The notes beneath the pieces were generated by a model that made no database searches, was not told where the DNA came from, and saw nothing but the letters and a program-made list of their open reading frames with translations. Below are positions 1-64,000 of a stretch of 64,000 bases of DNA, in pieces. Made by a program: the position numbers and the translations under genes. Location: the NCBI GenBank assembly GCA_024226555.1, contig JAAELO010000214.1, positions 62,001-126,000 on the forward strand. The letters run 5' to 3'. The stretch comes from Desulfobacterales bacterium (GTDB lineage: Bacteria; Desulfobacterota; Desulfobacteria; Desulfobacterales; JAAELO01). Numbering within the stretch: position 1 is the stretch's first letter; the number at the start of each line of letters is the position of its first letter.

Positions 1-8
1 TAGAAAAA

Positions 9-239
9 TTAATACAGAACATATTTAACAAGACTTTTCATATTTCCTTTCCAGGAACACCCCGTACATAATATTTTTGAGAAACTATAACCTGTTAAAT
101 CGCAATTTGATTCTTTAGTTGGAACCGGTTTTTTTTGATAATTCACATGGAAGTAGATATTTTCATTATCATCTGATTTGATATATAACCTGTGTAGTCC
201 GCATTGTGGACATAGGAGATACTTATCTAATTTGGACAT
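9..239 (-). CDS. Small zinc-ribbon-like hypothetical protein
   Basis: A 76-residue protein with two cysteine pairs, CPQC near residue 10 and CTGC near residue 58. This spacing is typical of a small zinc ribbon. No further domain or signal peptide is visible, and the function is not recognised. It stands alone next to the window edge, so operon context cannot be judged. The cysteine pairing supports a real gene, although a short ORF in AT-rich DNA could still be spurious. Confidence 0.5.
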   Translation of the reverse strand: MSKLDKYLLCPQCGLHRLYIKSDDNENIYFHVNYQKKPVPTKESNCDLTGYSFSKILCTGCSWKGNMKSLVKYVLY

Positions 240-320
240 AATAGGTCTTAATAATCCTTAATATTTAATGTGAAGCAGCTTGTTTCTAACGATAATATAA
301 CCTAAATTCTTTTCAGGCAA

Positions 321-450
321 ACGGATTTTTGGTGTTACTCATAATCAAGAGAATTTTTGGGGGAGTATTAAAATAAACAGTGAAAAGAGAATAAACATTG
401 ATTAATAATTCTTCTTAATGGTATCTGTTAAGTAACACACAAAAATCCGT
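321..450. repeat. 130-bp inverted-repeat unit, unrelated to the main element family
   Basis: The arm at 321-340 (begins ACGGATTTTTGG) is almost exactly the reverse complement of the arm at 431-450 (ends AAAAATCCGT), with one or two differences over 20 bases. The interior has no reading frame. The size and shape fit a small non-autonomous element or its remnant. Only this copy was noticed in the window. Confidence 0.45.
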
Positions 451-467
451 ATATTCATAATTAACTT

Positions 468-1054
468 TTAAACTGACTTAACCAGCGTACTAACCCACTT
501 GTTTATATCAGTACTATTTCTAAAAGGATCTCCATCTACTTTCAGGGATGAACCCGCAAGAGATCCATTCTTTGAAGATATTAACTCTTCTATTTGATCT
601 ACAGCACTGCAAAAATACTTGTAAGAACTATCACCACATCCGAACACCCCAATTTTTTTATTTATAAACTGATATTGACCGATTTCATTATAAAAAGGTT
701 TAAAACCAGATTGCATTTCGAATTCATCTTCACCAAAAGACCATGTGGAACAACCAAAAACCATCAGGTCATAATCTTTATCCAGTTCATTTATTTCAGT
801 ATTTAAAACATTTCTTTTTGTAACTTTGAAACCGTTTTTCTTAAGGGAATCTCTAATAACTGATCTTTTTGCGAAACACATCGTTATAACAAAAATAAAA
901 CTGTAGTAAAATCAACCCGTTGTTTTTTGTTATGCCTTGTTTTTCATCAAAAATTCTAATTATTAGAGGTTCTCTTAAGAGATTTTTTAATTATATCTGC
1001 AGTATTTTTTGTATTTCCGTTTGTTGAACCATATACGATTAGAGCATTAGCCAT
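468..1054 (-). pseudogene. Flavodoxin gene split by a mobile element
   Basis: The N-terminal part (start at 1054, with an AGGAGG-type ribosome site upstream) encodes MANALIVYGSTNGNT and continues to about 979. GSTNGNT is the FMN phosphate-binding loop of flavodoxins. The rest of the fold (FGCSTWSFGEDE, then VFGCGDSSYKYFC, the usual flavodoxin motifs) reads from about 844 down to 468. Between them lies a 130-bp element flanked by TTAA on both sides. Removing the element and one TTAA joins the halves in frame as ...IIKKSLKKNGF.... The N-terminal frame stops inside the element after about 30 residues, so no full protein is expected. The intact ancestor would have been a short-chain flavodoxin of about 150 residues, a low-potential electron carrier. 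Confidence 0.9.
845..974 (+). mobile_element. MITE-like element copy (130 bp) inside flavodoxin gene
   Basis: Begins GGGAATCTCTAATAACT and ends with its imperfect complement TTATTAGAGGTTCTC. TTAA flanks both ends (841-844 and 975-978), which I read as a 4-bp target duplication. It interrupts an otherwise recognisable flavodoxin gene, so insertion is clear. It carries no coding capacity. Orientation is defined by the CTGATCTTTTTGCG side being on the left. Confidence 0.9.
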
Positions 1055-1291
1055 TATGTCCTCCTTTTAAAAAGGAACTATAAATAGAACTAAAAAATAA
1101 CATAGAACAGTATAATTAGTTGTCAATAATATATTTCGTTGATGCTAAGATATTTCATTTGCCAGTATTTACATCCTTATAAACATTATTATATTATGTC
1201 ATTAGAAAAATATCATTTACAAACTATTTTGCTGATTTTGTTTTTATAATTTGTTACTCTTATTGAAAAACCTAAAAAAAGGGGTTTTAAA

Positions 1292-2107
1292 ATGATCGAT
1301 TTTATTCAACAGTTTCACCCTGTAACCCAGGCATTGATAGCTACCCTTTTTACATGGGGTATGACAGCGGCGGGGGCTGCAATAGTTTTGTTCTCAAATA
1401 CAGTGAATAAAAAATTCCTTGATTCAATGCTTGGTTTTGCAGCTGGAGTGATGATAGCAGCAAGCTTCTGGTCTCTTCTTGCACCAGGAATCGAGATGGC
1501 TGAAGGGCTTCATATGACCCCGTGGCTTGTTGCAGCTATAGGCTTTATGGCTGGGGGCATTGTTATGAGGCTTACAGATAAATTCCTTCCACATCTTCAC
1601 CCTACTCTTGAGATGGATAAAAGTGAAGGTATTAAGACATCCTGGCAAAGAAGTACTTTGCTTGTCTTAGCAATAACACTTCATAACATCCCGGAAGGTC
1701 TTGCTGTGGGTGTGGCGTTTGGTGCAGTCGCTGCAAATTTACCTTCTGCAACTATTGGTGGTGCAATAGCACTTGCAATAGGTATTGGGATACAGAATTT
1801 TCCTGAGGGTACAGCTGTTTCCATGCCTCTAAGAAGAGAAGGTATGGGCAAATGGAAAAGTTTTTTTATGGGACAGGCATCAGGTGTTGTTGAACCAATA
1901 GCAGGGGTTGCCGGTGCATTTTTTGTAATACATATGCAAAGCGTTCTCCCTTATGCACTATGTTTTGCGGCAGGAGCAATGATCTTTGTAGTTGTAGAGG
2001 AATTAATTCCTGAATCCCAAAGGAACCACGAAAATATTGATATGGTGACTATGGCGACAATGGTTGGATTTTCTGTAATGATGATTTTAGATGTTGCTTT
2101 GGGATGA
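1292..2107 (+). CDS. ZIP family divalent metal transporter
   Basis: A 271-residue polytopic membrane protein with about eight hydrophobic segments. It has both signature helices of the ZIP family: HNIPEGLAVGVAFGA near residue 131 and QNFPEGTAVSMPL near residue 168. Their His, Asn/Gln and Glu side chains form the metal site. A short loop containing HLHP near residue 101 may also bind metal. ZIP proteins bring zinc, iron or related ions into the cytoplasm. The start is supported by a purine-rich AAAAAAAGGGG upstream. Neighbouring genes give no hint of the metal, so the ZupT/GufA-type assignment stays at family level. Confidence 0.9.
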   Translation: MIDFIQQFHPVTQALIATLFTWGMTAAGAAIVLFSNTVNKKFLDSMLGFAAGVMIAASFWSLLAPGIEMAEGLHMTPWLVAAIGFMAGGIVMRLTDKFLPHLHPTLEMDKSEGIKTSWQRSTLLVLAITLHNIPEGLAVGVAFGAVAANLPSATIGGAIALAIGIGIQNFPEGTAVSMPLRREGMGKWKSFFMGQASGVVEPIAGVAGAFFVIHMQSVLPYALCFAAGAMIFVVVEELIPESQRNHENIDMVTMATMVGFSVMMILDVALG

Positions 2108-2222
2108 TAGCCTGTCTTTCAGCCTTACCACAAGCAATTATGGATCTATCCAGTACTCTTTTCCACATTTAATGCACTTTAACTGTGAGATTTCAGAGAG
2201 TGACTCAGGTAGTCCATCCTCT

Positions 2223-2489
2223 TTAAAATTTCATATAATCAAATTTTCTCTCCCATGGAAAAAAACCAAAATTCTTGTTCAAAAACCAACGATTGACAAC
2301 AACTAATTTATTATCAGAAGTTGAATCAACATCAATTTCAATACCATCAGAACCAACATCAAAAGCTTTTTCAAATGCTTCAATAGTATTTTCCTGAATT
2401 TCTGTTTTGCGACAGCCCCTATGTCCTAGTATTAAGATACCTTTCGTTTTTTTTAGATCTTTTATTTTACTAATTACTGCTTTCTTCAT
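2223..2489 (-). pseudogene. N-terminal fragment of glycerophosphodiester phosphodiesterase
   Basis: 88 residues that include GHRGCRKT, ENTIEAFEKAF and GIEIDVDST, the first catalytic blocks (HRG, ENT, E-D) of the GDPD family. The match ends after about 70 residues, and the rest of the roughly 240-residue barrel is absent, so this is not a working enzyme. An intact family member lies at 38573-39322. A mobile element begins 5 bp upstream of the start codon. The last 20 residues are probably read-through into unrelated sequence. Confidence 0.75.
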
Positions 2490-2493
2490 TTAT

Positions 2494-2620
2494 GGGAACC
2501 TAATAACTTTGATTTTAATTGAAATACAAGGCTAAGAAAAAAATAACGAGATGATTTTACTACAGATCTTTTTTTCAAAAAAGCTGTAGTTCGATCAAAA
2601 GACAGTTATTAATTATTCCC
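2494..2620 (-). mobile_element. MITE-like element copy (127 bp)
   Basis: Starts GGGAACCTAATAACTT and ends CAGTTATTAATTATTCCC. The inner sequence GAAATACAAGGC and ACGAGATGATTTTACTACAG is the family core in reverse orientation. TTAT flanks both sides (2490-2493 and 2621-2624), a perfect 4-bp duplication. The termini have decayed slightly, so this is probably an older insertion. Confidence 0.85.
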
Positions 2621-2629
2621 TTATCACTC

Positions 2630-3352
2630 TTATGAGATGGAAAATTTAATAGCTTCATATTCACATCCATCTACACAGGTTCCACACAAAATACAATCAG
2701 AATTTTCCATTTTGTTATCATTTACCATAACTTCAACAGGAAGGCTCATTGGACAGTTATTTATACAGGTATGGCAGTGGTCACACTTTTCTTTATCAGC
2801 TATAATTTTCAAGGAGGACCATCCGAATAAATTTCTGATTTTTCTTCCAATTATCATAAACTCTGCCATCCAGCATAGATGATGACAGAATGATCTTTTT
2901 CCAAAAATAAAAGATGGAAGAACTATAAGCACTAATAGAACTAAGAAATAAACAATTGAAGATTGTAAGTTTGAAATTGAAAATCCATAAGTGGTTTCAT
3001 ATAAAAAATCTATTTTCTTATAACCACCTGCATTTATTGCAAGATATATTATGGAAGCTATCCATGGAATCCATATAACCCATTTAAGCAATTTACCCCT
3101 TTTGATTTTGCTGTCTCTTGCAAGAAAAATAGCTTCCTGACAGCCACCCGCCGGACAAACCCAACCACAATATGCTCTTCCTAAAACAAGTGAGCTTATA
3201 AAAAGTAGTACAAATACTATGAAACTTCCATTTACTACTCCATTTAAAGTTGCACGAATAATTACTACCGGAGAGAGGTAGTAAAAGATAGCCGGGAAAA
3301 GAAAAAATGAGAAGAGAATAATACCACTTCGAAGTTTCTGTCTTTTTTTCAT
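2630..3352 (-). CDS. NapH-like membrane polyferredoxin, 4Fe-4S binding
   Basis: 240 residues with about four transmembrane helices. The first cysteine motif, CGWVCP (about residue 62), and the second, CHHLCW (about residue 156), are typical of the NapH/NosR/CcoG membrane ferredoxin family. The C-terminus carries two [4Fe-4S] motifs, CDHCHTCINNCP and CILCGTCVDGC. Such proteins pass electrons between the quinone pool and periplasmic or cytoplasmic reductases. No nap, nos or cco catalytic gene is next to it, so the partner is unknown. It is a single gene, with an unrelated solute-binding protein upstream on the same strand. Confidence 0.85.
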   Translation of the reverse strand: MKKRQKLRSGIILFSFFLFPAIFYYLSPVVIIRATLNGVVNGSFIVFVLLFISSLVLGRAYCGWVCPAGGCQEAIFLARDSKIKRGKLLKWVIWIPWIASIIYLAINAGGYKKIDFLYETTYGFSISNLQSSIVYFLVLLVLIVLPSFIFGKRSFCHHLCWMAEFMIIGRKIRNLFGWSSLKIIADKEKCDHCHTCINNCPMSLPVEVMVNDNKMENSDCILCGTCVDGCEYEAIKFSIS

Positions 3353-3410
3353 GATTAGTTATATTCCTTATAAAGATACTGATTTTCCTATAATTCAAAA
3401 ATTATCAGTA

Positions 3411-4145
3411 TCATTTTATATGAACCAGTTTTTTTATCGATATGTTTATTTTTTTAATCATCTTATCGCTGACGTATTTGTTAAATATCAAATATCTTTT
3501 ATTTCCAGCGGGTATATCTGTCAGATTTTTTGATGTAAACAATTCTCTTTTAAAGCCTGCTGATTCAATAAGTCTGTTTATCTCTTCTGGTGCTATTAAC
3601 ATATAGGATGCCCTGTTTTTCATAATCAATTTTGGAAGGGTATTTTGCTCACTTGAAATCTTATATAAATTCGGTGAAGTTTCTTTTATAAGTTGATCTA
3701 TGTATTTGCCATATGAAAATGCGCTCATAGTAACAACTGTCAGAGATTTATCCTGAAAAACCTGCCTTAGAGTATATAAACCAGAAAAGGAGTGGCTCTT
3801 TTTTATCGTTGTTAGAATAACAATTCGTTTATTTTGATATATAGGTAGACTAAATTTTGCAAACTTAGCCCTCTCTTTGTTTTTAAACCAACCCACTGAA
3901 CAGTGTAGACTTCTATCTCTTTTTATTTCCATCATTATTCGTTTGGGTGGCATATCTTTAAAATTAACTCTAATTTTAGCATTTTTAAAAATATTATCTG
4001 TTAATTCAATCAAAAAACCTGCTGGTTTGCCGTTTATTGTTTCGTAGTATGGAGGACGCTCAAGGTAAGAAACAGTTAGGGTTTCACAAATAACAAATTG
4101 TTGAAAAATCATTAACATTATTGCAATTACAATAATTTTTTTCAT
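3411..4145 (-). CDS. Orphan periplasmic solute-binding protein, family 3
   Basis: 244 residues with an N-terminal signal peptide (MKKIIVIAIMLMIFQQFVIC). The mature start LTVSYLERPPYYETINGKPAG is typical of family 3 (PBPb, amino-acid type) binding proteins. A central MSAFSYGKYIDQLI and a C-terminal RYLIFNKYVSDKMIKKIN fit the second lobe. No ABC permease or ATPase is nearby. Like similar orphan proteins elsewhere in this window, it may serve a sensory or accessory role rather than transport. The ligand cannot be told from sequence. Confidence 0.8.
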   Translation of the reverse strand: MKKIIVIAIMLMIFQQFVICETLTVSYLERPPYYETINGKPAGFLIELTDNIFKNAKIRVNFKDMPPKRIMMEIKRDRSLHCSVGWFKNKERAKFAKFSLPIYQNKRIVILTTIKKSHSFSGLYTLRQVFQDKSLTVVTMSAFSYGKYIDQLIKETSPNLYKISSEQNTLPKLIMKNRASYMLIAPEEINRLIESAGFKRELFTSKNLTDIPAGNKRYLIFNKYVSDKMIKKINISIKKLVHIK

Positions 4146-4320
4146 ATCTTTCCACGGATTAGATTAAATTGTTATTGAAAAAGCATAAATATTTACATGA
4201 ATTTAACCAAATAATAACAAATATTTACAAAATATGCAGTAAAAATGTGTTTTTAAAATTATTACTTACGGGTTTCAGAAATAAATCCTCTGAAACCCAT
4301 TTTCTATTAATCGGGAATCT

Positions 4321-5871
4321 CTAATAGATAACCTTTTTTCTGATATCAAATTTCCTCATCTTACCCCTAAGGGTTGAAGGGTTTATTTTTAGCAGTTCAG
4401 CAGCACCATTTTTGCCATCAATTTTACCATCTGAAAGTAAAAGGGCCTTCTTGACATGTGATACTATCATCTCATCCATACTCTCAAATGAACCTTTTTC
4501 TGGTTTTTTCTTTTCCCTGGCTTTCAATATTGTAAGGTCAGAAAACTGAAGGGGTTCTCCCTTACAAACTATTAGAGCTCTTTCAATAACATTTTGTAGT
4601 TCACGAATGTTACCAGGCCAGTTATACATAAGTAATTGATCTATCGAACCTTTTGGAATTTCAGGTATTTTATTAAGATTCATCTCCTTTACTTTTCTCA
4701 TCAGAAAATATTCAGTAAGTTTTGGAATGTCCTCTTTTCTTTCTCTTAGAGGTGGAATTGGAACAGGAAAAACATTTAGTCTGAACCATAGATCCTCTCT
4801 GAACATATTTTTTTGAACCATATCAAGAAGATTTCGGTTAGTTGCAGCTATTACTCTAATATCAACAGAAACTTTTCTTGAACCGCCTATTCTCTGGAAT
4901 TCCTTTACCTGAAGCACCCTTAAAAATTTTACCTGGGTTTTGAGAGGAAGTTCTCCTATCTCATCTAAAAAAATTGTCCCACCATTTGCCTGTTCAAAAA
5001 AACCTCTCTTTCTTTCGGTCGCTCCTGTAAAAGAGCCTTTTTCATGTCCAAAGAGTTCACTATCAGCAAGGTTTTCAGGAATTGTTCCACAGTTAATACA
5101 TATAAAAGGGCCTTCTGGTCTGTTCGATGCCTGATGGATTGCATTTGCGATAACCTCTTTACCAACACCTGTTTCCCCTGTAATAAGAACAGGACTCATA
5201 GTAGGAGCCACATCATTTATCAGATCCATTGTTTTTCTCAGACCTGACTCCGCACCGATAATCTGACTTGCCTGAATGTGTCCAAGTCTTTTCTGAAGTT
5301 CAATCTTCTCTGTCTCTAATCTTTCGTTAAGGCAGACAACATCTCTGTGGTGCAAAAGATTCAGTATGGATCCTGTCAAAGCTCCGCGAATGAGCTTAAG
5401 TGTTTCAATGTTTTTTTCATTGTAAATCCCGGCCCCTCTGGTGACCAGGCCAAAACCACCGGCAAGCGGAAACCCTAAATCAAAAACGTTTGCAAGTACA
5501 GAAAGATCATCTCCTTCACTAAACAAAGGATCACTTGTATGTAACTTAAAATGTGAAAATACCTCCTGGATAAGTAAACTTCTGGATTTTACAAATATTT
5601 TTACACTATCCTGAGGATATTTTTTAATTTCATCATTAGCTTTTTCAGAAAGAAACATAAGTTCATCTATTAGAACTCCTCCTTTATCAGTTGCCAGTGA
5701 GAGATAGCGCATGCTACCCTTTGAAGCATCATAGATAAACATATGGGCAAGATCCAGCGGAAAATAGTTTTTCAGATACTTAAATGTTTCAAACAAAGCT
5801 TTTTCTATTTGTAAACTACTGTATAGACATTGGGTCGCTTCACGTATAAACTGATTTTCGTCAATGTTCAT
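4321..5871 (-). CDS. Sigma-54-dependent transcriptional activator (GAF, AAA+, Fis-type HTH)
   Basis: 516 residues. Residues 1-185 look like a GAF-type sensor region. Residues about 200-440 are the AAA+ core, with Walker A GETGVGKE, the sigma-54 contact loop GSFTGA (usual form GAFTGA), and GGTIFLDEIGELP for Walker B. The R-finger region RIGGSRKVSVDIRVIAATN follows. The C-terminus (GKNGAAELLKINPSTLRGKM) is a Fis-type helix-turn-helix. The gene is divergent from an acyl-CoA dehydrogenase whose upstream region holds a near-consensus sigma-54 promoter, so it probably controls that operon in response to a ligand bound by the GAF region. The ligand is unknown. Confidence 0.92.
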   Translation of the reverse strand: MNIDENQFIREATQCLYSSLQIEKALFETFKYLKNYFPLDLAHMFIYDASKGSMRYLSLATDKGGVLIDELMFLSEKANDEIKKYPQDSVKIFVKSRSLLIQEVFSHFKLHTSDPLFSEGDDLSVLANVFDLGFPLAGGFGLVTRGAGIYNEKNIETLKLIRGALTGSILNLLHHRDVVCLNERLETEKIELQKRLGHIQASQIIGAESGLRKTMDLINDVAPTMSPVLITGETGVGKEVIANAIHQASNRPEGPFICINCGTIPENLADSELFGHEKGSFTGATERKRGFFEQANGGTIFLDEIGELPLKTQVKFLRVLQVKEFQRIGGSRKVSVDIRVIAATNRNLLDMVQKNMFREDLWFRLNVFPVPIPPLRERKEDIPKLTEYFLMRKVKEMNLNKIPEIPKGSIDQLLMYNWPGNIRELQNVIERALIVCKGEPLQFSDLTILKAREKKKPEKGSFESMDEMIVSHVKKALLLSDGKIDGKNGAAELLKINPSTLRGKMRKFDIRKKVIY

Positions 5872-5916
5872 TTGTTTAATTCCCAGTTTTTATAATGTCA
5901 AATGTAACGGATAAAC

Positions 5917-5944
5917 GATATGAGATGCTTAGGATGTCATATAT
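5917..5944. promoter_or_regulatory. Candidate enhancer site for the sigma-54 activator
   Basis: GATATGA at 5917-5923 and TCATATA at 5938-5944 form an interrupted inverted repeat in the intergenic region, about 60 bases upstream of the -24/-12 promoter. The position and dyad fit an activator-binding site. The arms are short and AT-rich, so chance is possible. Confidence 0.3.
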
Positions 5945-6000
5945 GATGGTTGATTTCAATCCTATTATGGAACACCTTAAATATAAGGGTTTTTGAATAT

Positions 6001-6016
6001 TGGCATATTAATTGAA
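6001..6016 (+). promoter_or_regulatory. Probable sigma-54 promoter (-24/-12)
   Basis: TGGCAT at 6001-6006 followed by TTGAA at 6012-6016. The key GG (6002-6003) and GA (6014-6015) are separated by 10 bases, the fixed spacing of sigma-54 promoters. The -12 element has GA instead of the preferred GC. It lies about 45 bases upstream of the acyl-CoA dehydrogenase start and is divergent from a sigma-54 activator gene, which strengthens the call. Confidence 0.6.
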
Positions 6017-6059
6017 TTATATACTTCAAAATATTAGAAATAAAAAAAGGAGCATATAA

Positions 6060-7859
6060 ATGGCTAAAAAATTTGTCAGTATGAGGAATTTAAGATTTCT
6101 GCTGGATGAAGTTTTTAATGTTGAGGAACTCATTGAATCTACATATTTTGACGAACATAATAAGAAAACATTCAAAATGGTATTGGATGAGTCTCTTAAG
6201 ATAGCATCAAAGATGCTACACCCAATATTCGAAGAGATGGACAGGAAACCACCGGAACTTGTTGAAGGAAAGGTGAAAGTCCATCCCCATGTAAAAAAAA
6301 TATTAAGGGAGTTTGGAAAAAACGGTTGGATAGCATCAAGTTTTTCATATGATGATGGTGGTGAGCAACTTCCATTATTAGTTGCAAACAGTTGTAATTT
6401 TGTCTTTGCAGCTGCTAATTATTCTGCAAGTGTTTACTCAGGACTATGCGCTGGAGCCGTTAAACTCATATTATCCTTTGGGAATAAAGAATTAAAAGAA
6501 AAATATGCTCAAAAGATGATTGAAGGAAAATGGCAGGGAACAATGGCTCTTACCGAACCATCAGCCGGAAGCTCTCTTTCAGATATAACAACATCAGCAA
6601 CTCCTGATTCAGATGGGGCATTTAAGATAAAGGGTAACAAAATATTTATATCAGCAGGAGATCATGATGGAGTTAGTAATGTAATTCATCTTGTACTTGC
6701 AAAAATTGATGGAGCACCTGCAGGAGTTAAAGGGATTTCACTGTTTGTAGTACCAAAATTGCGAATAAATGGTGATAATCTTACATCAAATGATGTGAAT
6801 GTTACCCAGGTATTTCATAAACTTGGCTACAGAGGGGCGCCAATTACAGAGCTTTCTTTTGGAGAAAAGGACAATTGTTACGGATACCTTGTGGGTGAAG
6901 AGCATAAAGGACTCTCCTATATGTTCCAGATGATGAATGAGGCAAGGTTAGGAGTTGGTCTTGGAGCAACAGCAATAGCATCTGCAGCCTACTATGCTGC
7001 GCTTGATTACACAGAGAACAGAGTCCAGGGTAGAAAAATTGGTGGAAAAGACCCACTTTCTGAACAGATTCCAATAATTGAACATTCTGATGTTAAACGA
7101 ATGCTTCTTTTTCAAAAATCTATTGTTGAAGGATCTCTTTCTTTAATTTTGCAGTGCTGTAAGTATGAAGATATGCAACAGACTGCCTCTGAAGAAGATA
7201 AGAATAAATATTTTCTTCTGCTTGATCTTCTAACACCTGTTGCAAAATCGTATCCCTCAGAGATGGGGATAGAATCTGTAAGTCAAAGTATTCAATGTTT
7301 TGGTGGTTACGGATATTGTGAAGATTTCCCCGTTGAGCAGCATTTCAGAGATATGCGTATCCACCCGATTCATGAAGGAACAACAGGGATTCAGGGAATG
7401 GATCTTTTAGGAAGAAAGCTTGTGATGCATAATGGGAAAGCATTTTTCCTTTACCTTGAAGTGGTTAGAAAAACGATCAACAACGTATCCAATTCAGATC
7501 TAAAACCGTTAGCTTTAAAACTGGAAGAAGCATTAAAAAAACTTGAACATGTAACTTCACATCTGATGGTTCTTGCTCAAACCAAAGGTCCAGACGTATT
7601 TCTTGCAGATTCAGTTTTGTATCTTGAACTATTTAGTATTGTAACCATAGCATGGCAATGGATGAAGCAGGGAGTAACTGCAAAAGAAGCTTTGGCAAAG
7701 GATCCTTCAAAGTCTGAGATTTCATTCTATGAAGGGAAAATCTATGCAGCAAGATTCTTCTTTGCATATGAGCTGCCTAAAATTGAGGGATTACTGGTTC
7801 GTCTTACAGATAATGACCCATTAACAATTGAAATGACCGCAAAACACTTTATTGATTAG
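6060..7859 (+). CDS. Acyl-CoA dehydrogenase, long form (599 aa)
   Basis: Flavoprotein of the long acyl-CoA dehydrogenase subgroup with an extra C-terminal domain. The FAD/substrate segments are MALTEPSAGSSLSD (about residue 162), then GNKIFISAGDHD, and the QSIQCFGGYGY and HEGTTGIQGMDLLGRK motifs near residues 415-460. The glutamate in HEGTTGIQ sits where the catalytic base of most family members lies. About 130 residues follow, as in the family with the C-terminal helical domain. It oxidises an acyl-CoA to the 2-enoyl-CoA, passing electrons to ETF. A crotonase gene follows with 8 bases between, and a sigma-54 promoter precedes it. The ribosome site is AAAAAGGAG. The substrate is not clear. 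Confidence 0.92.
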   Translation: MAKKFVSMRNLRFLLDEVFNVEELIESTYFDEHNKKTFKMVLDESLKIASKMLHPIFEEMDRKPPELVEGKVKVHPHVKKILREFGKNGWIASSFSYDDGGEQLPLLVANSCNFVFAAANYSASVYSGLCAGAVKLILSFGNKELKEKYAQKMIEGKWQGTMALTEPSAGSSLSDITTSATPDSDGAFKIKGNKIFISAGDHDGVSNVIHLVLAKIDGAPAGVKGISLFVVPKLRINGDNLTSNDVNVTQVFHKLGYRGAPITELSFGEKDNCYGYLVGEEHKGLSYMFQMMNEARLGVGLGATAIASAAYYAALDYTENRVQGRKIGGKDPLSEQIPIIEHSDVKRMLLFQKSIVEGSLSLILQCCKYEDMQQTASEEDKNKYFLLLDLLTPVAKSYPSEMGIESVSQSIQCFGGYGYCEDFPVEQHFRDMRIHPIHEGTTGIQGMDLLGRKLVMHNGKAFFLYLEVVRKTINNVSNSDLKPLALKLEEALKKLEHVTSHLMVLAQTKGPDVFLADSVLYLELFSIVTIAWQWMKQGVTAKEALAKDPSKSEISFYEGKIYAARFFFAYELPKIEGLLVRLTDNDPLTIEMTAKHFID

Positions 7860-7867
7860 GAGTAGTG

Positions 7868-8611
7868 ATGGAAAACTTTATTTACAAAGTCAAAGACAGA
7901 GTTGGATACCTGACACTTAACAGATGGGACAAATATAACGCCTTTGATAAGCAAATGGTCAAGGAATTTGAATCATTTCTTAAAGATAGGATGTACGATA
8001 GCAGTATTGGAGTTTTAGTGATCGATGGTGGGGAATCCAAAGGTTTTTGCGCCGGCCTTGATACTGAAACGTACGCCAATGAGATTTTTGCCATGCAGCC
8101 TGTCGATGCATATGATGCACAGGCAAGAATGAGCCGCTTGTTTCTCGCAATGAGAAGAATTCCACAACCAATAATATCCTGCGTTCATGGTGCGGCAGCA
8201 GGCATAGGTTTTTCTCTTGCAATGGCTTCAGATATACGAATCATGTCGGAAGATGCCAGATTTTCAGCAGCATACATTAATATTGGTTTAGGTGGTGCAG
8301 ATATGTCATCAAGCTATTTTCTACCAAGATTAATAGGTTCTGGAAGAGCAAATGAATATTTACTGACTGGAAATTGGATGAGTTCTGAAGATGCTATGAA
8401 TTTAGGTTTTGGAAGTAAAAGAGTTCCGAAGGAAGATATACTTAAAGAAGCTGAAACGATAGCACAAATAATGATAAGTAAAAGCCCCATGGGTATTCGA
8501 ATGACAAAAGAAGCAATAAATGCCAACATTGATGTCGGAGGGCTCGAAGCCGCGCTTCAAATTGAGGACAGGAATCAGATGATGATTGCTTACACATTCA
8601 GAATGAAATAA
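7868..8611 (+). CDS. Enoyl-CoA hydratase/isomerase (crotonase) family protein with atypical active site
   Basis: 247 residues from the ATG at 7868, which is 5 bases after AGGAG. A GTG at 7865 is possible but too close to that site. The crotonase fold is clear: CAGLD, then HGAAAGIGFSLAMASDIRI and SAAYINIGLGGADMSSSYFLPRL. In hydratases two glutamates act on water. Here the first position reads GIGFSLAMASD, with no glutamate, and the second region reads INIGLGGADM. Hydration is therefore doubtful, and an isomerase, hydrolase or other crotonase reaction is more likely. The gene is in an operon with the upstream acyl-CoA dehydrogenase. Confidence 0.85.
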   Translation: MENFIYKVKDRVGYLTLNRWDKYNAFDKQMVKEFESFLKDRMYDSSIGVLVIDGGESKGFCAGLDTETYANEIFAMQPVDAYDAQARMSRLFLAMRRIPQPIISCVHGAAAGIGFSLAMASDIRIMSEDARFSAAYINIGLGGADMSSSYFLPRLIGSGRANEYLLTGNWMSSEDAMNLGFGSKRVPKEDILKEAETIAQIMISKSPMGIRMTKEAINANIDVGGLEAALQIEDRNQMMIAYTFRMK

Positions 8612-9035
8612 AGATTGGGCCTTTGTAAAATTCCTTGATATACGGCGTTACAGCACTCCTCAGATCTTCAAGGCAGTAAAGATACGATTTATCGCTGTCA
8701 AAATACTGCCTTGCATATCAGGTTTTTTACTTTGCCTGTATGTCAAACCCACATATTCCTTACTTCTATCATAATGAATCTTTTAGGAAGAGTTATTGTA
8801 TTAAATACTTTTGTTTTAACAGGACCACTAACAATGAATCTATGGCAGTTATTCGTGAGTTTTCGATAAATGTTTCTATCGGCTCATAAAATGGTCCCGG
8901 CATATTGCGGACCTGTCTCATATAAGCAACCCCGGGAAAATAAATAGTAGTATATGAATAAGTACTTTATTCATGGAAACCTCAAACAATCCGGTTACAA
9001 CATTCTAGAGTAGTATGTTTTTTGCTATATGTATA
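8612..9035. other. 424-bp intergenic region with a possible gene remnant
   Basis: No intact gene. On the minus strand, roughly 8945 to 8800, there is an open stretch reading PGVAYMRQVRNMPGPFYEP and continuing to a stop. It looks protein-like but I cannot place its family, and it has no start or ribosome site. The sequence at 8630-8722 has weak inverted-repeat character (CCTTGATATACGGCG against TACTGCCTTGCATATCAGG) that may be a decayed element. Confidence 0.3.
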
Positions 9036-10013
9036 TCATGCTGTTTGTTCAAAAGATATGTTAGTACTCCACATATCTTCATCTTCACTTCTGATAATTA
9101 AACCATCTTTTTCAAGGACACCAAACAAATTACGAATTGTATAACCTTCCCAAAAGAAGTAAAGTTTCTTTGAAACCTCATCCATCTTATCTATTGATGA
9201 GGTTCTGTAATAAACCCCCTTGAAAACAAAATCATCCGGTGAAAACTGATCCTTACCCATTAAGGTAAGTAGTTTTTTCTTACTAACCTCAATCTTTCCA
9301 ACAACATCTTTAAATATACCATTCTGCTTTTCAAAATAAACAGGACAATGACTTCCGGTTAGAATAAAATCAGAGTCTTCATATATCTCTTCAATCTTAA
9401 TTAGTGATCGTTTAACATCTTCCAGGTCACAATACTTAAAACCATACCATGCACCAATCTTCTCTAAACCCATATCTGAAGAGAAAAGAACAGGTCTGTC
9501 GGTTCCAGTCAGATCCCGAACAATAAAACCAGTATGTCCGGGAGAGTGCCCGGGAAGAAGTATCGTCTCAATCTCAACTTCATCAAAAATAAATTTTTCA
9601 GATGGTTTGAAAGGTGTCATCTCTTGAATATTCTTAAAACCTGCAAAATTGAAAAGGAAAGATTTCATCCCTTCAAGTAGACCATAACGAGGAGCACCAC
9701 TATGTTCCATTAGAAGTTCACCACTAACAATATACATATCTTCAGGCTCAGGACAATAAACAGGTATCCCACGGGATTCTATCCTGTGAACATTTGTCAC
9801 ATGGTCAATATGAACATGGGTAATAAAATACTGAACCGGTTTTTCACCAACAAAATCCATGATCTGATCAAGTTCTGCATCACCATAATTACAATCAATT
9901 AAAACAGATCTTCCCTTTTCAGTCTTAACTATTAACCCATTACACTTCCAAGGTGTGTCAATGTCTGATTTAACCAAATGTACCTTTGGAGTTACTTCCT
10001 GAAATTCTAACAT
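9036..10013 (-). CDS. Metallo-beta-lactamase-fold hydrolase
   Basis: 325 residues from the ATG at 10013, which has GGGAG 8 bases upstream. An upstream extension to 10127 has no family character and overlaps the next gene. THVHIDHV (the HxHxDH zinc site) lies near residue 83, GHSPGHTGF supplies the next histidine, SSDMG the bridging aspartate, and TGSHCP the last histidine. The domain is followed by about 90 residues (GVYYRTSSIDKMDEVS...) like the helical tail of glyoxalase-II-like and acyl-CoA-linked members. It is next to a hotdog thioesterase and a TetR repressor, which suggests hydrolysis of a thioester or similar metabolite. The true substrate is unknown. Confidence 0.85.
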   Translation of the reverse strand: MLEFQEVTPKVHLVKSDIDTPWKCNGLIVKTEKGRSVLIDCNYGDAELDQIMDFVGEKPVQYFITHVHIDHVTNVHRIESRGIPVYCPEPEDMYIVSGELLMEHSGAPRYGLLEGMKSFLFNFAGFKNIQEMTPFKPSEKFIFDEVEIETILLPGHSPGHTGFIVRDLTGTDRPVLFSSDMGLEKIGAWYGFKYCDLEDVKRSLIKIEEIYEDSDFILTGSHCPVYFEKQNGIFKDVVGKIEVSKKKLLTLMGKDQFSPDDFVFKGVYYRTSSIDKMDEVSKKLYFFWEGYTIRNLFGVLEKDGLIIRSEDEDMWSTNISFEQTA

Positions 10014-10113
10014 ACATTCTACTCCCAAATTTAAGTCCCCTCCCGGGAGACAAACTTTTGAAAAGTTTAACAAACAGGAGGTTAATATTTTAACGTTCTT
10101 ACAATTACAATTA

Positions 10114-10545
10114 TTAAAAATAACCAATTTTTTCGTTTAATTGCATCTTACTTTTAACAAATATCCCATTAGCTCTTGCAATCTCATTATCATTAGAATC
10201 ATAAACTACAGATTCAGCAATAAATTGAGTTTTATTCTGGTTAACAACCTTACCTACTGCTTTTACAATTCCCTCAGAAACAGGTTTTGTAATGTAAGTA
10301 GTAAAGCTTGTGGTTAGAACAAAAACATCTTCAACCAGAGAATTTACTGCAAAAAAAGCTGCATTATCCAAAGCCAGAAAATATAAAGCCCCGTGCATTG
10401 CTCCTGCAGAATGGAAGAAATCTTCCCTTACAGGTAGTGTGATCTGAGCTTCCCCTTTACTGATAGAAACTTTAGCTCCTGTTAGTTTCATAAAAGGCGC
10501 TCCATGCATCATATTCTCTAATTTAGTATAATGTTCCTGATTCAT
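10114..10545 (-). CDS. PaaI-type hotdog thioesterase
   Basis: 143 residues with the hotdog-fold pattern of PaaI/YiiD thioesterases: EDFFHSAGAMHGALYFLALDNAAFFAVNSL (residues about 42-70), then FVLTTSFTTYITKPVSEG and ESVVYDSNDNEIARANGIFV. Such enzymes hydrolyse acyl-CoA thioesters in the cytoplasm. It lies between the metallo-hydrolase and the TetR gene on the same strand. A palindromic operator overlaps its promoter region at 10606-10621. Regulation by the TetR protein is inferred from this layout. Confidence 0.88.
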   Translation of the reverse strand: MNQEHYTKLENMMHGAPFMKLTGAKVSISKGEAQITLPVREDFFHSAGAMHGALYFLALDNAAFFAVNSLVEDVFVLTTSFTTYITKPVSEGIVKAVGKVVNQNKTQFIAESVVYDSNDNEIARANGIFVKSKMQLNEKIGYF

Positions 10546-10605
10546 TCATTCCTCCGGTTTTAAAACTTCAAAACATCATCTCTGCATAAAAGAAATTAGT
10601 TTTAT

Positions 10606-10621
10606 TATACCATTTGGTATA
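10606..10621. promoter_or_regulatory. TetR operator-like palindrome
   Basis: TATACCATTTGGTATA, a near-perfect 16-bp dyad upstream of the thioesterase gene and just after the 3' end of the TetR gene. The same core (ATACCAT...ATGGTAT) occurs in a longer perfect palindrome before the TetR gene at 11261-11288. Two matching sites flanking a TetR gene are the usual sign of its operators. Confidence 0.75.
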
Positions 10622-10637
10622 TTAAGAGTTAAAAAAA

Positions 10638-11255
10638 TTAATCTATTTCTCTAAGTTTATTTTCCACAATATCAATGATCTGCTCAACTGTGTATGACAA
10701 ATTAAGACTGTCATCCGTAATTTTTGACATCATAATTCCACCTTCTATCAAAGCTACAAAAGTTGTAGCGAAAGATTCATAATCCACATCTTTTTTAATC
10801 TCACCCTTTCTGATTCCTTTCTTAACAATACCTTTAACAGCCCCTCTCCACTCATCAATCAATCCCTTTACAACAGTCTTAAGTTTTTTATCCCCATCAT
10901 CAAAATCCACGGCCGAATTTAATATGGGGCAACCCCCTGTTCCTGATATAAAGAAATAGTGGTCATCATAAAACTTTGCGAAAGCAATTAACTTATCGCA
11001 CATATTATCGATTGGGATTACGACTTTAGCGATGGCATCTGATATTACAGAGTGATTATACTTCAAGGCTTCAACAGCAATTTCATCCTTATTCTTGAAA
11101 TTACCATAAATAGCCCCCTTAGTAAGGCCTGTTGCCTCAGTAAGTTGAGACAGACTCGTTCCTCTGTAACCATTCTTATTAAACAGTGGTGCCGAGGTCT
11201 CAATAATGAAACTACGGGTTTTTTCAGCTTTAGTTTTCTGGACTTTATCTTTCAT
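10638..11255 (-). CDS. TetR family transcriptional repressor
   Basis: 205 residues. The N-terminal helix-turn-helix reads FIIETSAPLFNKNGYRGTSLSQLTEATGLTKGAIYGNFKNKDEIAVEAL (residues about 16-64), typical of TetR. The C-terminal helical domain (GGCPILNSAVDFDDGDKKLK) resembles the YcdC/YxaF-like group. A perfect palindrome just upstream (11261-11288) and a related one downstream, before the thioesterase gene, are its probable operators. It should therefore repress itself and the thioesterase/hydrolase pair, lifting when its ligand, possibly an acyl compound, binds. Confidence 0.9.
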   Translation of the reverse strand: MKDKVQKTKAEKTRSFIIETSAPLFNKNGYRGTSLSQLTEATGLTKGAIYGNFKNKDEIAVEALKYNHSVISDAIAKVVIPIDNMCDKLIAFAKFYDDHYFFISGTGGCPILNSAVDFDDGDKKLKTVVKGLIDEWRGAVKGIVKKGIRKGEIKKDVDYESFATTFVALIEGGIMMSKITDDSLNLSYTVEQIIDIVENKLREID

Positions 11256-11260
11256 ATCTA

Positions 11261-11288
11261 CATTAATATACCATATGGTATATTAATG
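11261..11288. promoter_or_regulatory. 28-bp perfect palindrome, TetR autoregulatory operator
   Basis: The sequence from 11261 (CATTAATATACCAT) to 11288 is exactly its own reverse complement. It lies 6 bp upstream of the TetR start codon. Its core matches the operator at 10606-10621. The position fits blocking of RNA polymerase at the repressor's own promoter. Confidence 0.8.
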
Positions 11289-11323
11289 TCAAGTAAGATT
11301 GAAAAATTACCGGACTCAGTTTA

Positions 11324-11740
11324 TTAAAATTTCTGAATAAAAAAGAATAAAGTTACAAACCAAAAGATGTAGCAAACTAAAAACCTAGGTCCAATAAATA
11401 ATCTTTTATAATTATTTTCAGCCTCTATATCTGAAAGGTCATATCTACGTGCTTTTTTAATATCCACACCTAAATCTGAATTTTCAATTTCCTTTTCTAT
11501 ATCTTTTACAAACTTATCAAAGTTTCGATCATCTTTTCTGCTCTCAAAAACCACTGAAGCAAAAATGAAGAGTACTACAAAAGCTGCAACCAATCTAATA
11601 ATAGGATGATTTACACTCCAACATGCTAATGTCGCTATGAAAAGTAGCATCGCGCCTCTATTCAGAGTTTTGTAGTGCTTCATAATTTGAAGCCTGAAAT
11701 ATTCTAATTTAACAATTATTTTTTCATTTATATTCTCCAT
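11324..11740 (-). CDS. Two- to three-helix membrane protein, unknown function
   Basis: 138 residues. Hydrophobic segments lie near residues 30-45 (AMLLFIATLACWSV), 48-65 (PIIRLVAAFVVLFIFASVVF) and at the C-terminus (FLVCYIFWFVTLFFFIQ). A charged stretch, KDDRNFDKFVKDIEKEIENS, sits between. No family is recognised. The start is followed upstream by an AAAAAGGAGTG ribosome site. It is on the same strand as the TetR gene but separated from it by the operator region, so it is probably a separate unit. Confidence 0.6.
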   Translation of the reverse strand: MENINEKIIVKLEYFRLQIMKHYKTLNRGAMLLFIATLACWSVNHPIIRLVAAFVVLFIFASVVFESRKDDRNFDKFVKDIEKEIENSDLGVDIKKARRYDLSDIEAENNYKRLFIGPRFLVCYIFWFVTLFFFIQKF

Positions 11741-12390
11741 ATTAACACTCCTTTTTTAGTGGCTTAATTACGTTGTGAAATCACTTATTATTGCGATCAA
11801 AGCTTTAAATTCAGGATAAGTATAGTAAGTTCTTACATTATATTTGGAGTTCGAAAGATGTAGCCCGTTGTCTGTATCTGATCTTTTATTATATCACTCT
11901 TTAACAATGTTGTGAAAGTCTTAAATAAAACTCTAACTTATTTTGAGTATAGGCTTAGGAAGGTAAATAGAGGCGGTTCACTTAATTCAATTTAATTTTT
12001 TAGTTCGTAGGTTAGCAAATTGATTGTTTTCAATGTAATATTTCGCCAATCGCATTTCCCGTTATAGCATAGCTCTTGGGTTTTTTATAAAATAAATCGG
12101 AAGTTTGGTGACAGGTCAGTTAATGTATATTTATATTATAAAGGCCTGACCTCATATATATTAATTGTGTTGTCAACTTATTTGTGATATTGTAATTTTC
12201 ATATAAAAAATCTTCTAACCATATTTTGTGAATATTACAATAATACCTAAAGGTTATATTGCTGAAATTACTTATCATATTCTTTGACGTTGTATTGGAA
12301 CAACAGGTTCTTTAAGAAATCATTACCATATGGTTTTAAAAACTTAATATCAGAGGTTTACTTAGTATATACTCAAGGAGGGAATTTGTT
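11741..12390. other. 650-bp intergenic region, no gene seen
   Basis: AT-rich and without a convincing reading frame. A TAGTTCGTAGGTT motif at about 12003 is shared with a hairpin repeat near 33702. The bases around 12113-12153 can pair weakly (GGTCAG with CTGACC) as a hairpin. The ribosome site of the next gene (AAGGAGG) is at its right edge. Confidence 0.4.
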
Positions 12391-12663
12391 ATGAATCAAA
12401 AACAAGGTAAACTAAAAGTCATTCTATTGATTGTAATCAATTTCGCAGCTTTTATATTTTCCATCTTTTTATGGTTTAATGAATTTCGCATCAATGGTAG
12501 CGATCTTATTTTTTTTACCACAACACTAACGACCTATTCATCAATAAATTTAATTTTGAATTTCAGCCTAAATAAATATTTAGGAAAAAATGATTTAATA
12601 AGAAATAAAGAGGTTCAAGAGTATATTCTTATTGGAAAAGACTACCAAAGGTTTATGCAGTGA
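12391..12663 (+). CDS. Small two-helix membrane protein, unknown function
   Basis: 90 residues, with hydrophobic stretches at about 9-28 (KVILLIVINFAAFIFSIFLW) and 37-58. A charged tail (RNKEVQEYILIGKDYQRFM) follows. A good AAGGAGGG ribosome site precedes the ATG. No family is recognised. It could be a remnant of a larger sensor, because a broken GGDEF gene lies 130 bases downstream on the same strand, but the two are not in one frame. Confidence 0.5.
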   Translation: MNQKQGKLKVILLIVINFAAFIFSIFLWFNEFRINGSDLIFFTTTLTTYSSINLILNFSLNKYLGKNDLIRNKEVQEYILIGKDYQRFMQ

Positions 12664-12789
12664 TTTTTTTTGGCTGGAAAAATCGAACCCTAAACTGAAT
12701 TGTTACTTCGATTCGGTCAAAACTGTTACAATAATAGCCACTGCCTGAATTACCAGTGGAGAAGGTACTCTTTCACCTAATAGGATTCA

Positions 12790-13252
12790 TGCAGACGAAA
12801 GCCAGCGAATAATTTCTAAATGCTTGGCCAAAAATAACAAAAGAGATAACAGATACAGTAGCACGTTTTGGTGGGGAGGAATTTGCTGCTATCCTTCCAG
12901 GAACTAATATCGATCAATCTGTTTCTATATGTAAAAAAATCAGAATAAATGTGGAAGGCCTAAAATTTGATATTCCAGAGGAGAGCGTTCGTTTTACAAT
13001 CAGTATTAAGGTTTTAAACATTGTAGGGAATCTCTAATAACTGTTCTTTTGGCAAAATACTTTGTTATTTCCAAAAAAACTGTAATAAAATCGGCTCGTT
13101 ATTTTTTGAAATGCCTTGTATTTTATCCAAAATTCTAATTATTAGAGGTTCCCTGTATTTACTCCTGACACCTTAGATAAGGCACTTATAGATTCTCTAT
13201 GAAGGATAAAAATAATGGAAGAAATCAGATAAAATATTATACAACATCTTGA
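12790..13252 (+). pseudogene. Diguanylate cyclase (GGDEF) remnant, frameshifted and interrupted
   Basis: Three frames together give GGDEF-domain sequence: ADESQRIISKCLAKNNKRD, then after a shift DTVARFGGEEFAAILPGT (the GGEEF active-site signature), then VRFTISIKVLNIV. A mobile element at 13026-13153 interrupts here. After it come VFTPDTLDKALIDSL and, after another shift, MKDKNNGRNQIKYYTTS with a stop. TGTA flanks the element on both sides. The N-terminal half of the domain is also missing. The intact ancestor would have made cyclic di-GMP. Confidence 0.85.
13026..13153 (+). mobile_element. MITE-like element copy (128 bp) inside GGDEF remnant
   Basis: GGGAATCTCTAATAACT at the left and AATTATTAGAGGTTCCC at the right, with TGTA flanking both sides (13022-13025 and 13154-13157). 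As far as I can read, it is identical over its full length to the copy at 54561-54688, 41 kb away. Confidence 0.92.
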
Positions 13253-13437
13253 GATGGCTGTTAAGAAATTCAGGGAAATGCCTATTGTTTGATTTAAAAT
13301 TAGATAATTTTTTTTATGCTATCAAAGTAAGAATGACTTAATAAATGGTAGGAATTTCGTTCATATGTTATATTAAAAAAGATATAAATGATATCAAAAC
13401 CACTTTGTATTGATTAATAATTAAGAGGATAAATGAT

Positions 13438-13614
13438 ATGTTTAATACCATGGAATTAAGACTTATAAAGCATTCTATAAAAGAAGCGATGAAAAATCTT
13501 AACAAAATTCTTAAAGTACTTGATCCCAATAGCGATGAAGCATCAGATATCTCGAATGATCTACTGAATTATCAACAAATATTAGACAAAATTGAAGAAT
13601 GTCCTGATCTTTAA
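13438..13614 (+). CDS. 58-residue helical protein, unknown function
   Basis: Starts MFNTMELRLIKHSIKEAMKN after an AAGAGGA ribosome-like site and ends DKIEECPDL with TAA. The composition suggests a short amphipathic two-helix protein. No family is recognised and no neighbour helps. The ribosome site and even codon composition favour a real small gene, but this cannot be settled from sequence alone. Confidence 0.45.
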   Translation: MFNTMELRLIKHSIKEAMKNLNKILKVLDPNSDEASDISNDLLNYQQILDKIEECPDL

Positions 13615-13760
13615 CACACTAAAAGTAAATTAGTATACCCATGGAAGTATTTAAAAATAATATTACCGGTTGTTGTTTATAATCTACAAAGTTATGCGAG
13701 AAATATTGGTCCTACCGGTCAAGTATTAGTGCTCCTCTGTCAATAGAAGGGTTTGCCACT

Positions 13761-14486
13761 TCATTTTTTTAAACTATTTTTTTCTTTTAAAAAATCTTTC
13801 ATTTTTTTATACCCTTCTAATTTATATACTTTTTCTAAAATAGGCATAACTGCCTTTATTTCATTGGTATACTCACTCGAATTTTGAACCATATTCTCAA
13901 TTAGTTTCCTTGCGTCTTCATATGGAGTAATCGGCCTACTACGCATTATTACCCATGATTTAAAATCTTTTGATCTTTTCTCTTTTTTTAGATCATAAGC
14001 AATAGAGGCATAACGATAAAAAAAGTAATCTATTCGCTTCATCTTTATGAATCCAGTTGTCTTAAAAAATGAGTTAATACTTTCCATAACCCAACTATCA
14101 ATATCTTTTTTCATCAGTTTACACAGAGCAACTTCAAATTCATCATGGTTATTTAATCCTTCAACTGATGCTGATGCAAAATACACCCCAGCTTCCTGCA
14201 AATGAGGGTCTTCCTTGTTTATTATTTTAATGATATGAGGAACCTGACTTTTTTTAAATGGCATATTGACCATTGCTCTTCTAATGTCACTAAAGCTCCC
14301 ATCTGAAGTAGGGAGATTTTCTAATTTAGCAATATACTGAAGTGCTTCATCTAAAAGATTTCCTGCTTTATTGTTCCATTTATTTCTAAAATTATCAAAA
14401 TCTTTCATAGCATCTCCCTGGGCATAATTGTTACATGCAAATAATAAAATAAAAAAAATTATAAGTAATAGTTTAATATATTTCAT
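13761..14486 (-). CDS. Exported lipoprotein, unknown function
   Basis: 241 residues. The N-terminus MKYIKLLLIIFFILLFACNN is a lipoprotein signal with lipobox LFAC, so the protein is probably anchored in the outer or inner membrane. The mature part is helical and may form repeats (KNLPTSDGSFSDIRRAMVNM, then PHIIKIINKEDPHLQEAGVYF), but no domain is recognised. The gene is monocistronic. A mobile element lies 42 bases upstream of its start. Confidence 0.65.
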   Translation of the reverse strand: MKYIKLLLIIFFILLFACNNYAQGDAMKDFDNFRNKWNNKAGNLLDEALQYIAKLENLPTSDGSFSDIRRAMVNMPFKKSQVPHIIKIINKEDPHLQEAGVYFASASVEGLNNHDEFEVALCKLMKKDIDSWVMESINSFFKTTGFIKMKRIDYFFYRYASIAYDLKKEKRSKDFKSWVIMRSRPITPYEDARKLIENMVQNSSEYTNEIKAVMPILEKVYKLEGYKKMKDFLKEKNSLKK

Positions 14487-14527
14487 ATTAATTTCCTTTC
14501 ATTTGGATAATTGAAAGATTTTTTTAT

Positions 14528-14657
14528 GGGAATCTCTAATAACTGATCTTTTTGCGAAACACAGCGTTATAACAAAAATAAAACTGTAGTAAAATCAACC
14601 CGTTGTTTTTTGTTATGCCTTGTATTTCATCAAAAATTCAAATTATTAGAGATTCCC
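14528..14657 (+). mobile_element. MITE-like element copy (130 bp)
   Basis: Starts GGGAATCTCTAATAACTG, ends TTATTAGAGATTCCC. TTAT flanks both sides (14524-14527 and 14658-14661). It is nearly identical in sequence to the copy in the flavodoxin gene. It lies upstream of the lipoprotein gene at 13761-14486. Confidence 0.92.
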
Positions 14658-14661
14658 TTAT

Positions 14662-15393
14662 GTAAATTTCATTTACTCAAAACCATCAATAATTTAGACC
14701 ACAAACCAGCAAAAGTTGTTAGAAATTGGTAAATTATTTGTAAAGTAGATGTAAAATATTTTTTAGTTTCATAAGACATTCTGTCTTTTGGGCGAACTAC
14801 TCAATGAAACTTTTAATAGCTTGATTTTTGATTGAAATACAAGGCTGTAATTTTGTAAAAGTATACTACTATGCTACATTGCAATAGTAAATAATAACTG
14901 ATAACTTGATTCTACATTTTTTATGGACCATAAAATCAAAACAATCAAGCCAAAAGGCTGATTTTATACACTGTATTGTTAACTTAATAACTATTTTACA
15001 ACCATCTGCAGTCATTGATACAAGGTAGTTTATTTATACTATTAATATAACTCTTGCATTTTTAAAAACCTATATATATAATTCTTTTTAATCAAAGTTT
15101 ATTAAACCATAAAACACTTTAGAAACACATTGAACATCCTTTATTAAAAGCTTTATGAAATATTTGATTAAATTGGAATATTTACACAAGGTTCTTTACT
15201 TGCATAATATCGATTTTATGTTGTAAATATTATCAACGGTCTTTATTTAACTTTCAAATAACAGCCCCATATTGTATTTATATTCCTGTGGGTTATATTT
15301 GCATAATTTGTTAATCGTTACACATAGTACTTCTTTTAATTTTATATTCTTTAGAAATACCTATAGGTGACCCTATTAATATTATAACTATAA
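14662..15393. other. 730-bp gene-free AT-rich stretch
   Basis: No reading frame with coding character. The phrase GATTGAAATACAAGGCTG at about 14830 and TCAAGCCAAAAGGC at about 14947 resemble inner parts of the element family, so a strongly decayed copy may lie at 14810-14970. Nothing else is seen. Confidence 0.35.
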
Positions 15394-15521
15394 GGGAACC
15401 TCTAATAACTGATCTTTTTGCGAAATACTGCTTTTTCAAAAAAACAACTATAGTAAAATCAACCCATTGTTTTTTTCTCAGCCTTGTATTTCATCAAAAA
15501 TTCTAATTATTAGAGATTCCC
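15394..15521 (+). mobile_element. MITE-like element copy (128 bp)
   Basis: Starts GGGAACCTCTAATAACTG and ends TTATTAGAGATTCCC, flanked by ATAA on both sides (15390-15393 and 15522-15525). It has a variant interior (CTGCTTTTTCAAAAAAACAAC). It lies upstream of the secreted protease gene. Confidence 0.92.
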
Positions 15522-15710
15522 ATAAATTAGTAGAAGTAATTTCTGTGCTCAAATATTTTATAGTTTCAGGCAACCCTATAAGATAGCTATTTAGAATAGC
15601 CTTTATAGAAAATACTTGGAAAATAAAAAATCCCGTAAGTTTTGTTTTTTAACTATTTTATCTTACTCATTTATTTTGAGTAATAACCTCAACCAAAAAA
15701 GGATAATAAA

Positions 15711-17921
15711 ATGAAAAAGAACTATTGGAGAAGATCTGTTTTTATTGTGTTTATTTTTGTATTGAGCTTTATTTTTACTTCAAATGTTTTTTCTGCAACA
15801 AAGATATATTTGCCAAAAGCAAAACTTTTGACAGATGCTAAATCCCTAATAACCGATAGTAACATAAATTCTATTCTCGGATTATCTCAAAATGAAAACC
15901 TTAAATTACTCAACTCCCGAAAAGATAAAAATAGCATTGAACATCTTCGTTATCGCCAGCTATATAAAGGTATTCCTGTTTGGGGATATCACATTATTAT
16001 AGCTAAAACTAAAAATGGCATGTTTAAAAGTCTCCATGGAACGAAATGGTCAGGTATTGGTGATGATCTGAATAACGTAGTAAGTAGTATTGCAACTTTT
16101 AATGAAAGTGACGCACTAACATCAATGAAAAAATATCATTCAAATCAGAATCTTAATAAAAACCTGTTTTTTGAAAATGAAACAAGTGAAAAAGTTATCT
16201 ATTTTGATAATGATGAAAAGGCAAAGGTATGCTTTGCAGTCTCTTTTTATGCTGATACTGTTGAGGGAGGCAATCCATCAAGATGGACATTTATAGTTGA
16301 TGCACTAACAAAAGAAATTATTTTTAAATTTAATGCTTTAGCCCACGCAAGTGGAACAGGACCAGGAGGAAATCTTAAAACGGGTAAATATATCTATGGA
16401 AGCGACTATGATCCTTTTATAGTAAATTCTGTTGGATCCTCTTGCATAATGGAATCCACAAATGTAAAAACTGTTGATTTAAACCACGGAACATCAGGAT
16501 CAAACGCATATTCATATACATGTTATGAGAATAATCATAAGGAAATAAACGGCGCTTATTGCCCATTAAACGATGCTCAGTTTTTTGGACAAGTTGTATT
16601 TGATATGTATTCAGATTGGTATTCTACTGCTCCATTGACTTTCCAATTAGTAATGCGCGTACATTACAGCAATGAATATGAAAATGCATTCTGGAACGGA
16701 AGCTCAATGACTTTTGGAGATGGTAAAGATACATTTTATCCACTTGTGTGCCTTGATGTCACCTCACACGAAGTAAGTCATGGATTTACAGAACAGAATT
16801 CAAACCTTACCTATTCAGGTCAATCCGGCGGAATAAACGAAGCATTCTCAGATATTGCAGGAGAATCTGCAGAATTTTTTTTACGGGGTGCAAACGACTG
16901 GATGGTAGGTGAAGAAATTTTTAAAGGAACAGGCGCATTAAGATATATGGATGATCCTACAAAAGATGGAAACTCAATTGGAAGTGCAGATGATTATTAT
17001 AGTGGCATGAATGTTCATTACAGTTCAGGCGTTTTTAATAAAGCATTTTATCTTCTTTCAACAACCTCTGGATGGAATGTTAAAAAAGCATTTGACTGTT
17101 TTGTTAAGGCCAATCAGGATTACTGGGGACCCAGTACAAATTTTCAACAGGGAGCAGAGGGAGTGCGCGATGCAGCAAGTGATCTTGGCTATTCCCAGAC
17201 GGATGTGAAAAACGCATTCGCAGCAGTTGACATAAACATAACAGTTACTGAAGGAATAAGTTCTGATTTCTCTTTTATAACTTCAGATTTAACAGCTACT
17301 TTTACAGATTTAAGTGTTTCCTCTGGAAGTGCCATAACAAGCTGGGATTGGTCTTTTGGAGACACAAATAGTTCCACAATCCAAAATCCTGTCCATACAT
17401 TTTCAACTCAGGGTACTTATAATGTAACTTTGACAGTTACAAACAGTGCTGGACAATCAAACTCTATTTCAAAAACAGTGGAAGTCCCGCAAGTAGTTGA
17501 TTATTGTGAATCAAAAGGAACTAATCAGAATTATGAATGGATCAAAAATGTTCAGGTTGGTACGATGACAAAAGCATCGGAGGCTTCAAACTATAGTGAT
17601 TTCACTTCAATTGTAGCAAATATTACAAAGGGTGCTGAAACTTCTGTTTCAATAACTCCGGGTTTTGCTGGATGGAGTTATGCTGAACGTGTTAGTATTT
17701 TTATAGATTTGAATAAAGACGGTGATTTTCTTGACACAGGAGAAACTGTTTTTCAAGAATATGGTAGTTCGACTATTTCGGGCTCCATAATTATTCCATC
17801 ATCTGCAATAACTGGTAATACAAGAATGAGAATTTCATTAAAATATGGAAGTTATTCTACCCCTTGTGAAGAATTTAATTATGGTGAAGTTGAGGACTAT
17901 ACAGTAAATATTTCTAATTAA
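15711..17921 (+). CDS. Secreted M4 (thermolysin/vibriolysin-like) metalloprotease with PKD and GEVED domains
   Basis: 736 residues. Residues 1-29 are a signal peptide. About 30-220 is the FTP/PepSY-type propeptide (HLRYRQLYKGIPVWGYHIII). The catalytic domain has the zinc site SHEVSHGFTEQ near residue 353, followed by the third ligand in GGINEAFSDIAGE. The MNVHYSSGVFNKAFYLL and ENNHKEINGAYCPLND regions are also typical of M4. A PKD domain follows (ITSWDWSFGDTNSS, about residues 520-595). The last 130 residues form a GEVED-type beta domain (EEFNYGEVEDYTVNIS). It is exported and probably autoprocessed, then degrades extracellular protein. The gene is monocistronic with a terminator. Confidence 0.95.
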   Translation: MKKNYWRRSVFIVFIFVLSFIFTSNVFSATKIYLPKAKLLTDAKSLITDSNINSILGLSQNENLKLLNSRKDKNSIEHLRYRQLYKGIPVWGYHIIIAKTKNGMFKSLHGTKWSGIGDDLNNVVSSIATFNESDALTSMKKYHSNQNLNKNLFFENETSEKVIYFDNDEKAKVCFAVSFYADTVEGGNPSRWTFIVDALTKEIIFKFNALAHASGTGPGGNLKTGKYIYGSDYDPFIVNSVGSSCIMESTNVKTVDLNHGTSGSNAYSYTCYENNHKEINGAYCPLNDAQFFGQVVFDMYSDWYSTAPLTFQLVMRVHYSNEYENAFWNGSSMTFGDGKDTFYPLVCLDVTSHEVSHGFTEQNSNLTYSGQSGGINEAFSDIAGESAEFFLRGANDWMVGEEIFKGTGALRYMDDPTKDGNSIGSADDYYSGMNVHYSSGVFNKAFYLLSTTSGWNVKKAFDCFVKANQDYWGPSTNFQQGAEGVRDAASDLGYSQTDVKNAFAAVDINITVTEGISSDFSFITSDLTATFTDLSVSSGSAITSWDWSFGDTNSSTIQNPVHTFSTQGTYNVTLTVTNSAGQSNSISKTVEVPQVVDYCESKGTNQNYEWIKNVQVGTMTKASEASNYSDFTSIVANITKGAETSVSITPGFAGWSYAERVSIFIDLNKDGDFLDTGETVFQEYGSSTISGSIIIPSSAITGNTRMRISLKYGSYSTPCEEFNYGEVEDYTVNISN

Positions 17922-17955
17922 AATAATGAACACAGCATAATATAATTTAAAAAAG

Positions 17956-17985
17956 AACAGGGTGGGAATATCTCACCCTGTTTTT
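17956..17985 (+). terminator. Rho-independent terminator of the protease gene
   Basis: AACAGGGTG pairs with CACCCTGTT around a short loop and runs into TTTTT at 17981-17985. It lies 35 bases after the protease stop codon. Confidence 0.85.
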
Positions 17986-18058
17986 AAAGGCTAATTGACA
18001 GACCTTTAATTCTACAAGTGGTAGACTTGGCTTTTATCTGCATTTCTCTATTATTCAA

Positions 18059-18670
18059 TTAGCGCCGAGCCATTGCAAGACCTAACCCCGCAACTATCAT
18101 TAACCCTCCTGCAGTTCGAAAAATTGATTGAAAGACTCGCTTACTCCGAAGAAACCCTCTTACATTTCCTGCGACTATTGCCCAAACCGATGTTACAGTA
18201 AATGTTATCATCAAAAATGTTGGAATAATGATAACAAACTGTAACCCAAGAGGTTGCGTTGCATCAATGAATTGTGGCAAAAATGCTGCAATAAAGATTA
18301 AGCTCTTGGGATTAGGTATTGTGATAATTAGACCTTGAACAAATAGATTAGTTTTGGAGATAGAAGTGTCAAACGTAAGTGGTTCATTTGCACTTCGCCA
18401 CTGCTTAATTCCCAGATAAATAAGGTAAGCAGCTCCAGCCCAGCGGAACCATCCAAATGCATCTGCAACGACATTTAACAATGAAGTTAAGCCTATTGTG
18501 GCTATTAGAAGCTGAATTGCAATTCCTGTTGTTGCTCCAGCAACAGTGGATAAAGCATGCCGCCAACCAAATGAAATACTATGAGCAACTGTCAAAAGCA
18601 CGCTCGGCCCAGGTAAAGCAATCATAATTGTAGTTGCAATAATAAATGCAAGATATACGTGTAACTCCAT
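18059..18670 (-). CDS. LysE/RhtB family amino-acid exporter
   Basis: 203 residues with about six transmembrane helices. The N-terminus has the family signature ALPGPSVLLTVAHSISFGWR (about residues 19-38). Then come AGAAYLIYLGIKQW and NPKSLIFIAAFLPQF. These proteins export amino acids or derivatives. An AraC-type regulator is encoded just upstream on the same strand, a frequent pairing for exporters of this family. The sequence resembles gammaproteobacterial members more than I would expect from the neighbours, which hints at transfer, but this is only an impression. Confidence 0.9.
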   Translation of the reverse strand: MELHVYLAFIIATTIMIALPGPSVLLTVAHSISFGWRHALSTVAGATTGIAIQLLIATIGLTSLLNVVADAFGWFRWAGAAYLIYLGIKQWRSANEPLTFDTSISKTNLFVQGLIITIPNPKSLIFIAAFLPQFIDATQPLGLQFVIIIPTFLMITFTVTSVWAIVAGNVRGFLRSKRVFQSIFRTAGGLMIVAGLGLAMARR

Positions 18671-18813
18671 ATTGAATAGCTCCTTATGATAAGTTATATA
18701 TCGATCAGAACAAGGCTAAAGCCTTTTGTTTTATAGACAGTTATCTGAAATTCTAAAATAAAATTCCAAACTTCTCCCTTTTGAATAAAAGTATAGAATT
18801 TCTAAAAATTGAA

Positions 18814-19620
18814 TTATTGTATAAAATTGACTTGATACTCTTTGGGGGTCACAGTTGTTATTGATTTGAAATGACGATGAAAGTGACTTTGGTCAAAAAA
18901 TCCGCATTCCAGAGCAACTCGTGATAATTTTAAACCTTGTCGTAAAAGTTTTTTGGCAAGTTCTATTCTGCAATTTAATCTATATGCATGCGGTGTTATA
19001 CCCGTTGTTGCTTTAAATTGCCTTAGTAGTGTGTATGGATTTACTTGTAGTTTTAATGCTATCTGCCTCATGGATGTATCTTCATCTAAATTATCACTTA
19101 AATGAAGTTTTAGCTGTTCTATTTGCAAAGAAAGTTGATTTTTTACAGCCGCTGGCTCACAAGCTTGTATGAATATATTTTCTACAAGATCAACCAGTAT
19201 TTGTTCTTTTTCTAATAAATCACCTTCACCCATTAGAGATTCTAAAGTGTTGATGAATTGTCGATAAATTGAATTATCTTCTAATAAAATGGTGCTTACT
19301 GGACTAAATGCTTTGAGTTTCCATAAGGACTGCTGCAATTGCAAACACCACTCAACATCCAGATAGAGAACGTAATAGCTTCGCTTACAAAATTCAGTGG
19401 GATTGCAGGAATGAAGTATTTCCGGATTTATTAGTGCAAGGCTTCCTGGTTGTAGATTGGCAACCTTCCCTTCAACCTGATAGATTACTTCACCTTGATC
19501 TATAGCACCGACACTGAATGTTTTATGAATATGAGACTTGAAGTGCCGATCGCTGTTTTTTGAATAGCGACATTCTGCAAAAGGTAGTTTTGGATGTTTA
19601 AAAAATTTTTCGTTACTCAT
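18814..19620 (-). CDS. AraC family transcriptional regulator with cupin-like sensor domain
   Basis: 268 residues. Residues 1-160 form a cupin-type effector domain (HIHKTFSVGAIDQGEVIYQVEG). Residues about 170-265 hold the two helix-turn-helix motifs, with IALKLQVNPYTLLRQFKATTG and VALECGFFDQSHFHRHFKS as the second signature. It probably controls the adjacent LysE-type exporter gene in response to an amino acid. There are 143 bases between the genes, enough for a separate promoter. Confidence 0.92.
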   Translation of the reverse strand: MSNEKFFKHPKLPFAECRYSKNSDRHFKSHIHKTFSVGAIDQGEVIYQVEGKVANLQPGSLALINPEILHSCNPTEFCKRSYYVLYLDVEWCLQLQQSLWKLKAFSPVSTILLEDNSIYRQFINTLESLMGEGDLLEKEQILVDLVENIFIQACEPAAVKNQLSLQIEQLKLHLSDNLDEDTSMRQIALKLQVNPYTLLRQFKATTGITPHAYRLNCRIELAKKLLRQGLKLSRVALECGFFDQSHFHRHFKSITTVTPKEYQVNFIQ

Positions 19621-19786
19621 TTACGTCCTATTTATAATAAGATGAAACCATATCTGTATTCTTTCATATAAATTGTAAAATTTTATCTTGATGTAAATAA
19701 TATTACAATAGGAATAATTCTAAAAGGAGCATTGTATATAACTTTTCATCAGGACGATCCACATCCAGGTTACATTTTACTTTATA

Positions 19787-19915
19787 GGAATCTCTAATAA
19801 CTGATCTTTTTGCAAAACACAGCGTTATAACAAAAATAAAACTGTAGTAAAATCAACCCGTTGTTTTTTGATATGCCTTGTTTTTTATCAAAAATTCTAA
19901 TTATTAGAGATTCCC
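19787..19915 (+). mobile_element. MITE-like element copy (129 bp)
   Basis: Left end GGAATCTCTAATAACTG (one G shorter than usual), right end TTATTAGAGATTCCC. TATA flanks both sides (19783-19786 and 19916-19919). A second copy in the same orientation lies 115 bases downstream. Confidence 0.9.
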
Positions 19916-20030
19916 TATAGTCATTGATGGACATAATTTGAATTGAATAAAGATCTGACATCTGCTTTTCCTTTCAGGTGAATGTATTATTTCCACAATA
20001 ATATCCATAATTCAACAAACCTATAAACAA

Positions 20031-20161
20031 GGGAATCTCTAATAACTGATCTTTTAGCGAAACACAGCATTATAACAAAAATAAAAACTGTAGTATAATC
20101 AACCCTTTGTTTTTTGTTATGCCTTGTTTTTCATCAAAAATTCTAATTATTAGAGATTCCC
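20031..20161 (+). mobile_element. MITE-like element copy (131 bp)
   Basis: GGGAATCTCTAATAACTG to TTATTAGAGATTCCC. The flanks are ACAA on the left and ATAA on the right, matching at three of four bases, so the target duplication has probably mutated. It forms a tandem pair with the copy at 19787. Confidence 0.9.
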
Positions 20162-20416
20162 ATAAGTTATTAAGAACTATTCACTAATAATTTGTATTAC
20201 TTCAATAACCTATCTACAAAATCAATCACAGGAATAAACAGATGTTTAAGAATCTGGTAATATATAGATTGATGGTTAAAATTTTGTAAATGTTATTTCT
20301 AAATAAATCAGGTTTGGTTGACATATAATTTCTGGTAAGTTAATATTTAAAACAATGCTCCATTAAATCCAAGTCTCTTATATTATTCCTTTTTATGTGT
20401 ATAAATGGCAAATTAA

Positions 20417-22117
20417 ATGTCTGATCGTAATAGTAAAAATCTGATATCATATAGTTCATTAGCCACTTCTTTGCTATCTGCGATATTTTCTTTATCTTTA
20501 TACAATAACGCCTTTTATATAGCAGGAACTACAGCCATTGTTGCTTCAGGGTTTTCACTAATTTCATTTTTCTTATCACAAAAAGGGTATACGAAAACAG
20601 CATCCTATTGCCTAATATTTATATTTCTTATAGGGGTTTCCATTGTGCGACCTCTTGCTTCGATTCTTAACGATAAACCGGATGATATTTTCCACCTTTT
20701 ATTAATGCTTCCAGCATTAACAATTCCATTAATTATATATAGCGGCCTGATTGTTGACTTGATAACAACCTTGATTATTGGTCTAACCACTATTATTCTT
20801 AATTGTTATTATATTTATATATTACTTCCTAAAATAGAAACTAAATATACAGCTCTGCCAACTATTATTTTTGGTGGGGTTATCAGTATAATTCTGGTTA
20901 CTATTCACAAAAAAATAAGGGATAAAAAGGAAACTGAGTTGATTATCAATGAAAAAATCGCAAAAGATGCAAGTAAAGCAAAAAGTTCATTTGTAGCTAA
21001 TATAAGTCATGAAATCAGAACTCCAATAAATGGTGTTTTAGGTATGAACAATCTTTTACTTGATACAGATCTTGATCCTGTCCAGCGTGAATATGCTGAG
21101 ATGGTCAAAACAAGTGGTGAAGCACTATTGATATTAATTAATGATGTTCTGGATCTGTCAAAGATTGAAGCTGGAAAACTTGAATTAGAATATATTGATT
21201 TTAATATACATACCTTTCTGGATGCTTTTGTCTCATCAATGACATATAAGGCGGTTGAAAAAGAATTGGATTTTAATTATCAGGTTGAACCTGATGTTCC
21301 GGAATTTTTAAATAGTGATCCTGCCAGACTTAATCAAATATTAACAAATCTTGTTGCAAATGCTTTTAAATTTACTAAGGGTGAAGTTTCAATAAATGTT
21401 ATTTTAAAAAAAGAAAATAATAATGAAAAGATGCTTCACTTTGATATTAAGGATACCGGGATTGGTATACCAAAAGATAAACAGGAAATTTTGTTTGAGA
21501 ATTTCACCCAGGCTGATGCTTCTACAACCAGAAAATATGGGGGGACTGGTTTAGGTCTTTCAATATCTAAAAAACTATCAGAATTGATGGGTGGTAATAT
21601 TGGAGTAATAAGTAAAGAGGGAGTTGGTTCGACATTCTGTTTTGAAATAGGATTTGAAGAACCAACCAAACATAACTTAGTTCATATTGATACAGAAGTT
21701 TTAGAACGTAATAAATCCAAGAGTTTTGATAACAGTTTTCAGAAAAATACTAAGATATTAATAGTTGAAGATAATATTACTAATCAAAAAATAGCCCAGA
21801 TCATGCTGGAAAAGATGGGTTTTACTGTTGATGTTGTTGCAAATGGTCAGGAAGCTGTTGAATCAGTTGCAGAAAATAAATATGACTTGATTTTTATGGA
21901 CTGTCAAATGCCTGTTATGGATGGTTTTGATGCAACCAGAAAAATCAGAATTGATGAACAGCAGGAGGAAAATTCACACATCACCATTATTGCAATGACT
22001 GCTAATGCGATGGAAGGTGATAAAGAGCGATGTCTTCAGTGCGGAATGGATGATTATTTGTCAAAACCAATTAGTCACAAAAATATTCATGATTCTCTTG
22101 TTAAGTGGCTTTTGTAA
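20417..22117 (+). CDS. Hybrid sensor histidine kinase with receiver domain
   Basis: 566 residues. Residues 1-165 contain about six transmembrane helices and no periplasmic domain. The HisKA H-box is [16 protein letters not shown] near residue 195. The HATPase domain shows [20 protein letters not shown] and [14 protein letters not shown]. The C-terminal receiver (residues about 450-566) has KILIVEDN and the phospho-acceptor aspartate in [11 protein letters not shown], plus KPIS. It would sense a membrane signal and relay phosphate to an unseen Hpt or regulator. It is an orphan, with no response-regulator gene beside it. Confidence 0.93.
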
Positions 22118-22127
22118 ATAAGGGTAC

Positions 22128-22255
22128 ACAGGAATACCAGAATCTTTGTAATCTGATTCACGAAGTCGCAAGCCGAAAGGGTCGGTTTGAACCTTTCCAC
22201 CTTCTAAATCATAAATTTCACCTAAAGTTTTTTTATTCCAATTATTCCAATTCAT
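22128..22255 (-). pseudogene. Type I restriction specificity (HsdS) N-terminal remnant
   Basis: About 42 residues starting MNWNNWNKKTLGEIYDLEGG and continuing KVQTDPFGLRLRESDYKDSG-IPVY. This closely follows the opening of HsdS subunits (LGE...GGKVQTGPFGSQL..SDY...GIPV). The match ends where the histidine kinase stop region begins on the other strand, so the rest was lost by a junction here. No hsdR or hsdM is present. It is a trace of a lost restriction locus. Confidence 0.65.
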
Positions 22256-22316
22256 TTATTAAAAAACCTAATTCCTTTTCAATATTTTTTGAATTTAAAA
22301 TATTTTTTTTATTTAA

Positions 22317-22403
22317 GGGAATCTCTAATAACTACCCCTTGACTGAACTACTGCGCCCTTGTAAATAAAAAACTGTTGTAAAATCGGCTCGTTATTTTTT
22401 ATC
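22317..22403 (+). mobile_element. Truncated MITE-like element copy
   Basis: The left end GGGAATCTCTAATAACT is intact, and the inner AACTGTTGTAAAATCGGCTCG is recognisable. The right half is replaced by unrelated sequence after about 22403. The interior CCCTTGACTGAACTACTGCG is a variant of the family core. Confidence 0.7.
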
Positions 22404-22689
22404 AAACAGAGTTTTATTAACCCTGACTCCAAAAAAACAGGTTTCTTGTTCTGGAATGAATGATAAGTGTTATTAACACTACAAAGATAGAAACCTAAAA
22501 ATAAATATGATTTTTTCAGCATCAAAATAGTGATTTTAAGAGTTTTTTTTGATATTATTAAAAATAACAAAAAGATCAAACATATCCAAATTAAGATCGT
22601 TCACTTTGACAGTTAAATAGTAAATATCCTGCACCTGGTTTTTCTGGCTTTGAAGTTAAGTCTATTTTAATAAAATAAGGAGGCACCGA

Positions 22690-23430
22690 ATGGATCAGGT
22701 AAGAAAGGCTGCATTAGTAATATGTGCATTTTTATTGTTTGCCACTTCGGTAACAGGAACAGAATTGAAATTCACTACTCAGGATTTTTCACCCTTTAGT
22801 TACAAAACTAAAGGAGTTGTCTCGGGTCCGGCTGCGGATATCATCAGAAAAATTTGTAAAGAGATGAAAATAAAATGTTCATTCAGATTATTACCCTGGA
22901 CACGAGCTCAGATCGAAGTAAAAAAAGGTAAAGCGAACGGGATGTTTGTAATTGGTTGGAATAAAGAACGAGCTAAATGGTTATATTTTACCCCTGCCAT
23001 CATGAATACAGAATATGGCTTTTTTGTCAAAGATGATAATCGATTATCATTCAAACAAGTATCAGACATAAAAGGATTCAAAATTGCTGTTTATGGGCCT
23101 TCAAACACTTCCAAATCTCTCAAAAAAATTAAAGCTAAAATTAAAATTTTAACTATAGATTTAAGGCCCGATGATGAATCCGGTTTTAGAAAAACATCAA
23201 AAAAGAAAGTAGATGCTGTTTATTCCAACAGAGACGTTGGTTACGCCCTTATAAAAAAAATTGGGCTAAAAAATATTCGGTATGCAGGGTCGCATAAGAA
23301 GTTAAAGTATTACATTGGTTTCTCTAAACAATTTAATAACAAGATAATTGTTGATCGGTTCAATTCAACATTCCTTGATTTACAAAAGCGAGGAGTAATT
23401 CAAAAGATACTCAGAAAACATTTTAAGTAA
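22690..23430 (+). CDS. Orphan periplasmic solute-binding protein, family 3 (tandem copy 1)
   Basis: 246 residues with a signal peptide (about 1-23), then LKFTTQDFSPFSYKTKGVVS, typical of PBPb proteins. FVIGWNKERAKWLYFTPAI and VDAVYSNRDVGYALIKKIG are shared with the next gene, so the two are tandem duplicates. AAGGAGG precedes the ATG. No transporter permease is near. Ligand unknown. A stand-alone receptor or chemosensory role is possible. Confidence 0.85.
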   Translation: MDQVRKAALVICAFLLFATSVTGTELKFTTQDFSPFSYKTKGVVSGPAADIIRKICKEMKIKCSFRLLPWTRAQIEVKKGKANGMFVIGWNKERAKWLYFTPAIMNTEYGFFVKDDNRLSFKQVSDIKGFKIAVYGPSNTSKSLKKIKAKIKILTIDLRPDDESGFRKTSKKKVDAVYSNRDVGYALIKKIGLKNIRYAGSHKKLKYYIGFSKQFNNKIIVDRFNSTFLDLQKRGVIQKILRKHFK

Positions 23431-23499
23431 TTTACCGATATTACGCGGGGTTGCATAAAGGAAGAACTAATAATTAAGTATCCCCCTGAAGGTGAAGAA

Positions 23500-24246
23500 A
23501 TGAATAAATGGATTTATTTTTTTATAACTATTGTTTTTTTATTCAAAACCACACTAATTAAGTCTGAAGTAAGATTTGCAACCCAGGAATTTGCACCCTT
23601 TCACTATAAAATTAATGGGGTTGTCTCAGGGCCTGTAGCTGATATTATAAGGGTTATATGTAAAGATATGAAAATTAAATATTCTCTAACTTCTTTACCG
23701 TGGCCACGGGCTCAAAAATATGTGAAAGAAGGGTCTATGCATGGGATGTTTATTGTGGGTTGGAATGAAGAACGTACAAAATGGTTGTATTTTAGCCCAC
23801 CTGTTTTTAATACTGAATATGGTTTTTTTGTTAAGGATGATAGTAAATATAAATTCAACAACCCTTCATGGATTGAAAACCTTACAATTGGTGTTTATGG
23901 TCCATCAAATACTTCGAAATCACTTAGAAAAATATCAGATAAATTCAAAAATGTTAAGATAGATATGACTCCTCATGATGAAGCACCTTTTAAAAAACTG
24001 TCCCTTGGAAGGGTTCATGCTGTTTTTTCAAACAGGGATGTTGGGTATGCATTAGCAAAAAAAAATGGGTTGATGAATATTAAGTATGTTGGACGAGAAA
24101 AAAAATTAAAGTACTACATAGTTTTCTCAAAAAAATACAATGATAAAAAATTTATAGATAAATTTAATAGAACTTATTTGAAATTGTGCAAAAAAGGAGT
24201 CATTTCTAAAATAATTAGAAATTATTCCTTAGAGCCTGCTATGTAG
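23500..24246 (+). CDS. Orphan periplasmic solute-binding protein, family 3 (tandem copy 2)
   Basis: 248 residues with a signal peptide (about 1-22), then VRFATQEFAPFHYKINGVVS. Its layout matches the preceding gene almost block for block (FIVGWNEERTKWLYFSPPVF, VHAVFSNRDVGYALAKKNG), so a local duplication is clear. The copies have diverged substantially, which suggests different ligands. The gap between them is only 69 bases, so they are probably co-transcribed. Confidence 0.85.
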   Translation: MNKWIYFFITIVFLFKTTLIKSEVRFATQEFAPFHYKINGVVSGPVADIIRVICKDMKIKYSLTSLPWPRAQKYVKEGSMHGMFIVGWNEERTKWLYFSPPVFNTEYGFFVKDDSKYKFNNPSWIENLTIGVYGPSNTSKSLRKISDKFKNVKIDMTPHDEAPFKKLSLGRVHAVFSNRDVGYALAKKNGLMNIKYVGREKKLKYYIVFSKKYNDKKFIDKFNRTYLKLCKKGVISKIIRNYSLEPAM

Positions 24247-24443
24247 TTATAATGGTGATGACCTTTTTAAGGGAACCTCTCAAAATAGAAATAAATAGCC
24301 ATTTATTTCTTAAAGTTTTTAAAGGACCGGATGTGCTCCAAAAAAAACTTCCGGTTTGTGCCTGTTATCAGCTTGAGGAGTAAAAACTAAAACGACATCA
24401 TCAAAATAACTGTTTAAGTTACATCAAATGTTAGATCCAGATT

Positions 24444-24597
24444 TCTTAATAACAGCTCTTTTCGCTAAATTTTATATTCTATCCAAAAAAGAACTTTTGT
24501 AAAATCTGCTCAGTATTTATTGTCATGCAAGGATTTTATAAAAACTAAAAGCTTTTATAATCTGTATTCCATCAGAAATTCTATTTATTAGATCCCT
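24444..24597. mobile_element. Strongly decayed MITE-like element copy
   Basis: TTAATAACAGCTCTTTTCGC at the left, AACTTTTGTAAAATCTGCTC in the middle and ATTTATTAGATCCC at the right follow the family order. Many substitutions and a 20-30 base insertion separate it from the others. A further lone left end, GGGAACCTCT, occurs at 24271. These mark the 24.2-24.95 kb gap as an accumulation site. Confidence 0.55.
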
Positions 24598-24810
24598 TTA
24601 ATAAAAAATGTACAATAGATTTCCATAGAAAAAAAGAATTCAAATTGAGTCACCATACCCCATGAATATAATATTTAAAATGTTTGAGGTTAAATTTTGA
24701 CTCAGTTTGAGTCAGGTATGGATGCTAATTATTCTGTAAATTTATTTTCTCTCTTTCAACAACTCTTCTATGTGGTCGAATGATAAAGATGAGTATATTT
24801 ATTAATTTAG

Positions 24811-24941
24811 GGGAACCTCTAATATCCAGAATTTTTTTTTTGAAATACAAGGTGAGAAAAATGTAACGAGCTGTTTTAAACCTGTTATATTGTTACGAAC
24901 AATGCTGTAGCTCGATCAAAAGGCAGTTACTAGAGATTCCC
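24811..24941 (-). mobile_element. MITE-like element copy (131 bp, divergent)
   Basis: GGGAACCTCTAATATCC at the left, inner GAAATACAAGGTGAG and CTCGATCAAAAGGCAG, and TACTAGAGATTCCC at the right. This is a second subtype that ends in CAAAAGGCAGTTA rather than GCAAAAAGATCAG. The flanks (TTAG and TAAA) do not form a clear duplication. Confidence 0.8.
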
Positions 24942-25037
24942 TAAATAGCAAATTATTTACCGACCAGAGGCTTTTTAAGAATTTACAAGCATAATACAAT
25001 TACTCTTTTTATAGTACGTTAATAAATATTCCGGTGA

Positions 25038-25748
25038 CTATTCTGATTTTTTAGCGCCATAATATGAAGCTAACGCTGATTTAGTACCAGAATGTGTCCG
25101 CCCATCAGGCCCCTGTCCAACTCCGAAAACATATTTACCTCTAAAACCAAAATAATGTACTTTCGTAGGAAATTGTTTTTTTAAAAAACTATCTAACAGA
25201 TCGGCTAAAACAATTTGAGAATCTTTTGGGAATTTTTTGAGATTAGGAACATAAACCAGTACTATTAATTTATTGTTCTTATGTTTGCTAAAAACTTTAA
25301 ACTTGCTGGCATCAGCCTGTTCTATCAGATTGCTTTCAAACATTTGTTTTATCTTCTTTGATAATTCAATATCACCGCTGAATTCTTTACTTTTGAGTAT
25401 TTTTACATCAGTTTTCACATATGCATAACGGCTGTCGACATTTTTTGGGGCCGCAATCCCAAGAAGTAATATGGGTAAAGCTAATACCCATATCGGTATA
25501 AAAAATATATGACCACCACTTGAAGGTTTAATATACTTTATACCACCAAGACTATTTGCTATTCCAGATCTCCTTCTATACCAGAGGTCAATTAAAACTA
25601 AAAATAAAGCACTTGGGATTAATAATATGCTGCCACTACTATTAGGAGGTAAGATCGGTATTTTTGAAGTTAAAAAAACCAGAGCTGCGTAAATAGCAAT
25701 ACCCCCTGCTACAAATCCAACACCAATGTAATTAAAAATATATATCAT
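25038..25748 (-). CDS. Membrane protein of unknown function
   Basis: 236 residues with three to four hydrophobic segments in the first 115 residues (NYIGVGFVAGGIAIYAALVF; GSILLIPSALFLVLIDLWY; FFIPIWVLALPILLLGIAA). A soluble C-terminal domain follows. SSGGHIFFIP and PPNSSGSILLIP resemble each other, suggesting an internal duplication. No family is recognised. It is monocistronic. Confidence 0.65.
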   Translation of the reverse strand: MIYIFNYIGVGFVAGGIAIYAALVFLTSKIPILPPNSSGSILLIPSALFLVLIDLWYRRRSGIANSLGGIKYIKPSSGGHIFFIPIWVLALPILLLGIAAPKNVDSRYAYVKTDVKILKSKEFSGDIELSKKIKQMFESNLIEQADASKFKVFSKHKNNKLIVLVYVPNLKKFPKDSQIVLADLLDSFLKKQFPTKVHYFGFRGKYVFGVGQGPDGRTHSGTKSALASYYGAKKSE

Positions 25749-25916
25749 CTGAAAATACCCTCCTATATTAAAAATGTTTAGACAAAATTATTTCTTAAGA
25801 ACCATAGAAAACCCACTATCAGTTTCAGCTCACGGTTCCCATCTGTCTCTCCAATCTAAGCCTTCTTGGTTTGAAGGTGTTCATGAAGTTTTGACTGTGC
25901 TTCAAAATCAAAAATA

Positions 25917-25986
25917 ATACATTTTACTACAGTTTTATTTATGTTATATCTGTGTTTCGCAAAAAGATCAGTTATTAGAGATTCCC
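25917..25986 (-). mobile_element. Partial MITE-like element (right half only)
   Basis: ATTTTACTACAGTTTTATTT followed by CGCAAAAAGATCAGTTATTAGAGATTCCC (read in two pieces) is the right half of a reverse-oriented copy. The left half is missing. Short open frames crossing it are not considered genes. Confidence 0.75.
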
Positions 25987-26360
25987 TTGTATATTGGTAA
26001 TTTCGCGAAAGCCCTTCATCCCCACTAAAATCATTGTCTGAAAACATATCAGGAGTCTGAAGCACTACTTATAAACTTATATTCAATACTTTCAGGCATG
26101 GAATTGTTCCTTTGGATAAAATATAAGTCTAACAAAAAAAGGTCTTAAGAACTTATTTTATTACATTTTTTAGGATATAAAGTCAATTGTTAGATTGTAG
26201 GGAATCTCTTTAAAGTAAAATATAAATTCTTAAAATAAAATTACGTCAACTGTAGTATCTTTATAATATTTGGATTAATAAAGACATTTTCTCAAAAATA
26301 GTTATTATAACTTTCAATCAAGCCATAAGATTTTTATAGTCCAATTATTTTTCTTTTCAA

Positions 26361-26770
26361 CTACCATATGATATGGGCTGAAATTAAAATCAGAATTATA
26401 AAAAAGCCAATACCTTTGAGAAAAGATGGCGAGAAAATGTTTGATAAAATATCCAGTATAGTTGATTGATTATCTTCCTGAATAAGAATCTGAAGGCCTG
26501 AATTAAAAAATACATGAGAAAAATAAAAAATTTTCTCCCTTTCTGATGTGAGACTGATACCTGCAACACCAAAATCTGTTTTTCCGGCCTTAATAGTGTT
26601 AAGAAGCTCAGGAGTGGAGGATGTTTCGACAAATTTATAATCATAACCTGTAATTGAATTTATTTTTTCCATAGATCAATGCAGAATCCTTTATAGGAAC
26701 TACCTTCTTTCATTACAAAAGGTTTAAACTCTTTTGTTGCAACAACAAGTTTGTCATCTGCCACAGCACT
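26361..26770 (-). pseudogene. N-terminal half of a solute-binding/ligand-gated channel-like receptor gene
   Basis: Reading leftwards from about 26770: DDKLVVATKEFKPFVMKEGS, then GFCIDLW, a one-base frameshift, then MEKINSITGYDYKF, GKTDFGVAGISLTSEREKIF and a transmembrane helix (FLKGIGFFIILILISAHIIW) where the frame stops. This is the first lobe of a family 3 binding domain followed by the first membrane helix of a glutamate-receptor-like channel. The pore and second lobe are missing. The matching C-terminal end lies immediately to the right on the other strand. Confidence 0.75.
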
Positions 26771-26878
26771 GATGAAGGAAGTTTGCATAGAGAAAATGTC
26801 AATGAAGCCTTACTTACATTAAAAGAGAATGGTGAATATGACAAAATTTACAGAAAATGGTTTGGAGAAGTAAGGTAG
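26771..26878 (+). pseudogene. Inverted C-terminal fragment of the same receptor gene
   Basis: Reads EGSLHRENVNEALLTLKENG and EYDKIYRKWFGEVR with a TAG stop, the typical end of a family 3 binding domain. It starts exactly where the opposite-strand N-terminal half begins, so an inversion or deletion joined the two ends of one ancestral gene head to head. No start codon or ribosome site is present. Confidence 0.75.
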
Positions 26879-26903
26879 CAATTGGTAACCTATAATTAGA
26901 ATA

Positions 26904-26929
26904 AACCTCCGTCTTTACTGTCGGAGGTT
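26904..26929. other. Short hairpin
   Basis: AACCTCCG and CGGAGGTT pair as a perfect 8-bp stem around a 10-base loop. It lacks a following T-run, so terminator function is unsure. Between here and the promoter at 27124 no gene is seen. Confidence 0.4.
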
Positions 26930-27123
26930 CATATCCCACTTTGAAAAAGGACAGACAAGTCCCATAATCGTAATAATTTTTTCTAAAAATCCAAATTTAA
27001 TACTCAAAAGCAAATTTATCGCTTTTTATTAAATTTAAAATAAATAAAATCGTTTTAACACATAGTAATTATTGACAATAATAAAGGTGCATATGATAGT
27101 GAAATAGGCCACCCCATTATTTC

Positions 27124-27152
27124 TTGACAAAATTTTAAGCAACCTATTTATA
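27124..27152 (+). promoter_or_regulatory. Near-consensus sigma-70 promoter of the STM4015-STM4011 operon
   Basis: TTGACA at 27124-27129, a 17-base spacer, and TTTATA at 27147-27152. The -35 is perfect and the spacing ideal. Transcription should start near 27160, about 40 bases before the first gene, which has a GGAGG ribosome site. Confidence 0.75.
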
Positions 27153-27199
27153 AGTGTATTAGTAAAATAAAAAAACTATTCTTAATCTGGAGGAATATT

Positions 27200-28114
27200 A
27201 TGACAATAGGCAAAAATGAATCATTCTTTAATGGACTTGAAATAAAAATCTATTCTGAGATAGATGGGATCAGCGATAAGTATGCTTATAAAATTATGGT
27301 TGATTATGATGATGAAGAGAATGGTCTCACAATTGCTGGTAAATTTAAAGATCTTATGAATGATCCCCAAATTTCAGATATGCAGGCTCTGGTTATTGGT
27401 TCATGGGAGGAAGCATTTGATATGAGTCCGGACGATCTATTTACATCAATAATTGAAAATTCAGATAAACTTCAAAATCTTAAAGCTCTTTTTATTGGTG
27501 AAATGACATTTGAAGAGTGCGAAATGTCATGGATAAATCAGGGAAACTACACCGAAATTCTGAACTCTTTTAAGGGTCTTGAAGTGCTGAGAGTCCGTGG
27601 GGCTAATGGTCTTAAATTAGGATCTGTTAACCACAGGAGCCTTAAAACATTGATTATTGAATCCGGTGGTCTTGATAGCGAAGTTATAATGGATCTCATA
27701 AAAAGTAACCTCCCTTCACTTAAACACCTTGAGCTATGGTTGGGAGTTGAAGACTATGGTTTTAATGGAGATCTGAAAACATTAAAGCCTCTTTTTGATA
27801 ATCCGTTCCCAAATATAACCTATCTTGGAATCAAAAATAGTGAAATAGTGGATAATGTTGCATCTTATCTTGCTAATCATGCAATTCTTGAGAAAATTGA
27901 TACTCTGGATCTATCACTTGGAACAATGACAGATGTTGGTGGAGAAGCACTTCTTTCTGGATCTAAAGTAAACTCACTTAAAAAATTAGACCTTCACCAT
28001 CACTTTATGTCTGCTGGAATGATGAAAAAGCTGACCGGTTTAAGTATTGATGTGGATATTACCAATAAAAATGAAGACGAAGATGACTGGCGTTATGTCT
28101 ATGTCTCGGAGTAG
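27200..28114 (+). CDS. STM4015-family leucine-rich-repeat protein
   Basis: 304 residues. From about residue 90 the protein shows leucine-rich repeats: LQNLKALFIGEMTFEECEMS, GLEVLRVRGANGLKLG, LKTLIIESGGLDSEVIMDL, SLKHLELWLGVED, and KIDTLDLSLGTMTDVGGEAL. There is no signal peptide, so it is cytoplasmic. The gene order and character match the first member of the cluster named after Salmonella STM4015. The function is not known. An LRR protein here might act as a scaffold or recognise a partner protein. First gene of a seven-gene operon. Confidence 0.85.
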   Translation: MTIGKNESFFNGLEIKIYSEIDGISDKYAYKIMVDYDDEENGLTIAGKFKDLMNDPQISDMQALVIGSWEEAFDMSPDDLFTSIIENSDKLQNLKALFIGEMTFEECEMSWINQGNYTEILNSFKGLEVLRVRGANGLKLGSVNHRSLKTLIIESGGLDSEVIMDLIKSNLPSLKHLELWLGVEDYGFNGDLKTLKPLFDNPFPNITYLGIKNSEIVDNVASYLANHAILEKIDTLDLSLGTMTDVGGEALLSGSKVNSLKKLDLHHHFMSAGMMKKLTGLSIDVDITNKNEDEDDWRYVYVSE

Positions 28115-28124
28115 ATTTAATTAA

Positions 28125-29300
28125 ATGAAGTTTCTAATAATTGGTAATCCTGAAAGCAGACGTAGTATTTTGTTTGAATCAGCACTCAGAAAATCGGGTG
28201 TTCAATCTGTGGATATAGTTCCCCACATGGATCTGCTTTCGGGAAAAACCAATCTTTCAAAATATCTGAAACCCGGAGTTATGATTCGGATCGAAACATC
28301 GGGAGAAAATGAAAGAGTTGAACGGGAGCTGATTCGTCTTGGTGCAAGTTCGGAAGATGATATACTCTGTGAAACTCTTACATCAGAAAAGTATGAAAAG
28401 GGCCTGATCCTACATCCACGCCTTTGGTACAAAGGTTTTTCCGAATATCTTCAGAGAATCTATAGCTGTGTTAAAAGTTTTAACTCTACTGTTTGTAAAA
28501 CTGAAGAGGTCAGTTTTATGAATGCACCGGAAGAGATTCTGAAAATGTTCGATAAATCACTTTGTCATAAAATGTTTAGGGAAAATAACATCCGAACGGC
28601 ACAATCACTTGGTAATGTAGCCAGTTACGATGAGCTTCAGAGTAAAATGCTTGAAAAGAAAATATTCAGAGTTTTCATAAAACTCAGGTATTGCGCTGGT
28701 GCTTCCGGCATTGTTGCCTATCAATGGGCATCTGAGCGAAGTCTTGAATCAGCCACAACAACTGTTGAACTTACCCGTAAAAATGGTGAAGTCAAACTCT
28801 ACAACTCTCTCAAAATAAGAAAATATACAAAACAGCAGGATATTAAAGATATTATCAACTGTTTATGCATTGAGCATGTCCATGTTGAGAAGTGGATTCC
28901 CAAAAGTGGAGGAAGTGATAACTGCTTTGACGCCAGATTTGTTGTGATCAATAAAAAAGCATGTCACAGAATTGCACGATTCAGCAGCGGACCCATAACT
29001 AATCTTCACCTTGGAAATCAGCGTAAAGTTGTAGATTCATCATGGATTTCACAATCTATTATAAATGAGATGGAAGACACTGCTGAAAAGGCTGCGAGCC
29101 TTTTTCCAGACTCCTTTTACTCTGGTGTTGACCTCATATTACCAAGAAACAGTACAAAACCTGTAGTAATTGAAATAAATGCTTTCGGTGATCTGCTCAA
29201 TAATGTGGAGTATAAAAAAAGATCAACCCATCAGTATCAGACTGACGAGATATTAAAACTTAGAAACAATATTGTGATACCTGCCTATGAAACATGCTAA
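28125..29300 (+). CDS. STM4014-family ATP-grasp-like protein
   Basis: 391 residues. The N-terminus MKFLIIGNPESRR is a nucleotide- or substrate-binding strand-loop. The central part (VFIKLRYCAGASGIVAYQWA) resembles the ATP-binding lysine and glycine loop of ATP-grasp folds, and the end VVIEINAFGDLLNNV matches the magnesium-binding E-x-N block. ATP-grasp enzymes join a carboxylate to an amine, thiol or other nucleophile through an acyl phosphate. The position after STM4015 and the length fit the STM4014 family. The start is 10 bases after the previous stop. The substrate is unknown. Confidence 0.85.
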   Translation: MKFLIIGNPESRRSILFESALRKSGVQSVDIVPHMDLLSGKTNLSKYLKPGVMIRIETSGENERVERELIRLGASSEDDILCETLTSEKYEKGLILHPRLWYKGFSEYLQRIYSCVKSFNSTVCKTEEVSFMNAPEEILKMFDKSLCHKMFRENNIRTAQSLGNVASYDELQSKMLEKKIFRVFIKLRYCAGASGIVAYQWASERSLESATTTVELTRKNGEVKLYNSLKIRKYTKQQDIKDIINCLCIEHVHVEKWIPKSGGSDNCFDARFVVINKKACHRIARFSSGPITNLHLGNQRKVVDSSWISQSIINEMEDTAEKAASLFPDSFYSGVDLILPRNSTKPVVIEINAFGDLLNNVEYKKRSTHQYQTDEILKLRNNIVIPAYETC

Positions 29301-29973
29301 TCAAATAAAAGCTCTTCTTTTTGATATAGATAATACTTTAGTTAATCGTGACTACGCTTTTACGATGTATATTAAAGACTTTGTAAAAAGAAATCAAAAC
29401 AGTTTCGGAAGTAAATGTTATGACTCTGTGATTGAAGAGATCCTTCAGATAGACGATCGTGGAAGATTTGACAGGTCACTGTTTATTGAGAAAATTCTTG
29501 GTATGTTCCCCGGTTTAAATATGTCCAAAGAGGAGTTTTGGGCCGATCATAAAACACTTCCCGATTTTGTAAGGAATGAATATGAGGTCCAGGAGATGAT
29601 AAAGCGGCTTAAAGAGGATTACAATTTAGCCATTGTTTCAAACGGATCAGGAGATATGCAGAGAATGAAAATGAGATATGCCGGGCTTGAATCTCTTTTT
29701 ACAGAATACTTCATTTCAGGGGAGATCGGCATCGAAAAACCGGATAGTAAAATATTTACAATTGCACTGGACTCTTTAAAATGTCTCCCTGAAGATGCAG
29801 TGATGATTGGTGACGACATGGATCGGGATATCCTTGGAGCAAAAAAGACAGGTATAAAAACTATTATGATCTCAAGTGCTGAAAACAGAAGAAAAAACGC
29901 AGATAAAAATATAGCAGATATAGTGATAGACAATATTCTCGAACTGGAAAAGGTATTACCATGTTTAATATGA
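29287..29973 (+). CDS. HAD-superfamily phosphatase-like hydrolase
   Basis: 228 residues. Motif I is ALLFDIDNTLV (nucleophile D and acid D), motif II lies in IVSNGSG, motif III in KPDSKIF and motif IV in IGDDMDRDILGAKKTG. All catalytic residues are therefore present. A cap domain lies at about residues 20-90. The start overlaps the STM4014 stop by 14 bases, and its own stop overlaps the next gene by 13 bases, so it is translationally coupled. It probably dephosphorylates an intermediate of this operon's pathway. It is not one of the five genes that give the cluster its name. Confidence 0.9.
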   Translation: MKHANQIKALLFDIDNTLVNRDYAFTMYIKDFVKRNQNSFGSKCYDSVIEEILQIDDRGRFDRSLFIEKILGMFPGLNMSKEEFWADHKTLPDFVRNEYEVQEMIKRLKEDYNLAIVSNGSGDMQRMKMRYAGLESLFTEYFISGEIGIEKPDSKIFTIALDSLKCLPEDAVMIGDDMDRDILGAKKTGIKTIMISSAENRRKNADKNIADIVIDNILELEKVLPCLI

Positions 29974-30779
29974 ATGAGATTGTGGGAAAAAACGATATTC
30001 TGTTTATCACATTCGATACCCTGAGATATGATGTGGCAATTAATGAGATGGAATCAGGCAGAACTCCAAACCTTAAGAAACTACTTCCTGATTCCTGGGA
30101 AAAGAGGCATTCACCGGGTAATTTCACATATGCTTCCCATCATGCATTCTTTGCAGGTTTTCTTCCAACTCCTGTAAATCCGGGAATTCATGACCGTCTG
30201 TTTGCTGTTTCATTTCCTGGAAGTGAATCAATAAGCCCGAATACCTGTGTTTTTAAAACTTCCTCTATTGTTTCAGGTCTTGCAGGCGAGGGCTATCACA
30301 CAGCCTGTGTTGGTGGTGTTGGCTTTTTTAACAAAATGAGTCCTTTGGGATCTGTGTTTCCAGATATGTTCCATGAAAGTCACTGGCACAGATCATATGG
30401 TGTAACCGATCCCGATTCAACAGAAAATCAGGTAAAATGTGCGCTTGATATAATTGAAAAACGGAACCATAGCAATCCCGAACAGAAGTTATTTCTCTTT
30501 ATAAACATATCTGCACTTCACCAACCCAACTGCTTTTATCTGGATAATGCAAAAAAAGATACTCTCGAAAGTCACGGTGCAGCTCTTGGATATGTGGACA
30601 GTAAACTTCCGGAACTGGTAAGCGCATTTGAAAATCGAGGTGATACTTTCATGATTTTAAGTTCTGATCATGGAACCACATATGGAGAAGATGGTTATAC
30701 AGGACACAGGTTAAGCCATGAAAATGTCTGGGATGTTCCATTTGCATCGTTCCTTCACAAAGGAAATAGCCATGATTAA
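29961..30779 (+). CDS. STM4013-family sulfatase-fold hydrolase
   Basis: 272 residues of the alkaline phosphatase/sulfatase superfamily. ILFITFDTLRYDVA near the start holds the metal-binding aspartates, GNFTYASHHAFFAG has the nucleophile region and SSDHGTTYGEDGYTGHRLSH gives the C-terminal metal ligands (DH, H). No sulfatase C-x-P-x-R motif is seen, so phosphate or phosphonate ester hydrolysis or transfer is as likely as sulfate. It is cytoplasmic. The stop overlaps the start of the radical SAM gene by 8 bases. It belongs to the STM4013/SEN3800 family by neighbours and sequence style. Substrate unknown. Confidence 0.85.
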   Translation: MFNMNEIVGKNDILFITFDTLRYDVAINEMESGRTPNLKKLLPDSWEKRHSPGNFTYASHHAFFAGFLPTPVNPGIHDRLFAVSFPGSESISPNTCVFKTSSIVSGLAGEGYHTACVGGVGFFNKMSPLGSVFPDMFHESHWHRSYGVTDPDSTENQVKCALDIIEKRNHSNPEQKLFLFINISALHQPNCFYLDNAKKDTLESHGAALGYVDSKLPELVSAFENRGDTFMILSSDHGTTYGEDGYTGHRLSHENVWDVPFASFLHKGNSHD

Positions 30780-32073
30780 CTTTGAAGAAAAGACTCCTTA
30801 TCAGGGTTACTTATATTCCTACCCCCATAAAACGGCATACAGAGAGTTTGAAACCCCTATATCTCTTAAAAAAGCATGGGGTGATGAAAACAGATCTGCT
30901 CTTTTTTTCTACCTCCACATACCTTTTTGTGAAAGTAAATGTGGTTTCTGCAATCTTTTCTCTGTTTGCAGACCGGATCAGGATATTGTGGATAGATATC
31001 TTGGGGCCGTTGAAAAGCAGATAGAAGCTGTCAAAGAGTACCTTGGTGAATTCAGATGTGCGCGCTATGCGATCGGAGGTGGAACGCCAAGCTATCTTAA
31101 TGAAAAGCAGCTTGAAAAAACTCTCGATATGTTTGGAGACCTCACTGGCTTTAACTCTCAAATTCCAGGATCATTCGAAACATCACCTGGAACTCTTACA
31201 AAGGAGAAACTTAAGCTTCTAAAAGAGCGAGGAGTTCAAAGAATAAGCATCGGTGTTCAGAGTTTTAATAAGTCTGAGTCTTCATCAATTTCACGCTCAC
31301 AAAATATTGAAACAGTACATGCATCACTTGAAGCAATTTCAAACTTTAATTTTAAAACACTCAATATTGACCTGATATATGGAATTTCCGGTCAAACATC
31401 AGAGTCTTTTTGTGACTCAATAAAAACAGCACTTAAATATCAACCGGAAGAACTCTATCTGTATCCGCTATATATTAGAGCTTTAACTAAAATAGAAGGA
31501 AAGAAAAGATCCGATGAAGCCCTTCTTATATATGAATCTGGAAGAGATTTTCTTTTTGAAAATGGTTACAATCAAAATTCCATGCGGATGTTTGTAAAAA
31601 ACGATTCCAAAAACGAGACAAGCCCAAACTACTGCTGCCAGGAGGATGGCATGATTGGCCTTGGAACAGGAGCTCGTTCCTACACAATGAACATGCACTA
31701 CTCCACACCATATGCAATAGGTAAAAAAGCATCCCTTGATATTATTGAAAGTTTTATAAACAGATCATCAAGTGATCATTCAAATACCGAATTTGGCTTT
31801 AAGCTTGATGAAGCAGAACAGAAAAGAAGATATTTAATAAAGTCAATTCTCCAGACAAGTGGTCTTAATAAATTACAATATAAGAGTTTTTTCAATTCTG
31901 ATTTTATGGATGATTTTCCCGAACTTTCAAATCTTACTGAAAAAGGATTTGCAGAAATTTCAAATGGTACATTGAAGCTCACACAAACCGGAATTGCATA
32001 TTCAGATGCAATAGGCCCTGCTCTTATTTCAGGTAGTGTTCGTGCTAAAATGAAAGAGTATGAAAATATATGA
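30772..32073 (+). CDS. STM4012-family radical SAM enzyme (HemN-like)
   Basis: 433 residues from the ATG at 30772, which has AAAGGA upstream. An upstream in-frame start at 30718 would lie deep in the previous gene. The cluster-binding motif is CESKCGFC (C-x3-C-x2-C) near residue 53. AIGGGTPSYLNEKQLEKTL and GVQRISIGVQSFN follow, as in the coproporphyrinogen dehydrogenase/HemW family. The C-terminus has a HemN-like helical domain. It uses S-adenosylmethionine for radical chemistry on an unknown substrate. A four-base ATGA overlap links it to the next radical SAM gene. Confidence 0.9.
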   Translation: MINFEEKTPYQGYLYSYPHKTAYREFETPISLKKAWGDENRSALFFYLHIPFCESKCGFCNLFSVCRPDQDIVDRYLGAVEKQIEAVKEYLGEFRCARYAIGGGTPSYLNEKQLEKTLDMFGDLTGFNSQIPGSFETSPGTLTKEKLKLLKERGVQRISIGVQSFNKSESSSISRSQNIETVHASLEAISNFNFKTLNIDLIYGISGQTSESFCDSIKTALKYQPEELYLYPLYIRALTKIEGKKRSDEALLIYESGRDFLFENGYNQNSMRMFVKNDSKNETSPNYCCQEDGMIGLGTGARSYTMNMHYSTPYAIGKKASLDIIESFINRSSSDHSNTEFGFKLDEAEQKRRYLIKSILQTSGLNKLQYKSFFNSDFMDDFPELSNLTEKGFAEISNGTLKLTQTGIAYSDAIGPALISGSVRAKMKEYENI

Positions 32074-33008
32074 GATACAAAGTCTTATACAGAGGCACTC
32101 TTTCAAGCTGCAATTACTCCTGTGAATATTGCCCGTTTGCACAAACAAAAGCATCTGAAAAAGCTATGCAGGAAGACAAAGCTGCACTGGAAAGATTTAC
32201 TAAATGGCTGGATTCCCAGAACAATCAATTTGAAATATTCTTCACTCCAAGAGGAGAAGCTCTGATGTATCCATATTACAGAAAAGTCATTTCAGAACTT
32301 TCATGGAAAAATAACATTGATAAGGTAGTAATACAGACCAATTTTTCCTGTGATACAAAATGGATTGAAAGCTGTAATGTTAATAAAACAGCTTTCTGGT
32401 TAACCTATCACCCGGAGGAAGTAAAAGCTGAATCTTTTGCAAACAAATGCATTAAATTAAACAGGGTTGGTATTAAGTATAGCGTGGGAGTTGTGGGTAT
32501 AAAAGAGCATTTCGATTCAATCAGAAAAATGAGAGTTCTCCTGCCAGATGATACATACCTGTGGATCAATGCATTCAAAAGGTCAGATGATTACTACAAC
32601 GGAAAAGAGATTGAATTTCTTGTTTCAATTGACCCACTTTTCAGGCACAACCTTGAATATTATGATAGTTTTGGAAAGTCCTGCAAAACTGGATATGATG
32701 TTTTTGCTGTTGAAGGAAACGGAGATATCAAACGTTGTCATTTCTCTGAAGAGCTCCTTGGCAATATCTCCTCACATACTCTCGATCAGACATCAAAGAA
32801 AAGGCCTTGTACAACCCAGACATGCCACTGTCATATTGGTTATGTCTATCTTGAACATTTGGAATTGAATAAAGTTTATGGGAATGGGATTCTTGAGAGA
32901 ATCCCCAAAGCTGAAGAAAAAATAGTTTTGCAAAGGGCAAATAAAGAGGTTATTAAAGATAAACTCAAAATTAAAGATGCTCATGACTTTGAAAAGGACA
33001 AATTATGA
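32070..33008 (+). CDS. STM4011-family radical SAM enzyme with SPASM-like C-terminus
   Basis: 312 residues. SSCNYSCEYCPFA near residue 12 supplies C-x3-C-x2-C for the [4Fe-4S] cluster. EIFFTPRGEALMYP follows in the usual place. The C-terminus has further cysteines (KSCKTGYDVF, IKRCHFSEELLGNISS, PCTTQTCHCHIGY), suggesting an auxiliary cluster as in SPASM or twitch domains. ATGA overlaps connect it to both neighbours. A decayed partial copy of this gene lies at 34547-34960. Together with STM4012 it gives the operon two radical SAM steps. Confidence 0.9.
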   Translation: MRYKVLYRGTLSSCNYSCEYCPFAQTKASEKAMQEDKAALERFTKWLDSQNNQFEIFFTPRGEALMYPYYRKVISELSWKNNIDKVVIQTNFSCDTKWIESCNVNKTAFWLTYHPEEVKAESFANKCIKLNRVGIKYSVGVVGIKEHFDSIRKMRVLLPDDTYLWINAFKRSDDYYNGKEIEFLVSIDPLFRHNLEYYDSFGKSCKTGYDVFAVEGNGDIKRCHFSEELLGNISSHTLDQTSKKRPCTTQTCHCHIGYVYLEHLELNKVYGNGILERIPKAEEKIVLQRANKEVIKDKLKIKDAHDFEKDKL

Positions 33009-33508
33009 AAAAAATCATCTTAATCTTTATTCTTGTATTGTTAGTATTGGTTGTTTCAAGAAAACTATTTAATGATTATTCTTTAAATAAGGAGATCGAG
33101 ATGCGTGAAGAATACGCATCAATTCATGAGAAAAAAATTGCGGCAGTAAAAGCCAAATTTGAAAAAGAACTTACAGAAAAAGTACGTCAAGAAGGATACG
33201 AAGGCTATATTGAAGGAATAGCTAATTTTATTGATAGTAGAATGAATATAAAAAATGCAGAAAAATATTTAATATGGAATTCAGATGATGATATTTATGA
33301 GTGGATTTGTACAGGTATTGATGAATATTATGTAGTATACAAATACACTGGTGAACATAAAATATTTGCTTTGGAAGCACAAGAATCACGTATTTACAAA
33401 CCTAAAAGTGTTTTATATGATCGATTTTTTGAATTTACAGGTACTGAAGAACTTGTTTTTGGTGATGGAAAATCTGTAGAGGTTGTTGTTCTTAAAAGTG
33501 TAAAATAA
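33005..33508 (+). CDS. Small membrane-anchored protein at the end of the STM4011-4015 operon
   Basis: 167 residues. The N-terminus (MKKIILIFILVLLVLVVSRKLF) is one transmembrane helix without a clear cleavage site. A charged coiled-coil-like segment (EKKIAAVKAKFEKELTEKV) and a soluble tail with IWNSDDDIYEWICTGID follow. No family is recognised. The start shares an ATGA with the STM4011 stop, so it is coupled to the operon. It could be a sensor, an anchor for the complex or a passenger gene. A mobile element starts 6 bases after its stop. Confidence 0.7.
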   Translation: MKKIILIFILVLLVLVVSRKLFNDYSLNKEIEMREEYASIHEKKIAAVKAKFEKELTEKVRQEGYEGYIEGIANFIDSRMNIKNAEKYLIWNSDDDIYEWICTGIDEYYVVYKYTGEHKIFALEAQESRIYKPKSVLYDRFFEFTGTEELVFGDGKSVEVVVLKSVK

Positions 33509-33513
33509 TATAA

Positions 33514-33642
33514 GGGAATCTCTAATAATTAGATTTTTTGATGAAATACAAGGCTGAGAAAAAAACAATGAGTTGATTTTACTACAGTTGTTTTTTTTGA
33601 AAAAGCAGTATTTCGCAAAAAGATCAGTTATTAGAGGTTCCC
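33514..33642 (-). mobile_element. MITE-like element copy (129 bp) at the operon end
   Basis: GGGAATCTCTAATAATTAG to CAGTTATTAGAGGTTCCC, flanked by ATAA on both sides (33510-33513 and 33643-33646). It lies just after the last gene of the STM operon, and its strong pairing could act as a transcript end. Confidence 0.92.
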
Positions 33643-33699
33643 ATAAGTTGTATAGCTTTCTTATCCTGATTTAATAAGCAAGATAAGTTTTACCAGTTT

Positions 33700-33745
33700 A
33701 TAGTTCGTAGGTTGAATAGAGCCAAAGGCGAAATCCAACACTTCC
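33700..33745. repeat. REP-like hairpin
   Basis: GTTCGTAGGTTGAATAGAGC is followed by a pairing half (GCGAAATCCAAC). GTTGgAT/AT-CAAC-type hairpins of this form are scattered in many bacterial genomes. A related unit is at 63508-63540, and the first half motif recurs at about 12003. Confidence 0.5.
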
Positions 33746-33904
33746 GATTAATTTATGTATTTAAAAATCAGAACGCACCTACATGGCTGTAAAAGTTATT
33801 TCAAGTCGTTGGTATATGAATTATCTTAAATGCGGAAGTTATGTTTGGGAATAAATGATATTTAGTGGGAGTATGAATTACTCCCAACTGTTGATCTCTA
33901 TTGT

Positions 33905-34345
33905 TTAATTATATAAAACACTAAATGTAGCAGTACCCACATAATCACCACTTGGCTGGTTAGCATTCACATGCGCAACTCCGCCAACCCCAACGTTTGT
34001 TTGAGGTAAAATCCCTGTTCCTCCTCCAGTAACAGTAAATGTATCTACAACAATGGAATTTCCGCCTGTATCTATCATTTGGATATTAGCTTCCACAACA
34101 TCCCATGTGACAGTTATTGCTTCACCAACAATATCAAATCGTGCTGCCCCAGGACTATCTACAGATACTACTATAGATTGATCTACGTTTGATGATATTA
34201 CATCACCAAATTCCAGTGCTTTTGTTTCTGTAATAACAATAGCTTGTCTGATTGTTATTGTCGCATTAAAGGTTTCGTCTGCACCATATAATATCCCTGA
34301 TGTCAAAAGTAATGTTGCAATAAATAGTAAAAGAATTTTTTTCAT
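33905..34345 (-). CDS. Exported DUF4402-like beta protein
   Basis: 146 residues. A signal peptide (about 1-22) is followed by ADETFNATITIRQAIVITET, LEFGDVISSN and GARFDIVGEAITVTW, and it ends GTATFSVLYN. This alternation matches DUF4402, a small extracellular or outer-membrane beta domain. It is probably secreted or surface exposed. Monocistronic with a TTAAGGGAGG-type ribosome site upstream. The role is unknown. Confidence 0.75.
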   Translation of the reverse strand: MKKILLLFIATLLLTSGILYGADETFNATITIRQAIVITETKALEFGDVISSNVDQSIVVSVDSPGAARFDIVGEAITVTWDVVEANIQMIDTGGNSIVVDTFTVTGGGTGILPQTNVGVGGVAHVNANQPSGDYVGTATFSVLYN

Positions 34346-34546
34346 GTTTTCCTCCCTTAAGATTTATAATTTTAATTTTTTTTTGGAAAATTAAAGATAG
34401 AAAAAGGGACTTGACCCCATGCCAAGCCCCCTCTCATTTTAAAAATATGAAGTTTTTAAACTAAATGATTATTAGCATTTCAGGGGTTCTACACACACTT
34501 GTTAATTATATTTTATTGGTAAAATAATGATTACTACTCATTTGAA

Positions 34547-34960
34547 GAGATTGTTTCAATTAACCTCTTTTAGGAACCTCAAATATTATGATAGCTTTGG
34601 CAAATCCTACAAAACAGGATATGATGTTTTTGCTATTGAAGGAAATAGCGTTGTCATTTTTCTGAAGAGATCCTTGGAAATATCTCCTCACATATTAGAT
34701 CAGGGTATGTTCAAGCCAGACTTGCCATATAGTCTACCTTGAACATTTGGAATTGAATAAAGAACATCTAATAATTAATATTTTGATGAAATACAAGGCG
34801 TTTCTGAAAATAACGAGCCGATTTTTATTACAGTTTTTTTTAGAAATAACACAGTATTTTGCAAAAGAGGAGTTATTAGAGATTACCTAAAGTATATGGA
34901 AGTGGGGTTCTTGAATGAATTCCAAAAGAGTACAACAATGCAGATGAAAATCTCACATGA
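34547..34960 (+). pseudogene. Decayed partial duplicate of the STM4011 gene
   Basis: Parts of the 3' third of STM4011 (32620-32920) recur here with small deletions and frame breaks: YYDSFGKSYKTGYDVFAIEG, SLEISPHIL and LEHLELNK. The last part continues after a mobile element as VYGSGVLE. Because the parental gene is intact, it gives the empty-site sequence for that insertion (see findings). The duplicate must predate the insertion. Confidence 0.85.
34762..34887 (-). mobile_element. MITE-like element copy inside the STM4011 duplicate
   Basis: GAACATCTAATAATTAATA at the left (terminal GG lost) and GGAGTTATTAGAGATTACC at the right. TAAA flanks both sides (34758-34761 and 34888-34891). The intact STM4011 gene has a single TAAA at the equivalent place, so the duplication is directly visible. 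Confidence 0.9.
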
Positions 34961-35060
34961 TTATTTACATATTTTTTGCAGGAAGCCCTACAGGTAACCT
35001 GAATTTGATTATAGGCAATCTCTATAGAAGGTTTTGAGTTTTAAGTCTTTAGATACTGTG

Positions 35061-35144
35061 TTCGAGGTTGTTTCACAAATGCTTTTTTGTTCATTTTCTG
35101 TTTCAGACAAACATAATAATCATTTGTCAAACAGCCTCGTTCAA
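35061..35144. repeat. 84-bp inverted-repeat unit of a third type
   Basis: The arm at 35061-35081 (GAGGTTGTTTCACAAATG) pairs with 35121-35144 (CATTTGTCAAACAGCCTC), with two mismatches over 18 bases. It lies just downstream of a small lipoprotein gene on the minus strand. It could be a terminator or a remnant of a transposon end. Only one copy was noticed. Confidence 0.5.
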
Positions 35145-35151
35145 AGGTTTT

Positions 35152-35400
35152 TTAATTTCTACCCATACTATTCATAATAGCCTGGCAGTTTCCAGTTGAA
35201 ATACAACCTTTTCGTACAATATAAGTGGCCCTTTTCCCGCATCCTGTTACACCATAAGTTCTAATACCAATTTCCTGTACTTTTAAAGATCGTTTTGAAC
35301 AATTAAAATCAAAAGCAGCACGGTTAATAACAGAATTTTTCATAACCGAAGAACAACCTGATAACGCAATAAACAATCCAAATATCAACAACTTTTTCAC
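35152..35400 (-). CDS. Small lipoprotein, unknown function
   Basis: 82 residues. MKKLLIFGLFIALSGCSSVM is a lipoprotein signal with lipobox LSGC. The mature peptide has six further cysteines (FNCSKR, GCGKR, GCISTGNC), possibly forming disulfides in the periplasm. The CSKRSLKVQEIGIRTYGVTG pattern recurs in small lipoproteins of unknown function. A hairpin lies just downstream. Confidence 0.65.
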   Translation of the reverse strand: MKKLLIFGLFIALSGCSSVMKNSVINRAAFDFNCSKRSLKVQEIGIRTYGVTGCGKRATYIVRKGCISTGNCQAIMNSMGRN

Positions 35401-35566
35401 TTAACATCTCCTTTTTAGAGTTTACCTTTATTAAATATAATTATTAGCAAATTCGTCCTATCGAATTTGATGGTTACTTTTTAATTTAAATCCCTAAACA
35501 ATCAACCCTAAATAACTATCAAATTCTCCTGATATTTCATTAAAATATTTACCATAAGTAACTTCA

Positions 35567-35689
35567 GGGAATCTCTAATAATTAGAATTTTTGATGAAAA
35601 ACAAGGCATAACAAAAACAACGGGATGATTTTACTACAGTTTTATTTTTGTTATATCTGTGTTTCGCAAAAAAATTAGTTATTAGAGGC
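35567..35689 (-). mobile_element. MITE-like element copy with damaged right end
   Basis: GGGAATCTCTAATAATTAG at the left, AAATTAGTTATTAGAGG at the right, where the terminal CCC is replaced. It abuts the 3' end of a lipoprotein pseudogene and supplies its stop. No clear target duplication remains. Confidence 0.8.
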
Positions 35690-36018
35690 AGTTTCTATGT
35701 ATTTGGAATTAATTTTCTCAGAAATTTTAAATGATCCAGCATCATCTGTTGCTTTAGTATAATGAGTTGGATAATAAACTTTGTTTAATTCAAAACCAAA
35801 TTCATGAATCTGGACAGTTGTCCCTCTAACATATGGCCCTTTCTGAACAACTCCTGAAATTGTTTTTATGTTATTGTTACTATGTTGTTATTTCCAGAAT
35901 TTCCATTGCCGGGATTATCTTCGATATCTTCTGCACCACAGGCTGATAGTATAAATAGAATAAAAACAAAGATTACTAATTTTTTGATCGAACGAACTAA
36001 TGTCACAATATTCTCCAT
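35690..36018 (-). pseudogene. Lipoprotein gene remnant, frameshifted and cut by a mobile element
   Basis: Starts MENIVTLVRSIKKLVIFVFI with lipobox LSAC, then a low-complexity asparagine/glycine linker. One base has been lost near 35885, after which the frame reads ISGVVQKGPYVRGTTVQIHE and TKATDDAGSFKISEKI. That pattern (QKGP...G..V.I.E) is typical of large lipoproteins with repeated beta domains. The element at 35567-35689 ends the frame. What remains is at most the first sixth of such a protein. Confidence 0.7.
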
Positions 36019-36203
36019 ATTTTGAACTTTATAGCCTATAGAAGTTCACCATCAATAACTCAAATAACCACAGCTATACTTTTAATAATTTGAATTTGGA
36101 TAATTTCTATTAAATTGATTCAACCAAAGGAAATAATTAGGAGTACTTTCAATAAGGATATCTTTTCAAGATTCTTAATGTTACTACTTTCTAAATAAGA
36201 TAT

Positions 36204-36237
36204 GGGAACTTCTAATAATAAATTATAAGGGGTTCCC
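36204..36237. mobile_element. Minimal MITE: two termini only (34 bp)
   Basis: GGGAACTTCTAATAATAAA then TTATAAGGGGTTCCC, with ATAT flanking both sides (36200-36203 and 36238-36241). All inner sequence is absent. The complete duplication shows it either inserted at this size or was trimmed after insertion. Confidence 0.7.
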
Positions 36238-36482
36238 ATATGTATTTAACAAATACAAACAGGTTATTGTTCTTTAAAAGAGCCAACAATTAAGCTAAAT
36301 TTGCCTGATAGCGAATTTAACTTAAATGATTTTTTTATTTTTTTGTATAGGAGTTATTATAAAGAATTGGTGGGTTGTCAATAATAGATTATCCTGTCCT
36401 CGCTAATATTTTATAGGTATTAATACCTATAGAAGTTTGTATAGTATTGAATATTTTAATAAATCGGGAAAAAATAATTATA

Positions 36483-36553
36483 GGGAACCTCTAATAATTA
36501 GAATTTTTGATGAAAAACAAGGCATAACAAAAAACAACGGGTTGATTTTACCT
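36483..36553 (-). mobile_element. Truncated MITE-like element (left half)
   Basis: GGGAACCTCTAATAATTAG and AAGGCATAACAAAAAACAAC match the left half. The right half is lost after GATTTTACC. A lone terminus, AGGGAACCTTCT, also occurs near 37288. Confidence 0.75.
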
Positions 36554-36657
36554 TAAAATTCATTTTTAAGGAAACCGTTTGACACCATTTTATATTTTTA
36601 TTTCTCCAATAGACCTTACATTCCTTTAGGAAAAAAAAACAACTCTGGTTGAATGAA

Positions 36658-37215
36658 CTAGTCCGATGTCCATATCTTTTGAAATTTTCCTTTTTTCCAA
36701 TAAATCACAACGCTCGATATTTCAAAGAAATGCACATGAGCACCAGGATAAGATAGATTTGCTGTTAATTCTTCCTCTGGAACATTGTCAAATGGAAAAC
36801 CATGAACAATTCCAGGTTTCTCTTTAAAGATTCCTATTGGCAAATATTTTTTGGTTTTCATATTATTTTTTATCAGAACTTTGTGTTTATATTGATTTAA
36901 ATCTGAATAAATTGCTACAATATCCAATGTCATATCCCGGTTCTCAAGAAGCCCAATCCAATCATCTTGTCCATCACCATTAAAATCATCGAAAACAAAA
37001 AAGGGGTTTGCAGACATACCCTTACTCTTAAAGTAGCTTTTAAGCTCAGGGTCAAGTTCGTAGTTTACTAAATTATAATGAGATAGGTTCGAATTAATAT
37101 ATTTCTGAATAATTGATGGAACTTCAGGAGCAGCAAAAGATATCTTAGAAAACATTTGAACCAAAAAAAAGGCAATCACAAAAAGTCTCATATTAAACAG
37201 TATAATCTTTTTCAT
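36658..37215 (-). CDS. Exported protein with one calcium-loop-like motif, unknown function
   Basis: 185 residues. The signal peptide covers about residues 1-28. VFDDFNGDGQDDWIGLLEN near residue 76 is a D-x-N-x-D-x-x-D loop as in FG-GAP/integrin-like repeats, which bind calcium. Only one such loop is present. The rest is not recognised. Monocistronic. Probably periplasmic. Confidence 0.6.
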   Translation of the reverse strand: MKKIILFNMRLFVIAFFLVQMFSKISFAAPEVPSIIQKYINSNLSHYNLVNYELDPELKSYFKSKGMSANPFFVFDDFNGDGQDDWIGLLENRDMTLDIVAIYSDLNQYKHKVLIKNNMKTKKYLPIGIFKEKPGIVHGFPFDNVPEEELTANLSYPGAHVHFFEISSVVIYWKKGKFQKIWTSD

Positions 37216-37418
37216 AAAACCCCTTTTGTAGAAGAACAGCTCCTACTAATGCACAAAATTTTGAATTAAGTTAAGATTAATAATTATAGGGAACCTTCTA
37301 TTTATTTATGAATAGTCAATTTTACTACTTGTGTGATATAAATTAATGAATCATATTAGGTCTCCTTAAAATAAACCACTCGAACATTTTTAATGCAATA
37401 TTTGATCAAATAAAATAA

Positions 37419-37988
37419 TTATGATTCGATTACCTTGAGAATTTCCACTTGTTTTCTCTTTGGTATAGAAGGTTTCTGATCAGGATAACCTAAAATAAGT
37501 GGCGCCACAATTGTATTATCTTCAGGTATACCTAATGTTGTCATCATTTCAGGAGACTCAATATATAACCCAAAATTTACCCAGCATGTTCCAAGACCTT
37601 TTGAGGTTGCAGACATCATAAAATATGATGCTGCAAGAGCACAATCCACCATAAGATTCTTTTTACTACTGTCACCCAATATTAAGACAAGAGATGGGGC
37701 ATTATAAAAAACATTATAACTTTCCTTTTTTAATACACCCTCATATTTTTTTGCATAATCGTCTGGATTATCAGAGATACGCTTTAATATATTCTTTTTA
37801 CTCTCATCGGAAATACTTTTGATCATATCCATGTCATTTACAATTATAAATTTCCATGGTTGCTCATTACTTGCATTAGGAGCAAGTATGGAATCATTAA
37901 TGATCTCTTCTATTATATTTAGAGGAACTTTTTTATCTGTATATCTTCTTATCGATCTTCTGTTTATTAGCAAGTCTGAAAATTCCAT
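37419..37988 (-). CDS. Nitroreductase family flavoprotein
   Basis: 189 residues. The N-terminal RRSIRRYTDKKV is the FMN phosphate-binding arginine block. ILAPNASNEQPWKFIIVND and a GLGTCWVNFG loop near residue 135 follow, and the end reads LGIPEDNTIVAPLILGYPDQ. These FMN enzymes reduce nitro groups, quinones or similar substrates with NAD(P)H. It stands alone. Substrate unknown. Confidence 0.92.
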   Translation of the reverse strand: MEFSDLLINRRSIRRYTDKKVPLNIIEEIINDSILAPNASNEQPWKFIIVNDMDMIKSISDESKKNILKRISDNPDDYAKKYEGVLKKESYNVFYNAPSLVLILGDSSKKNLMVDCALAASYFMMSATSKGLGTCWVNFGLYIESPEMMTTLGIPEDNTIVAPLILGYPDQKPSIPKRKQVEILKVIES

Positions 37989-38281
37989 GAAATCTCCTAT
38001 CCTAAAATATTGAATTAATGAGCGACTTAAATCGTCACTACAAAAATAAATTTACATATGTTTTAATATTTGCGGCAAATACCTACTTTTGTAGTTTTTT
38101 TGGTCTTTTAACCATAGTAGGAAAAATTGCATAAAATTAAATTTCAGCCTTTAAATAGCATGGATTCCCAACTCAAACTTGGTTTGAAAAGACTAATCAT
38201 ATTTTTTAATATATTTATCAAACTTGTGAATATAAATTCTGAATAATAGATAAATTCTAAAAACGGATAATTCAAATTCCC

Positions 38282-38557
38282 TTAAATCATTATTTTTAGC
38301 TGATTAATAGAGATGTTTATATTTTGCAAGCTGTCTGTAAAAAGAATTACCTCCGCATCCGCTCCCGAACAGAGTTCAGAATAAGTAACTCTTAGATTCT
38401 TAAAATCAAGTGTTTCAAGAGCTCTTTTACAAAGGTCTATTTTTTCTTCAAGAATTGAGTGGCCAGATCTTTTAAAGTAGTCAGACATAGCCTGATTATA
38501 TTCTTTTTTTATAGCAGATTCTATACATCTGTGTCTTAGATTTAGCTCAATTTCCAT
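38282..38557 (-). CDS. Small hypothetical protein
   Basis: 91 residues, rather charged and helical (HRCIESAIKKEYNQAMSDYF), with no signal or domain recognised. It ends 15 bases after the diesterase gene on the same strand, so it is probably the last gene of that unit. Confidence 0.5.
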   Translation of the reverse strand: MEIELNLRHRCIESAIKKEYNQAMSDYFKRSGHSILEEKIDLCKRALETLDFKNLRVTYSELCSGADAEVILFTDSLQNINISINQLKIMI

Positions 38558-38572
38558 AATCTGATTTTGCTC

Positions 38573-39322
38573 TTATTCAATGAAAAGTCCTGGATTGTCT
38601 GTAAATATCCCATCAACACCATTTTTTATCAGCATATTAAAATCTTCTACTTCATTTACAGTCCAAACAAAGACTTTAATCTTTTTTTTATGCATCAGTT
38701 TTACGAAGTTAGTCTTAGCGATTTTTTTACTTATATGTACTGAAAATATTCCTGTTGTAATAAGTTCATCAAGATCATCCGGTACTTTATCAAAGATATA
38801 GGCTGTTTCTATATTTGGATCAATTGCTTTAATACGTTTTATAATTTCCCCACTAAAACTTGAGATAATTACTCTGTTTTTTAGATTAAAGGAATTGATA
38901 AGTTCAAGGACCTGATGTTCAATAGAATCTTTTGGAAAGTTTTTTTCGAAACACTCTTTTTTTATCTCAACATTTATTAGCGTTTTACTGCCTAATAAAC
39001 CGAACACTTCAGAAAGTTCAGGAATTCTTATATTTTTAAAAGAGCTATCAAACCACGATCCGGCATCAAGATTTTTTAACTGTGATAATGTAGCTTCTGA
39101 AACAAGTCCTTTACCATTGGTTGTTCTTTCAAGAGTTTCATCATGAAATACTACCATATACCTGTCTGTAGAGAGCATGACATCCAGTTCAATTGCAGGA
39201 CAGCCAGCTTTAACAGCTTCATCAAAAGAGATTAAAGTGTTTTCAGGAAATTTTGCCTTATAACCCCTGTGTCCAAACACAAAGGGCTTTTTCAGATTCA
39301 GAATGTCTTTAACTTCTTGCAT
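38573..39322 (-). CDS. Glycerophosphodiester phosphodiesterase
   Basis: 249 residues, full length for the family. FGHRGYKAKFPENTLISFDE (about residue 16) gives the HRG and ENT blocks, ELDVMLSTD the metal-binding E and D, and VVFHDETLERTTNGKG the catalytic histidine. The end DGIFTDNPG is the usual final block. There is no signal peptide, so it acts in the cytoplasm, freeing glycerol-3-phosphate from phospholipid head groups. It follows the next gene with one base between, so they form an operon with a lipoprotein-processing-like protein. Confidence 0.93.
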   Translation of the reverse strand: MQEVKDILNLKKPFVFGHRGYKAKFPENTLISFDEAVKAGCPAIELDVMLSTDRYMVVFHDETLERTTNGKGLVSEATLSQLKNLDAGSWFDSSFKNIRIPELSEVFGLLGSKTLINVEIKKECFEKNFPKDSIEHQVLELINSFNLKNRVIISSFSGEIIKRIKAIDPNIETAYIFDKVPDDLDELITTGIFSVHISKKIAKTNFVKLMHKKKIKVFVWTVNEVEDFNMLIKNGVDGIFTDNPGLFIE

Positions 39323-39323
39323 A

Positions 39324-40220
39324 TTAATTGCTTTTTACAACCCATTTTTCAGGAGGTTCAAACAATTTCAGATCAAAAGGGCCTTTAGTTACTTTTTTAA
39401 GATCTATTGTTAATTTTTGAAGAATTCTTTCAACTCTTTTCTCTGAAGATGTATTTGGTTTTGTTATGTACATCCCTTTTACTACAAGAGTTGTTTTTAC
39501 AGGAAATCCCTCAGTTTTTTTGGCTTCAGCAGCTTTTAGAGGTCTTTCTAAGAACTGTGATAATCTTTCTAAATTACCAAACTTGTATGAATCAACACCA
39601 AGCCTTTTACCAAAGTGTCTAATGAAATTATTATATTCATCATATCCTTCAATTTTAGAAGTAAGATATAGATTCATAACAACTTCTGTCCTGCTTATTG
39701 CGTTTTTCTTCTTATCAAAAGTCTCCATCCCAAGGGTGATCTGCACATGATTAACAGGATAATTTCCAACAGTTCCTGAAGTTGAAATTTCTTTGACTGA
39801 CATAACTGGTTTTTTTACTACATATCTTTCATTAATAATTTCTACAGCTTCAGGAATTCTACTTTTTTTAATTTTGGAGTCAAGATCAGGATCTGTTAAT
39901 TTAGAAAATGTGGTTTCGAGAATTTTTTCTTTTCCATAGTCGACCTGACGAATCAGATCTTTATCCAACAGGTAAACAGTTGTGTATCTGAGTTCCTGTT
40001 CTTTTCCAAACCATTTCTTCATAAAACTACTTGTTAGTCTTGATCTTTTATCACTATATTTTCTGTTTTTAGTATAACCGACCAGAAGTTTCGCTTTTTT
40101 TTCACCAACTATATACTCAAACTTGTCATAATCAAAAAAGTAAAGCACGTCACTATTTGCAACAGTTGATGAAAAAAATATAAAAACAAACAAAACACAA
40201 TACTTCAAATTAAACTTCAT
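39324..40220 (-). CDS. Exported protein, possibly LolA/outer-membrane-lipoprotein-sorting-like
   Basis: 298 residues. The signal peptide covers about 1-22. ELRYTTVYLLDKDLIRQVDY, then KILETTFSKLTD, and VNHVQITLGMETFDKK suggest a beta-rich periplasmic domain of the LolA/DUF4412 sort, but the match is loose. The stop-start overlap with the small membrane protein upstream (4 bases) and the closeness of the diesterase suggest one operon for membrane-lipid or lipoprotein handling. That function is inference. Confidence 0.55.
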   Translation of the reverse strand: MKFNLKYCVLFVFIFFSSTVANSDVLYFFDYDKFEYIVGEKKAKLLVGYTKNRKYSDKRSRLTSSFMKKWFGKEQELRYTTVYLLDKDLIRQVDYGKEKILETTFSKLTDPDLDSKIKKSRIPEAVEIINERYVVKKPVMSVKEISTSGTVGNYPVNHVQITLGMETFDKKKNAISRTEVVMNLYLTSKIEGYDEYNNFIRHFGKRLGVDSYKFGNLERLSQFLERPLKAAEAKKTEGFPVKTTLVVKGMYITKPNTSSEKRVERILQKLTIDLKKVTKGPFDLKLFEPPEKWVVKSN

Positions 40221-40450
40221 ATAGTAAGCACCTTCTGATGAAGGTAAGATCCTATAAACATAGTTGCAAGAGGAATCAGAAGGCCAACAGTAGCTCCAAC
40301 AGGAATGCTTTGACCAGGGTCAATTCCAAATGGTTTGGTAAAATGTATAATAAAACAGATACCGACACCTACAAACAGGTAGAAATTGTACCAAAATCTC
40401 TTTTTTTGTTCAAAGTTAGCTAATTTTTTATCAACGTCTTGTTTTTTCAT
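40217..40450 (-). CDS. Small two-helix membrane protein
   Basis: 77 residues, with hydrophobic segments at about 23-38 (YLFVGVGICFIIHF) and 50-70 (IPVGATVGLLIPLATMFIGSYL). It overlaps the next gene by 4 bases, so it is translationally coupled. No family is recognised. Confidence 0.6.
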   Translation of the reverse strand: MKKQDVDKKLANFEQKKRFWYNFYLFVGVGICFIIHFTKPFGIDPGQSIPVGATVGLLIPLATMFIGSYLHQKVLTI

Positions 40451-40526
40451 AAATACCTCTCCTCCAAAACCTTTAAATCAGTTTGTAAAAATATTTACTA
40501 CAGGACCTCCAATAATAAGAGGTTGC

Positions 40527-40946
40527 CTAAACACCAAAAACAGCTACTAAATTTTCAATCTCATCTACACTCTTCTTTCTGAAAAACCTTTTTATAAATC
40601 TACTTACTTCAGAAAGTTTATGGGCATCATTAATTCCAAATTTCATTTCATCTAAAACAAGCTGTGTTATAAACCCAATCTCTTTTTTTCCCTCTTTTTT
40701 AATTATCTCTTTTAAAGAGTTTATCATTCTTGTCAGAACAGAAATTTTATCACTTGAAAGTTTATCCATTATTTCTGTTTCTGAAATTTCACTTGCATCA
40801 AGTTCATTTTGCAGGATGAAATTCTCAATCTCTTTATAATAAACGTTCACAACAGTATTTTTTAACTCATGCTTTAAGCCTGAGATGCTACCTGAATTTT
40901 TTTCAATTAAAAACTTACAAATACTAATAATTTTATCGTCTGGCAT
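40527..40946 (-). CDS. Helical hypothetical protein
   Basis: 139 residues, charged and helical throughout (ISGLKHELKNTVVNVYYKEI), no signal, no recognised domain. It lies 76 bases upstream of the small membrane protein gene on the same strand. A degenerate minimal element (GGACCTCCAATAATAAGAGG, near 40503) sits between them. A full element lies just upstream of its start. Confidence 0.5.
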   Translation of the reverse strand: MPDDKIISICKFLIEKNSGSISGLKHELKNTVVNVYYKEIENFILQNELDASEISETEIMDKLSSDKISVLTRMINSLKEIIKKEGKKEIGFITQLVLDEMKFGINDAHKLSEVSRFIKRFFRKKSVDEIENLVAVFGV

Positions 40947-40965
40947 ATTAGCTCCATAGTATCTT

Positions 40966-41096
40966 GGGAATCTCTAAAAACTGCCTTTTGTCGGAATTAC
41001 TGCGTTACAAGAAAAATATAACTGTTGTAAAATCATCTCGTTACATTTTTCTCAAGCCTTGTAATTCAACCAAAATTCTAATTATTAGAGGTTCCC
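40966..41096 (+). mobile_element. MITE-like element copy (131 bp)
   Basis: GGGAATCTCTAAAAACTGCC to TTATTAGAGGTTCCC, flanked by TCTT on both sides (40962-40965 and 41097-41100). The left half belongs to the CTGCCTTTTGTCGG subtype. Confidence 0.92.
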
Positions 41097-41165
41097 TCTT
41101 CTTATTGATTTTGATATTTAATATACAATAGATCGTTATATTTAGAATATCAACTTAAAGATTCA

Positions 41166-41807
41166 TTAACAAAATAAAAGATCCGTCTCTCCTAAAAGCA
41201 GGCCAGTTTGTATTTTAATATACTCTTTTAGTGTATAGTTTTTATAAAGAGACCATCTTCTAAAACACCACATATGTCCAAATACTGCAATATTGTGACC
41301 AATGACCTCTATTCTTTTTTTATCACCTTTTGAAAGCCTCTTTTTTTTTACTGTTTGTGTCAAAGCTTTAACAAAAACATCTTTTATTCTGGTTTCAGTA
41401 TCAATTATCTTTGATCTGAATTTTGCTGGCAAAGATTTAGATTCCTGGTACATCAGAAGAACATGGGTATTCATTTTATCACAGATCATAATGTATTCAC
41501 TTATCATCTCTGCAAGAGATTCCCGCGTTCCTCCTTTAACAGCAAATATCTCATTAACACTTTGCTCTACCTCCCCATGAATTGAATCGCATACCAAAAA
41601 AAGAATGTCCTCCTTTGATGAGATATATTCGTAGAGAGAACCTATTGAAAACCCTGATTCCTTGGCAATTTGACGAGTTGTTGTTTTATGAAATCCATTT
41701 TTGAAAAATAGTTTTAGTGAAGCATCAACAATTTGATTTCTCCTCTGTTCCACAAGATCCGGGTTTTTAATTTGTGTAACAATATCTTTTGTACTGTTTT
41801 TTTTCAT
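41166..41807 (-). CDS. TetR family transcriptional regulator
   Basis: 213 residues. The helix-turn-helix region reads FKNGFHKTTTRQIAKESGFSIGSLYEYISSKEDILFLV (residues about 34-72). The C-terminal helical domain (HVLLMYQESKSLPAKFRSKI) resembles acyl-CoA-responsive TetR proteins of the FadR/LiuR type. It is divergent from the symporter genes and about 450 bases from an operator-like dyad at 42262-42275. A second copy of the dyad lies before the acyl-CoA dehydrogenase gene. It may therefore repress uptake and catabolism of a short-chain acid. Confidence 0.88.
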   Translation of the reverse strand: MKKNSTKDIVTQIKNPDLVEQRRNQIVDASLKLFFKNGFHKTTTRQIAKESGFSIGSLYEYISSKEDILFLVCDSIHGEVEQSVNEIFAVKGGTRESLAEMISEYIMICDKMNTHVLLMYQESKSLPAKFRSKIIDTETRIKDVFVKALTQTVKKKRLSKGDKKRIEVIGHNIAVFGHMWCFRRWSLYKNYTLKEYIKIQTGLLLGETDLLFC

Positions 41808-42532
41808 AACTTACTCTTATATTATTCTTTCTTTTTAGCTGTTTGTTTATTTAAATATCTATTTTAAAGATGTACCTTTGCGATTTAAAACTTCGTATAT
41901 ATGGATGGATACTTTCTTTAAGATCTTCTTTATCCATTAAAAAAGGATGAATTAAAAATTTAAGCAAAATAATAAAAATCTCTTTCCGATTAAAAAGATT
42001 ATAACTGTCTGGTTAGCTTGCATTTCGTATCCTTGTCAAGCTTTTTTCAGAGTTACTTTCAAAATCAAAAAAAATTAAAATGAGTAATTTATCAAAATTA
42101 AAAACCATATTTTGGTAAAGACATATTTTTTTTATAAAGATCTATATACCTATATACACTACATTTACCACGCCGATGAATCCATTCTATAAATGAACGA
42201 AACTATAATTTATGTTGACAATATAGTTTTTAAATATATATGGTTTAACATTACCACAGACTGAGCGCTCGCTCATAATAAAAAATGTTTTTTTTTTTAG
42301 TTTTTGAAATTGAACTTGTTAAAAGAGCGCAATTTTCAAGAAGTTTTTAAGCTATATATTTTTACCTGAATTTTTAAAGAACATTTTTTGTATTAGCATA
42401 GATTTTAGTTTTACTTAAGAAAGGAGGTTAATGGTTCTTTAGGTTAACTGGCACAAGTATTTGTTCAAAAAAAACATGACTTTAATGTTTTATAAAATGA
42501 TAAATAAACAGTTAATGCGGGAGGGTAAAAGT
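41808..42532. other. Regulatory intergenic region, 725 bp
   Basis: Between the divergent TetR and symporter genes. Besides the promoter/operator at 42215-42275, I see AT-rich sequence with no gene. The ribosome site GGGAGG precedes the start at 42533. An in-frame start further upstream (42461) would lack a ribosome site at a proper distance. Confidence 0.5.
42215..42275 (+). promoter_or_regulatory. Promoter with downstream TetR-type operator
   Basis: TTGACA at 42215-42220 is followed 17-18 bases later by an ATATGG/TATGGT -10-like hexamer. TGAGCGCTCGCTCA at 42262-42275 is a dyad (TGAGCG, two bases, CGCTCA) preceded by GAC. The same GACTGAGCGCTCG string is found inverted at 44562-44574. A repressor bound here would block the symporter transcript. 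Confidence 0.6.
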
Positions 42533-42775
42533 ATGTTTAAAGGTATGCCAAAGATTTTTTGGATTGGTATGGCGATTATGTATGGATGGTGTTTTCTATT
42601 TATGGGTCTGGAAATGACAATTCCAGGTTTCCCACTTAAAAAGTTTCTGGGTGTCCCTGCTTGTTACATCTACAATATGATTTTTGCTTTATGGATTGTT
42701 CCAACTATTATTTCTTATATCTTTTTTAAGAGTGAAGAAAACAGAGAAGCTCTTTTAGAAAAAGGAGGAAATTAG
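42533..42775 (+). CDS. Small subunit of sodium:solute symporter
   Basis: 80 residues with two transmembrane helices (IFWIGMAIMYGWCFLFMGL and YNMIFALWIVPTIISYIFF). The GFPLKKFLGVPACYIYN loop between them is like that of small proteins encoded just before SSS transporters. It precedes the transporter gene by one base and so is co-translated. Its role is probably to support assembly or activity of the symporter. The start at 42533 has a good GGGAGG site. Confidence 0.7.
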   Translation: MFKGMPKIFWIGMAIMYGWCFLFMGLEMTIPGFPLKKFLGVPACYIYNMIFALWIVPTIISYIFFKSEENREALLEKGGN

Positions 42776-42776
42776 T

Positions 42777-44372
42777 ATGGAAACGAATCCAATAGTATTG
42801 TTTGGTGCATTAGCCTATTTTGCAGTTATTTTTGGAATTGGTTGGTATACAAGAAAAGCATCAACTGATGCTAATGAATTTTACGTAGCTGGCAGAAAAG
42901 TTGGTCCTTTTGTAAATGGTTCTGCACTCGCTGCAACTTACTTCAGCCCTGCAAGTTTCTTAGGACTGCCAGCTTTTATTTTTCTTCTTGGCTATCCCTT
43001 CTGGTGGGCATTAGTTGGTATTATTGGTGGAATGCCTATAGCTACACTTCTTACGGCAGCCCCTCTTCGTAAATATGCTCCAACATCTTTTACAGATTAC
43101 TATGCAGACAGATATGACACTAAATGGATGAGACTCATTTGTGCTTTTCCAACTGTTATTTGTGGATTTACATATGTGATTTTATCTATCATAGGAACTG
43201 CACTTTTTATGCTTTGCATACTTGGTGTACCCTTTACTTATTCTGTTATAATCGCATCAGCTGTTGTTTTTGTGTACATTTTCTTTGGAGGAATGGTTGC
43301 AACTACTATGTCTACAGCTTTCCAGGGAATTGCTATGACAGTTGCATCAGTTACTGCTGCAATCGTTGTTATCCATCACTTCGGTGGATTAAATGGATTA
43401 ACAGATGCTGTTATTGCAAATAATGCAAATTTTTTTAACCTTCCATATGTTGCCAAAGCTTCTCACCCACTAATGAATATGTGGACGGGAGTTATAGGGT
43501 TTTTCTTTGTTTGGCACTTTGGTTTTTCAGCGATGCCTTACACAGTTGTACGTTTTTTCACCACTCAGGATATTAAAGCAGCAAGAAGAAGTGTTTTCTG
43601 GGCAGTTTTAATTGGCGGCTTAATGTACATGGGACTTATTGTTATAGGTACCGGAACAAGGGTTCTTATAGAAAATCTGCACCCACTAATGGCTGATCCG
43701 AATATTGGTAGTGCTGTTGCATTACTTAAACATCTTAAAGCTCAAATGGCTGTTGGTGGTGCATCACTTACAGATTACTCCATGATCGCTGCAATGGACA
43801 GTTTAAATAATCCGTGGCTTCTATCAATAATCGTAGCTGGTGGTCTTGCTATTGCTATGGCTACTGCTGCTGGTTGGACAATGGTTCTCAATGTAATTCT
43901 TGGTCGTGACCTTTTAGGTAAGGTTTTTGGAATGGCATGGCCTGAAGAGAAACCTGTTCAGTGTACAAGAGTTATGACAGTTATTATCATTGGTGTATGC
44001 ATGTTGTTCTCTTTCGAACCTCCAGGACTTGTTCTTGATCTTTCAGGTGCAGCATTTATTATTATTCTTTGCTCTGTTGGACCACCTCTTATTTTCGGTC
44101 TATGGTGGGAAAAAGCAACAACAATGGCAGCAGGACTTACTATCACGATTATGACATTCTGCTCAGCCGGTGCCTGGTTATATGCTAAATTTACATTGGG
44201 CAGCGCACACTGGTTTTTCCTATCTGATAAAGCTAATAAGATTTCTACACCTCACCAGTTCTACTGGGTATTTATAGGCCTTGCTTTCTTTATCATTTTA
44301 AGTTTGGTTACAAAGCCTTGTAAAGAAGAAGTAATACAAAAGTATGTTATAGATCTAAGACCAGAACGATAA
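42777..44372 (+). CDS. Sodium:solute symporter (SSS family)
   Basis: 531 residues with about 13 transmembrane helices. The start has AGGAGG before it. NEFYVAGRKVGPFVNGSALAA and TYFSPASFLGLPAFIFLLGY (residues about 34-70) are the typical first core helices. AIAMATAAGWTMVLNVILGRD lies near residue 360. The family brings solutes such as carboxylates, amino acids or sugars in with sodium. The neighbouring acyl-CoA ligase and dehydrogenase cluster suggest a short-chain carboxylate, as with ActP-like members. That is inference. Confidence 0.92.
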   Translation: METNPIVLFGALAYFAVIFGIGWYTRKASTDANEFYVAGRKVGPFVNGSALAATYFSPASFLGLPAFIFLLGYPFWWALVGIIGGMPIATLLTAAPLRKYAPTSFTDYYADRYDTKWMRLICAFPTVICGFTYVILSIIGTALFMLCILGVPFTYSVIIASAVVFVYIFFGGMVATTMSTAFQGIAMTVASVTAAIVVIHHFGGLNGLTDAVIANNANFFNLPYVAKASHPLMNMWTGVIGFFFVWHFGFSAMPYTVVRFFTTQDIKAARRSVFWAVLIGGLMYMGLIVIGTGTRVLIENLHPLMADPNIGSAVALLKHLKAQMAVGGASLTDYSMIAAMDSLNNPWLLSIIVAGGLAIAMATAAGWTMVLNVILGRDLLGKVFGMAWPEEKPVQCTRVMTVIIIGVCMLFSFEPPGLVLDLSGAAFIIILCSVGPPLIFGLWWEKATTMAAGLTITIMTFCSAGAWLYAKFTLGSAHWFFLSDKANKISTPHQFYWVFIGLAFFIILSLVTKPCKEEVIQKYVIDLRPER

Positions 44373-44380
44373 ATGTTTTT

Positions 44381-44418
44381 GTGACCCTGATACTAATTCA
44401 GGGTCACATCTTTAGTTT
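44381..44418 (+). terminator. Terminator of the symporter operon
   Basis: GTGACCCTGA (44381-44390) pairs with TCAGGGTCAC (44398-44407) as a perfect 10-bp stem, followed by ATCTTTAGTTT. It starts 8 bases after the stop codon. Confidence 0.8.
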
Positions 44419-44515
44419 AATATAAATAAAATTAATTTGAGCTTGTAAAAATTTAGTTTTAATGATTAACTAATAATGGAACCTTAAATGGTTAAAATGT
44501 TTCAAAAGTTTATTA

Positions 44516-44539
44516 AGCACTTTGAAAATTCAAAGTGCT
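44516..44539. promoter_or_regulatory. 24-bp palindrome upstream of the acyl-CoA dehydrogenase
   Basis: AGCACTTTGAA and TTCAAAGTGCT flank a two-base centre. It could be a second terminator or a regulator site for the downstream operon. It is not followed by a clear T-run. Confidence 0.45.
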
Positions 44540-44557
44540 ATATTTTGGAAATGAGTC

Positions 44558-44574
44558 CGAACGAGCGCTCAGTC
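44558..44574. promoter_or_regulatory. Second copy of the TetR-type operator motif
   Basis: CGAACGAGCGCTCAGTC is the reverse complement of the GACTGAGCGCTCG string at 42259-42271. The dyad here is less perfect (CGAACG against CGCTCA). It lies 125 bases before the acyl-CoA dehydrogenase start, so one regulator could govern both the symporter and the catabolic genes. Confidence 0.6.
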
Positions 44575-44698
44575 ATGCATTTGCTGCTCGTAAATATCAG
44601 TTCATTTATAACAGATTTTTAAGACTAACTTGTTATTAGCTTGATTTCATAAAATTATAATAATATTCGTTTTTTTGGAATATTTGGAGGAGGCTATT

Positions 44699-45847
44699 TT
44701 GGATTTTGAATTAACAAAAGAACAGAAAATGATAAGAAAAGAAGTAAGAAAATTTGCTGTAAAAGAGATTGAGCCTGTTGCTCAGGAACTGGATGAAAAT
44801 GAGGATTTTTCCAACGATCTTACTGTAAAAATGGGCGAAATTGGCCTGTTTGGATGCTTTGTTTCTGAAGAGTATGGCGGTCAGGGTATGGACTACCTAT
44901 CATATATTATAGCAGTTGAAGAGATTGCTCGTATAGATGGTTCCCAGGCTGCGACGGTTGCTGCTGGAAATTCCCTTGGAATAGGACCGATCAATTACTT
45001 TGGAACAGAAGAACAAAAGAAAAAATATCTTCCAAAGCTTTGTACCGGTGAAGGACTCTGGGGTTTTGGTCTGACAGAACCTGATGCTGGTTCCGATGCT
45101 GGTGGAAGTAAAACAACCGCTGTTTTAGACGGAAATGAATGGGTAATTAACGGTTCAAAAGTTTTTATAACAAATGCTTCCTGTGATCTTTCAATGGGTG
45201 TGACAGTTCAGGCTAAAACAGGTGTTCGTGAAAATGGTAAACCTGAATACTCATGTTTCCTTGTTGAATCCGGAACAAAAGGACTTAAAGCAGTTTCAAT
45301 GCACAGGAAAATGATGTGGAGAGCATCAAATACTGCCGAACTGTTTTTTGATGACTTAAGGGTTCCAAAAGAGAATATTTTAGGAAATCAGGGAGATGGG
45401 TTTCATCAAATGCTAAAAACTCTTGATGGTGGAAGACTTTCAATTGGAGCAATGGGGCTTGGTGGAGCACAAGGAGCTTATGATCTTGCTTTAAAATATG
45501 CTCAGAAAAGAGAGCAGTTTGGTAAACCTATTTCAAAGTTTCAGGCCATAGCTTTTAAACTTGCAGATTGCGCAATGGAGATAGAGTGTGGTAGAAATCT
45601 ATTATATAAAGCCTGCTGGCTAAGATCCAATAACAAACCTTTTGAAAAAGAAGCTGCGATGGGAAAACTCTACTGTTCAGAGCTCATGGGCAGAGTCGCA
45701 AATCATGCTGTTCAGATCCACGGTGGTAACGGTCTAATGAAAGAATATAATGTTGAACGATTTTACAGAGATCAAAAACTTTTAGATATAGGCGAGGGAA
45801 CATCAGAAATTCAACGTATGGTGATTTCCAGATATATTGGTTGTTAG
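44699..45847 (+). CDS. Acyl-CoA dehydrogenase, short-chain (butyryl-CoA-type)
   Basis: 382 residues from the TTG at 44699, which has GGAGGAGG upstream. FGLTEPDAGSDAGG, INGSKVFITNAS and YRDQKLLDIGEGTSEIQRMV are canonical motifs. The glutamate in GEGTSEIQ is the catalytic base. The alternative base position used by isovaleryl-CoA dehydrogenase reads LDGGRLSIG here and carries no glutamate. That makes this a butyryl/2-methyl-branched-type enzyme rather than an isovaleryl-CoA dehydrogenase. It is the first gene of the catabolic cluster. Confidence 0.93.
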   Translation: MDFELTKEQKMIRKEVRKFAVKEIEPVAQELDENEDFSNDLTVKMGEIGLFGCFVSEEYGGQGMDYLSYIIAVEEIARIDGSQAATVAAGNSLGIGPINYFGTEEQKKKYLPKLCTGEGLWGFGLTEPDAGSDAGGSKTTAVLDGNEWVINGSKVFITNASCDLSMGVTVQAKTGVRENGKPEYSCFLVESGTKGLKAVSMHRKMMWRASNTAELFFDDLRVPKENILGNQGDGFHQMLKTLDGGRLSIGAMGLGGAQGAYDLALKYAQKREQFGKPISKFQAIAFKLADCAMEIECGRNLLYKACWLRSNNKPFEKEAAMGKLYCSELMGRVANHAVQIHGGNGLMKEYNVERFYRDQKLLDIGEGTSEIQRMVISRYIGC

Positions 45848-45859
45848 GAAATTGCTAAG

Positions 45860-46025
45860 GGGAACTTCTAATAATTAGAATTATGACATGAAATACAGCG
45901 TTTATAAAAGCTTTAATTTATAAACATTACAACAGTTTTTTTTCGAATTATACTCGGTTGTTTTGGTTTTATTTTTTTAAAACAACTTATGTAGTTCGGT
46001 CAAAAGGCAGTTATTAGAAATTCCC
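45860..46025 (-). mobile_element. MITE-like element copy (166 bp, enlarged) within the catabolic operon
   Basis: GGGAACTTCTAATAATTAG at the left, TTCGGTCAAAAGGCAGTTA and TTAGAAATTCCC at the right. It is about 36 bp longer than the usual copy. It fills the gap between the dehydrogenase and ligase genes, leaving only the ligase's GGGGGG ribosome site. No clear duplication is seen. Confidence 0.85.
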
Positions 46026-46048
46026 AAAAAAACAAAGGGGGGTTTTCA

Positions 46049-47725
46049 GTGAATTTACCAAAGTTTGAAGTCGGTAAAGTAACAGTGGGGCAACTGGTTG
46101 ATACCGTGGCAGATCAGTTTGGTGAAAGTGCTGCAGTAAAGTATCATACCATGGGTATTGATTACAGTTACGCTGAGTTTAAGAATGTTTGTAATGATGT
46201 GGCTAAAGGATTTATGGCTCTTGGTATAGAAAAAGGAGAGCATGTCGCCATATGGGGTAACAACGTTCCGGAATGGCTTTATGCACAATTTGGAACCGGT
46301 AAGATGGGGGCAGTTCTTGTTACTGTAAACACAAACTACCGAAACTTTGAGCTGGAATATCTCATGAAACAATCTGAAGCTACAACGCTTGTTATGATTG
46401 GTGGAGTTATTTCTGATGATGAGTATATTAAAGTGGTAAATGAAGTTTGTCCTGAACTAAAAGATTGCAAGCCCGGGAATCTTGAAAGCGAAAAACTCCC
46501 AAAATTTAAAAGAGTAGTATATATTGGTGATGAGAACCTTCCAGGTATGTACAACTGGAATGAAGTTATTGAAATGGGTAAAAATATTACAGATGAACAG
46601 CTAATGGAAAGACAAAACTCTCTTGACCCTGATGATGTTATTAATATGCAATATACATCTGGAACAACAGGTTTTCCAAAAGGTGTAATGCTTACACACA
46701 CAAACCTTATTGGAAATGCTGTTAGCCTTGGAGAGTGCATGGAGCTTTCTGAAAAAGATGTCATGTGCATACCGGTTCCTTTTTTCCACTGCTTTGGTTG
46801 TGTCTTAGGAACTCTTACTTGTCTTGCTACAGCAGCTACTATGGCTCCTGTGGTCAAATTTACTCCTGTAGATGTTTTAGAAACAGTTCAGGAATCTAAA
46901 TGTACAGCTCTTCATGGTGTTCCAACCATGTTTATTGCTGAACTTGAAGAGATGGAGAACAAAGCTTACGATACATCGCATCTTAGAACAGGTATAATGG
47001 CAGGATCGCCGTGCCCTATAGAAGTTATGAAAAAAGTTGTTGATGATATGGGTGCGAGCGAAATGTGCATCACATACGGACAAACTGAGGCTTCTCCTGG
47101 TATCACAATGACCAGAACATCTGATTCACTTGAAAGAAGAGTTTCAACTGTTGGTATGGCTCTACCAAATGTTGAAGTTAAAATAGTAGCTCCTGAATCT
47201 GGTGAAGAACTTCCATCCGGCGTTCAGGGTGAACTTTGTTGCAAAGGATATAATGTGATGAAGGGCTATTATAATAACCCTGAAGCTACTGAAGGTGCAA
47301 TTATTGATGAGTGGCTCCATACCGGCGACCTTGCGATAATGGATGAGTCAGGATACTGCAAAATTACTGGTCGTTTAAAAGATATGATTATAAGGGGTGG
47401 AGAAAATATCTATCCAAGAGAAATAGAAGAGTTTCTCTACACTAATGAAAAAGTAAAAGATGTTCAGGTAGTAGGAGTACCAAGTGAAAAATATGGAGAA
47501 GAGGTTGTTGCTTATATTCAGGTTAAGCCTGGAGATTCAGCATCGGAAGATGAGATGCGGGAGTTCTGCAAAGATAAAATCGCTTTCCATAAGATACCAG
47601 CTTTTTTTATGTTTATAGATGAATATCCGGTAACAGCAAGTGGTAAAATTCAAAAATACAAATTGCGTGATGATGCTACAAAAGCTCTCGGAAGAAAAGA
47701 CGCAGCAAACATAGAAACGGCATAA
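46049..47725 (+). CDS. Acyl-CoA synthetase (AMP-forming)
   Basis: 558 residues, starting with GTG at 46049 after AAAGGGGGG. The ATP-binding signature is YTSGTTGFPKGVMLTHTN (about residue 199). YGQTEASPGITMTRT and GELCCKGYNVMKGYYNNPEA follow. The hinge region is GRLKDMIIRGGENIYPREIE, and the C-terminal catalytic lysine is in TASGKIQKYKL. It makes acyl-CoA and AMP plus pyrophosphate. The closest types are medium-chain/fatty-acid ligases. It would activate the acid that the symporter brings in. Confidence 0.92.
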   Translation: MNLPKFEVGKVTVGQLVDTVADQFGESAAVKYHTMGIDYSYAEFKNVCNDVAKGFMALGIEKGEHVAIWGNNVPEWLYAQFGTGKMGAVLVTVNTNYRNFELEYLMKQSEATTLVMIGGVISDDEYIKVVNEVCPELKDCKPGNLESEKLPKFKRVVYIGDENLPGMYNWNEVIEMGKNITDEQLMERQNSLDPDDVINMQYTSGTTGFPKGVMLTHTNLIGNAVSLGECMELSEKDVMCIPVPFFHCFGCVLGTLTCLATAATMAPVVKFTPVDVLETVQESKCTALHGVPTMFIAELEEMENKAYDTSHLRTGIMAGSPCPIEVMKKVVDDMGASEMCITYGQTEASPGITMTRTSDSLERRVSTVGMALPNVEVKIVAPESGEELPSGVQGELCCKGYNVMKGYYNNPEATEGAIIDEWLHTGDLAIMDESGYCKITGRLKDMIIRGGENIYPREIEEFLYTNEKVKDVQVVGVPSEKYGEEVVAYIQVKPGDSASEDEMREFCKDKIAFHKIPAFFMFIDEYPVTASGKIQKYKLRDDATKALGRKDAANIETA

Positions 47726-47732
47726 TTTAATA

Positions 47733-47760
47733 GGGCGACAACCTGAAAAGGTTGCCGCTC
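47733..47760 (+). terminator. Hairpin after the ligase gene
   Basis: GGGCGACAACCT and AGGTTGCCGCTC pair around GAAA with one mismatch. There is no strong T-run, so it may be a weak terminator or RNA-processing site inside the cluster. Confidence 0.5.
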
Positions 47761-47870
47761 TCTATAAAGATATAAAATGTGTTCATATTGTTGAAACTAT
47801 AAATCTATTGAGCGTTAGTTTTTATACATACAGGTTAATAAAATTTAGGATTATTGAAAGGTGAAAGAAG

Positions 47871-48653
47871 ATGGGTGAAAAAGTACTCCTCGTTGAAGAG
47901 AAAGACAATGTGTCAATCATTACTCTTAATCGTCCAAAGATGATGAATTCATTTAATTTTGAAATGCTCAATGCCTTAAAGGATGAGATAGATAATATTC
48001 GCTTCAATGGAAATATACGTGTTGTAATAATAAAAGGGGCCGGAGACAGGGCTTTTTGTGCAGGAGCAGATCTTAAAGAAAGAATTACCCTTTCTGAAGA
48101 TGAAGTAAAAAAATTCATATTTACAATCCGTAACCTTTTCTCATCAATAGAAAACCTCAACAAACCTGTAATAGCAGCTGTTAATGGCGTAGCTTTAGGT
48201 GGTGGTACCGAACTTGCCCTTGCCTGTGATATTCGCATTGCAGCTGAAAATGCAAGCATGGGACTAACAGAAACAAGACTTGCAATAATTCCAGGGGCGG
48301 GCGGTACACAAAGAATGCCAAGGCTTGTTGGAAAAGGAAAAGCAAAAGAACTAATCTTCACAGGAAGAAGAGTTAATGCAGATGAAGCACTTGATATTTC
48401 ACTTGTTAATAAGGTTTGTCCACCTGAAAGACTTCTTGATGAATGCCTTGAGATGGCAAAAATGATTTGCGAAACAGGTCCGATTGCAATTGAACAGGCT
48501 AAATATGCAATTAATAATGGGTTTGAAACAGATATAAACACAGGTCTTGCAATAGAAAGTAATGCGTACTGGGTTACAATTCCAACTGAAGATAGATTGG
48601 AAGGTCTTGCATCTTTTAGAGAGAAAAGAAAACCGGTTTATAAAGGAAAGTAA
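47871..48653 (+). CDS. Enoyl-CoA hydratase (methylglutaconyl-CoA-hydratase-like)
   Basis: 260 residues. FCAGADLKER, NGVALGGGTELALACDIRI and GLTETRLAIIPGAGGTQRMPRL are present. Both catalytic glutamates of hydratases occur (GGTELAL and TETRLAI). The ADLKER and GLTETRLAIIPGAGG blocks are most typical of the AUH/LiuC-like branch. It adds water to a 2-enoyl-CoA. AAAGGTG precedes the ATG. It lies 76 bases before the carboxyltransferase gene. Confidence 0.9.
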   Translation: MGEKVLLVEEKDNVSIITLNRPKMMNSFNFEMLNALKDEIDNIRFNGNIRVVIIKGAGDRAFCAGADLKERITLSEDEVKKFIFTIRNLFSSIENLNKPVIAAVNGVALGGGTELALACDIRIAAENASMGLTETRLAIIPGAGGTQRMPRLVGKGKAKELIFTGRRVNADEALDISLVNKVCPPERLLDECLEMAKMICETGPIAIEQAKYAINNGFETDINTGLAIESNAYWVTIPTEDRLEGLASFREKRKPVYKGK

Positions 48654-48728
48654 ATTAGTAAATCCTTTCATATTTTCTCTTCAAAGAGGAGAGATGGATG
48701 AATATATATTTTTTAGGAGATAATTAAT

Positions 48729-50318
48729 ATGTCAGAGAACAAAGCATTTTGGGAAAGTGAAGAGTTCAAGCTTGATGAGCTTGTCTATGAGGCAACCTGG
48801 CCTGGTGGGCAAGGTGCTGTGGACAGACTGGCAGCTAAAGGGAAAAAACCTGTTCGTGATCTTGTTCAAAACCTTATTGATCCAGGAACTGAGTTTTTTG
48901 AACTTAGCAGAATAGCTGGTTTTGGTGTGGATTATCCAGGAGTTAAAGATGTTCCCTGCGGCGGTGTTGTTACCGGAATAGGAAAAATTAGTGGTAACTG
49001 GACCATGATTTTTGGGAATGACAGTCGTGTTAAAGCGGGAACTTATTTTCCAATCACACTTAAAAAACATATGAGAGCACAGGCCATAGCAAGGCAAAAT
49101 GGTTTGAACTGTGTTTACATAGCAGATTCCGGTGGCGCATTTCTACCAATGCAGGCAGACGTCTTTCCTGACGACCAGCATTTTGGATCCATGTTTTATA
49201 ATATGGCCCAAATGTCAGCAATGGGATTAAAGCAGATCACATTAAGTACAGGAGGAAATACTGCAGGTGGCGCATATATAGTGTTTATGGCATGCCAGTC
49301 AGTTATGATCGACAATATGTCATATTCCTTTTTAGGAGGACCTCCTCTTGTAAAAATGGCAACTGGTGAAGTTATCTCTGCTGAAGACCTTGGCGGAGCA
49401 AGAACCCATACTCACGTTTCAGGTGGTGCTGATCATTTCTGCGGAGATCAGGATGATGCGATTGCAAGAGTCAGGGATATTTTAAGTCTTGAGAAACCTC
49501 AGGAACTTAAACTTCACAGGTATGAAAGTGTTGAACCAAAAATACCTGTTGATTCTATCTATGAAAATCTTCCTGCTGCAATAAATCAGGGAATAGATGG
49601 TAGACTCTTTCTGCAGGCGATATCTGATGACAGCTCTTTTTCTGAGTTTAAACAGCATTATGCTCCTGGAAGGGGTGATAATATTATCACTGGAAAAATT
49701 AGGATTAAAGGACTTCCCGTTGGAATTATCTCATCAAATGCTGTGGGAATTATCTTTTACGAAGCTGCAAGAAAGGCTACAGAGTGGATTGTGAGATGTT
49801 CTCAGGAGAAAATCCCACTTCTCTTTATTCAAAATGCTCCTGGATTTATGGTTGGTTCTGATTCAGAGCATGCCGGTATTGGTAAATATGGATCGGACTT
49901 AGTGCGTGCTGTATCCTGCGCCCAGGTTCCAAAACTTCAGCTTGTTATAGGTCCTGATAATGGTGCCGCAAACTATGGCATGTGTGGAAGGGCGTACAAA
50001 CCAAATTTTATTTTCTCAACAATGAGGGCAAGAACAGGAGTTATGAGTGGTGCAAGTGCTGCTGGTGTACTTCTTTCCATTGAGGAAGCAAAGAGAAAAG
50101 CAAAAGGCAACCCAATGACAGAAGAAGAGATTTCTGATTTCCGTCAAAAGATGATGGAAAAGTATGATGGAGAAGCACATCCATTTTATTGTGGTTCAAG
50201 ACTATTAACAGACAGGGTTTTAAAGTTTAAGGAAATTAGAGACTGGTTGGCCATGGGTATTGAGGTTAGCATGCTCAAAAATATTGGTGAGCCGTCTTTT
50301 GGTAATTTTAGATTCTAG
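48729..50318 (+). CDS. Acyl-CoA carboxyltransferase (MccB/GcdA-type)
   Basis: 529 residues with the two-lobe carboxyltransferase fold. VYIADSGGAFLPMQADVFPD and FGSMFYNMAQMSAMGLKQIT are typical of the methylcrotonyl-CoA carboxylase beta and glutaconyl-CoA decarboxylase alpha branch. STGGNTAGGAYIVFMACQS forms the first oxyanion hole; the second lobe has NAPGFMVGSDSEHAGIGKYG. No biotin carboxylase or biotinyl-carrier gene lies in the cluster, which normal carboxylases need. Either the partner is elsewhere or the enzyme is a decarboxylase subunit. See findings. Confidence 0.9.
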   Translation: MSENKAFWESEEFKLDELVYEATWPGGQGAVDRLAAKGKKPVRDLVQNLIDPGTEFFELSRIAGFGVDYPGVKDVPCGGVVTGIGKISGNWTMIFGNDSRVKAGTYFPITLKKHMRAQAIARQNGLNCVYIADSGGAFLPMQADVFPDDQHFGSMFYNMAQMSAMGLKQITLSTGGNTAGGAYIVFMACQSVMIDNMSYSFLGGPPLVKMATGEVISAEDLGGARTHTHVSGGADHFCGDQDDAIARVRDILSLEKPQELKLHRYESVEPKIPVDSIYENLPAAINQGIDGRLFLQAISDDSSFSEFKQHYAPGRGDNIITGKIRIKGLPVGIISSNAVGIIFYEAARKATEWIVRCSQEKIPLLFIQNAPGFMVGSDSEHAGIGKYGSDLVRAVSCAQVPKLQLVIGPDNGAANYGMCGRAYKPNFIFSTMRARTGVMSGASAAGVLLSIEEAKRKAKGNPMTEEEISDFRQKMMEKYDGEAHPFYCGSRLLTDRVLKFKEIRDWLAMGIEVSMLKNIGEPSFGNFRF

Positions 50319-50351
50319 ATTATAAATTTATTAAAGCATAGAGGTGTAAAT

Positions 50352-51518
50352 ATGACTGAATATGATTACTGGAAAATTTTCCCAAGAATGCCTAAAAAAG
50401 TAATGATAGGTGATATAACAGTTAGAGATGGATTCCAGCATGAAGAGAAATTTGTATCAACACAGGCTAAGATATATTACCTTGAGCAGCTTATCTTTGC
50501 AGGATGCCGTGATATTGAGGTTACAAACTTAGGTAACCCGTATTTGATGCCACAATTCAGAGATGCAGAAGATCTTCTTAGACACCTTAGAAGTGACAGG
50601 TTTAGAAAAAGATGTGATAAAAGGGGAATCAATTATGACGACATCACTTTGACTACTATTACGATACGGGAAGCTTCTGTTGATAGAGCAATAAGACTTA
50701 AAGATGAGGGGATTGGGCCAGATAGAGTATTAATGATGGTTTCAACAGAGGAAGAACATCACTTTGCTAATTCAGGAACAACTCTTCCTGACTACTGGAA
50801 AGAAGCAGAAAGATGTATACAAAAATGTAATGATGCCGGAATTAAAATGTGCGGTACAGTAAGTACTATCTGGGGAAGTCCTATTGGTGGTGCTACAGAT
50901 ATGAAAGATGCTGTTGAGTTTTCCAAGAGATGGCTTGAAATCGGGGCTCACGATATAGAGCATGCTGATCATGATGGAAGTGCTTCTGCACATGACGTAT
51001 ACAGATATTTTTCAATGGTTCTGGATGCAATACCAAATCCTGATCTTCATCTTGCACACTTCCATGAAACAAAGAGAATGGCATCAGCATCAATGCTTGC
51101 GGCTCTTCAGGCTGGAATTCAGAATTTCGAGTGCACATTGGGTGGGTTAGGTGGGCAACCTGCAAACTTTTTAGATGATTGCCCTGTTCCCGGAACTGGA
51201 GAATATTACTACGATGATCCAAGATTTGTCGGGCTTGTTTGCCTTGAGGATACACTTGTTCAGTTTGATGAGATGGGTATAGAAACAGGATACGATATTG
51301 ATAAAATACTTAAGTTAGGTAAGCAGCTTGAAAAAACAATGGGCAAAAGACTTCGTTCAGAAGCTATTTATAACGGAAGAACTCTGAAAGAGGGACATCC
51401 CGGATATGCAAGACCAGGTCTTGCCAAGAGGAAAGAATCTCTTGGAGAAAATAAAGGCCAATTGCTTCCTTCAGAGTGGAGTAATGCAGCGGTTTTACCA
51501 GAGCGAGCAAAAGGGTAA
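50352..51518 (+). CDS. HMG-CoA lyase-like DRE-TIM enzyme
   Basis: 388 residues. MIGDITVRDGFQHEEKFV (about residue 21) has the D-R-D/G start of the DRE-TIM family, and LAHFHETKRMASASMLAALQ gives the metal-binding H-x-H. ECTLGGLGGQPANF follows, as in HMG-CoA lyases. It is longer than classical HMG-CoA lyase (about 300), with an extra region at 120-160. It would cleave or condense an acyl-CoA/oxo acid. Its neighbours fit a 3-hydroxy-3-methylglutaryl-type substrate. The start has AGAGGTG before it. Confidence 0.85.
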   Translation: MTEYDYWKIFPRMPKKVMIGDITVRDGFQHEEKFVSTQAKIYYLEQLIFAGCRDIEVTNLGNPYLMPQFRDAEDLLRHLRSDRFRKRCDKRGINYDDITLTTITIREASVDRAIRLKDEGIGPDRVLMMVSTEEEHHFANSGTTLPDYWKEAERCIQKCNDAGIKMCGTVSTIWGSPIGGATDMKDAVEFSKRWLEIGAHDIEHADHDGSASAHDVYRYFSMVLDAIPNPDLHLAHFHETKRMASASMLAALQAGIQNFECTLGGLGGQPANFLDDCPVPGTGEYYYDDPRFVGLVCLEDTLVQFDEMGIETGYDIDKILKLGKQLEKTMGKRLRSEAIYNGRTLKEGHPGYARPGLAKRKESLGENKGQLLPSEWSNAAVLPERAKG

Positions 51519-51519
51519 A

Positions 51520-51660
51520 CTTATAATCGCCTTTTGAAAGAATTACTTCGTGATTTTGAAAAATTATAATTCTCGAAATATTAAAAACATATTCCTGCGA
51601 TTATAATTTTCAAATCACTTGTACTACTTCCAAAATTCTAATTATAAGACATCCTTTCAA
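51520..51660. mobile_element. Probable decayed MITE-like element
   Basis: ATTCTAATTATAAGACATCC at the right and ATAATCGCCTTTTGAAAG at the left follow the family order but with many changes. It fills the gap between the lyase-like and CoA-transferase genes. Confidence is low. Confidence 0.35.
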
Positions 51661-51698
51661 ATCGTTAATTTGAAGTATTGAAAAAGGAGTTTTGAAAA

Positions 51699-52688
51699 TT
51701 GGAAATATTAGACCAGGGAAAAGGTGAACTTTTTGTAGATCCTGACCCGGATAAATTAAGAGGTTTTTTCAGGGGAAAGAACAGAAAGCTTATTGACAAA
51801 TGCATGACCCTGAAAGATGCCGTGGATAAATTTGTTAATAATGGAGATTATCTCGGTATTGGTGGATTTGGAGCAAACAGAACACCAATTGCAGCTTGTC
51901 ATGAGATATTAAGACAAGGTAAGAAAAATCTCGGTTTTGCAGGCCACACAGCAACCCACGACATGCAAATTCTAAGTGCCGGAGAGGCATATGACAGAAT
52001 AGATGTGGCTTATGTTGTTGGTCTTGAAGCAAGGGGGCTCTCTTCATGTTCCAGAAAATATCTTGAAAGTGGTAAAGTTAAAATCACTGAATGGACAAAT
52101 TACTCTCTTACTGTAAGGTTACAAGCCGCAGCCATGGGGGTTCCATATCTTCCAGCAAGAAATATTATGGGAACAGATACTTTTAATTACAGCGCTGCAA
52201 AAATGGCGGAATGCCCTTTCACAGGTAAAAAACTTGCTCTTCTACCAGCCCTTTCACCTGATGTCTCTTTTATACATGTACATGAAGCAGATATGTATGG
52301 TAATGCAAGGTTTAAGGGTATAGCCACATCTGATATTGATCTTGCAAAAGCGTCAAAAAGATTAATCATAACATGTGAAAGACTTATCTCAAACGATGAG
52401 ATCAGGCGTGACCCATCATCAACTAAAATCCCATATTTTTTGGTTGATGCAGTTTGTGAAGTACCATATGGTGCATACCCTGGAACAATGCCATACGAAT
52501 ATTTCTCCGATGAGGAACATATTAAGGAGTGGATGAGTACAGAAAAAGACCCCGATGCTTTTAAAGAGTTTCTTGATAGAAACATATATAATGTTAAAGA
52601 TAATGATGGGTACATCATGGAAAATGGTGGTCTAAAAAAGATGCAGAAGTTAAGACGTAAAGAGTTTTTATTTAAGGAGGAAGACTAG
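51699..52688 (+). CDS. Glutaconate-type CoA-transferase, subunit A
   Basis: 329 residues from a TTG start with AAAGGAG upstream. MTLKDAVDKFVNNGDYLGIGGFGANRTPIAACHEIL (in part) is the typical opening of class I CoA-transferase A subunits, and VSFIHVHEADMYGNARFKG follows. Length and style match GctA (about 320 residues). With subunit B it moves CoA between a dicarboxylic or oxo acid and acetyl-CoA or another donor. The stop overlaps the subunit B start by one base. Confidence 0.9.
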   Translation: MEILDQGKGELFVDPDPDKLRGFFRGKNRKLIDKCMTLKDAVDKFVNNGDYLGIGGFGANRTPIAACHEILRQGKKNLGFAGHTATHDMQILSAGEAYDRIDVAYVVGLEARGLSSCSRKYLESGKVKITEWTNYSLTVRLQAAAMGVPYLPARNIMGTDTFNYSAAKMAECPFTGKKLALLPALSPDVSFIHVHEADMYGNARFKGIATSDIDLAKASKRLIITCERLISNDEIRRDPSSTKIPYFLVDAVCEVPYGAYPGTMPYEYFSDEEHIKEWMSTEKDPDAFKEFLDRNIYNVKDNDGYIMENGGLKKMQKLRRKEFLFKEED

Positions 52689-53455
52689 TGGCTGATTATA
52701 ACATGATGGAGATGATGATATCAGTTGCTTCAAGGGAACTTGAAAATGGAGCCACTGTTGGGGTTGGAACAGGAGCCCCCTGTGCAGCAGCTATGCTTGC
52801 CCAGAAAATGGCCTCCCCTGAACTAATTATAATGTTTGAAGCAGGAGGTATCAGTCCTGAACTTCCAGAGATGCCAATTTCTGTTGGCGATTCAAGAACT
52901 TTCCACAAGGCCTTAATGGCTGGAAGTATGGGCGACATAATGGAGAGTTGCTCCCGTGGATTTGTTGATTACACATTTCTTGGTGGAGCTCAGATTGATA
53001 TGTATGGAAACCTTAACTCCACAGTTATTGGTGATCATGCAAACCCTAAAGTAAGGCTTCCAGGAAGTGGTGGAGCAAATGATTTTGCTTCTTTTTGCTG
53101 GAGAATGATGGTTATGACACCTCAGGATGCAAGAAGATTCGTTGAAAAAGTTGATTTCATGACAACACCCGGTTGGCTTGAGGGTGGAGATTCAAGAGCA
53201 GAATCAGGTCTTCCACTTGATGCGGGACCATATAAAATAATAACCAATATGGCTGTTATGGATTTTGAACCTGTTTCTAAAAGAATGAGAATAATTTCTG
53301 TTAATCCTGGTTACAGTTTACAGGATATTCAGGACAATTGTGGTTTTGAGCTTTTAAAAGCAGATAAAATAGTCGAAACACAAGCACCCACAGAAGAAGA
53401 ATTAAGAATATTAAGAGAGGAAGTTGACCCCTATGGTTATGTGATAGGACGTTAG
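52688..53455 (+). CDS. Glutaconate-type CoA-transferase, subunit B
   Basis: 255 residues with a GTG start overlapping the A-subunit stop. GVGTGAPCAAAMLAQK, then MFEAGGISPELPEMPISVGD and YTFLGGAQIDMYGNLNSTVIG are GctB-like. The glutamate in MFEAG (residue 51) sits at the place of the catalytic glutamate 54 of Acidaminococcus glutaconate CoA-transferase. This argues for true CoA transfer. Related AibB proteins that decarboxylate methylglutaconyl-CoA have, as I recall, a cysteine there. Confidence 0.9.
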   Translation: MADYNMMEMMISVASRELENGATVGVGTGAPCAAAMLAQKMASPELIIMFEAGGISPELPEMPISVGDSRTFHKALMAGSMGDIMESCSRGFVDYTFLGGAQIDMYGNLNSTVIGDHANPKVRLPGSGGANDFASFCWRMMVMTPQDARRFVEKVDFMTTPGWLEGGDSRAESGLPLDAGPYKIITNMAVMDFEPVSKRMRIISVNPGYSLQDIQDNCGFELLKADKIVETQAPTEEELRILREEVDPYGYVIGR

Positions 53456-53460
53456 TATAT

Positions 53461-53539
53461 TCAGAACAATCAGCTATAGGAAACCTCTTAAAAAATAGAT
53501 CTCTCGTCTGTTTTGTGTGGGCTGATTGTTCTGATTTTT
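53461..53539 (+). terminator. Terminator-like inverted repeat with a long loop
   Basis: TCAGAACAATCAGC (53461-53474) pairs perfectly with GCTGATTGTTCTGA (53521-53534), followed by TTTTTC. The 46-base loop begins TATAGGAAACCTCTTA, which resembles a mobile-element terminus. The loop may therefore have been enlarged by an insertion that later decayed. Confidence 0.6.
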
Positions 53540-53577
53540 CTCTCCAAAAACTATTGATTGGATAAGAGGACTACAAA

Positions 53578-54318
53578 ATGGATAACATCCCCACTCCTGA
53601 AGATCTTCCAAATGATAAAAAAGTTGAACTTATTTTTGATATGTTTCACAGAATAATAGCCCATTATGCACTCTGGTTCACAGAGGTAAAACATCAGATG
53701 GGTATGGAAAAAGCCCTTGATTCAGTGCAGAATGTATTTAAAAGAAGTTTCGGTATACAGATGAAAAGAATGTCCAAAACACTTGGATTTGAACTTGAAA
53801 ACGGATATCCAAAAGTGCTTTTTGAGATGAAAAATGATCAGTTAACAGATCTTATGAATAGTGTTGCTGTAAACTGGCTTGCAAACGATGGTGTGTGGTT
53901 TCAGGAGATAGAAAACACATCTGGAATGATAGATGCAAAAAGGTGTAACGATTCCTGCTGGGGACAGTTTTCACCATTTGAGGCAAAATCTATCAAAAAA
54001 TTTTTAGAAATTGGTAAAAACCCTGGTCTTGAAGGTCTTAAAAAGGCATTGGATTATAGACTTTATGGAAGAATCAATAAGCAATCTTTTACAAATGAGA
54101 CTGAAAACAGTTTTGTATTCGAAATGAATGAGTGCAGGGTTCAGTTTGCAAGAAACAGGAAAGGTCTTGAAGATTATCCCTGTAAATCCGGTGGGATGGT
54201 AGAGTATCCATATTTTGCCAAAGCAATTGATGCTAGAATTAAGACAGAATGCATAGGATGTCCTCCAGATGATCACCCTGAAAATTGGTTTTGTGCATGG
54301 AGGTTTTACATAGAATAA
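53578..54318 (+). CDS. DUF6125-like protein of unknown function
   Basis: 246 residues, no signal. MFHRIIAHYALWFTEVKHQM opens the domain, and the C-terminal half has ARNRKGLEDYPCKSGGMVEY and TECIGCPPDDHPENWFCAWR, with four cysteines that could hold a metal or cluster. The end block is characteristic of the DUF6125 group I associate with aromatic/acyl-CoA gene clusters of anaerobes. Function unknown. It follows the CoA-transferase operon on the same strand with its own ribosome site. Confidence 0.65.
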   Translation: MDNIPTPEDLPNDKKVELIFDMFHRIIAHYALWFTEVKHQMGMEKALDSVQNVFKRSFGIQMKRMSKTLGFELENGYPKVLFEMKNDQLTDLMNSVAVNWLANDGVWFQEIENTSGMIDAKRCNDSCWGQFSPFEAKSIKKFLEIGKNPGLEGLKKALDYRLYGRINKQSFTNETENSFVFEMNECRVQFARNRKGLEDYPCKSGGMVEYPYFAKAIDARIKTECIGCPPDDHPENWFCAWRFYIE

Positions 54319-54329
54319 GAGAAACGTAA

Positions 54330-54960
54330 AATGACAATGATAATTAACTTCTCACAATCAAGAACGATCAATATTATTAGAATAAATAAAAATGCAATTG
54401 TGCAATTGTCTCCTCATACTTTTTAAATGATAGCTTAACAGAAGCCTCTGTTGAAATATCTGTTAAAACTCCAGGCCTTGAAATTAAAGAAGTAAAAGCT
54501 TCATTTAAGAGATCCCTAAAGAAAGAGTACCAAACTGATTTTAAAGAGGAATTGAATAAAGGGAATCTCTAATAACTGTTCTTTTGGCAAAATACTTTGT
54601 TATTTCCAAAAAAACTGTAATAAAATCGGCTCGTTATTTTTTGAAATGCCTTGTATTTTATCCAAAATTCTAATTATTAGAGGTTCCCTAAAGTTAAAGG
54701 AGTCCGGATAGGTTCAGGGTATGCTCAAAATTATCCTTGTAGGAAATGGAGAGAATTTTAAGGAACTTATATTTATGATTGAAGAGTGTTGCCATGGTGT
54801 TATTCTTTCATTTAATAAAAAAGTCTTCTAAAAGCCCCAAAAGCTCCTGAGAAAAACAGAGAATTCTACTGGAATATGGTTAAAGACAATCCAAGGTTGT
54901 TAAACAGATGTGCAGCTTTTGCTCCTGGAACCTCAATAACCAAAGGAGTTGAGGAGGCAA
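54330..54960 (+). pseudogene. DUF2889-like gene, frameshifted and interrupted by a mobile element
   Basis: Pieces read MIINFSQSRTINIIRINKN, then after a shift NDSLTEASVEISVKTPGLEI and KASFKRSLKKEYQTDF. A mobile element interrupts, then VKGVRIGSGYAQNYPCRKW and FMIEECCHGVILSF follow. More shifts precede a tail with LLNRCAAFAPGTSITKG. The VRIGSG...ECCHG layout resembles DUF2889 proteins. The insertion carries a TAAA duplication on both sides. Confidence 0.7.
54561..54688 (+). mobile_element. MITE-like element copy (128 bp) inside DUF2889-like gene
   Basis: GGGAATCTCTAATAACTG to TTATTAGAGGTTCCC. TAAA flanks both sides (54557-54560 and 54689-54692). It appears identical over its whole length to the copy at 13026-13153. 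Confidence 0.92.
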
Positions 54961-54964
54961 GTGC

Positions 54965-55262
54965 ATGAGAAATAAAATAGAAAATGTTGTACTTTCAGAA
55001 GACATCTTTATGGTTCATGGTATTCTTGATGATGATATTTACAGCATAGAACTGGATCTTGAAATAGACAGTAAAACTCTTGTTATTACAGAAGCAAAAG
55101 GTAAATGGCACAGGCATACAACACCAGGCTATCCTCTTTCACTACCTGTTTTATCAAAAGCAAATGGTATCATGTTAGAAAAAGGTTTTAGTGATAAAAT
55201 ACATCTAATAATCGGAAGAGAATCCTGCAGGCATTTTGCAAATTTGATGATAGAGTTTATTT
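54965..55262 (+). pseudogene. Second DUF2889-like gene, truncated by an element fragment
   Basis: Starts MRNKIENVVLSEDIFMVHGI after GGAGG and reads DLEIDSKTLVITEAKGKW and IHLIIGRESCRHFANLMIE. The end of that motif meets element sequence (from about 55258), after which the frame runs on for 38 unrelated residues. The intact form would be longer. With the preceding broken gene it forms a tandem pair. Confidence 0.65.
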
Positions 55263-55309
55263 TAGAAATAACACAGTGTTTTGCAAAAGAGGAGTTATTA
55301 GAGATTCCC
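55258..55309 (-). mobile_element. Partial MITE-like element (right end)
   Basis: TTTTAGAAATAACACAGTG, then GAGGAGTTATTAGAGATTCCC read in two pieces. It matches the right half of the copy at 34762-34887. It truncates the DUF2889-like gene. Confidence 0.8.
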
Positions 55310-55310
55310 T

Positions 55311-56081
55311 TTACTCAAACTTTCTTAATTCCAGATATTTATGCGAATCTTTTAACTCTTTCAAACTTTTTTTGACATATGATTTTATATTAGTATCCAA
55401 ATAGGAATAAATTTCTTTGGGATTAATTTCTTTTAATTTTATAAATATAGCAAGTGACACTGAAAACTCAGCTTCTGATAAATAACCACTTTGTGATGCA
55501 CTCCATCCATGAGAATCTACATCTGAGAACTGTTTGAATATAAATGCTGAATTTGCCATAAAAATCCCAAACCCCATAAAAACAGCTGCAACATCAGTTG
55601 CAAACTCCCAGTTTTCCCAACCACCTGGAGGGGCTTCTTTAAAAGATCCTGTAAGGTAGTGCGCAAATTCATGTGCGAAAGTTGAAATTAGTTGAATTGG
55701 ATCTGATGCAATAGCAGGGTTGTAAGTAATTAAAACCTTATCCGGTCGTTCTGCAGAAAATGTTCCAAGAGGGTTTTCGTCTCCCCCTTGAATTAAAACA
55801 GTTGGTGCCACTTTACGATCCGGGTCCGGTTCCTGGGCTTTCAATTCACAAGGCCAACCCTCCATACCGGCATATTTTTTAACATATTTGAAGGTTAATT
55901 CTACAGCATCTTCAGAGGCACTAAATAATTCAGGAAAGAAGTCTTTTGTTGGTAGTACTAATTCTGTATCCTTATAGAAGGATTCCACTCCCAGATTTCT
56001 AAGCAACCATCTGTAAGATTCTATTTGAAAGGTAAAATCCTTATCAGAAATTAATTTTCTTCTTTTGAATATATTCCACAT
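55311..56081 (-). CDS. Putative zinc metalloprotease-like protein
   Basis: 256 residues. LISTFAHEFAHYLTGSF near residue 136 has the H-E-x-x-H zinc motif. PGGWENWEFATDVAAVFMGFG lies about 20 residues later and supplies a possible third ligand. There is no signal peptide, so it acts in the cytoplasm unless exported by another route. The family is not recognised. It ends within 2 bases of the element fragment. Confidence 0.7.
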   Translation of the reverse strand: MWNIFKRRKLISDKDFTFQIESYRWLLRNLGVESFYKDTELVLPTKDFFPELFSASEDAVELTFKYVKKYAGMEGWPCELKAQEPDPDRKVAPTVLIQGGDENPLGTFSAERPDKVLITYNPAIASDPIQLISTFAHEFAHYLTGSFKEAPPGGWENWEFATDVAAVFMGFGIFMANSAFIFKQFSDVDSHGWSASQSGYLSEAEFSVSLAIFIKLKEINPKEIYSYLDTNIKSYVKKSLKELKDSHKYLELRKFE

Positions 56082-56151
56082 TGTGTATCCGTTATTTGCA
56101 GTTTTTGAATATTTTATACATTCCTTAGCATATCAAATGTCTTGATAAATA

Positions 56152-56835
56152 CTACAATTTATCATCTAAAAAACCTCCAATCATATGCCTTTTATTACCA
56201 AAGCCCGGATATCTTTTTACAAAGAAACCATGCTTTCTTAGTCCTTGTTTTACAACTCCTGCTGCTGTAAACGAGGAAAAGGTTCCTTTTGGATGTGTAA
56301 TTTCAGACATTTTTTTGAAAAGAGTATCACTCCACATATCAGGGTTTTTGTCCGGGGCAAAGCCATCTAAAAACCAGCAATCAACTCCTGATTCAAGCAA
56401 AGGAAGAAAATCGTTCAACTCTCCAATGTAAAGATGTAAAGTTATATTTTTATGCATCTTAATCTTATGCATCCCATTTTTGGAAGGGTATATGGAAGCA
56501 AGTTCATCTTTAAACTTAAGATCTTCCCATACCTTTAACACCTTTTTAAGTTCACCCTTTTCTATGGGGTACTTCTCAACAGAGTAGTAATTTATAGTAG
56601 TATTTAGTTTTTCTATTTCATACTCGTTAAGAAGTGCAAGAAAATTAAGTCCGGTCCCAAAACCTGTTTCCACAATTGTGAATTCATTTTTCTCTTTTAG
56701 AATTGAAGGGATTCCATTCCTGTCTAAAAAAACATGTTTCGTTTCATCCAGGCCATTGTCCATATCAAAATAAACATCATCATAATGCTCAGATATAATA
56801 TGTTTATCGTTAATACTAAGATCTGCATACTTCAT
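56152..56835 (-). CDS. mnmD: tRNA mnm5s2U-type methyltransferase (MnmC1/MnmD-like)
   Basis: 227 residues. FTIVETGFGTGLNFLALLNE (about residue 50) is the AdoMet-binding strand-loop, and DCWFLDGFAPDKNPDMW with FSSFTAAGVVKQGLRKHGF are hallmarks of the MnmC N-terminal methyltransferase domain. The C-terminal oxidase domain of MnmC is lacking, as in stand-alone MnmD. It completes the 5-methylaminomethyl group of wobble uridine 34 in some tRNAs. It is directly adjacent to a transporter gene on the same strand, probably by chance. Confidence 0.88.
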   Translation of the reverse strand: MKYADLSINDKHIISEHYDDVYFDMDNGLDETKHVFLDRNGIPSILKEKNEFTIVETGFGTGLNFLALLNEYEIEKLNTTINYYSVEKYPIEKGELKKVLKVWEDLKFKDELASIYPSKNGMHKIKMHKNITLHLYIGELNDFLPLLESGVDCWFLDGFAPDKNPDMWSDTLFKKMSEITHPKGTFSSFTAAGVVKQGLRKHGFFVKRYPGFGNKRHMIGGFLDDKL

Positions 56836-58017
56836 TTATAATTTAATCCTGAATTTGTTAATTAGAAATACTGCAATAAAACCTGCAACAAATGCTACTC
56901 CCATATTTTTGGTAGTAAAGCCTATCAAAGCAACAAGAACTGCTGCAAAAAGATCATTTTTATCATTTACATCCCGAATTAAAAGAGTTAACTCAATTCC
57001 AGCAAAAACAAGAAGTATCCCTAAAATGGCATTGGGGATGAGTGAAAGAAACTTAATTCCCCAAGCTCCGAAAATGAGAGCTATACAAATAAATACAGCA
57101 CCTATCATAAGGTTTGAGCCTCCTGTTCTTGCTCCAAATCTGTGGTGTGCAGCAAGTCCACCTGCTCCATGACACATTGGCATGCCACCAAAAAACCCTG
57201 TGAAAATATTTACTATCCCCATGGAGAATGAAAAACATCTGTTTGAAACGTTTTTAAGGTTATTACCAAAAAGAGTACAACAGGCATCATTAGTACCAAT
57301 AATAGCATTACCTATTGTTAATGGAATCTGTGGCAGAACAAGATAAAATAAAGCATCTTTAAAATTATTCAGTGTTGGAATATAAAGATTCATATCAGAC
57401 GGGCCTGGAGTAAATCCGCTAAAATCATGGTTCCCATAAAAAATACCAATTATAAACCCTGAAGACACTGCAACAATAGCAGCGGGAAACTTTTTATTTG
57501 TTAATAGAAGCAGAGTAATTATAAAGAAAACAACTCCTGTCATAGTATTGGCATTAAAACCTGAGAGAGTATAAACAGAAGTAATATCATTGATGAACAT
57601 ACTGTTTTGAAGAATAAGGTCAATACCTTTACCAGCAAGGATAAGCCCTAACCCCAACTGAATTCCACGGATAACAGGTTTTGTGAAAAATTTTGCAATT
57701 TTATCGATAATACCGGTAAAAGCTATTAATAATAAAATGACTCCGAAAATAATTCCTCCGGCAGCGATCACTTCCACTGTGATTATTTTAGGAGAAGCTA
57801 TTGCAAGTGCTGCAACAACTTTTAAAGGCTGGACCGGAATCGGTAGTTTAAAATAAAGCCCTCCATAAATATAGAATATACCAACCATCAGAAATACAGT
57901 TGTAACACTTAATCCATTGAAGATTAACATTCCAATAGAAAGAGGTATAAGTGTTCCAAGATCCCCCAAAGATCCTGCAAATTCTAATCTGTCAAATTTA
58001 AATGATCCTATTTTCAT
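56836..58017 (-). CDS. MOT1-type sulfate/molybdate transporter
   Basis: 393 residues, about 10-11 transmembrane helices. LEFAGSLGDLGTLIPLSIGM at the start, then KLPIPVQPLKVVAALA, NAIIGTNDACCTLFGNN and FFGGMPMCHGAGGLAAHHRF are typical of MOT1-like proteins. They carry molybdate or sulfate inward. The stop abuts the MnmD start without a gap. No molybdenum cofactor gene is in the window. Confidence 0.88.
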   Translation of the reverse strand: MKIGSFKFDRLEFAGSLGDLGTLIPLSIGMLIFNGLSVTTVFLMVGIFYIYGGLYFKLPIPVQPLKVVAALAIASPKIITVEVIAAGGIIFGVILLLIAFTGIIDKIAKFFTKPVIRGIQLGLGLILAGKGIDLILQNSMFINDITSVYTLSGFNANTMTGVVFFIITLLLLTNKKFPAAIVAVSSGFIIGIFYGNHDFSGFTPGPSDMNLYIPTLNNFKDALFYLVLPQIPLTIGNAIIGTNDACCTLFGNNLKNVSNRCFSFSMGIVNIFTGFFGGMPMCHGAGGLAAHHRFGARTGGSNLMIGAVFICIALIFGAWGIKFLSLIPNAILGILLVFAGIELTLLIRDVNDKNDLFAAVLVALIGFTTKNMGVAFVAGFIAVFLINKFRIKL

Positions 58018-58210
58018 GGAAAAACCTTTAATTGATTTATTATTAAGGACACCCTCTAATTATTTAAAGGAATTGACCAATTAAATCAATAAAGGATTGA
58101 ATCTCATAGCTTTAAGAATTGACAATTCACAGTTTAATACACTACTGTTTTTAAAAAGATCATTAAAATAAATTGATAACTATTATATTAAACACTTCCA
58201 TAAGGAGCTT

Positions 58211-58345
58211 ATGGTGGCAAAAGCAGAGCTATCCGGTAAAAAAGCTGGCACACACTTGGAGCCTTTGGCTGGAGCCGATCGTATTTATGATACAATGAGA
58301 AATATTTTTAAAATGGAGATGGTTAATACGCCATTAATGCTTTGA
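58211..58345 (+). CDS. Possible 44-residue leader or remnant upstream of the AraC regulator
   Basis: ATG after an AAGGAG site, reading MVAKAELSGKKAGTHLEPLA and ending NTPLML with a TGA that overlaps a TTG start of the next gene. It might be a coupled leader peptide or the C-terminal end of a lost gene. No family is recognised. Only its ribosome site and the overlap argue for translation. Confidence 0.35.
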   Translation: MVAKAELSGKKAGTHLEPLAGADRIYDTMRNIFKMEMVNTPLML

Positions 58346-58350
58346 ATCTG

Positions 58351-59265
58351 ATGGATGAATCAAATAAAGATAGGATAAACAGAGTTGTTGACTATATTCA
58401 GGCAAATCTTGATAAAGAGCTTTCTGTAAAAGAAATATCAGGAGTTGCCTGTTTTTCAGAGTTCCATTTCAATCGTATTTTTAAAAATATCATAGGAGAG
58501 TCTGTTTATCAGTTTATCAGGAGAATCAGGCTTGAAAGATCAGCCGGTCTGCTTTTAACAAACCCTGACAAATCTGTAACTGAAATCGCCTTGATGTGTG
58601 GTTTTGGAAACTCATCCTCATTTGCAAAAAGCTTTAAAAATCATTTCAAAATGAATGCTTCAAAGTGGAGGGGTAAGTCAAATAGCTTTTTCGATAGAAA
58701 TTCCACACCGTTACAGATTGATAGAGGTAAAATCTCATTCTTAAAGGGTTCCCCTGTGTGGACATTTGATAAAGAAAGTTCAATCAGACAGGTTTTTATA
58801 GAAGATTTTGAACCCCTCAAAATTGCATATGTTCGTAATATTGGTCCATATCAGGGAGATGAATCTTTTTTTTCTAAATTGTATTCAAAGCTCTTTAGCT
58901 GGGCTACGCCCCGTGGATATGTAAATGAAAAAACTTTCACACTGAACATATACCACGATAACCCGGAAATAACAGATAATCAAAATTTAAGAGTTATGGT
59001 GGCAATCCCGGTTGGAAATGATGTCAAACCAGAAGGTCAAATTGGTATAACTAAAATAAATGGCGGCAGATATGGCGTTTGCAGATTTTTACTTAAAGAG
59101 GATGAGTTTAAAGAAGCCTGGAACTGGATGTCAAATGTGTGGCTAATTAACAGTGGGTATGAATGGGATAACCGTGAATCATTTGAGAGATCAATTGGTG
59201 AAGAAAATATCGAGGACATTCGTTATTTTAAAGTTGATATCTGCATTCCTGTTAAGGTTAAATAA
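58351..59265 (+). CDS. AraC family regulator with GyrI-like ligand domain
   Basis: 304 residues from the ATG at 58351; a TTG at 58342 is also possible. INRVVDYIQANLDKELSVKE and GESVYQFIRRIRLERSA with IALMCGFGNSSSFAKSFKNH form the two helix-turn-helix motifs at the N-terminus. The C-terminal half (FEPLKIAYVRNIGPYQGD, GQIGITKINGGRYGVCRF) is a GyrI-like/effector-binding domain. Such regulators sense toxic or lipophilic small molecules. The target is unknown. Confidence 0.9.
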   Translation: MDESNKDRINRVVDYIQANLDKELSVKEISGVACFSEFHFNRIFKNIIGESVYQFIRRIRLERSAGLLLTNPDKSVTEIALMCGFGNSSSFAKSFKNHFKMNASKWRGKSNSFFDRNSTPLQIDRGKISFLKGSPVWTFDKESSIRQVFIEDFEPLKIAYVRNIGPYQGDESFFSKLYSKLFSWATPRGYVNEKTFTLNIYHDNPEITDNQNLRVMVAIPVGNDVKPEGQIGITKINGGRYGVCRFLLKEDEFKEAWNWMSNVWLINSGYEWDNRESFERSIGEENIEDIRYFKVDICIPVKVK

Positions 59266-59266
59266 A

Positions 59267-59301
59267 GTAGTTCAGTCAAAAGGCAGTTATTAGATATTCC
59301 C
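59267..59301 (-). mobile_element. MITE-like element remnant (right end)
   Basis: GTTCAGTCAAAAGGCAGTTA then TTAGATATTCCC, the right end of the CAAAAGGCAG subtype. It starts directly after the AraC/GyrI stop codon. Confidence 0.7.
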
Positions 59302-59344
59302 TAAAAATTAATGAAAAAATCTTAAAGGAACGTCTTCAAGCGTA

Positions 59345-60364
59345 CTAAAAAGAGAAAAACCTCTTTATTCTTTCCCAAAGGTTTTTAGGTTTTGGTCTGT
59401 AGAGTTTGAATGCTTCATCATCAGGATACTTCTCAGCAAGCTTTTTCATCTCTTTTTTTGTACCATAGTTTTCCATAATCCATATTGGATGACGATTACG
59501 ATCTGTATTCTTCTCATAATGACTCATTATCAGATCAATTGCAGCCTCTCTACATGTAGCATCCGGATTAATAAGGCAAGTCTGAATGACATCTGAATCA
59601 AAATGAGTAAAGGGCTGATTTTGACTTATAAAATTGGAGTTACGGATTGTGTTCAGAATTAGCTCCATTAGTCTGGCTCTAAAGTATTTTGAAACCCCGG
59701 AGTTTTTCCTGGCAAGTTTTTTGAGGGTCTTCCAGTAAATATCCCCACATTCATCAACATCTTCCCAGTAATCAAAGTAAACTATAAGCAACTCATCTTT
59801 TTCAGGATTTGCCGAAACAGTATTCCAGAGATATTCTTCATCACAATCTATTTTCTCTTTGAATAATGCCTTTATTATAGACGATTCAGGAGATTTTACC
59901 TTTGACCAGTCAACTCTTTTGTTTTTGATTAATACTTTCTGCTCCCCTGGAGTTGCTGGAAATCCCGGGCCTTTTGGTAAAAAATGATACAGTTTAGGTT
60001 TTAACTGTGAAGAGCTGTAAGTGAGATGTTTTCTATCCTTAGATATTACCACATCAATATTCTTTTCTACTGCCATTCTTCTGAGTTCATTTTCTGTAGG
60101 AAGTCTTCTCATATCAAGATTTACTCTTTCAACTTTAAAAGCAGGACGTCCATCAAGAATGACATAGATTTCATATCCTCTTTCTCTTGATTCAATATAA
60201 CGTGTGCTAAAACAATAATTGAATGTTTTAGCTTTAAAAGAAACACCTTTAGGTGCTTTTTTGCTTGAAAACAAAATTGAGATATCCTGTTCCTGATCAC
60301 CACAAAAACAGCTGGCCATGAGTAGTATGAAAGAAAGAATTATAATTGTTTTAAATTTGTTCAA
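59345..60364 (-). CDS. Exported lipoprotein, unknown function
   Basis: 339 residues. MNKFKTIIILSFILLMASCF is a lipoprotein signal (lipobox MASC). The central part has a YEIYVILDGRPAFKVERVNL segment, and the C-terminal half is helical and repeat-like (DATCREAAIDLIMSHYEKN). No domain recognised. Monocistronic. Confidence 0.6.
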   Translation of the reverse strand: MNKFKTIIILSFILLMASCFCGDQEQDISILFSSKKAPKGVSFKAKTFNYCFSTRYIESRERGYEIYVILDGRPAFKVERVNLDMRRLPTENELRRMAVEKNIDVVISKDRKHLTYSSSQLKPKLYHFLPKGPGFPATPGEQKVLIKNKRVDWSKVKSPESSIIKALFKEKIDCDEEYLWNTVSANPEKDELLIVYFDYWEDVDECGDIYWKTLKKLARKNSGVSKYFRARLMELILNTIRNSNFISQNQPFTHFDSDVIQTCLINPDATCREAAIDLIMSHYEKNTDRNRHPIWIMENYGTKKEMKKLAEKYPDDEAFKLYRPKPKNLWERIKRFFSF

Positions 60365-60550
60365 TTTTTTTTCCTAATTTGAGGTTCTTTATACATATTT
60401 AAAGTAGTTTGACTAAATATGTCAAACAGCAATATGTCGTAGTTAATCTTAACTTGAACTTTATTTACATCTCTAATGAAAATGTGCTATCCATTTTTAA
60501 GAGAATATAAAACCGGTTTGTAGAACAGAAACTGCTGAAAGGAGAGTTCC

Positions 60551-61170
60551 ATGTTTGATTTTATTATGACAGAAGAACAGAAAAAACTAAGAGATGAAGC
60601 AAGGGAATTTACAAAGTGGGTACCTAAAGAGATGATTATGGATATGGATGCTGAAAAAATTCAATTTCCCCATGAGTATCTCAAAGAAGCGGGAAAAAGA
60701 AATCTACTGGGTTTAAGATTACCTAAGAAATACGGTGGCCGTGAGTTAGGATGGGTTGATAATGGGATTGCAGCGGAAGAGATTGGTGTTGCAAGTTATT
60801 CTCTTGCTTGCCTATGGGGAGTTGGTGCTGATCTTGTATGTGATGCAATTGTTAATTTTGGATCAGAAGAACTCAAACAGGAAATTGTAGTTCCTTTGCT
60901 AAAAGGGGAATTATACGCGGCTGAGGGCTTAACAGAGCCAAGAGGTGGTTCCGATTTTTTTGGAGCAACTACGAAAGCAGTAAAAGATGGTGACCAGTGG
61001 GTTATAGATGGTCAGAAAAGATTTATAGTTGGCGCTGAAGGGGCCGACTGGTTTTTGGTTTATGCAGTAACAAATCCCTCTGCTAAGGATCATGAGCGCC
61101 TAACTGCATTTATGGTCCCAAGAAGTGCAAAAGGCCTTGAGACAGAATATATCTATGGTTTAATGGGTGT
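60551..61170 (+). pseudogene. Acyl-CoA dehydrogenase gene truncated after the middle domain
   Basis: About 205 residues match the family: TEEQKKLRDEAREFTKWVP at the start, AAEGLTEPRGGSDFFG, DGQKRFIVGAEGADW and GLETEYIYGLMG. The intact protein is about 400 residues long and continues with a glycine-rich block and the C-terminal helical domain, both absent. After 61170 the frame runs into unrelated sequence. A membrane-protein gene overlaps the run-out. It therefore lacks the catalytic base and is probably inactive. Confidence 0.8.
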
Positions 61171-61221
61171 ATTATGGAAAACATTCCACATCTTACAAAT
61201 TTTATTTATTAAGGAAAAAAA

Positions 61222-61710
61222 ATGGAATATTTTGAAAAATATTTTGGGATAATGGGTATTTTAGTTACTTTTGCAAATGGATTTATTCTTAAATTTCGTT
61301 CAAAAAAGTATATAGCTGAAAGGCCAGAATTGAAAGAAGGTTATAGAAAATATTTTAATGGGATGGTATTATACGGAAATATTCCATGGGTAATTATGAC
61401 AATTGGAAATATAAGTGGAATAACAAAATATACTTTTGAATACTTCAATCCAGGAACTATGAACCCAATGGTTTTGACTTTTCACGCTTCAATTATTTTT
61501 ATATGGATTTTAAGTTTCAGATGGATTTATTTTAAAAATGGTGCTGAATTTATAGAAAAACATCCAGGATTTTTAACAAAATCAAGCTTTAGTGGAAACA
61601 AAAATATGACAGCTAAAGAGATAAAAATATATTTTCCATTAATGCTTTTCGGAGGAATAGTAGCAATGATAATAATGTGGGTTATTGAAATTCCAATTCC
61701 TAATTGGTAA
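61222..61710 (+). CDS. Four-helix membrane protein, unknown function
   Basis: 162 residues with hydrophobic segments near 10-25 (IMGILVTFANGFIL), 48-65 (MVLYGNIPWVIMTIGNI), 85-103 (MVLTFHASIIFIWILSF) and 138-158 (PLMLFGGIVAMIIMWVIEI). No family is recognised. It sits right behind the truncated dehydrogenase, possibly where a recombination joined them. Confidence 0.65.
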   Translation: MEYFEKYFGIMGILVTFANGFILKFRSKKYIAERPELKEGYRKYFNGMVLYGNIPWVIMTIGNISGITKYTFEYFNPGTMNPMVLTFHASIIFIWILSFRWIYFKNGAEFIEKHPGFLTKSSFSGNKNMTAKEIKIYFPLMLFGGIVAMIIMWVIEIPIPNW

Positions 61711-61812
61711 TAAAAAAACATAACCGATAAATGATGAGTGTAATCTTCAACCTGCTATTTTTAAATTTCATCTCAAAAATTATACAACATAAGAATCTAT
61801 TAAGGAGGTTCT

Positions 61813-62598
61813 ATGAAGTTGTCGAGATTAATTTTTGTTCTTTTTATACTGGTCGTTGAAATCAATGCACGCCCCTTTACTATTTTGTCGACGATATCTC
61901 CCCCCTTTAAATATTTAGATAAGAATGGGCAACCCTCAGGAATTCATATTGATATCTGGAAAAAGATCTTTAAAGAACTGAACATAGAATATGATTTTGA
62001 TATTGGTCATATGGGCAGCAAGCGAGTTAAGCACGAAATAGAGGAGGGAAGGGCAGAGTTGCACTTTAACTTATCTAAAAGACCGGAAAGGCTTGAAAAA
62101 TACATATTTCCTGAAGAATCATATGTGATACAAACCTGGAATTTCTTCATTAGAGCTGAGTACAAGGAGAAAATCAAATATGAAGCTCTGGAAGATTTAA
62201 AAGGATGGATTATCGGAGCTACAAGAAGTTATACGTATACTAAAGAATTCTGGGGTGCAGGCCTGGACCTGGAGATAAGCTCTGTTAACAAACTACAAAT
62301 AGAAAAACTATTAAATAATCGTATAGATGTTGTTATTCTTAAAACAACGCGCACTTTGTACCAACTTCAGCAAAGAGGCATACTAGATAAAGTATATGTA
62401 TTACCCAAGCCTCTTATTTCAAAACGCTATTATAATGCATTCTCACGTTCTTCTACTCAAAAGGATAAAGGTCGGGTAATCCGGAATTTTGATCGAATAA
62501 TTCGCAGAATGAAGAAAAATGGTACTATCAAAGCAATTTATGAGAGATATTTTGAGCAAGCACCTCCCTGGTTGTCTTTAGACGTTAGGGCACCCTAA
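61813..62598 (+). CDS. Periplasmic solute-binding protein, family 3 (pair member 1)
   Basis: 261 residues with a signal peptide (about 1-19), then FTILSTISPPFKYLDKNGQP and SGIHIDIWKKIFKELNIEY, typical of PBPb domains. EGRAELHFNLSKRPERLEKY follows. AAGGAGG precedes the ATG. Its stop overlaps the next gene's start by one base. No ABC permease is present. Ligand unknown. Confidence 0.85.
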   Translation: MKLSRLIFVLFILVVEINARPFTILSTISPPFKYLDKNGQPSGIHIDIWKKIFKELNIEYDFDIGHMGSKRVKHEIEEGRAELHFNLSKRPERLEKYIFPEESYVIQTWNFFIRAEYKEKIKYEALEDLKGWIIGATRSYTYTKEFWGAGLDLEISSVNKLQIEKLLNNRIDVVILKTTRTLYQLQQRGILDKVYVLPKPLISKRYYNAFSRSSTQKDKGRVIRNFDRIIRRMKKNGTIKAIYERYFEQAPPWLSLDVRAP

Positions 62599-63404
62599 TG
62601 ATTAAAATAGAAGCAAAGACAATACTGATAAAGCAGATATTAGTAATATTCGCAATCTGCAGTCTCTCTACCATGAGTTCTGCGAAAGAAATCATTCGGA
62701 TTTCAACTTTTGAAGCTCCTCCTTATGTGTCAGAAAAGTCTAATCACTATGGCTTTGTAGCTCATATTGTATCAGAAGCTTTCAGGCTGAAGGGAATCAA
62801 AGTTAAATATGGATTTTTCCCTCCGGCACGGGCTATTGACCTTGCTAAACATTGTGATTGGGATGGTTCTATTCTATGGGTTCAGTCAACAGAACGTGAG
62901 AAGGTGTTTTACTATAGTGAAAAATTGGCGGAAGGAGTATTGGTTTTTTTTCATCTGAAAAGTTATTCGTTTGATTGGAATGTGATAGATGACTTAAAAA
63001 ACATTAGTATAGGAATCGTTCATGGAAATTCCTATGGAAAGGAATTCAATAATGCTGTTAAAGCAGGAAAATTAGTTTTTGAGCGTGTGCCGTATGAAAC
63101 TATTAATTATAGAAAATTGCTAAAAGGACGAATCAAACTTTTTCTCGTTAACCGGGACCATGGCTATAATCAGCTCCGAAAAAAATTTAAACTGAAGCAG
63201 GTTCAGTTAATCACACATCATCCAAAAGCTCTTAAGGCTTCGAAATATCATCTTGTTTTATCTAAAAAGATCAAAAAAAATAAAAAATTACTACATCTAT
63301 TCAACCAAGGCTTGAAGGAATTAAGAAAAAGTGGAAAGTTTAACCGGTATTTTGAAAAGTTCCAAAAAGGGGATTACTTGAATAAGGGAATCTCTAATAA
63401 TTAG
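62598..63404 (+). CDS. Periplasmic solute-binding protein, family 3 (pair member 2)
   Basis: 268 residues. The signal peptide ends near residue 30 (SLSTMSSAKE), then IIRISTFEAPPYVSEKSNHYG and FPPARAIDLAKHCDWDGSIL follow. It shares the KGRIKLFLVNRDHGYNQLRK block with the paralogs elsewhere in the window. The last six residues and the stop lie inside a short mobile element, so the natural C-terminus was slightly altered. Translationally coupled to the preceding gene. Confidence 0.85.
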   Translation: MIKIEAKTILIKQILVIFAICSLSTMSSAKEIIRISTFEAPPYVSEKSNHYGFVAHIVSEAFRLKGIKVKYGFFPPARAIDLAKHCDWDGSILWVQSTEREKVFYYSEKLAEGVLVFFHLKSYSFDWNVIDDLKNISIGIVHGNSYGKEFNNAVKAGKLVFERVPYETINYRKLLKGRIKLFLVNRDHGYNQLRKKFKLKQVQLITHHPKALKASKYHLVLSKKIKKNKKLLHLFNQGLKELRKSGKFNRYFEKFQKGDYLNKGISNN

Positions 63405-63436
63405 TATTTTGCAAAAGAGGAGTTATTAGAGGTTCC
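63386..63436. mobile_element. Short MITE-like element (51 bp) at a gene end
   Basis: GGGAATCTCTAATAATTAG joined to GGAGTTATTAGAGGTTCC by a few bases. The interior is deleted. It provides the stop codon for the binding-protein gene. The flanks ATAA and TAAT do not match exactly. Confidence 0.8.
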
Positions 63437-63507
63437 TAATTATAAAAGAAAAACTGGGGAGTTTTTTTATGAAAGACATACAACTCAGGACATTAAGCAT
63501 CTTTAGT

Positions 63508-63545
63508 GCCGCAGGTCGGGTAGAGCGAAGCGAAAACCGAAAAAT
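63508..63545. repeat. REP-like hairpin
   Basis: GCAGGTCGGGTAGAGCGAAG followed by CGAAAACCGA. It is similar in design to the unit at 33700-33745 (GTTGAATAGAGC...GCGAAATCCAAC). It lies upstream of the last gene of the window. Confidence 0.45.
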
Positions 63546-63579
63546 ACAATATAAATTAAAATTTCAATATTATGTAATA

Positions 63580-64000
63580 ATGAAAAAAATCATACCCTTC
63601 ATCATATTGTTACAATTATTCATTGTTTATCCTTTTTCTATTTCTGCCCAGGATTTACCCCGTTCTATTCATGTTTTAGTTGCCTTATGTGACAATATCA
63701 ACCAAGGCATAGTCCCGGTTCCTGCCTCATTAGGTAATGGTCAAAACCCTCGTCAAAATCTGTATTGGGGAGCACTTTATGGAGTAAAAACATACTTCAA
63801 AAAGGCATCGGAATGGAAATTAATCAAAACTATCAAAAACCCAAATCAACACATTTTAGAGCGTTGTATTTTTAAAAAAACTGGAAGCAATATCTTTCTT
63901 GTTGCTGATGCTTACGATGGAGCCAGAATAGTAAATACAATAACTGATTTAATAAAATCAAGTAACGGCTCATTAGGAGCGACAATAAATATAAACAACC
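63580..64000 (+). CDS. Exported protein of unknown function (partial, runs off the window)
   Basis: The ATG at 63580 opens MKKIIPFIILLQLFIVYPFS, a signal peptide ending near ISAQD. The mature part reads SIHVLVALCDNINQGIVPVP, then LGNGQNPRQNLYWGALYGVK and FLVADAYDGARIVNTITDLI. I recognise no named family. 140 codons are visible and the frame is still open at the window end. Confidence 0.65.
   Translation, partial: MKKIIPFIILLQLFIVYPFSISAQDLPRSIHVLVALCDNINQGIVPVPASLGNGQNPRQNLYWGALYGVKTYFKKASEWKLIKTIKNPNQHILERCIFKKTGSNIFLVADAYDGARIVNTITDLIKSSNGSLGATININN

Follow-up and report, generated by a model that had tools for sequence, protein, structure and literature searches.

We propose here a likely substrate, down to the exact residue, for five protein families without assigned function. 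These families span eight or more bacterial phyla and are found in about 3% of the complete genomes of E. coli. The new element of this analysis is the C-terminal glutamate tail of the leucine-rich repeat (LRR) protein STM4015, which is the likely substrate site of the STM4011-STM4015 operon. In the reading that we favour, and to which we give somewhat better than even chances, the ATP-grasp enzyme STM4014 ligates a group onto this glutamate and STM4011, STM4012 and STM4013, with or without a HAD phosphatase, remodel that group. The operon was analysed in a 64,000-nucleotide stretch of DNA from a Desulfobacterales bacterium, hereafter the window.

Seven open reading frames lie head to tail on the + strand between positions 27200 and 33508 of the window (Table 1), the part from 27200 to 33008 covering STM4015 to STM4011 and including the HAD gene. 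Their coordinates agree with the arrangement and spacings described in the sequence-only reading, namely a 10-base gap followed by overlaps of 14, 13, 8, 4 and 4 bases, the overlap of 8 presupposing that STM4012 starts at the ATG at 30772. A protein was assigned to a family when its score exceeded the curated NCBIfam cut-off. By this profile search, which the sequence-only reading had suggested as a check, all five STM401x proteins were placed in the families it had named and, their genes being adjacent, the window holds a member of the STM4011-STM4015 cluster. That the genes form a single operon is borne out by the gene-neighbour order, whose conservation across phyla rules out a chance arrangement. 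The pathway was also rightly called uncharacterised: a literature search found no paper on the function of the STM401x genes, and each paper naming STM4010, STM4013 or STM4015 mentions it a single time, two of these mentions being table entries. The promoter placed before the operon fared less well. A promoter-like TTGACA-17-GATAGT does exist at 27072-27100, with a 10/12 match to the consensus, but such sites are no commoner than expected by chance (32 found vs 28.2+/-5.2), and it was not retained. Just upstream of the operon, a truncated ORF resembling a solute-binding protein (SBP_bac_3, with a weak ligand-gated-channel match) at 26361-26672 on the - strand looks like a gene remnant.

Table 1. 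Features of the STM401x operon (window coordinates) and the unlinked STM4015 paralogue of the same genome
Feature	Position	Strand	Remarks
STM4015 family LRR protein, 304 aa, pI 4.5	27200..28114	+	NF038076 312.7 bits vs 275
STM4015 acidic linker and tail NKNEDEDDW-RYVYVSE	28064..28111	+	Glu304 codon 28109-28111; proposed modification site
STM4014 family ATP-grasp ligase, 391 aa, pI 8.8	28125..29300	+	NF038074 349.5 vs 175
HAD-IA phosphatase-like accessory enzyme	29287..29973	+	Pfam HAD_2 E 7e-24
STM4013 alkaline-phosphatase-superfamily hydrolase/transferase	29961..30779	+	NF038075 404.1 vs 250
STM4012 HemN-like radical SAM enzyme, 433 aa, CxxxCxxC	30772..32073	+	NF006067 556.5 vs 380
STM4011 radical SAM enzyme, pI 8.3	32070..33008	+	NF038073 362.7 vs 200
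167-aa membrane-anchored ORF	33005..33508	+	no family match (NCBIfam, Pfam)
Tail-less STM4015 paralogue, window's genome	G000:C380:17285-18079 (L003:1462-2421)	-	

A single scan across 84,980 species genomes yielded 80 loci. They were chosen by an internal STM4015 motif and not by the tail, so that the conservation of the tail is not a selection artefact, although the score ranking may slightly favour it. The loci span Bacillota, Pseudomonadota, Bacteroidota, Planctomycetota, Chloroflexota, Cyanobacteriota/Melainabacteria, Acidobacteriota (Blastocatellia) and Actinomycetota, and plasmid records added Deinococcota. Across phyla, the order 4015-4014-(HAD)-4013-4012-4011 is nearly universal in the surveyed loci. 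STM4015 and STM4014 remain paired in two loci (L079 and L160) where 4013-4012 sit on the opposite strand, as does 4011 in L079. Among 297 sampled genomes of the window's phylum, STM4015 was found in one, the window's own (a 7.7-Mb assembly), which makes the operon a sporadic one in that phylum. A quick tree of STM4012 places the copy from the window next to the HAD-bearing operons of Undibacterium and Rhodocyclaceae, on a long branch that calls for caution.

The E. coli frequency is that of the STM4012 gene, present in 154 of 5,426 complete genomes. In one such genome (NZ_LR778152.1, 3249914-3260990) ompL and typA flank the complete operon, STM4011 is followed by a HAD-IIB gene, and STM4015 ends in ...MHPMFTE. 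A Salmonella record labelled as a plasmid (NZ_CP019203.1) bears a chromosomal-looking yihS-ompL-STM401x-typA-glnA segment and is either a large integration or a mislabelled or misassembled record. On a Bacteroides finegoldii plasmid (L009:9823-10204), STM4013 and STM4012 are reduced to short fragments while 4015, 4014 and 4011 remain.

The AF2 model of STM4015 (pLDDT 90.7) has as its nearest solved structure 2RA8 (TMq 0.84), a structural-genomics entry from Bacteroides fragilis (Q64V53) that belongs to the same family (HMM E 7.5e-82) and on which a literature search found no paper. In divergent members, an acidic linker that varies in length connects the LRR body to the motif R-[YF]-x-x-V-[STGA]-E, with which the protein ends. 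Once duplicates were removed, glutamate was the last residue of 143 of the 147 STM4015 proteins, and of 38 of the 41 representatives at less than 60% identity; by the same comparison, the last residue is unconserved in STM4014, STM4013, STM4012, STM4011 and HAD. The linker is 48% acidic vs 16% in the body, and the charges of the partners are complementary, with a median pI of 4.45 for STM4015, 8.35 for STM4014 and 8.25 for STM4011.

There are four exceptions to the terminal glutamate. One is a contig-end artefact (L131), another a STM4015 copy with an internal stop (L177), and a third ends in ...AVTV in a genome without STM4014 (L063). The last is a diverged, unlinked paralogue in the window's own genome (Table 1), ending in ...LMPMLCY, in which the tail is absent and which has no operon gene adjoining it within the 3.8 kb examined. 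A link between the absence of STM4014 and the absence of the tail was considered and abandoned, as it came down to the single case of L063 once L131 had been dropped. Scanning the window's own genome with the tail motif gave 27 matches vs 18 in a reversed control, which is chance level, so that no further tail-bearing substrates are claimed.

STM4015 also occurs in tandem arrays, with five copies in one locus (L134) and three in each of L135, L136 and L137, a single 4014-4013-4012-4011 set lying downstream of up to five STM4015 genes. The tail is kept in the copies of these arrays as well as in unlinked paralogues (L144, L146, L148, L150 and L152). The LRR protein had been seen as a possible recognition module; its near-invariant free C-terminal Glu and the arrays placed before one enzyme set make it likelier to be a substrate or carrier.

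The predicted model of STM4014 (pLDDT 92.2, pTM 0.91) was compared with solved structures by VIA-align. The best match was ArgX with LysW (3vpb; Z 23.6, rmsd 2.7, 270 aligned), followed by LysX/ArgX with LysW-gamma-AAA (5k2m; Z 22.8) and RimK (7qys, 5zct and 5zk6; Z 22.6-22.8). We counted rows within 1 Z as ties, and other ATP-grasp ligases come within about 2 Z of the best (glutathione synthetase 21.9, Ddl 21.2), so that these near-tied values make the LysX/RimK match a lean and not a proof. Sequence profiles likewise put LysX and RimK first, with a common [ST]N(LH) motif. The conserved residues K144, K186, D336, N352 and T292-N293 supply the Lys pair, the metal Asp/Asn and the [ST]N motif of a RimK-like ATP-grasp enzyme. 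STM4014 is nevertheless a member of neither family, scoring 29.4 against the RimK family TIGR00768 (cut-off 143.4) and 15.1 bits against the LysX/ArgX family TIGR02144 (cut-off 275.6). Its pairing with STM4015 is obligate: of 247 actinomycete genomes 30 have STM4014, all 30 together with STM4015, and the sole one with STM4015 but without STM4014 is the contig-end case L131. A point against the favoured reading is one Obscuribacterales MAG, possibly incomplete, that holds a tailed STM4015 but in which STM4014 was not detected. We propose STM4014 as the ligase for the C-terminal Glu of STM4015.

For STM4013, the invariant residues are D19, T56, D236, H237 and H249. T56 belongs to a T56-Y-A-S-H motif, its Thr being invariant in 25/25 aligned members, whereas sulfatases have C/S-x-P/A-x-R. 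It was assigned by spacing, 37 residues after the metal residue D19 and 10 before a conserved Gly, which is the spacing of the nucleophile position in sulfatases. An invariant Thr there, in place of Cys or Ser, excludes formylglycine-dependent hydrolysis of sulfate esters for this sulfatase-fold protein, for which phosphate/sulfate ester hydrolysis had first been suggested. Judging from this position, STM4013 is more likely a Thr-nucleophile phosphohydrolase or phosphotransferase.

The nearest solved relatives of STM4012 are HemN (1olt, E 1e-32) and then the radical SAM methyltransferase NocN, so that decarboxylation and methyl transfer are both conceivable for it; against the HemN family TIGR00538 it scores 177.9 vs 324.95, below the cut-off, and its architecture alone is HemN-like. 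STM4011 gave no match in a search against solved structures. Besides the CxxxCxxC cysteines C14, C18 and C21 it conserves five more towards the C-terminus (C205, C223, C247, C252 and C254), which suggest an auxiliary cluster, and its matches to SPASM-type models are sub-threshold.

The sequence-only reading had identified the HAD phosphatase correctly, as a HAD-IA phosphatase-like enzyme (conserved residues D13, D15, T17, K151 and D181; the best named subfamily, TIGR02253, scores below its cut-off), but had taken it for a local addition, like the 167-residue membrane protein. A survey of neighbourhoods separates these two accessories. Besides the window, the HAD gene recurs with the cluster at the 4014/4013 junction in 13 loci, which come from Pseudomonadota, Bacteroidota and Planctomycetota. 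Its presence is clustered on the STM4012 tree (4 changes vs a shuffled mean of 11.3). In E. coli and Salmonella, the gene immediately following 4011 codes for an unrelated HAD-IIB protein, so a phosphatase was recruited at least twice. The 167-residue gene, in turn, has no relatives in about 90 STM401x loci nor elsewhere in its own genome, where it is single copy. Found in the window only, it probably does not belong to the STM401x system and would be co-transcribed by virtue of its position.

A DUF6745 repeat protein adjoins the operon in 14 loci (L004:13100-14421, L006:13011-14308, L008:6530-7855 and 11 more). Most of these copies end in YxP(L/A)xE(T/A), and 12 of the 14 loci also hold a ~100-aa partner ending in QREY...VxD. 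The DUF6745 protein is possibly a second tail-bearing substrate. A mutual exclusion between HAD and DUF6745 (0 shared loci, 14 loci each) was set aside, the counts being too small to claim it.

In the mechanism that we propose, STM4015 would be the substrate or carrier, its LRR body presenting a flexible acidic tail with a free terminal Glu. The basic STM4014, of LysX/ArgX/RimK type, would phosphorylate a carboxylate of this residue and couple the activated Glu to an amine, probably that of an amino acid. STM4011 and STM4012 may alter the tethered group and/or the adjacent tail residues, and STM4013 may add or remove a phosphoester through its Thr nucleophile, the HAD phosphatase joining in some lineages. 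That the tail is modified, what is added to it, in which order the enzymes act and whether the product stays attached to the protein are inferences. A lasting modification of the STM4015 protein is slightly favoured, because the operon has no peptidase and STM4015 paralogues multiply. The initial guess of a modified peptide or small molecule is judged right, and the sequence-only interpretation as a whole partly supported. More tentatively, and with chances that we put below even, the operon may encode a system for C-terminal modification that spans phyla and has not been described before. In it, LRR proteins that share the seven-residue tail would be turned into functional molecules by the ligase of RimK/LysX type, both radical SAM enzymes and the hydrolase with its Thr nucleophile, all acting on the terminal Glu, and the outcome would be a protein-borne cofactor or reactive group. 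We found no precedent for radical SAM chemistry on a STM4015-type tail.

Ligation to the terminal Glu could also have another end. STM4015 might be a true LysW-like carrier, on which a building block is finished and then freed by an unlinked amidase as a small molecule. This outcome, which we consider unlikely, shares the ligation step and is a portion of the likelihood given to the favoured reading, not an addition to it. The acidic carrier, the basic ligase and the C-terminal Glu speak for it, but the operon is without a release enzyme and several paralogous carriers occur per genome. Nearer to the sequence-only reading, the tail might be a docking or assembly peptide through which STM4015, as scaffold or sensor, gathers enzymes that act on some other, small-molecule substrate. 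Binding of partners is usual for LRR folds, and most of the seven tail residues are conserved as in a docking motif; such a motif, however, would not have to coincide with the end of the chain and finish in a near-invariant Glu, the enzymes that STM4014 matches best in structure have a C-terminal Glu as their target, and one enzyme set with five scaffolds would be odd. We regard this explanation as unlikely.

The tandem STM4015 genes are also precursor-like, and Foldseek with the STM4014 model returns the graspetide ligases PsnB and MdnC with their precursors. One could thus imagine a graspetide or RiPP-like pathway in which STM4014 forms an intramolecular ester or amide cross-link within the tail, C-C or thioether links are introduced by the radical SAM enzymes, and cleavage then frees the tail as the product. 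Yet no Ser/Thr/Lys or Cys fit for cross-linking is invariant in the tail of the 147 proteins, no peptidase or exporter recurs with the operon across genera among the matches listed, and VIA-align puts LysX/RimK first, so that we hold such a pathway to be quite improbable.

The favoured reading, ligation to the terminal Glu of STM4015, can be set against known systems. Carriers of the LysW type have a C-terminal Glu whose gamma-carboxylate is activated, and their binding to basic enzymes is electrostatic (PMC9303977); the LysX/ArgX and RimK ligases have as their target the C-terminal Glu of LysW or the C-terminus of S6 (PMC9303977, PMC4741518). STM4015 has the free C-terminal Glu and the acidic character of such a carrier, and its pair with STM4014 resembles LysW-LysX/ArgX in that the ligase is basic and shares the ATP-grasp fold (3vpb, 5k2m). 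However, LysW is a small protein and STM4015 a ~300-aa LRR protein, for which none of the tests made, by profile and by structure comparison, indicates homology to LysW. The STM401x operon lacks the kinase, reductase, aminotransferase and peptidase steps of the LysW system and has radical SAM enzymes. With RimK, which extends the C-terminus of the protein S6 (RpsF), STM4014 shares the ATP-grasp ligase fold and the [ST]NLH motif, the dedicated LRR partner and the radical SAM enzymes being on the STM4014 side. The Salmonella STM4011-STM4015 locus has the same five families in the same gene order as the window, which differs from Salmonella and E. coli by its internal HAD-IA gene and its private terminal 167-aa ORF, where these have HAD-IIB after STM4011. 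By analogy, the system probably works like LysW and RimK while belonging to neither family and, if so, an LRR-scaffolded case would join the short list of C-terminal-Glu chemistries that these two represent.
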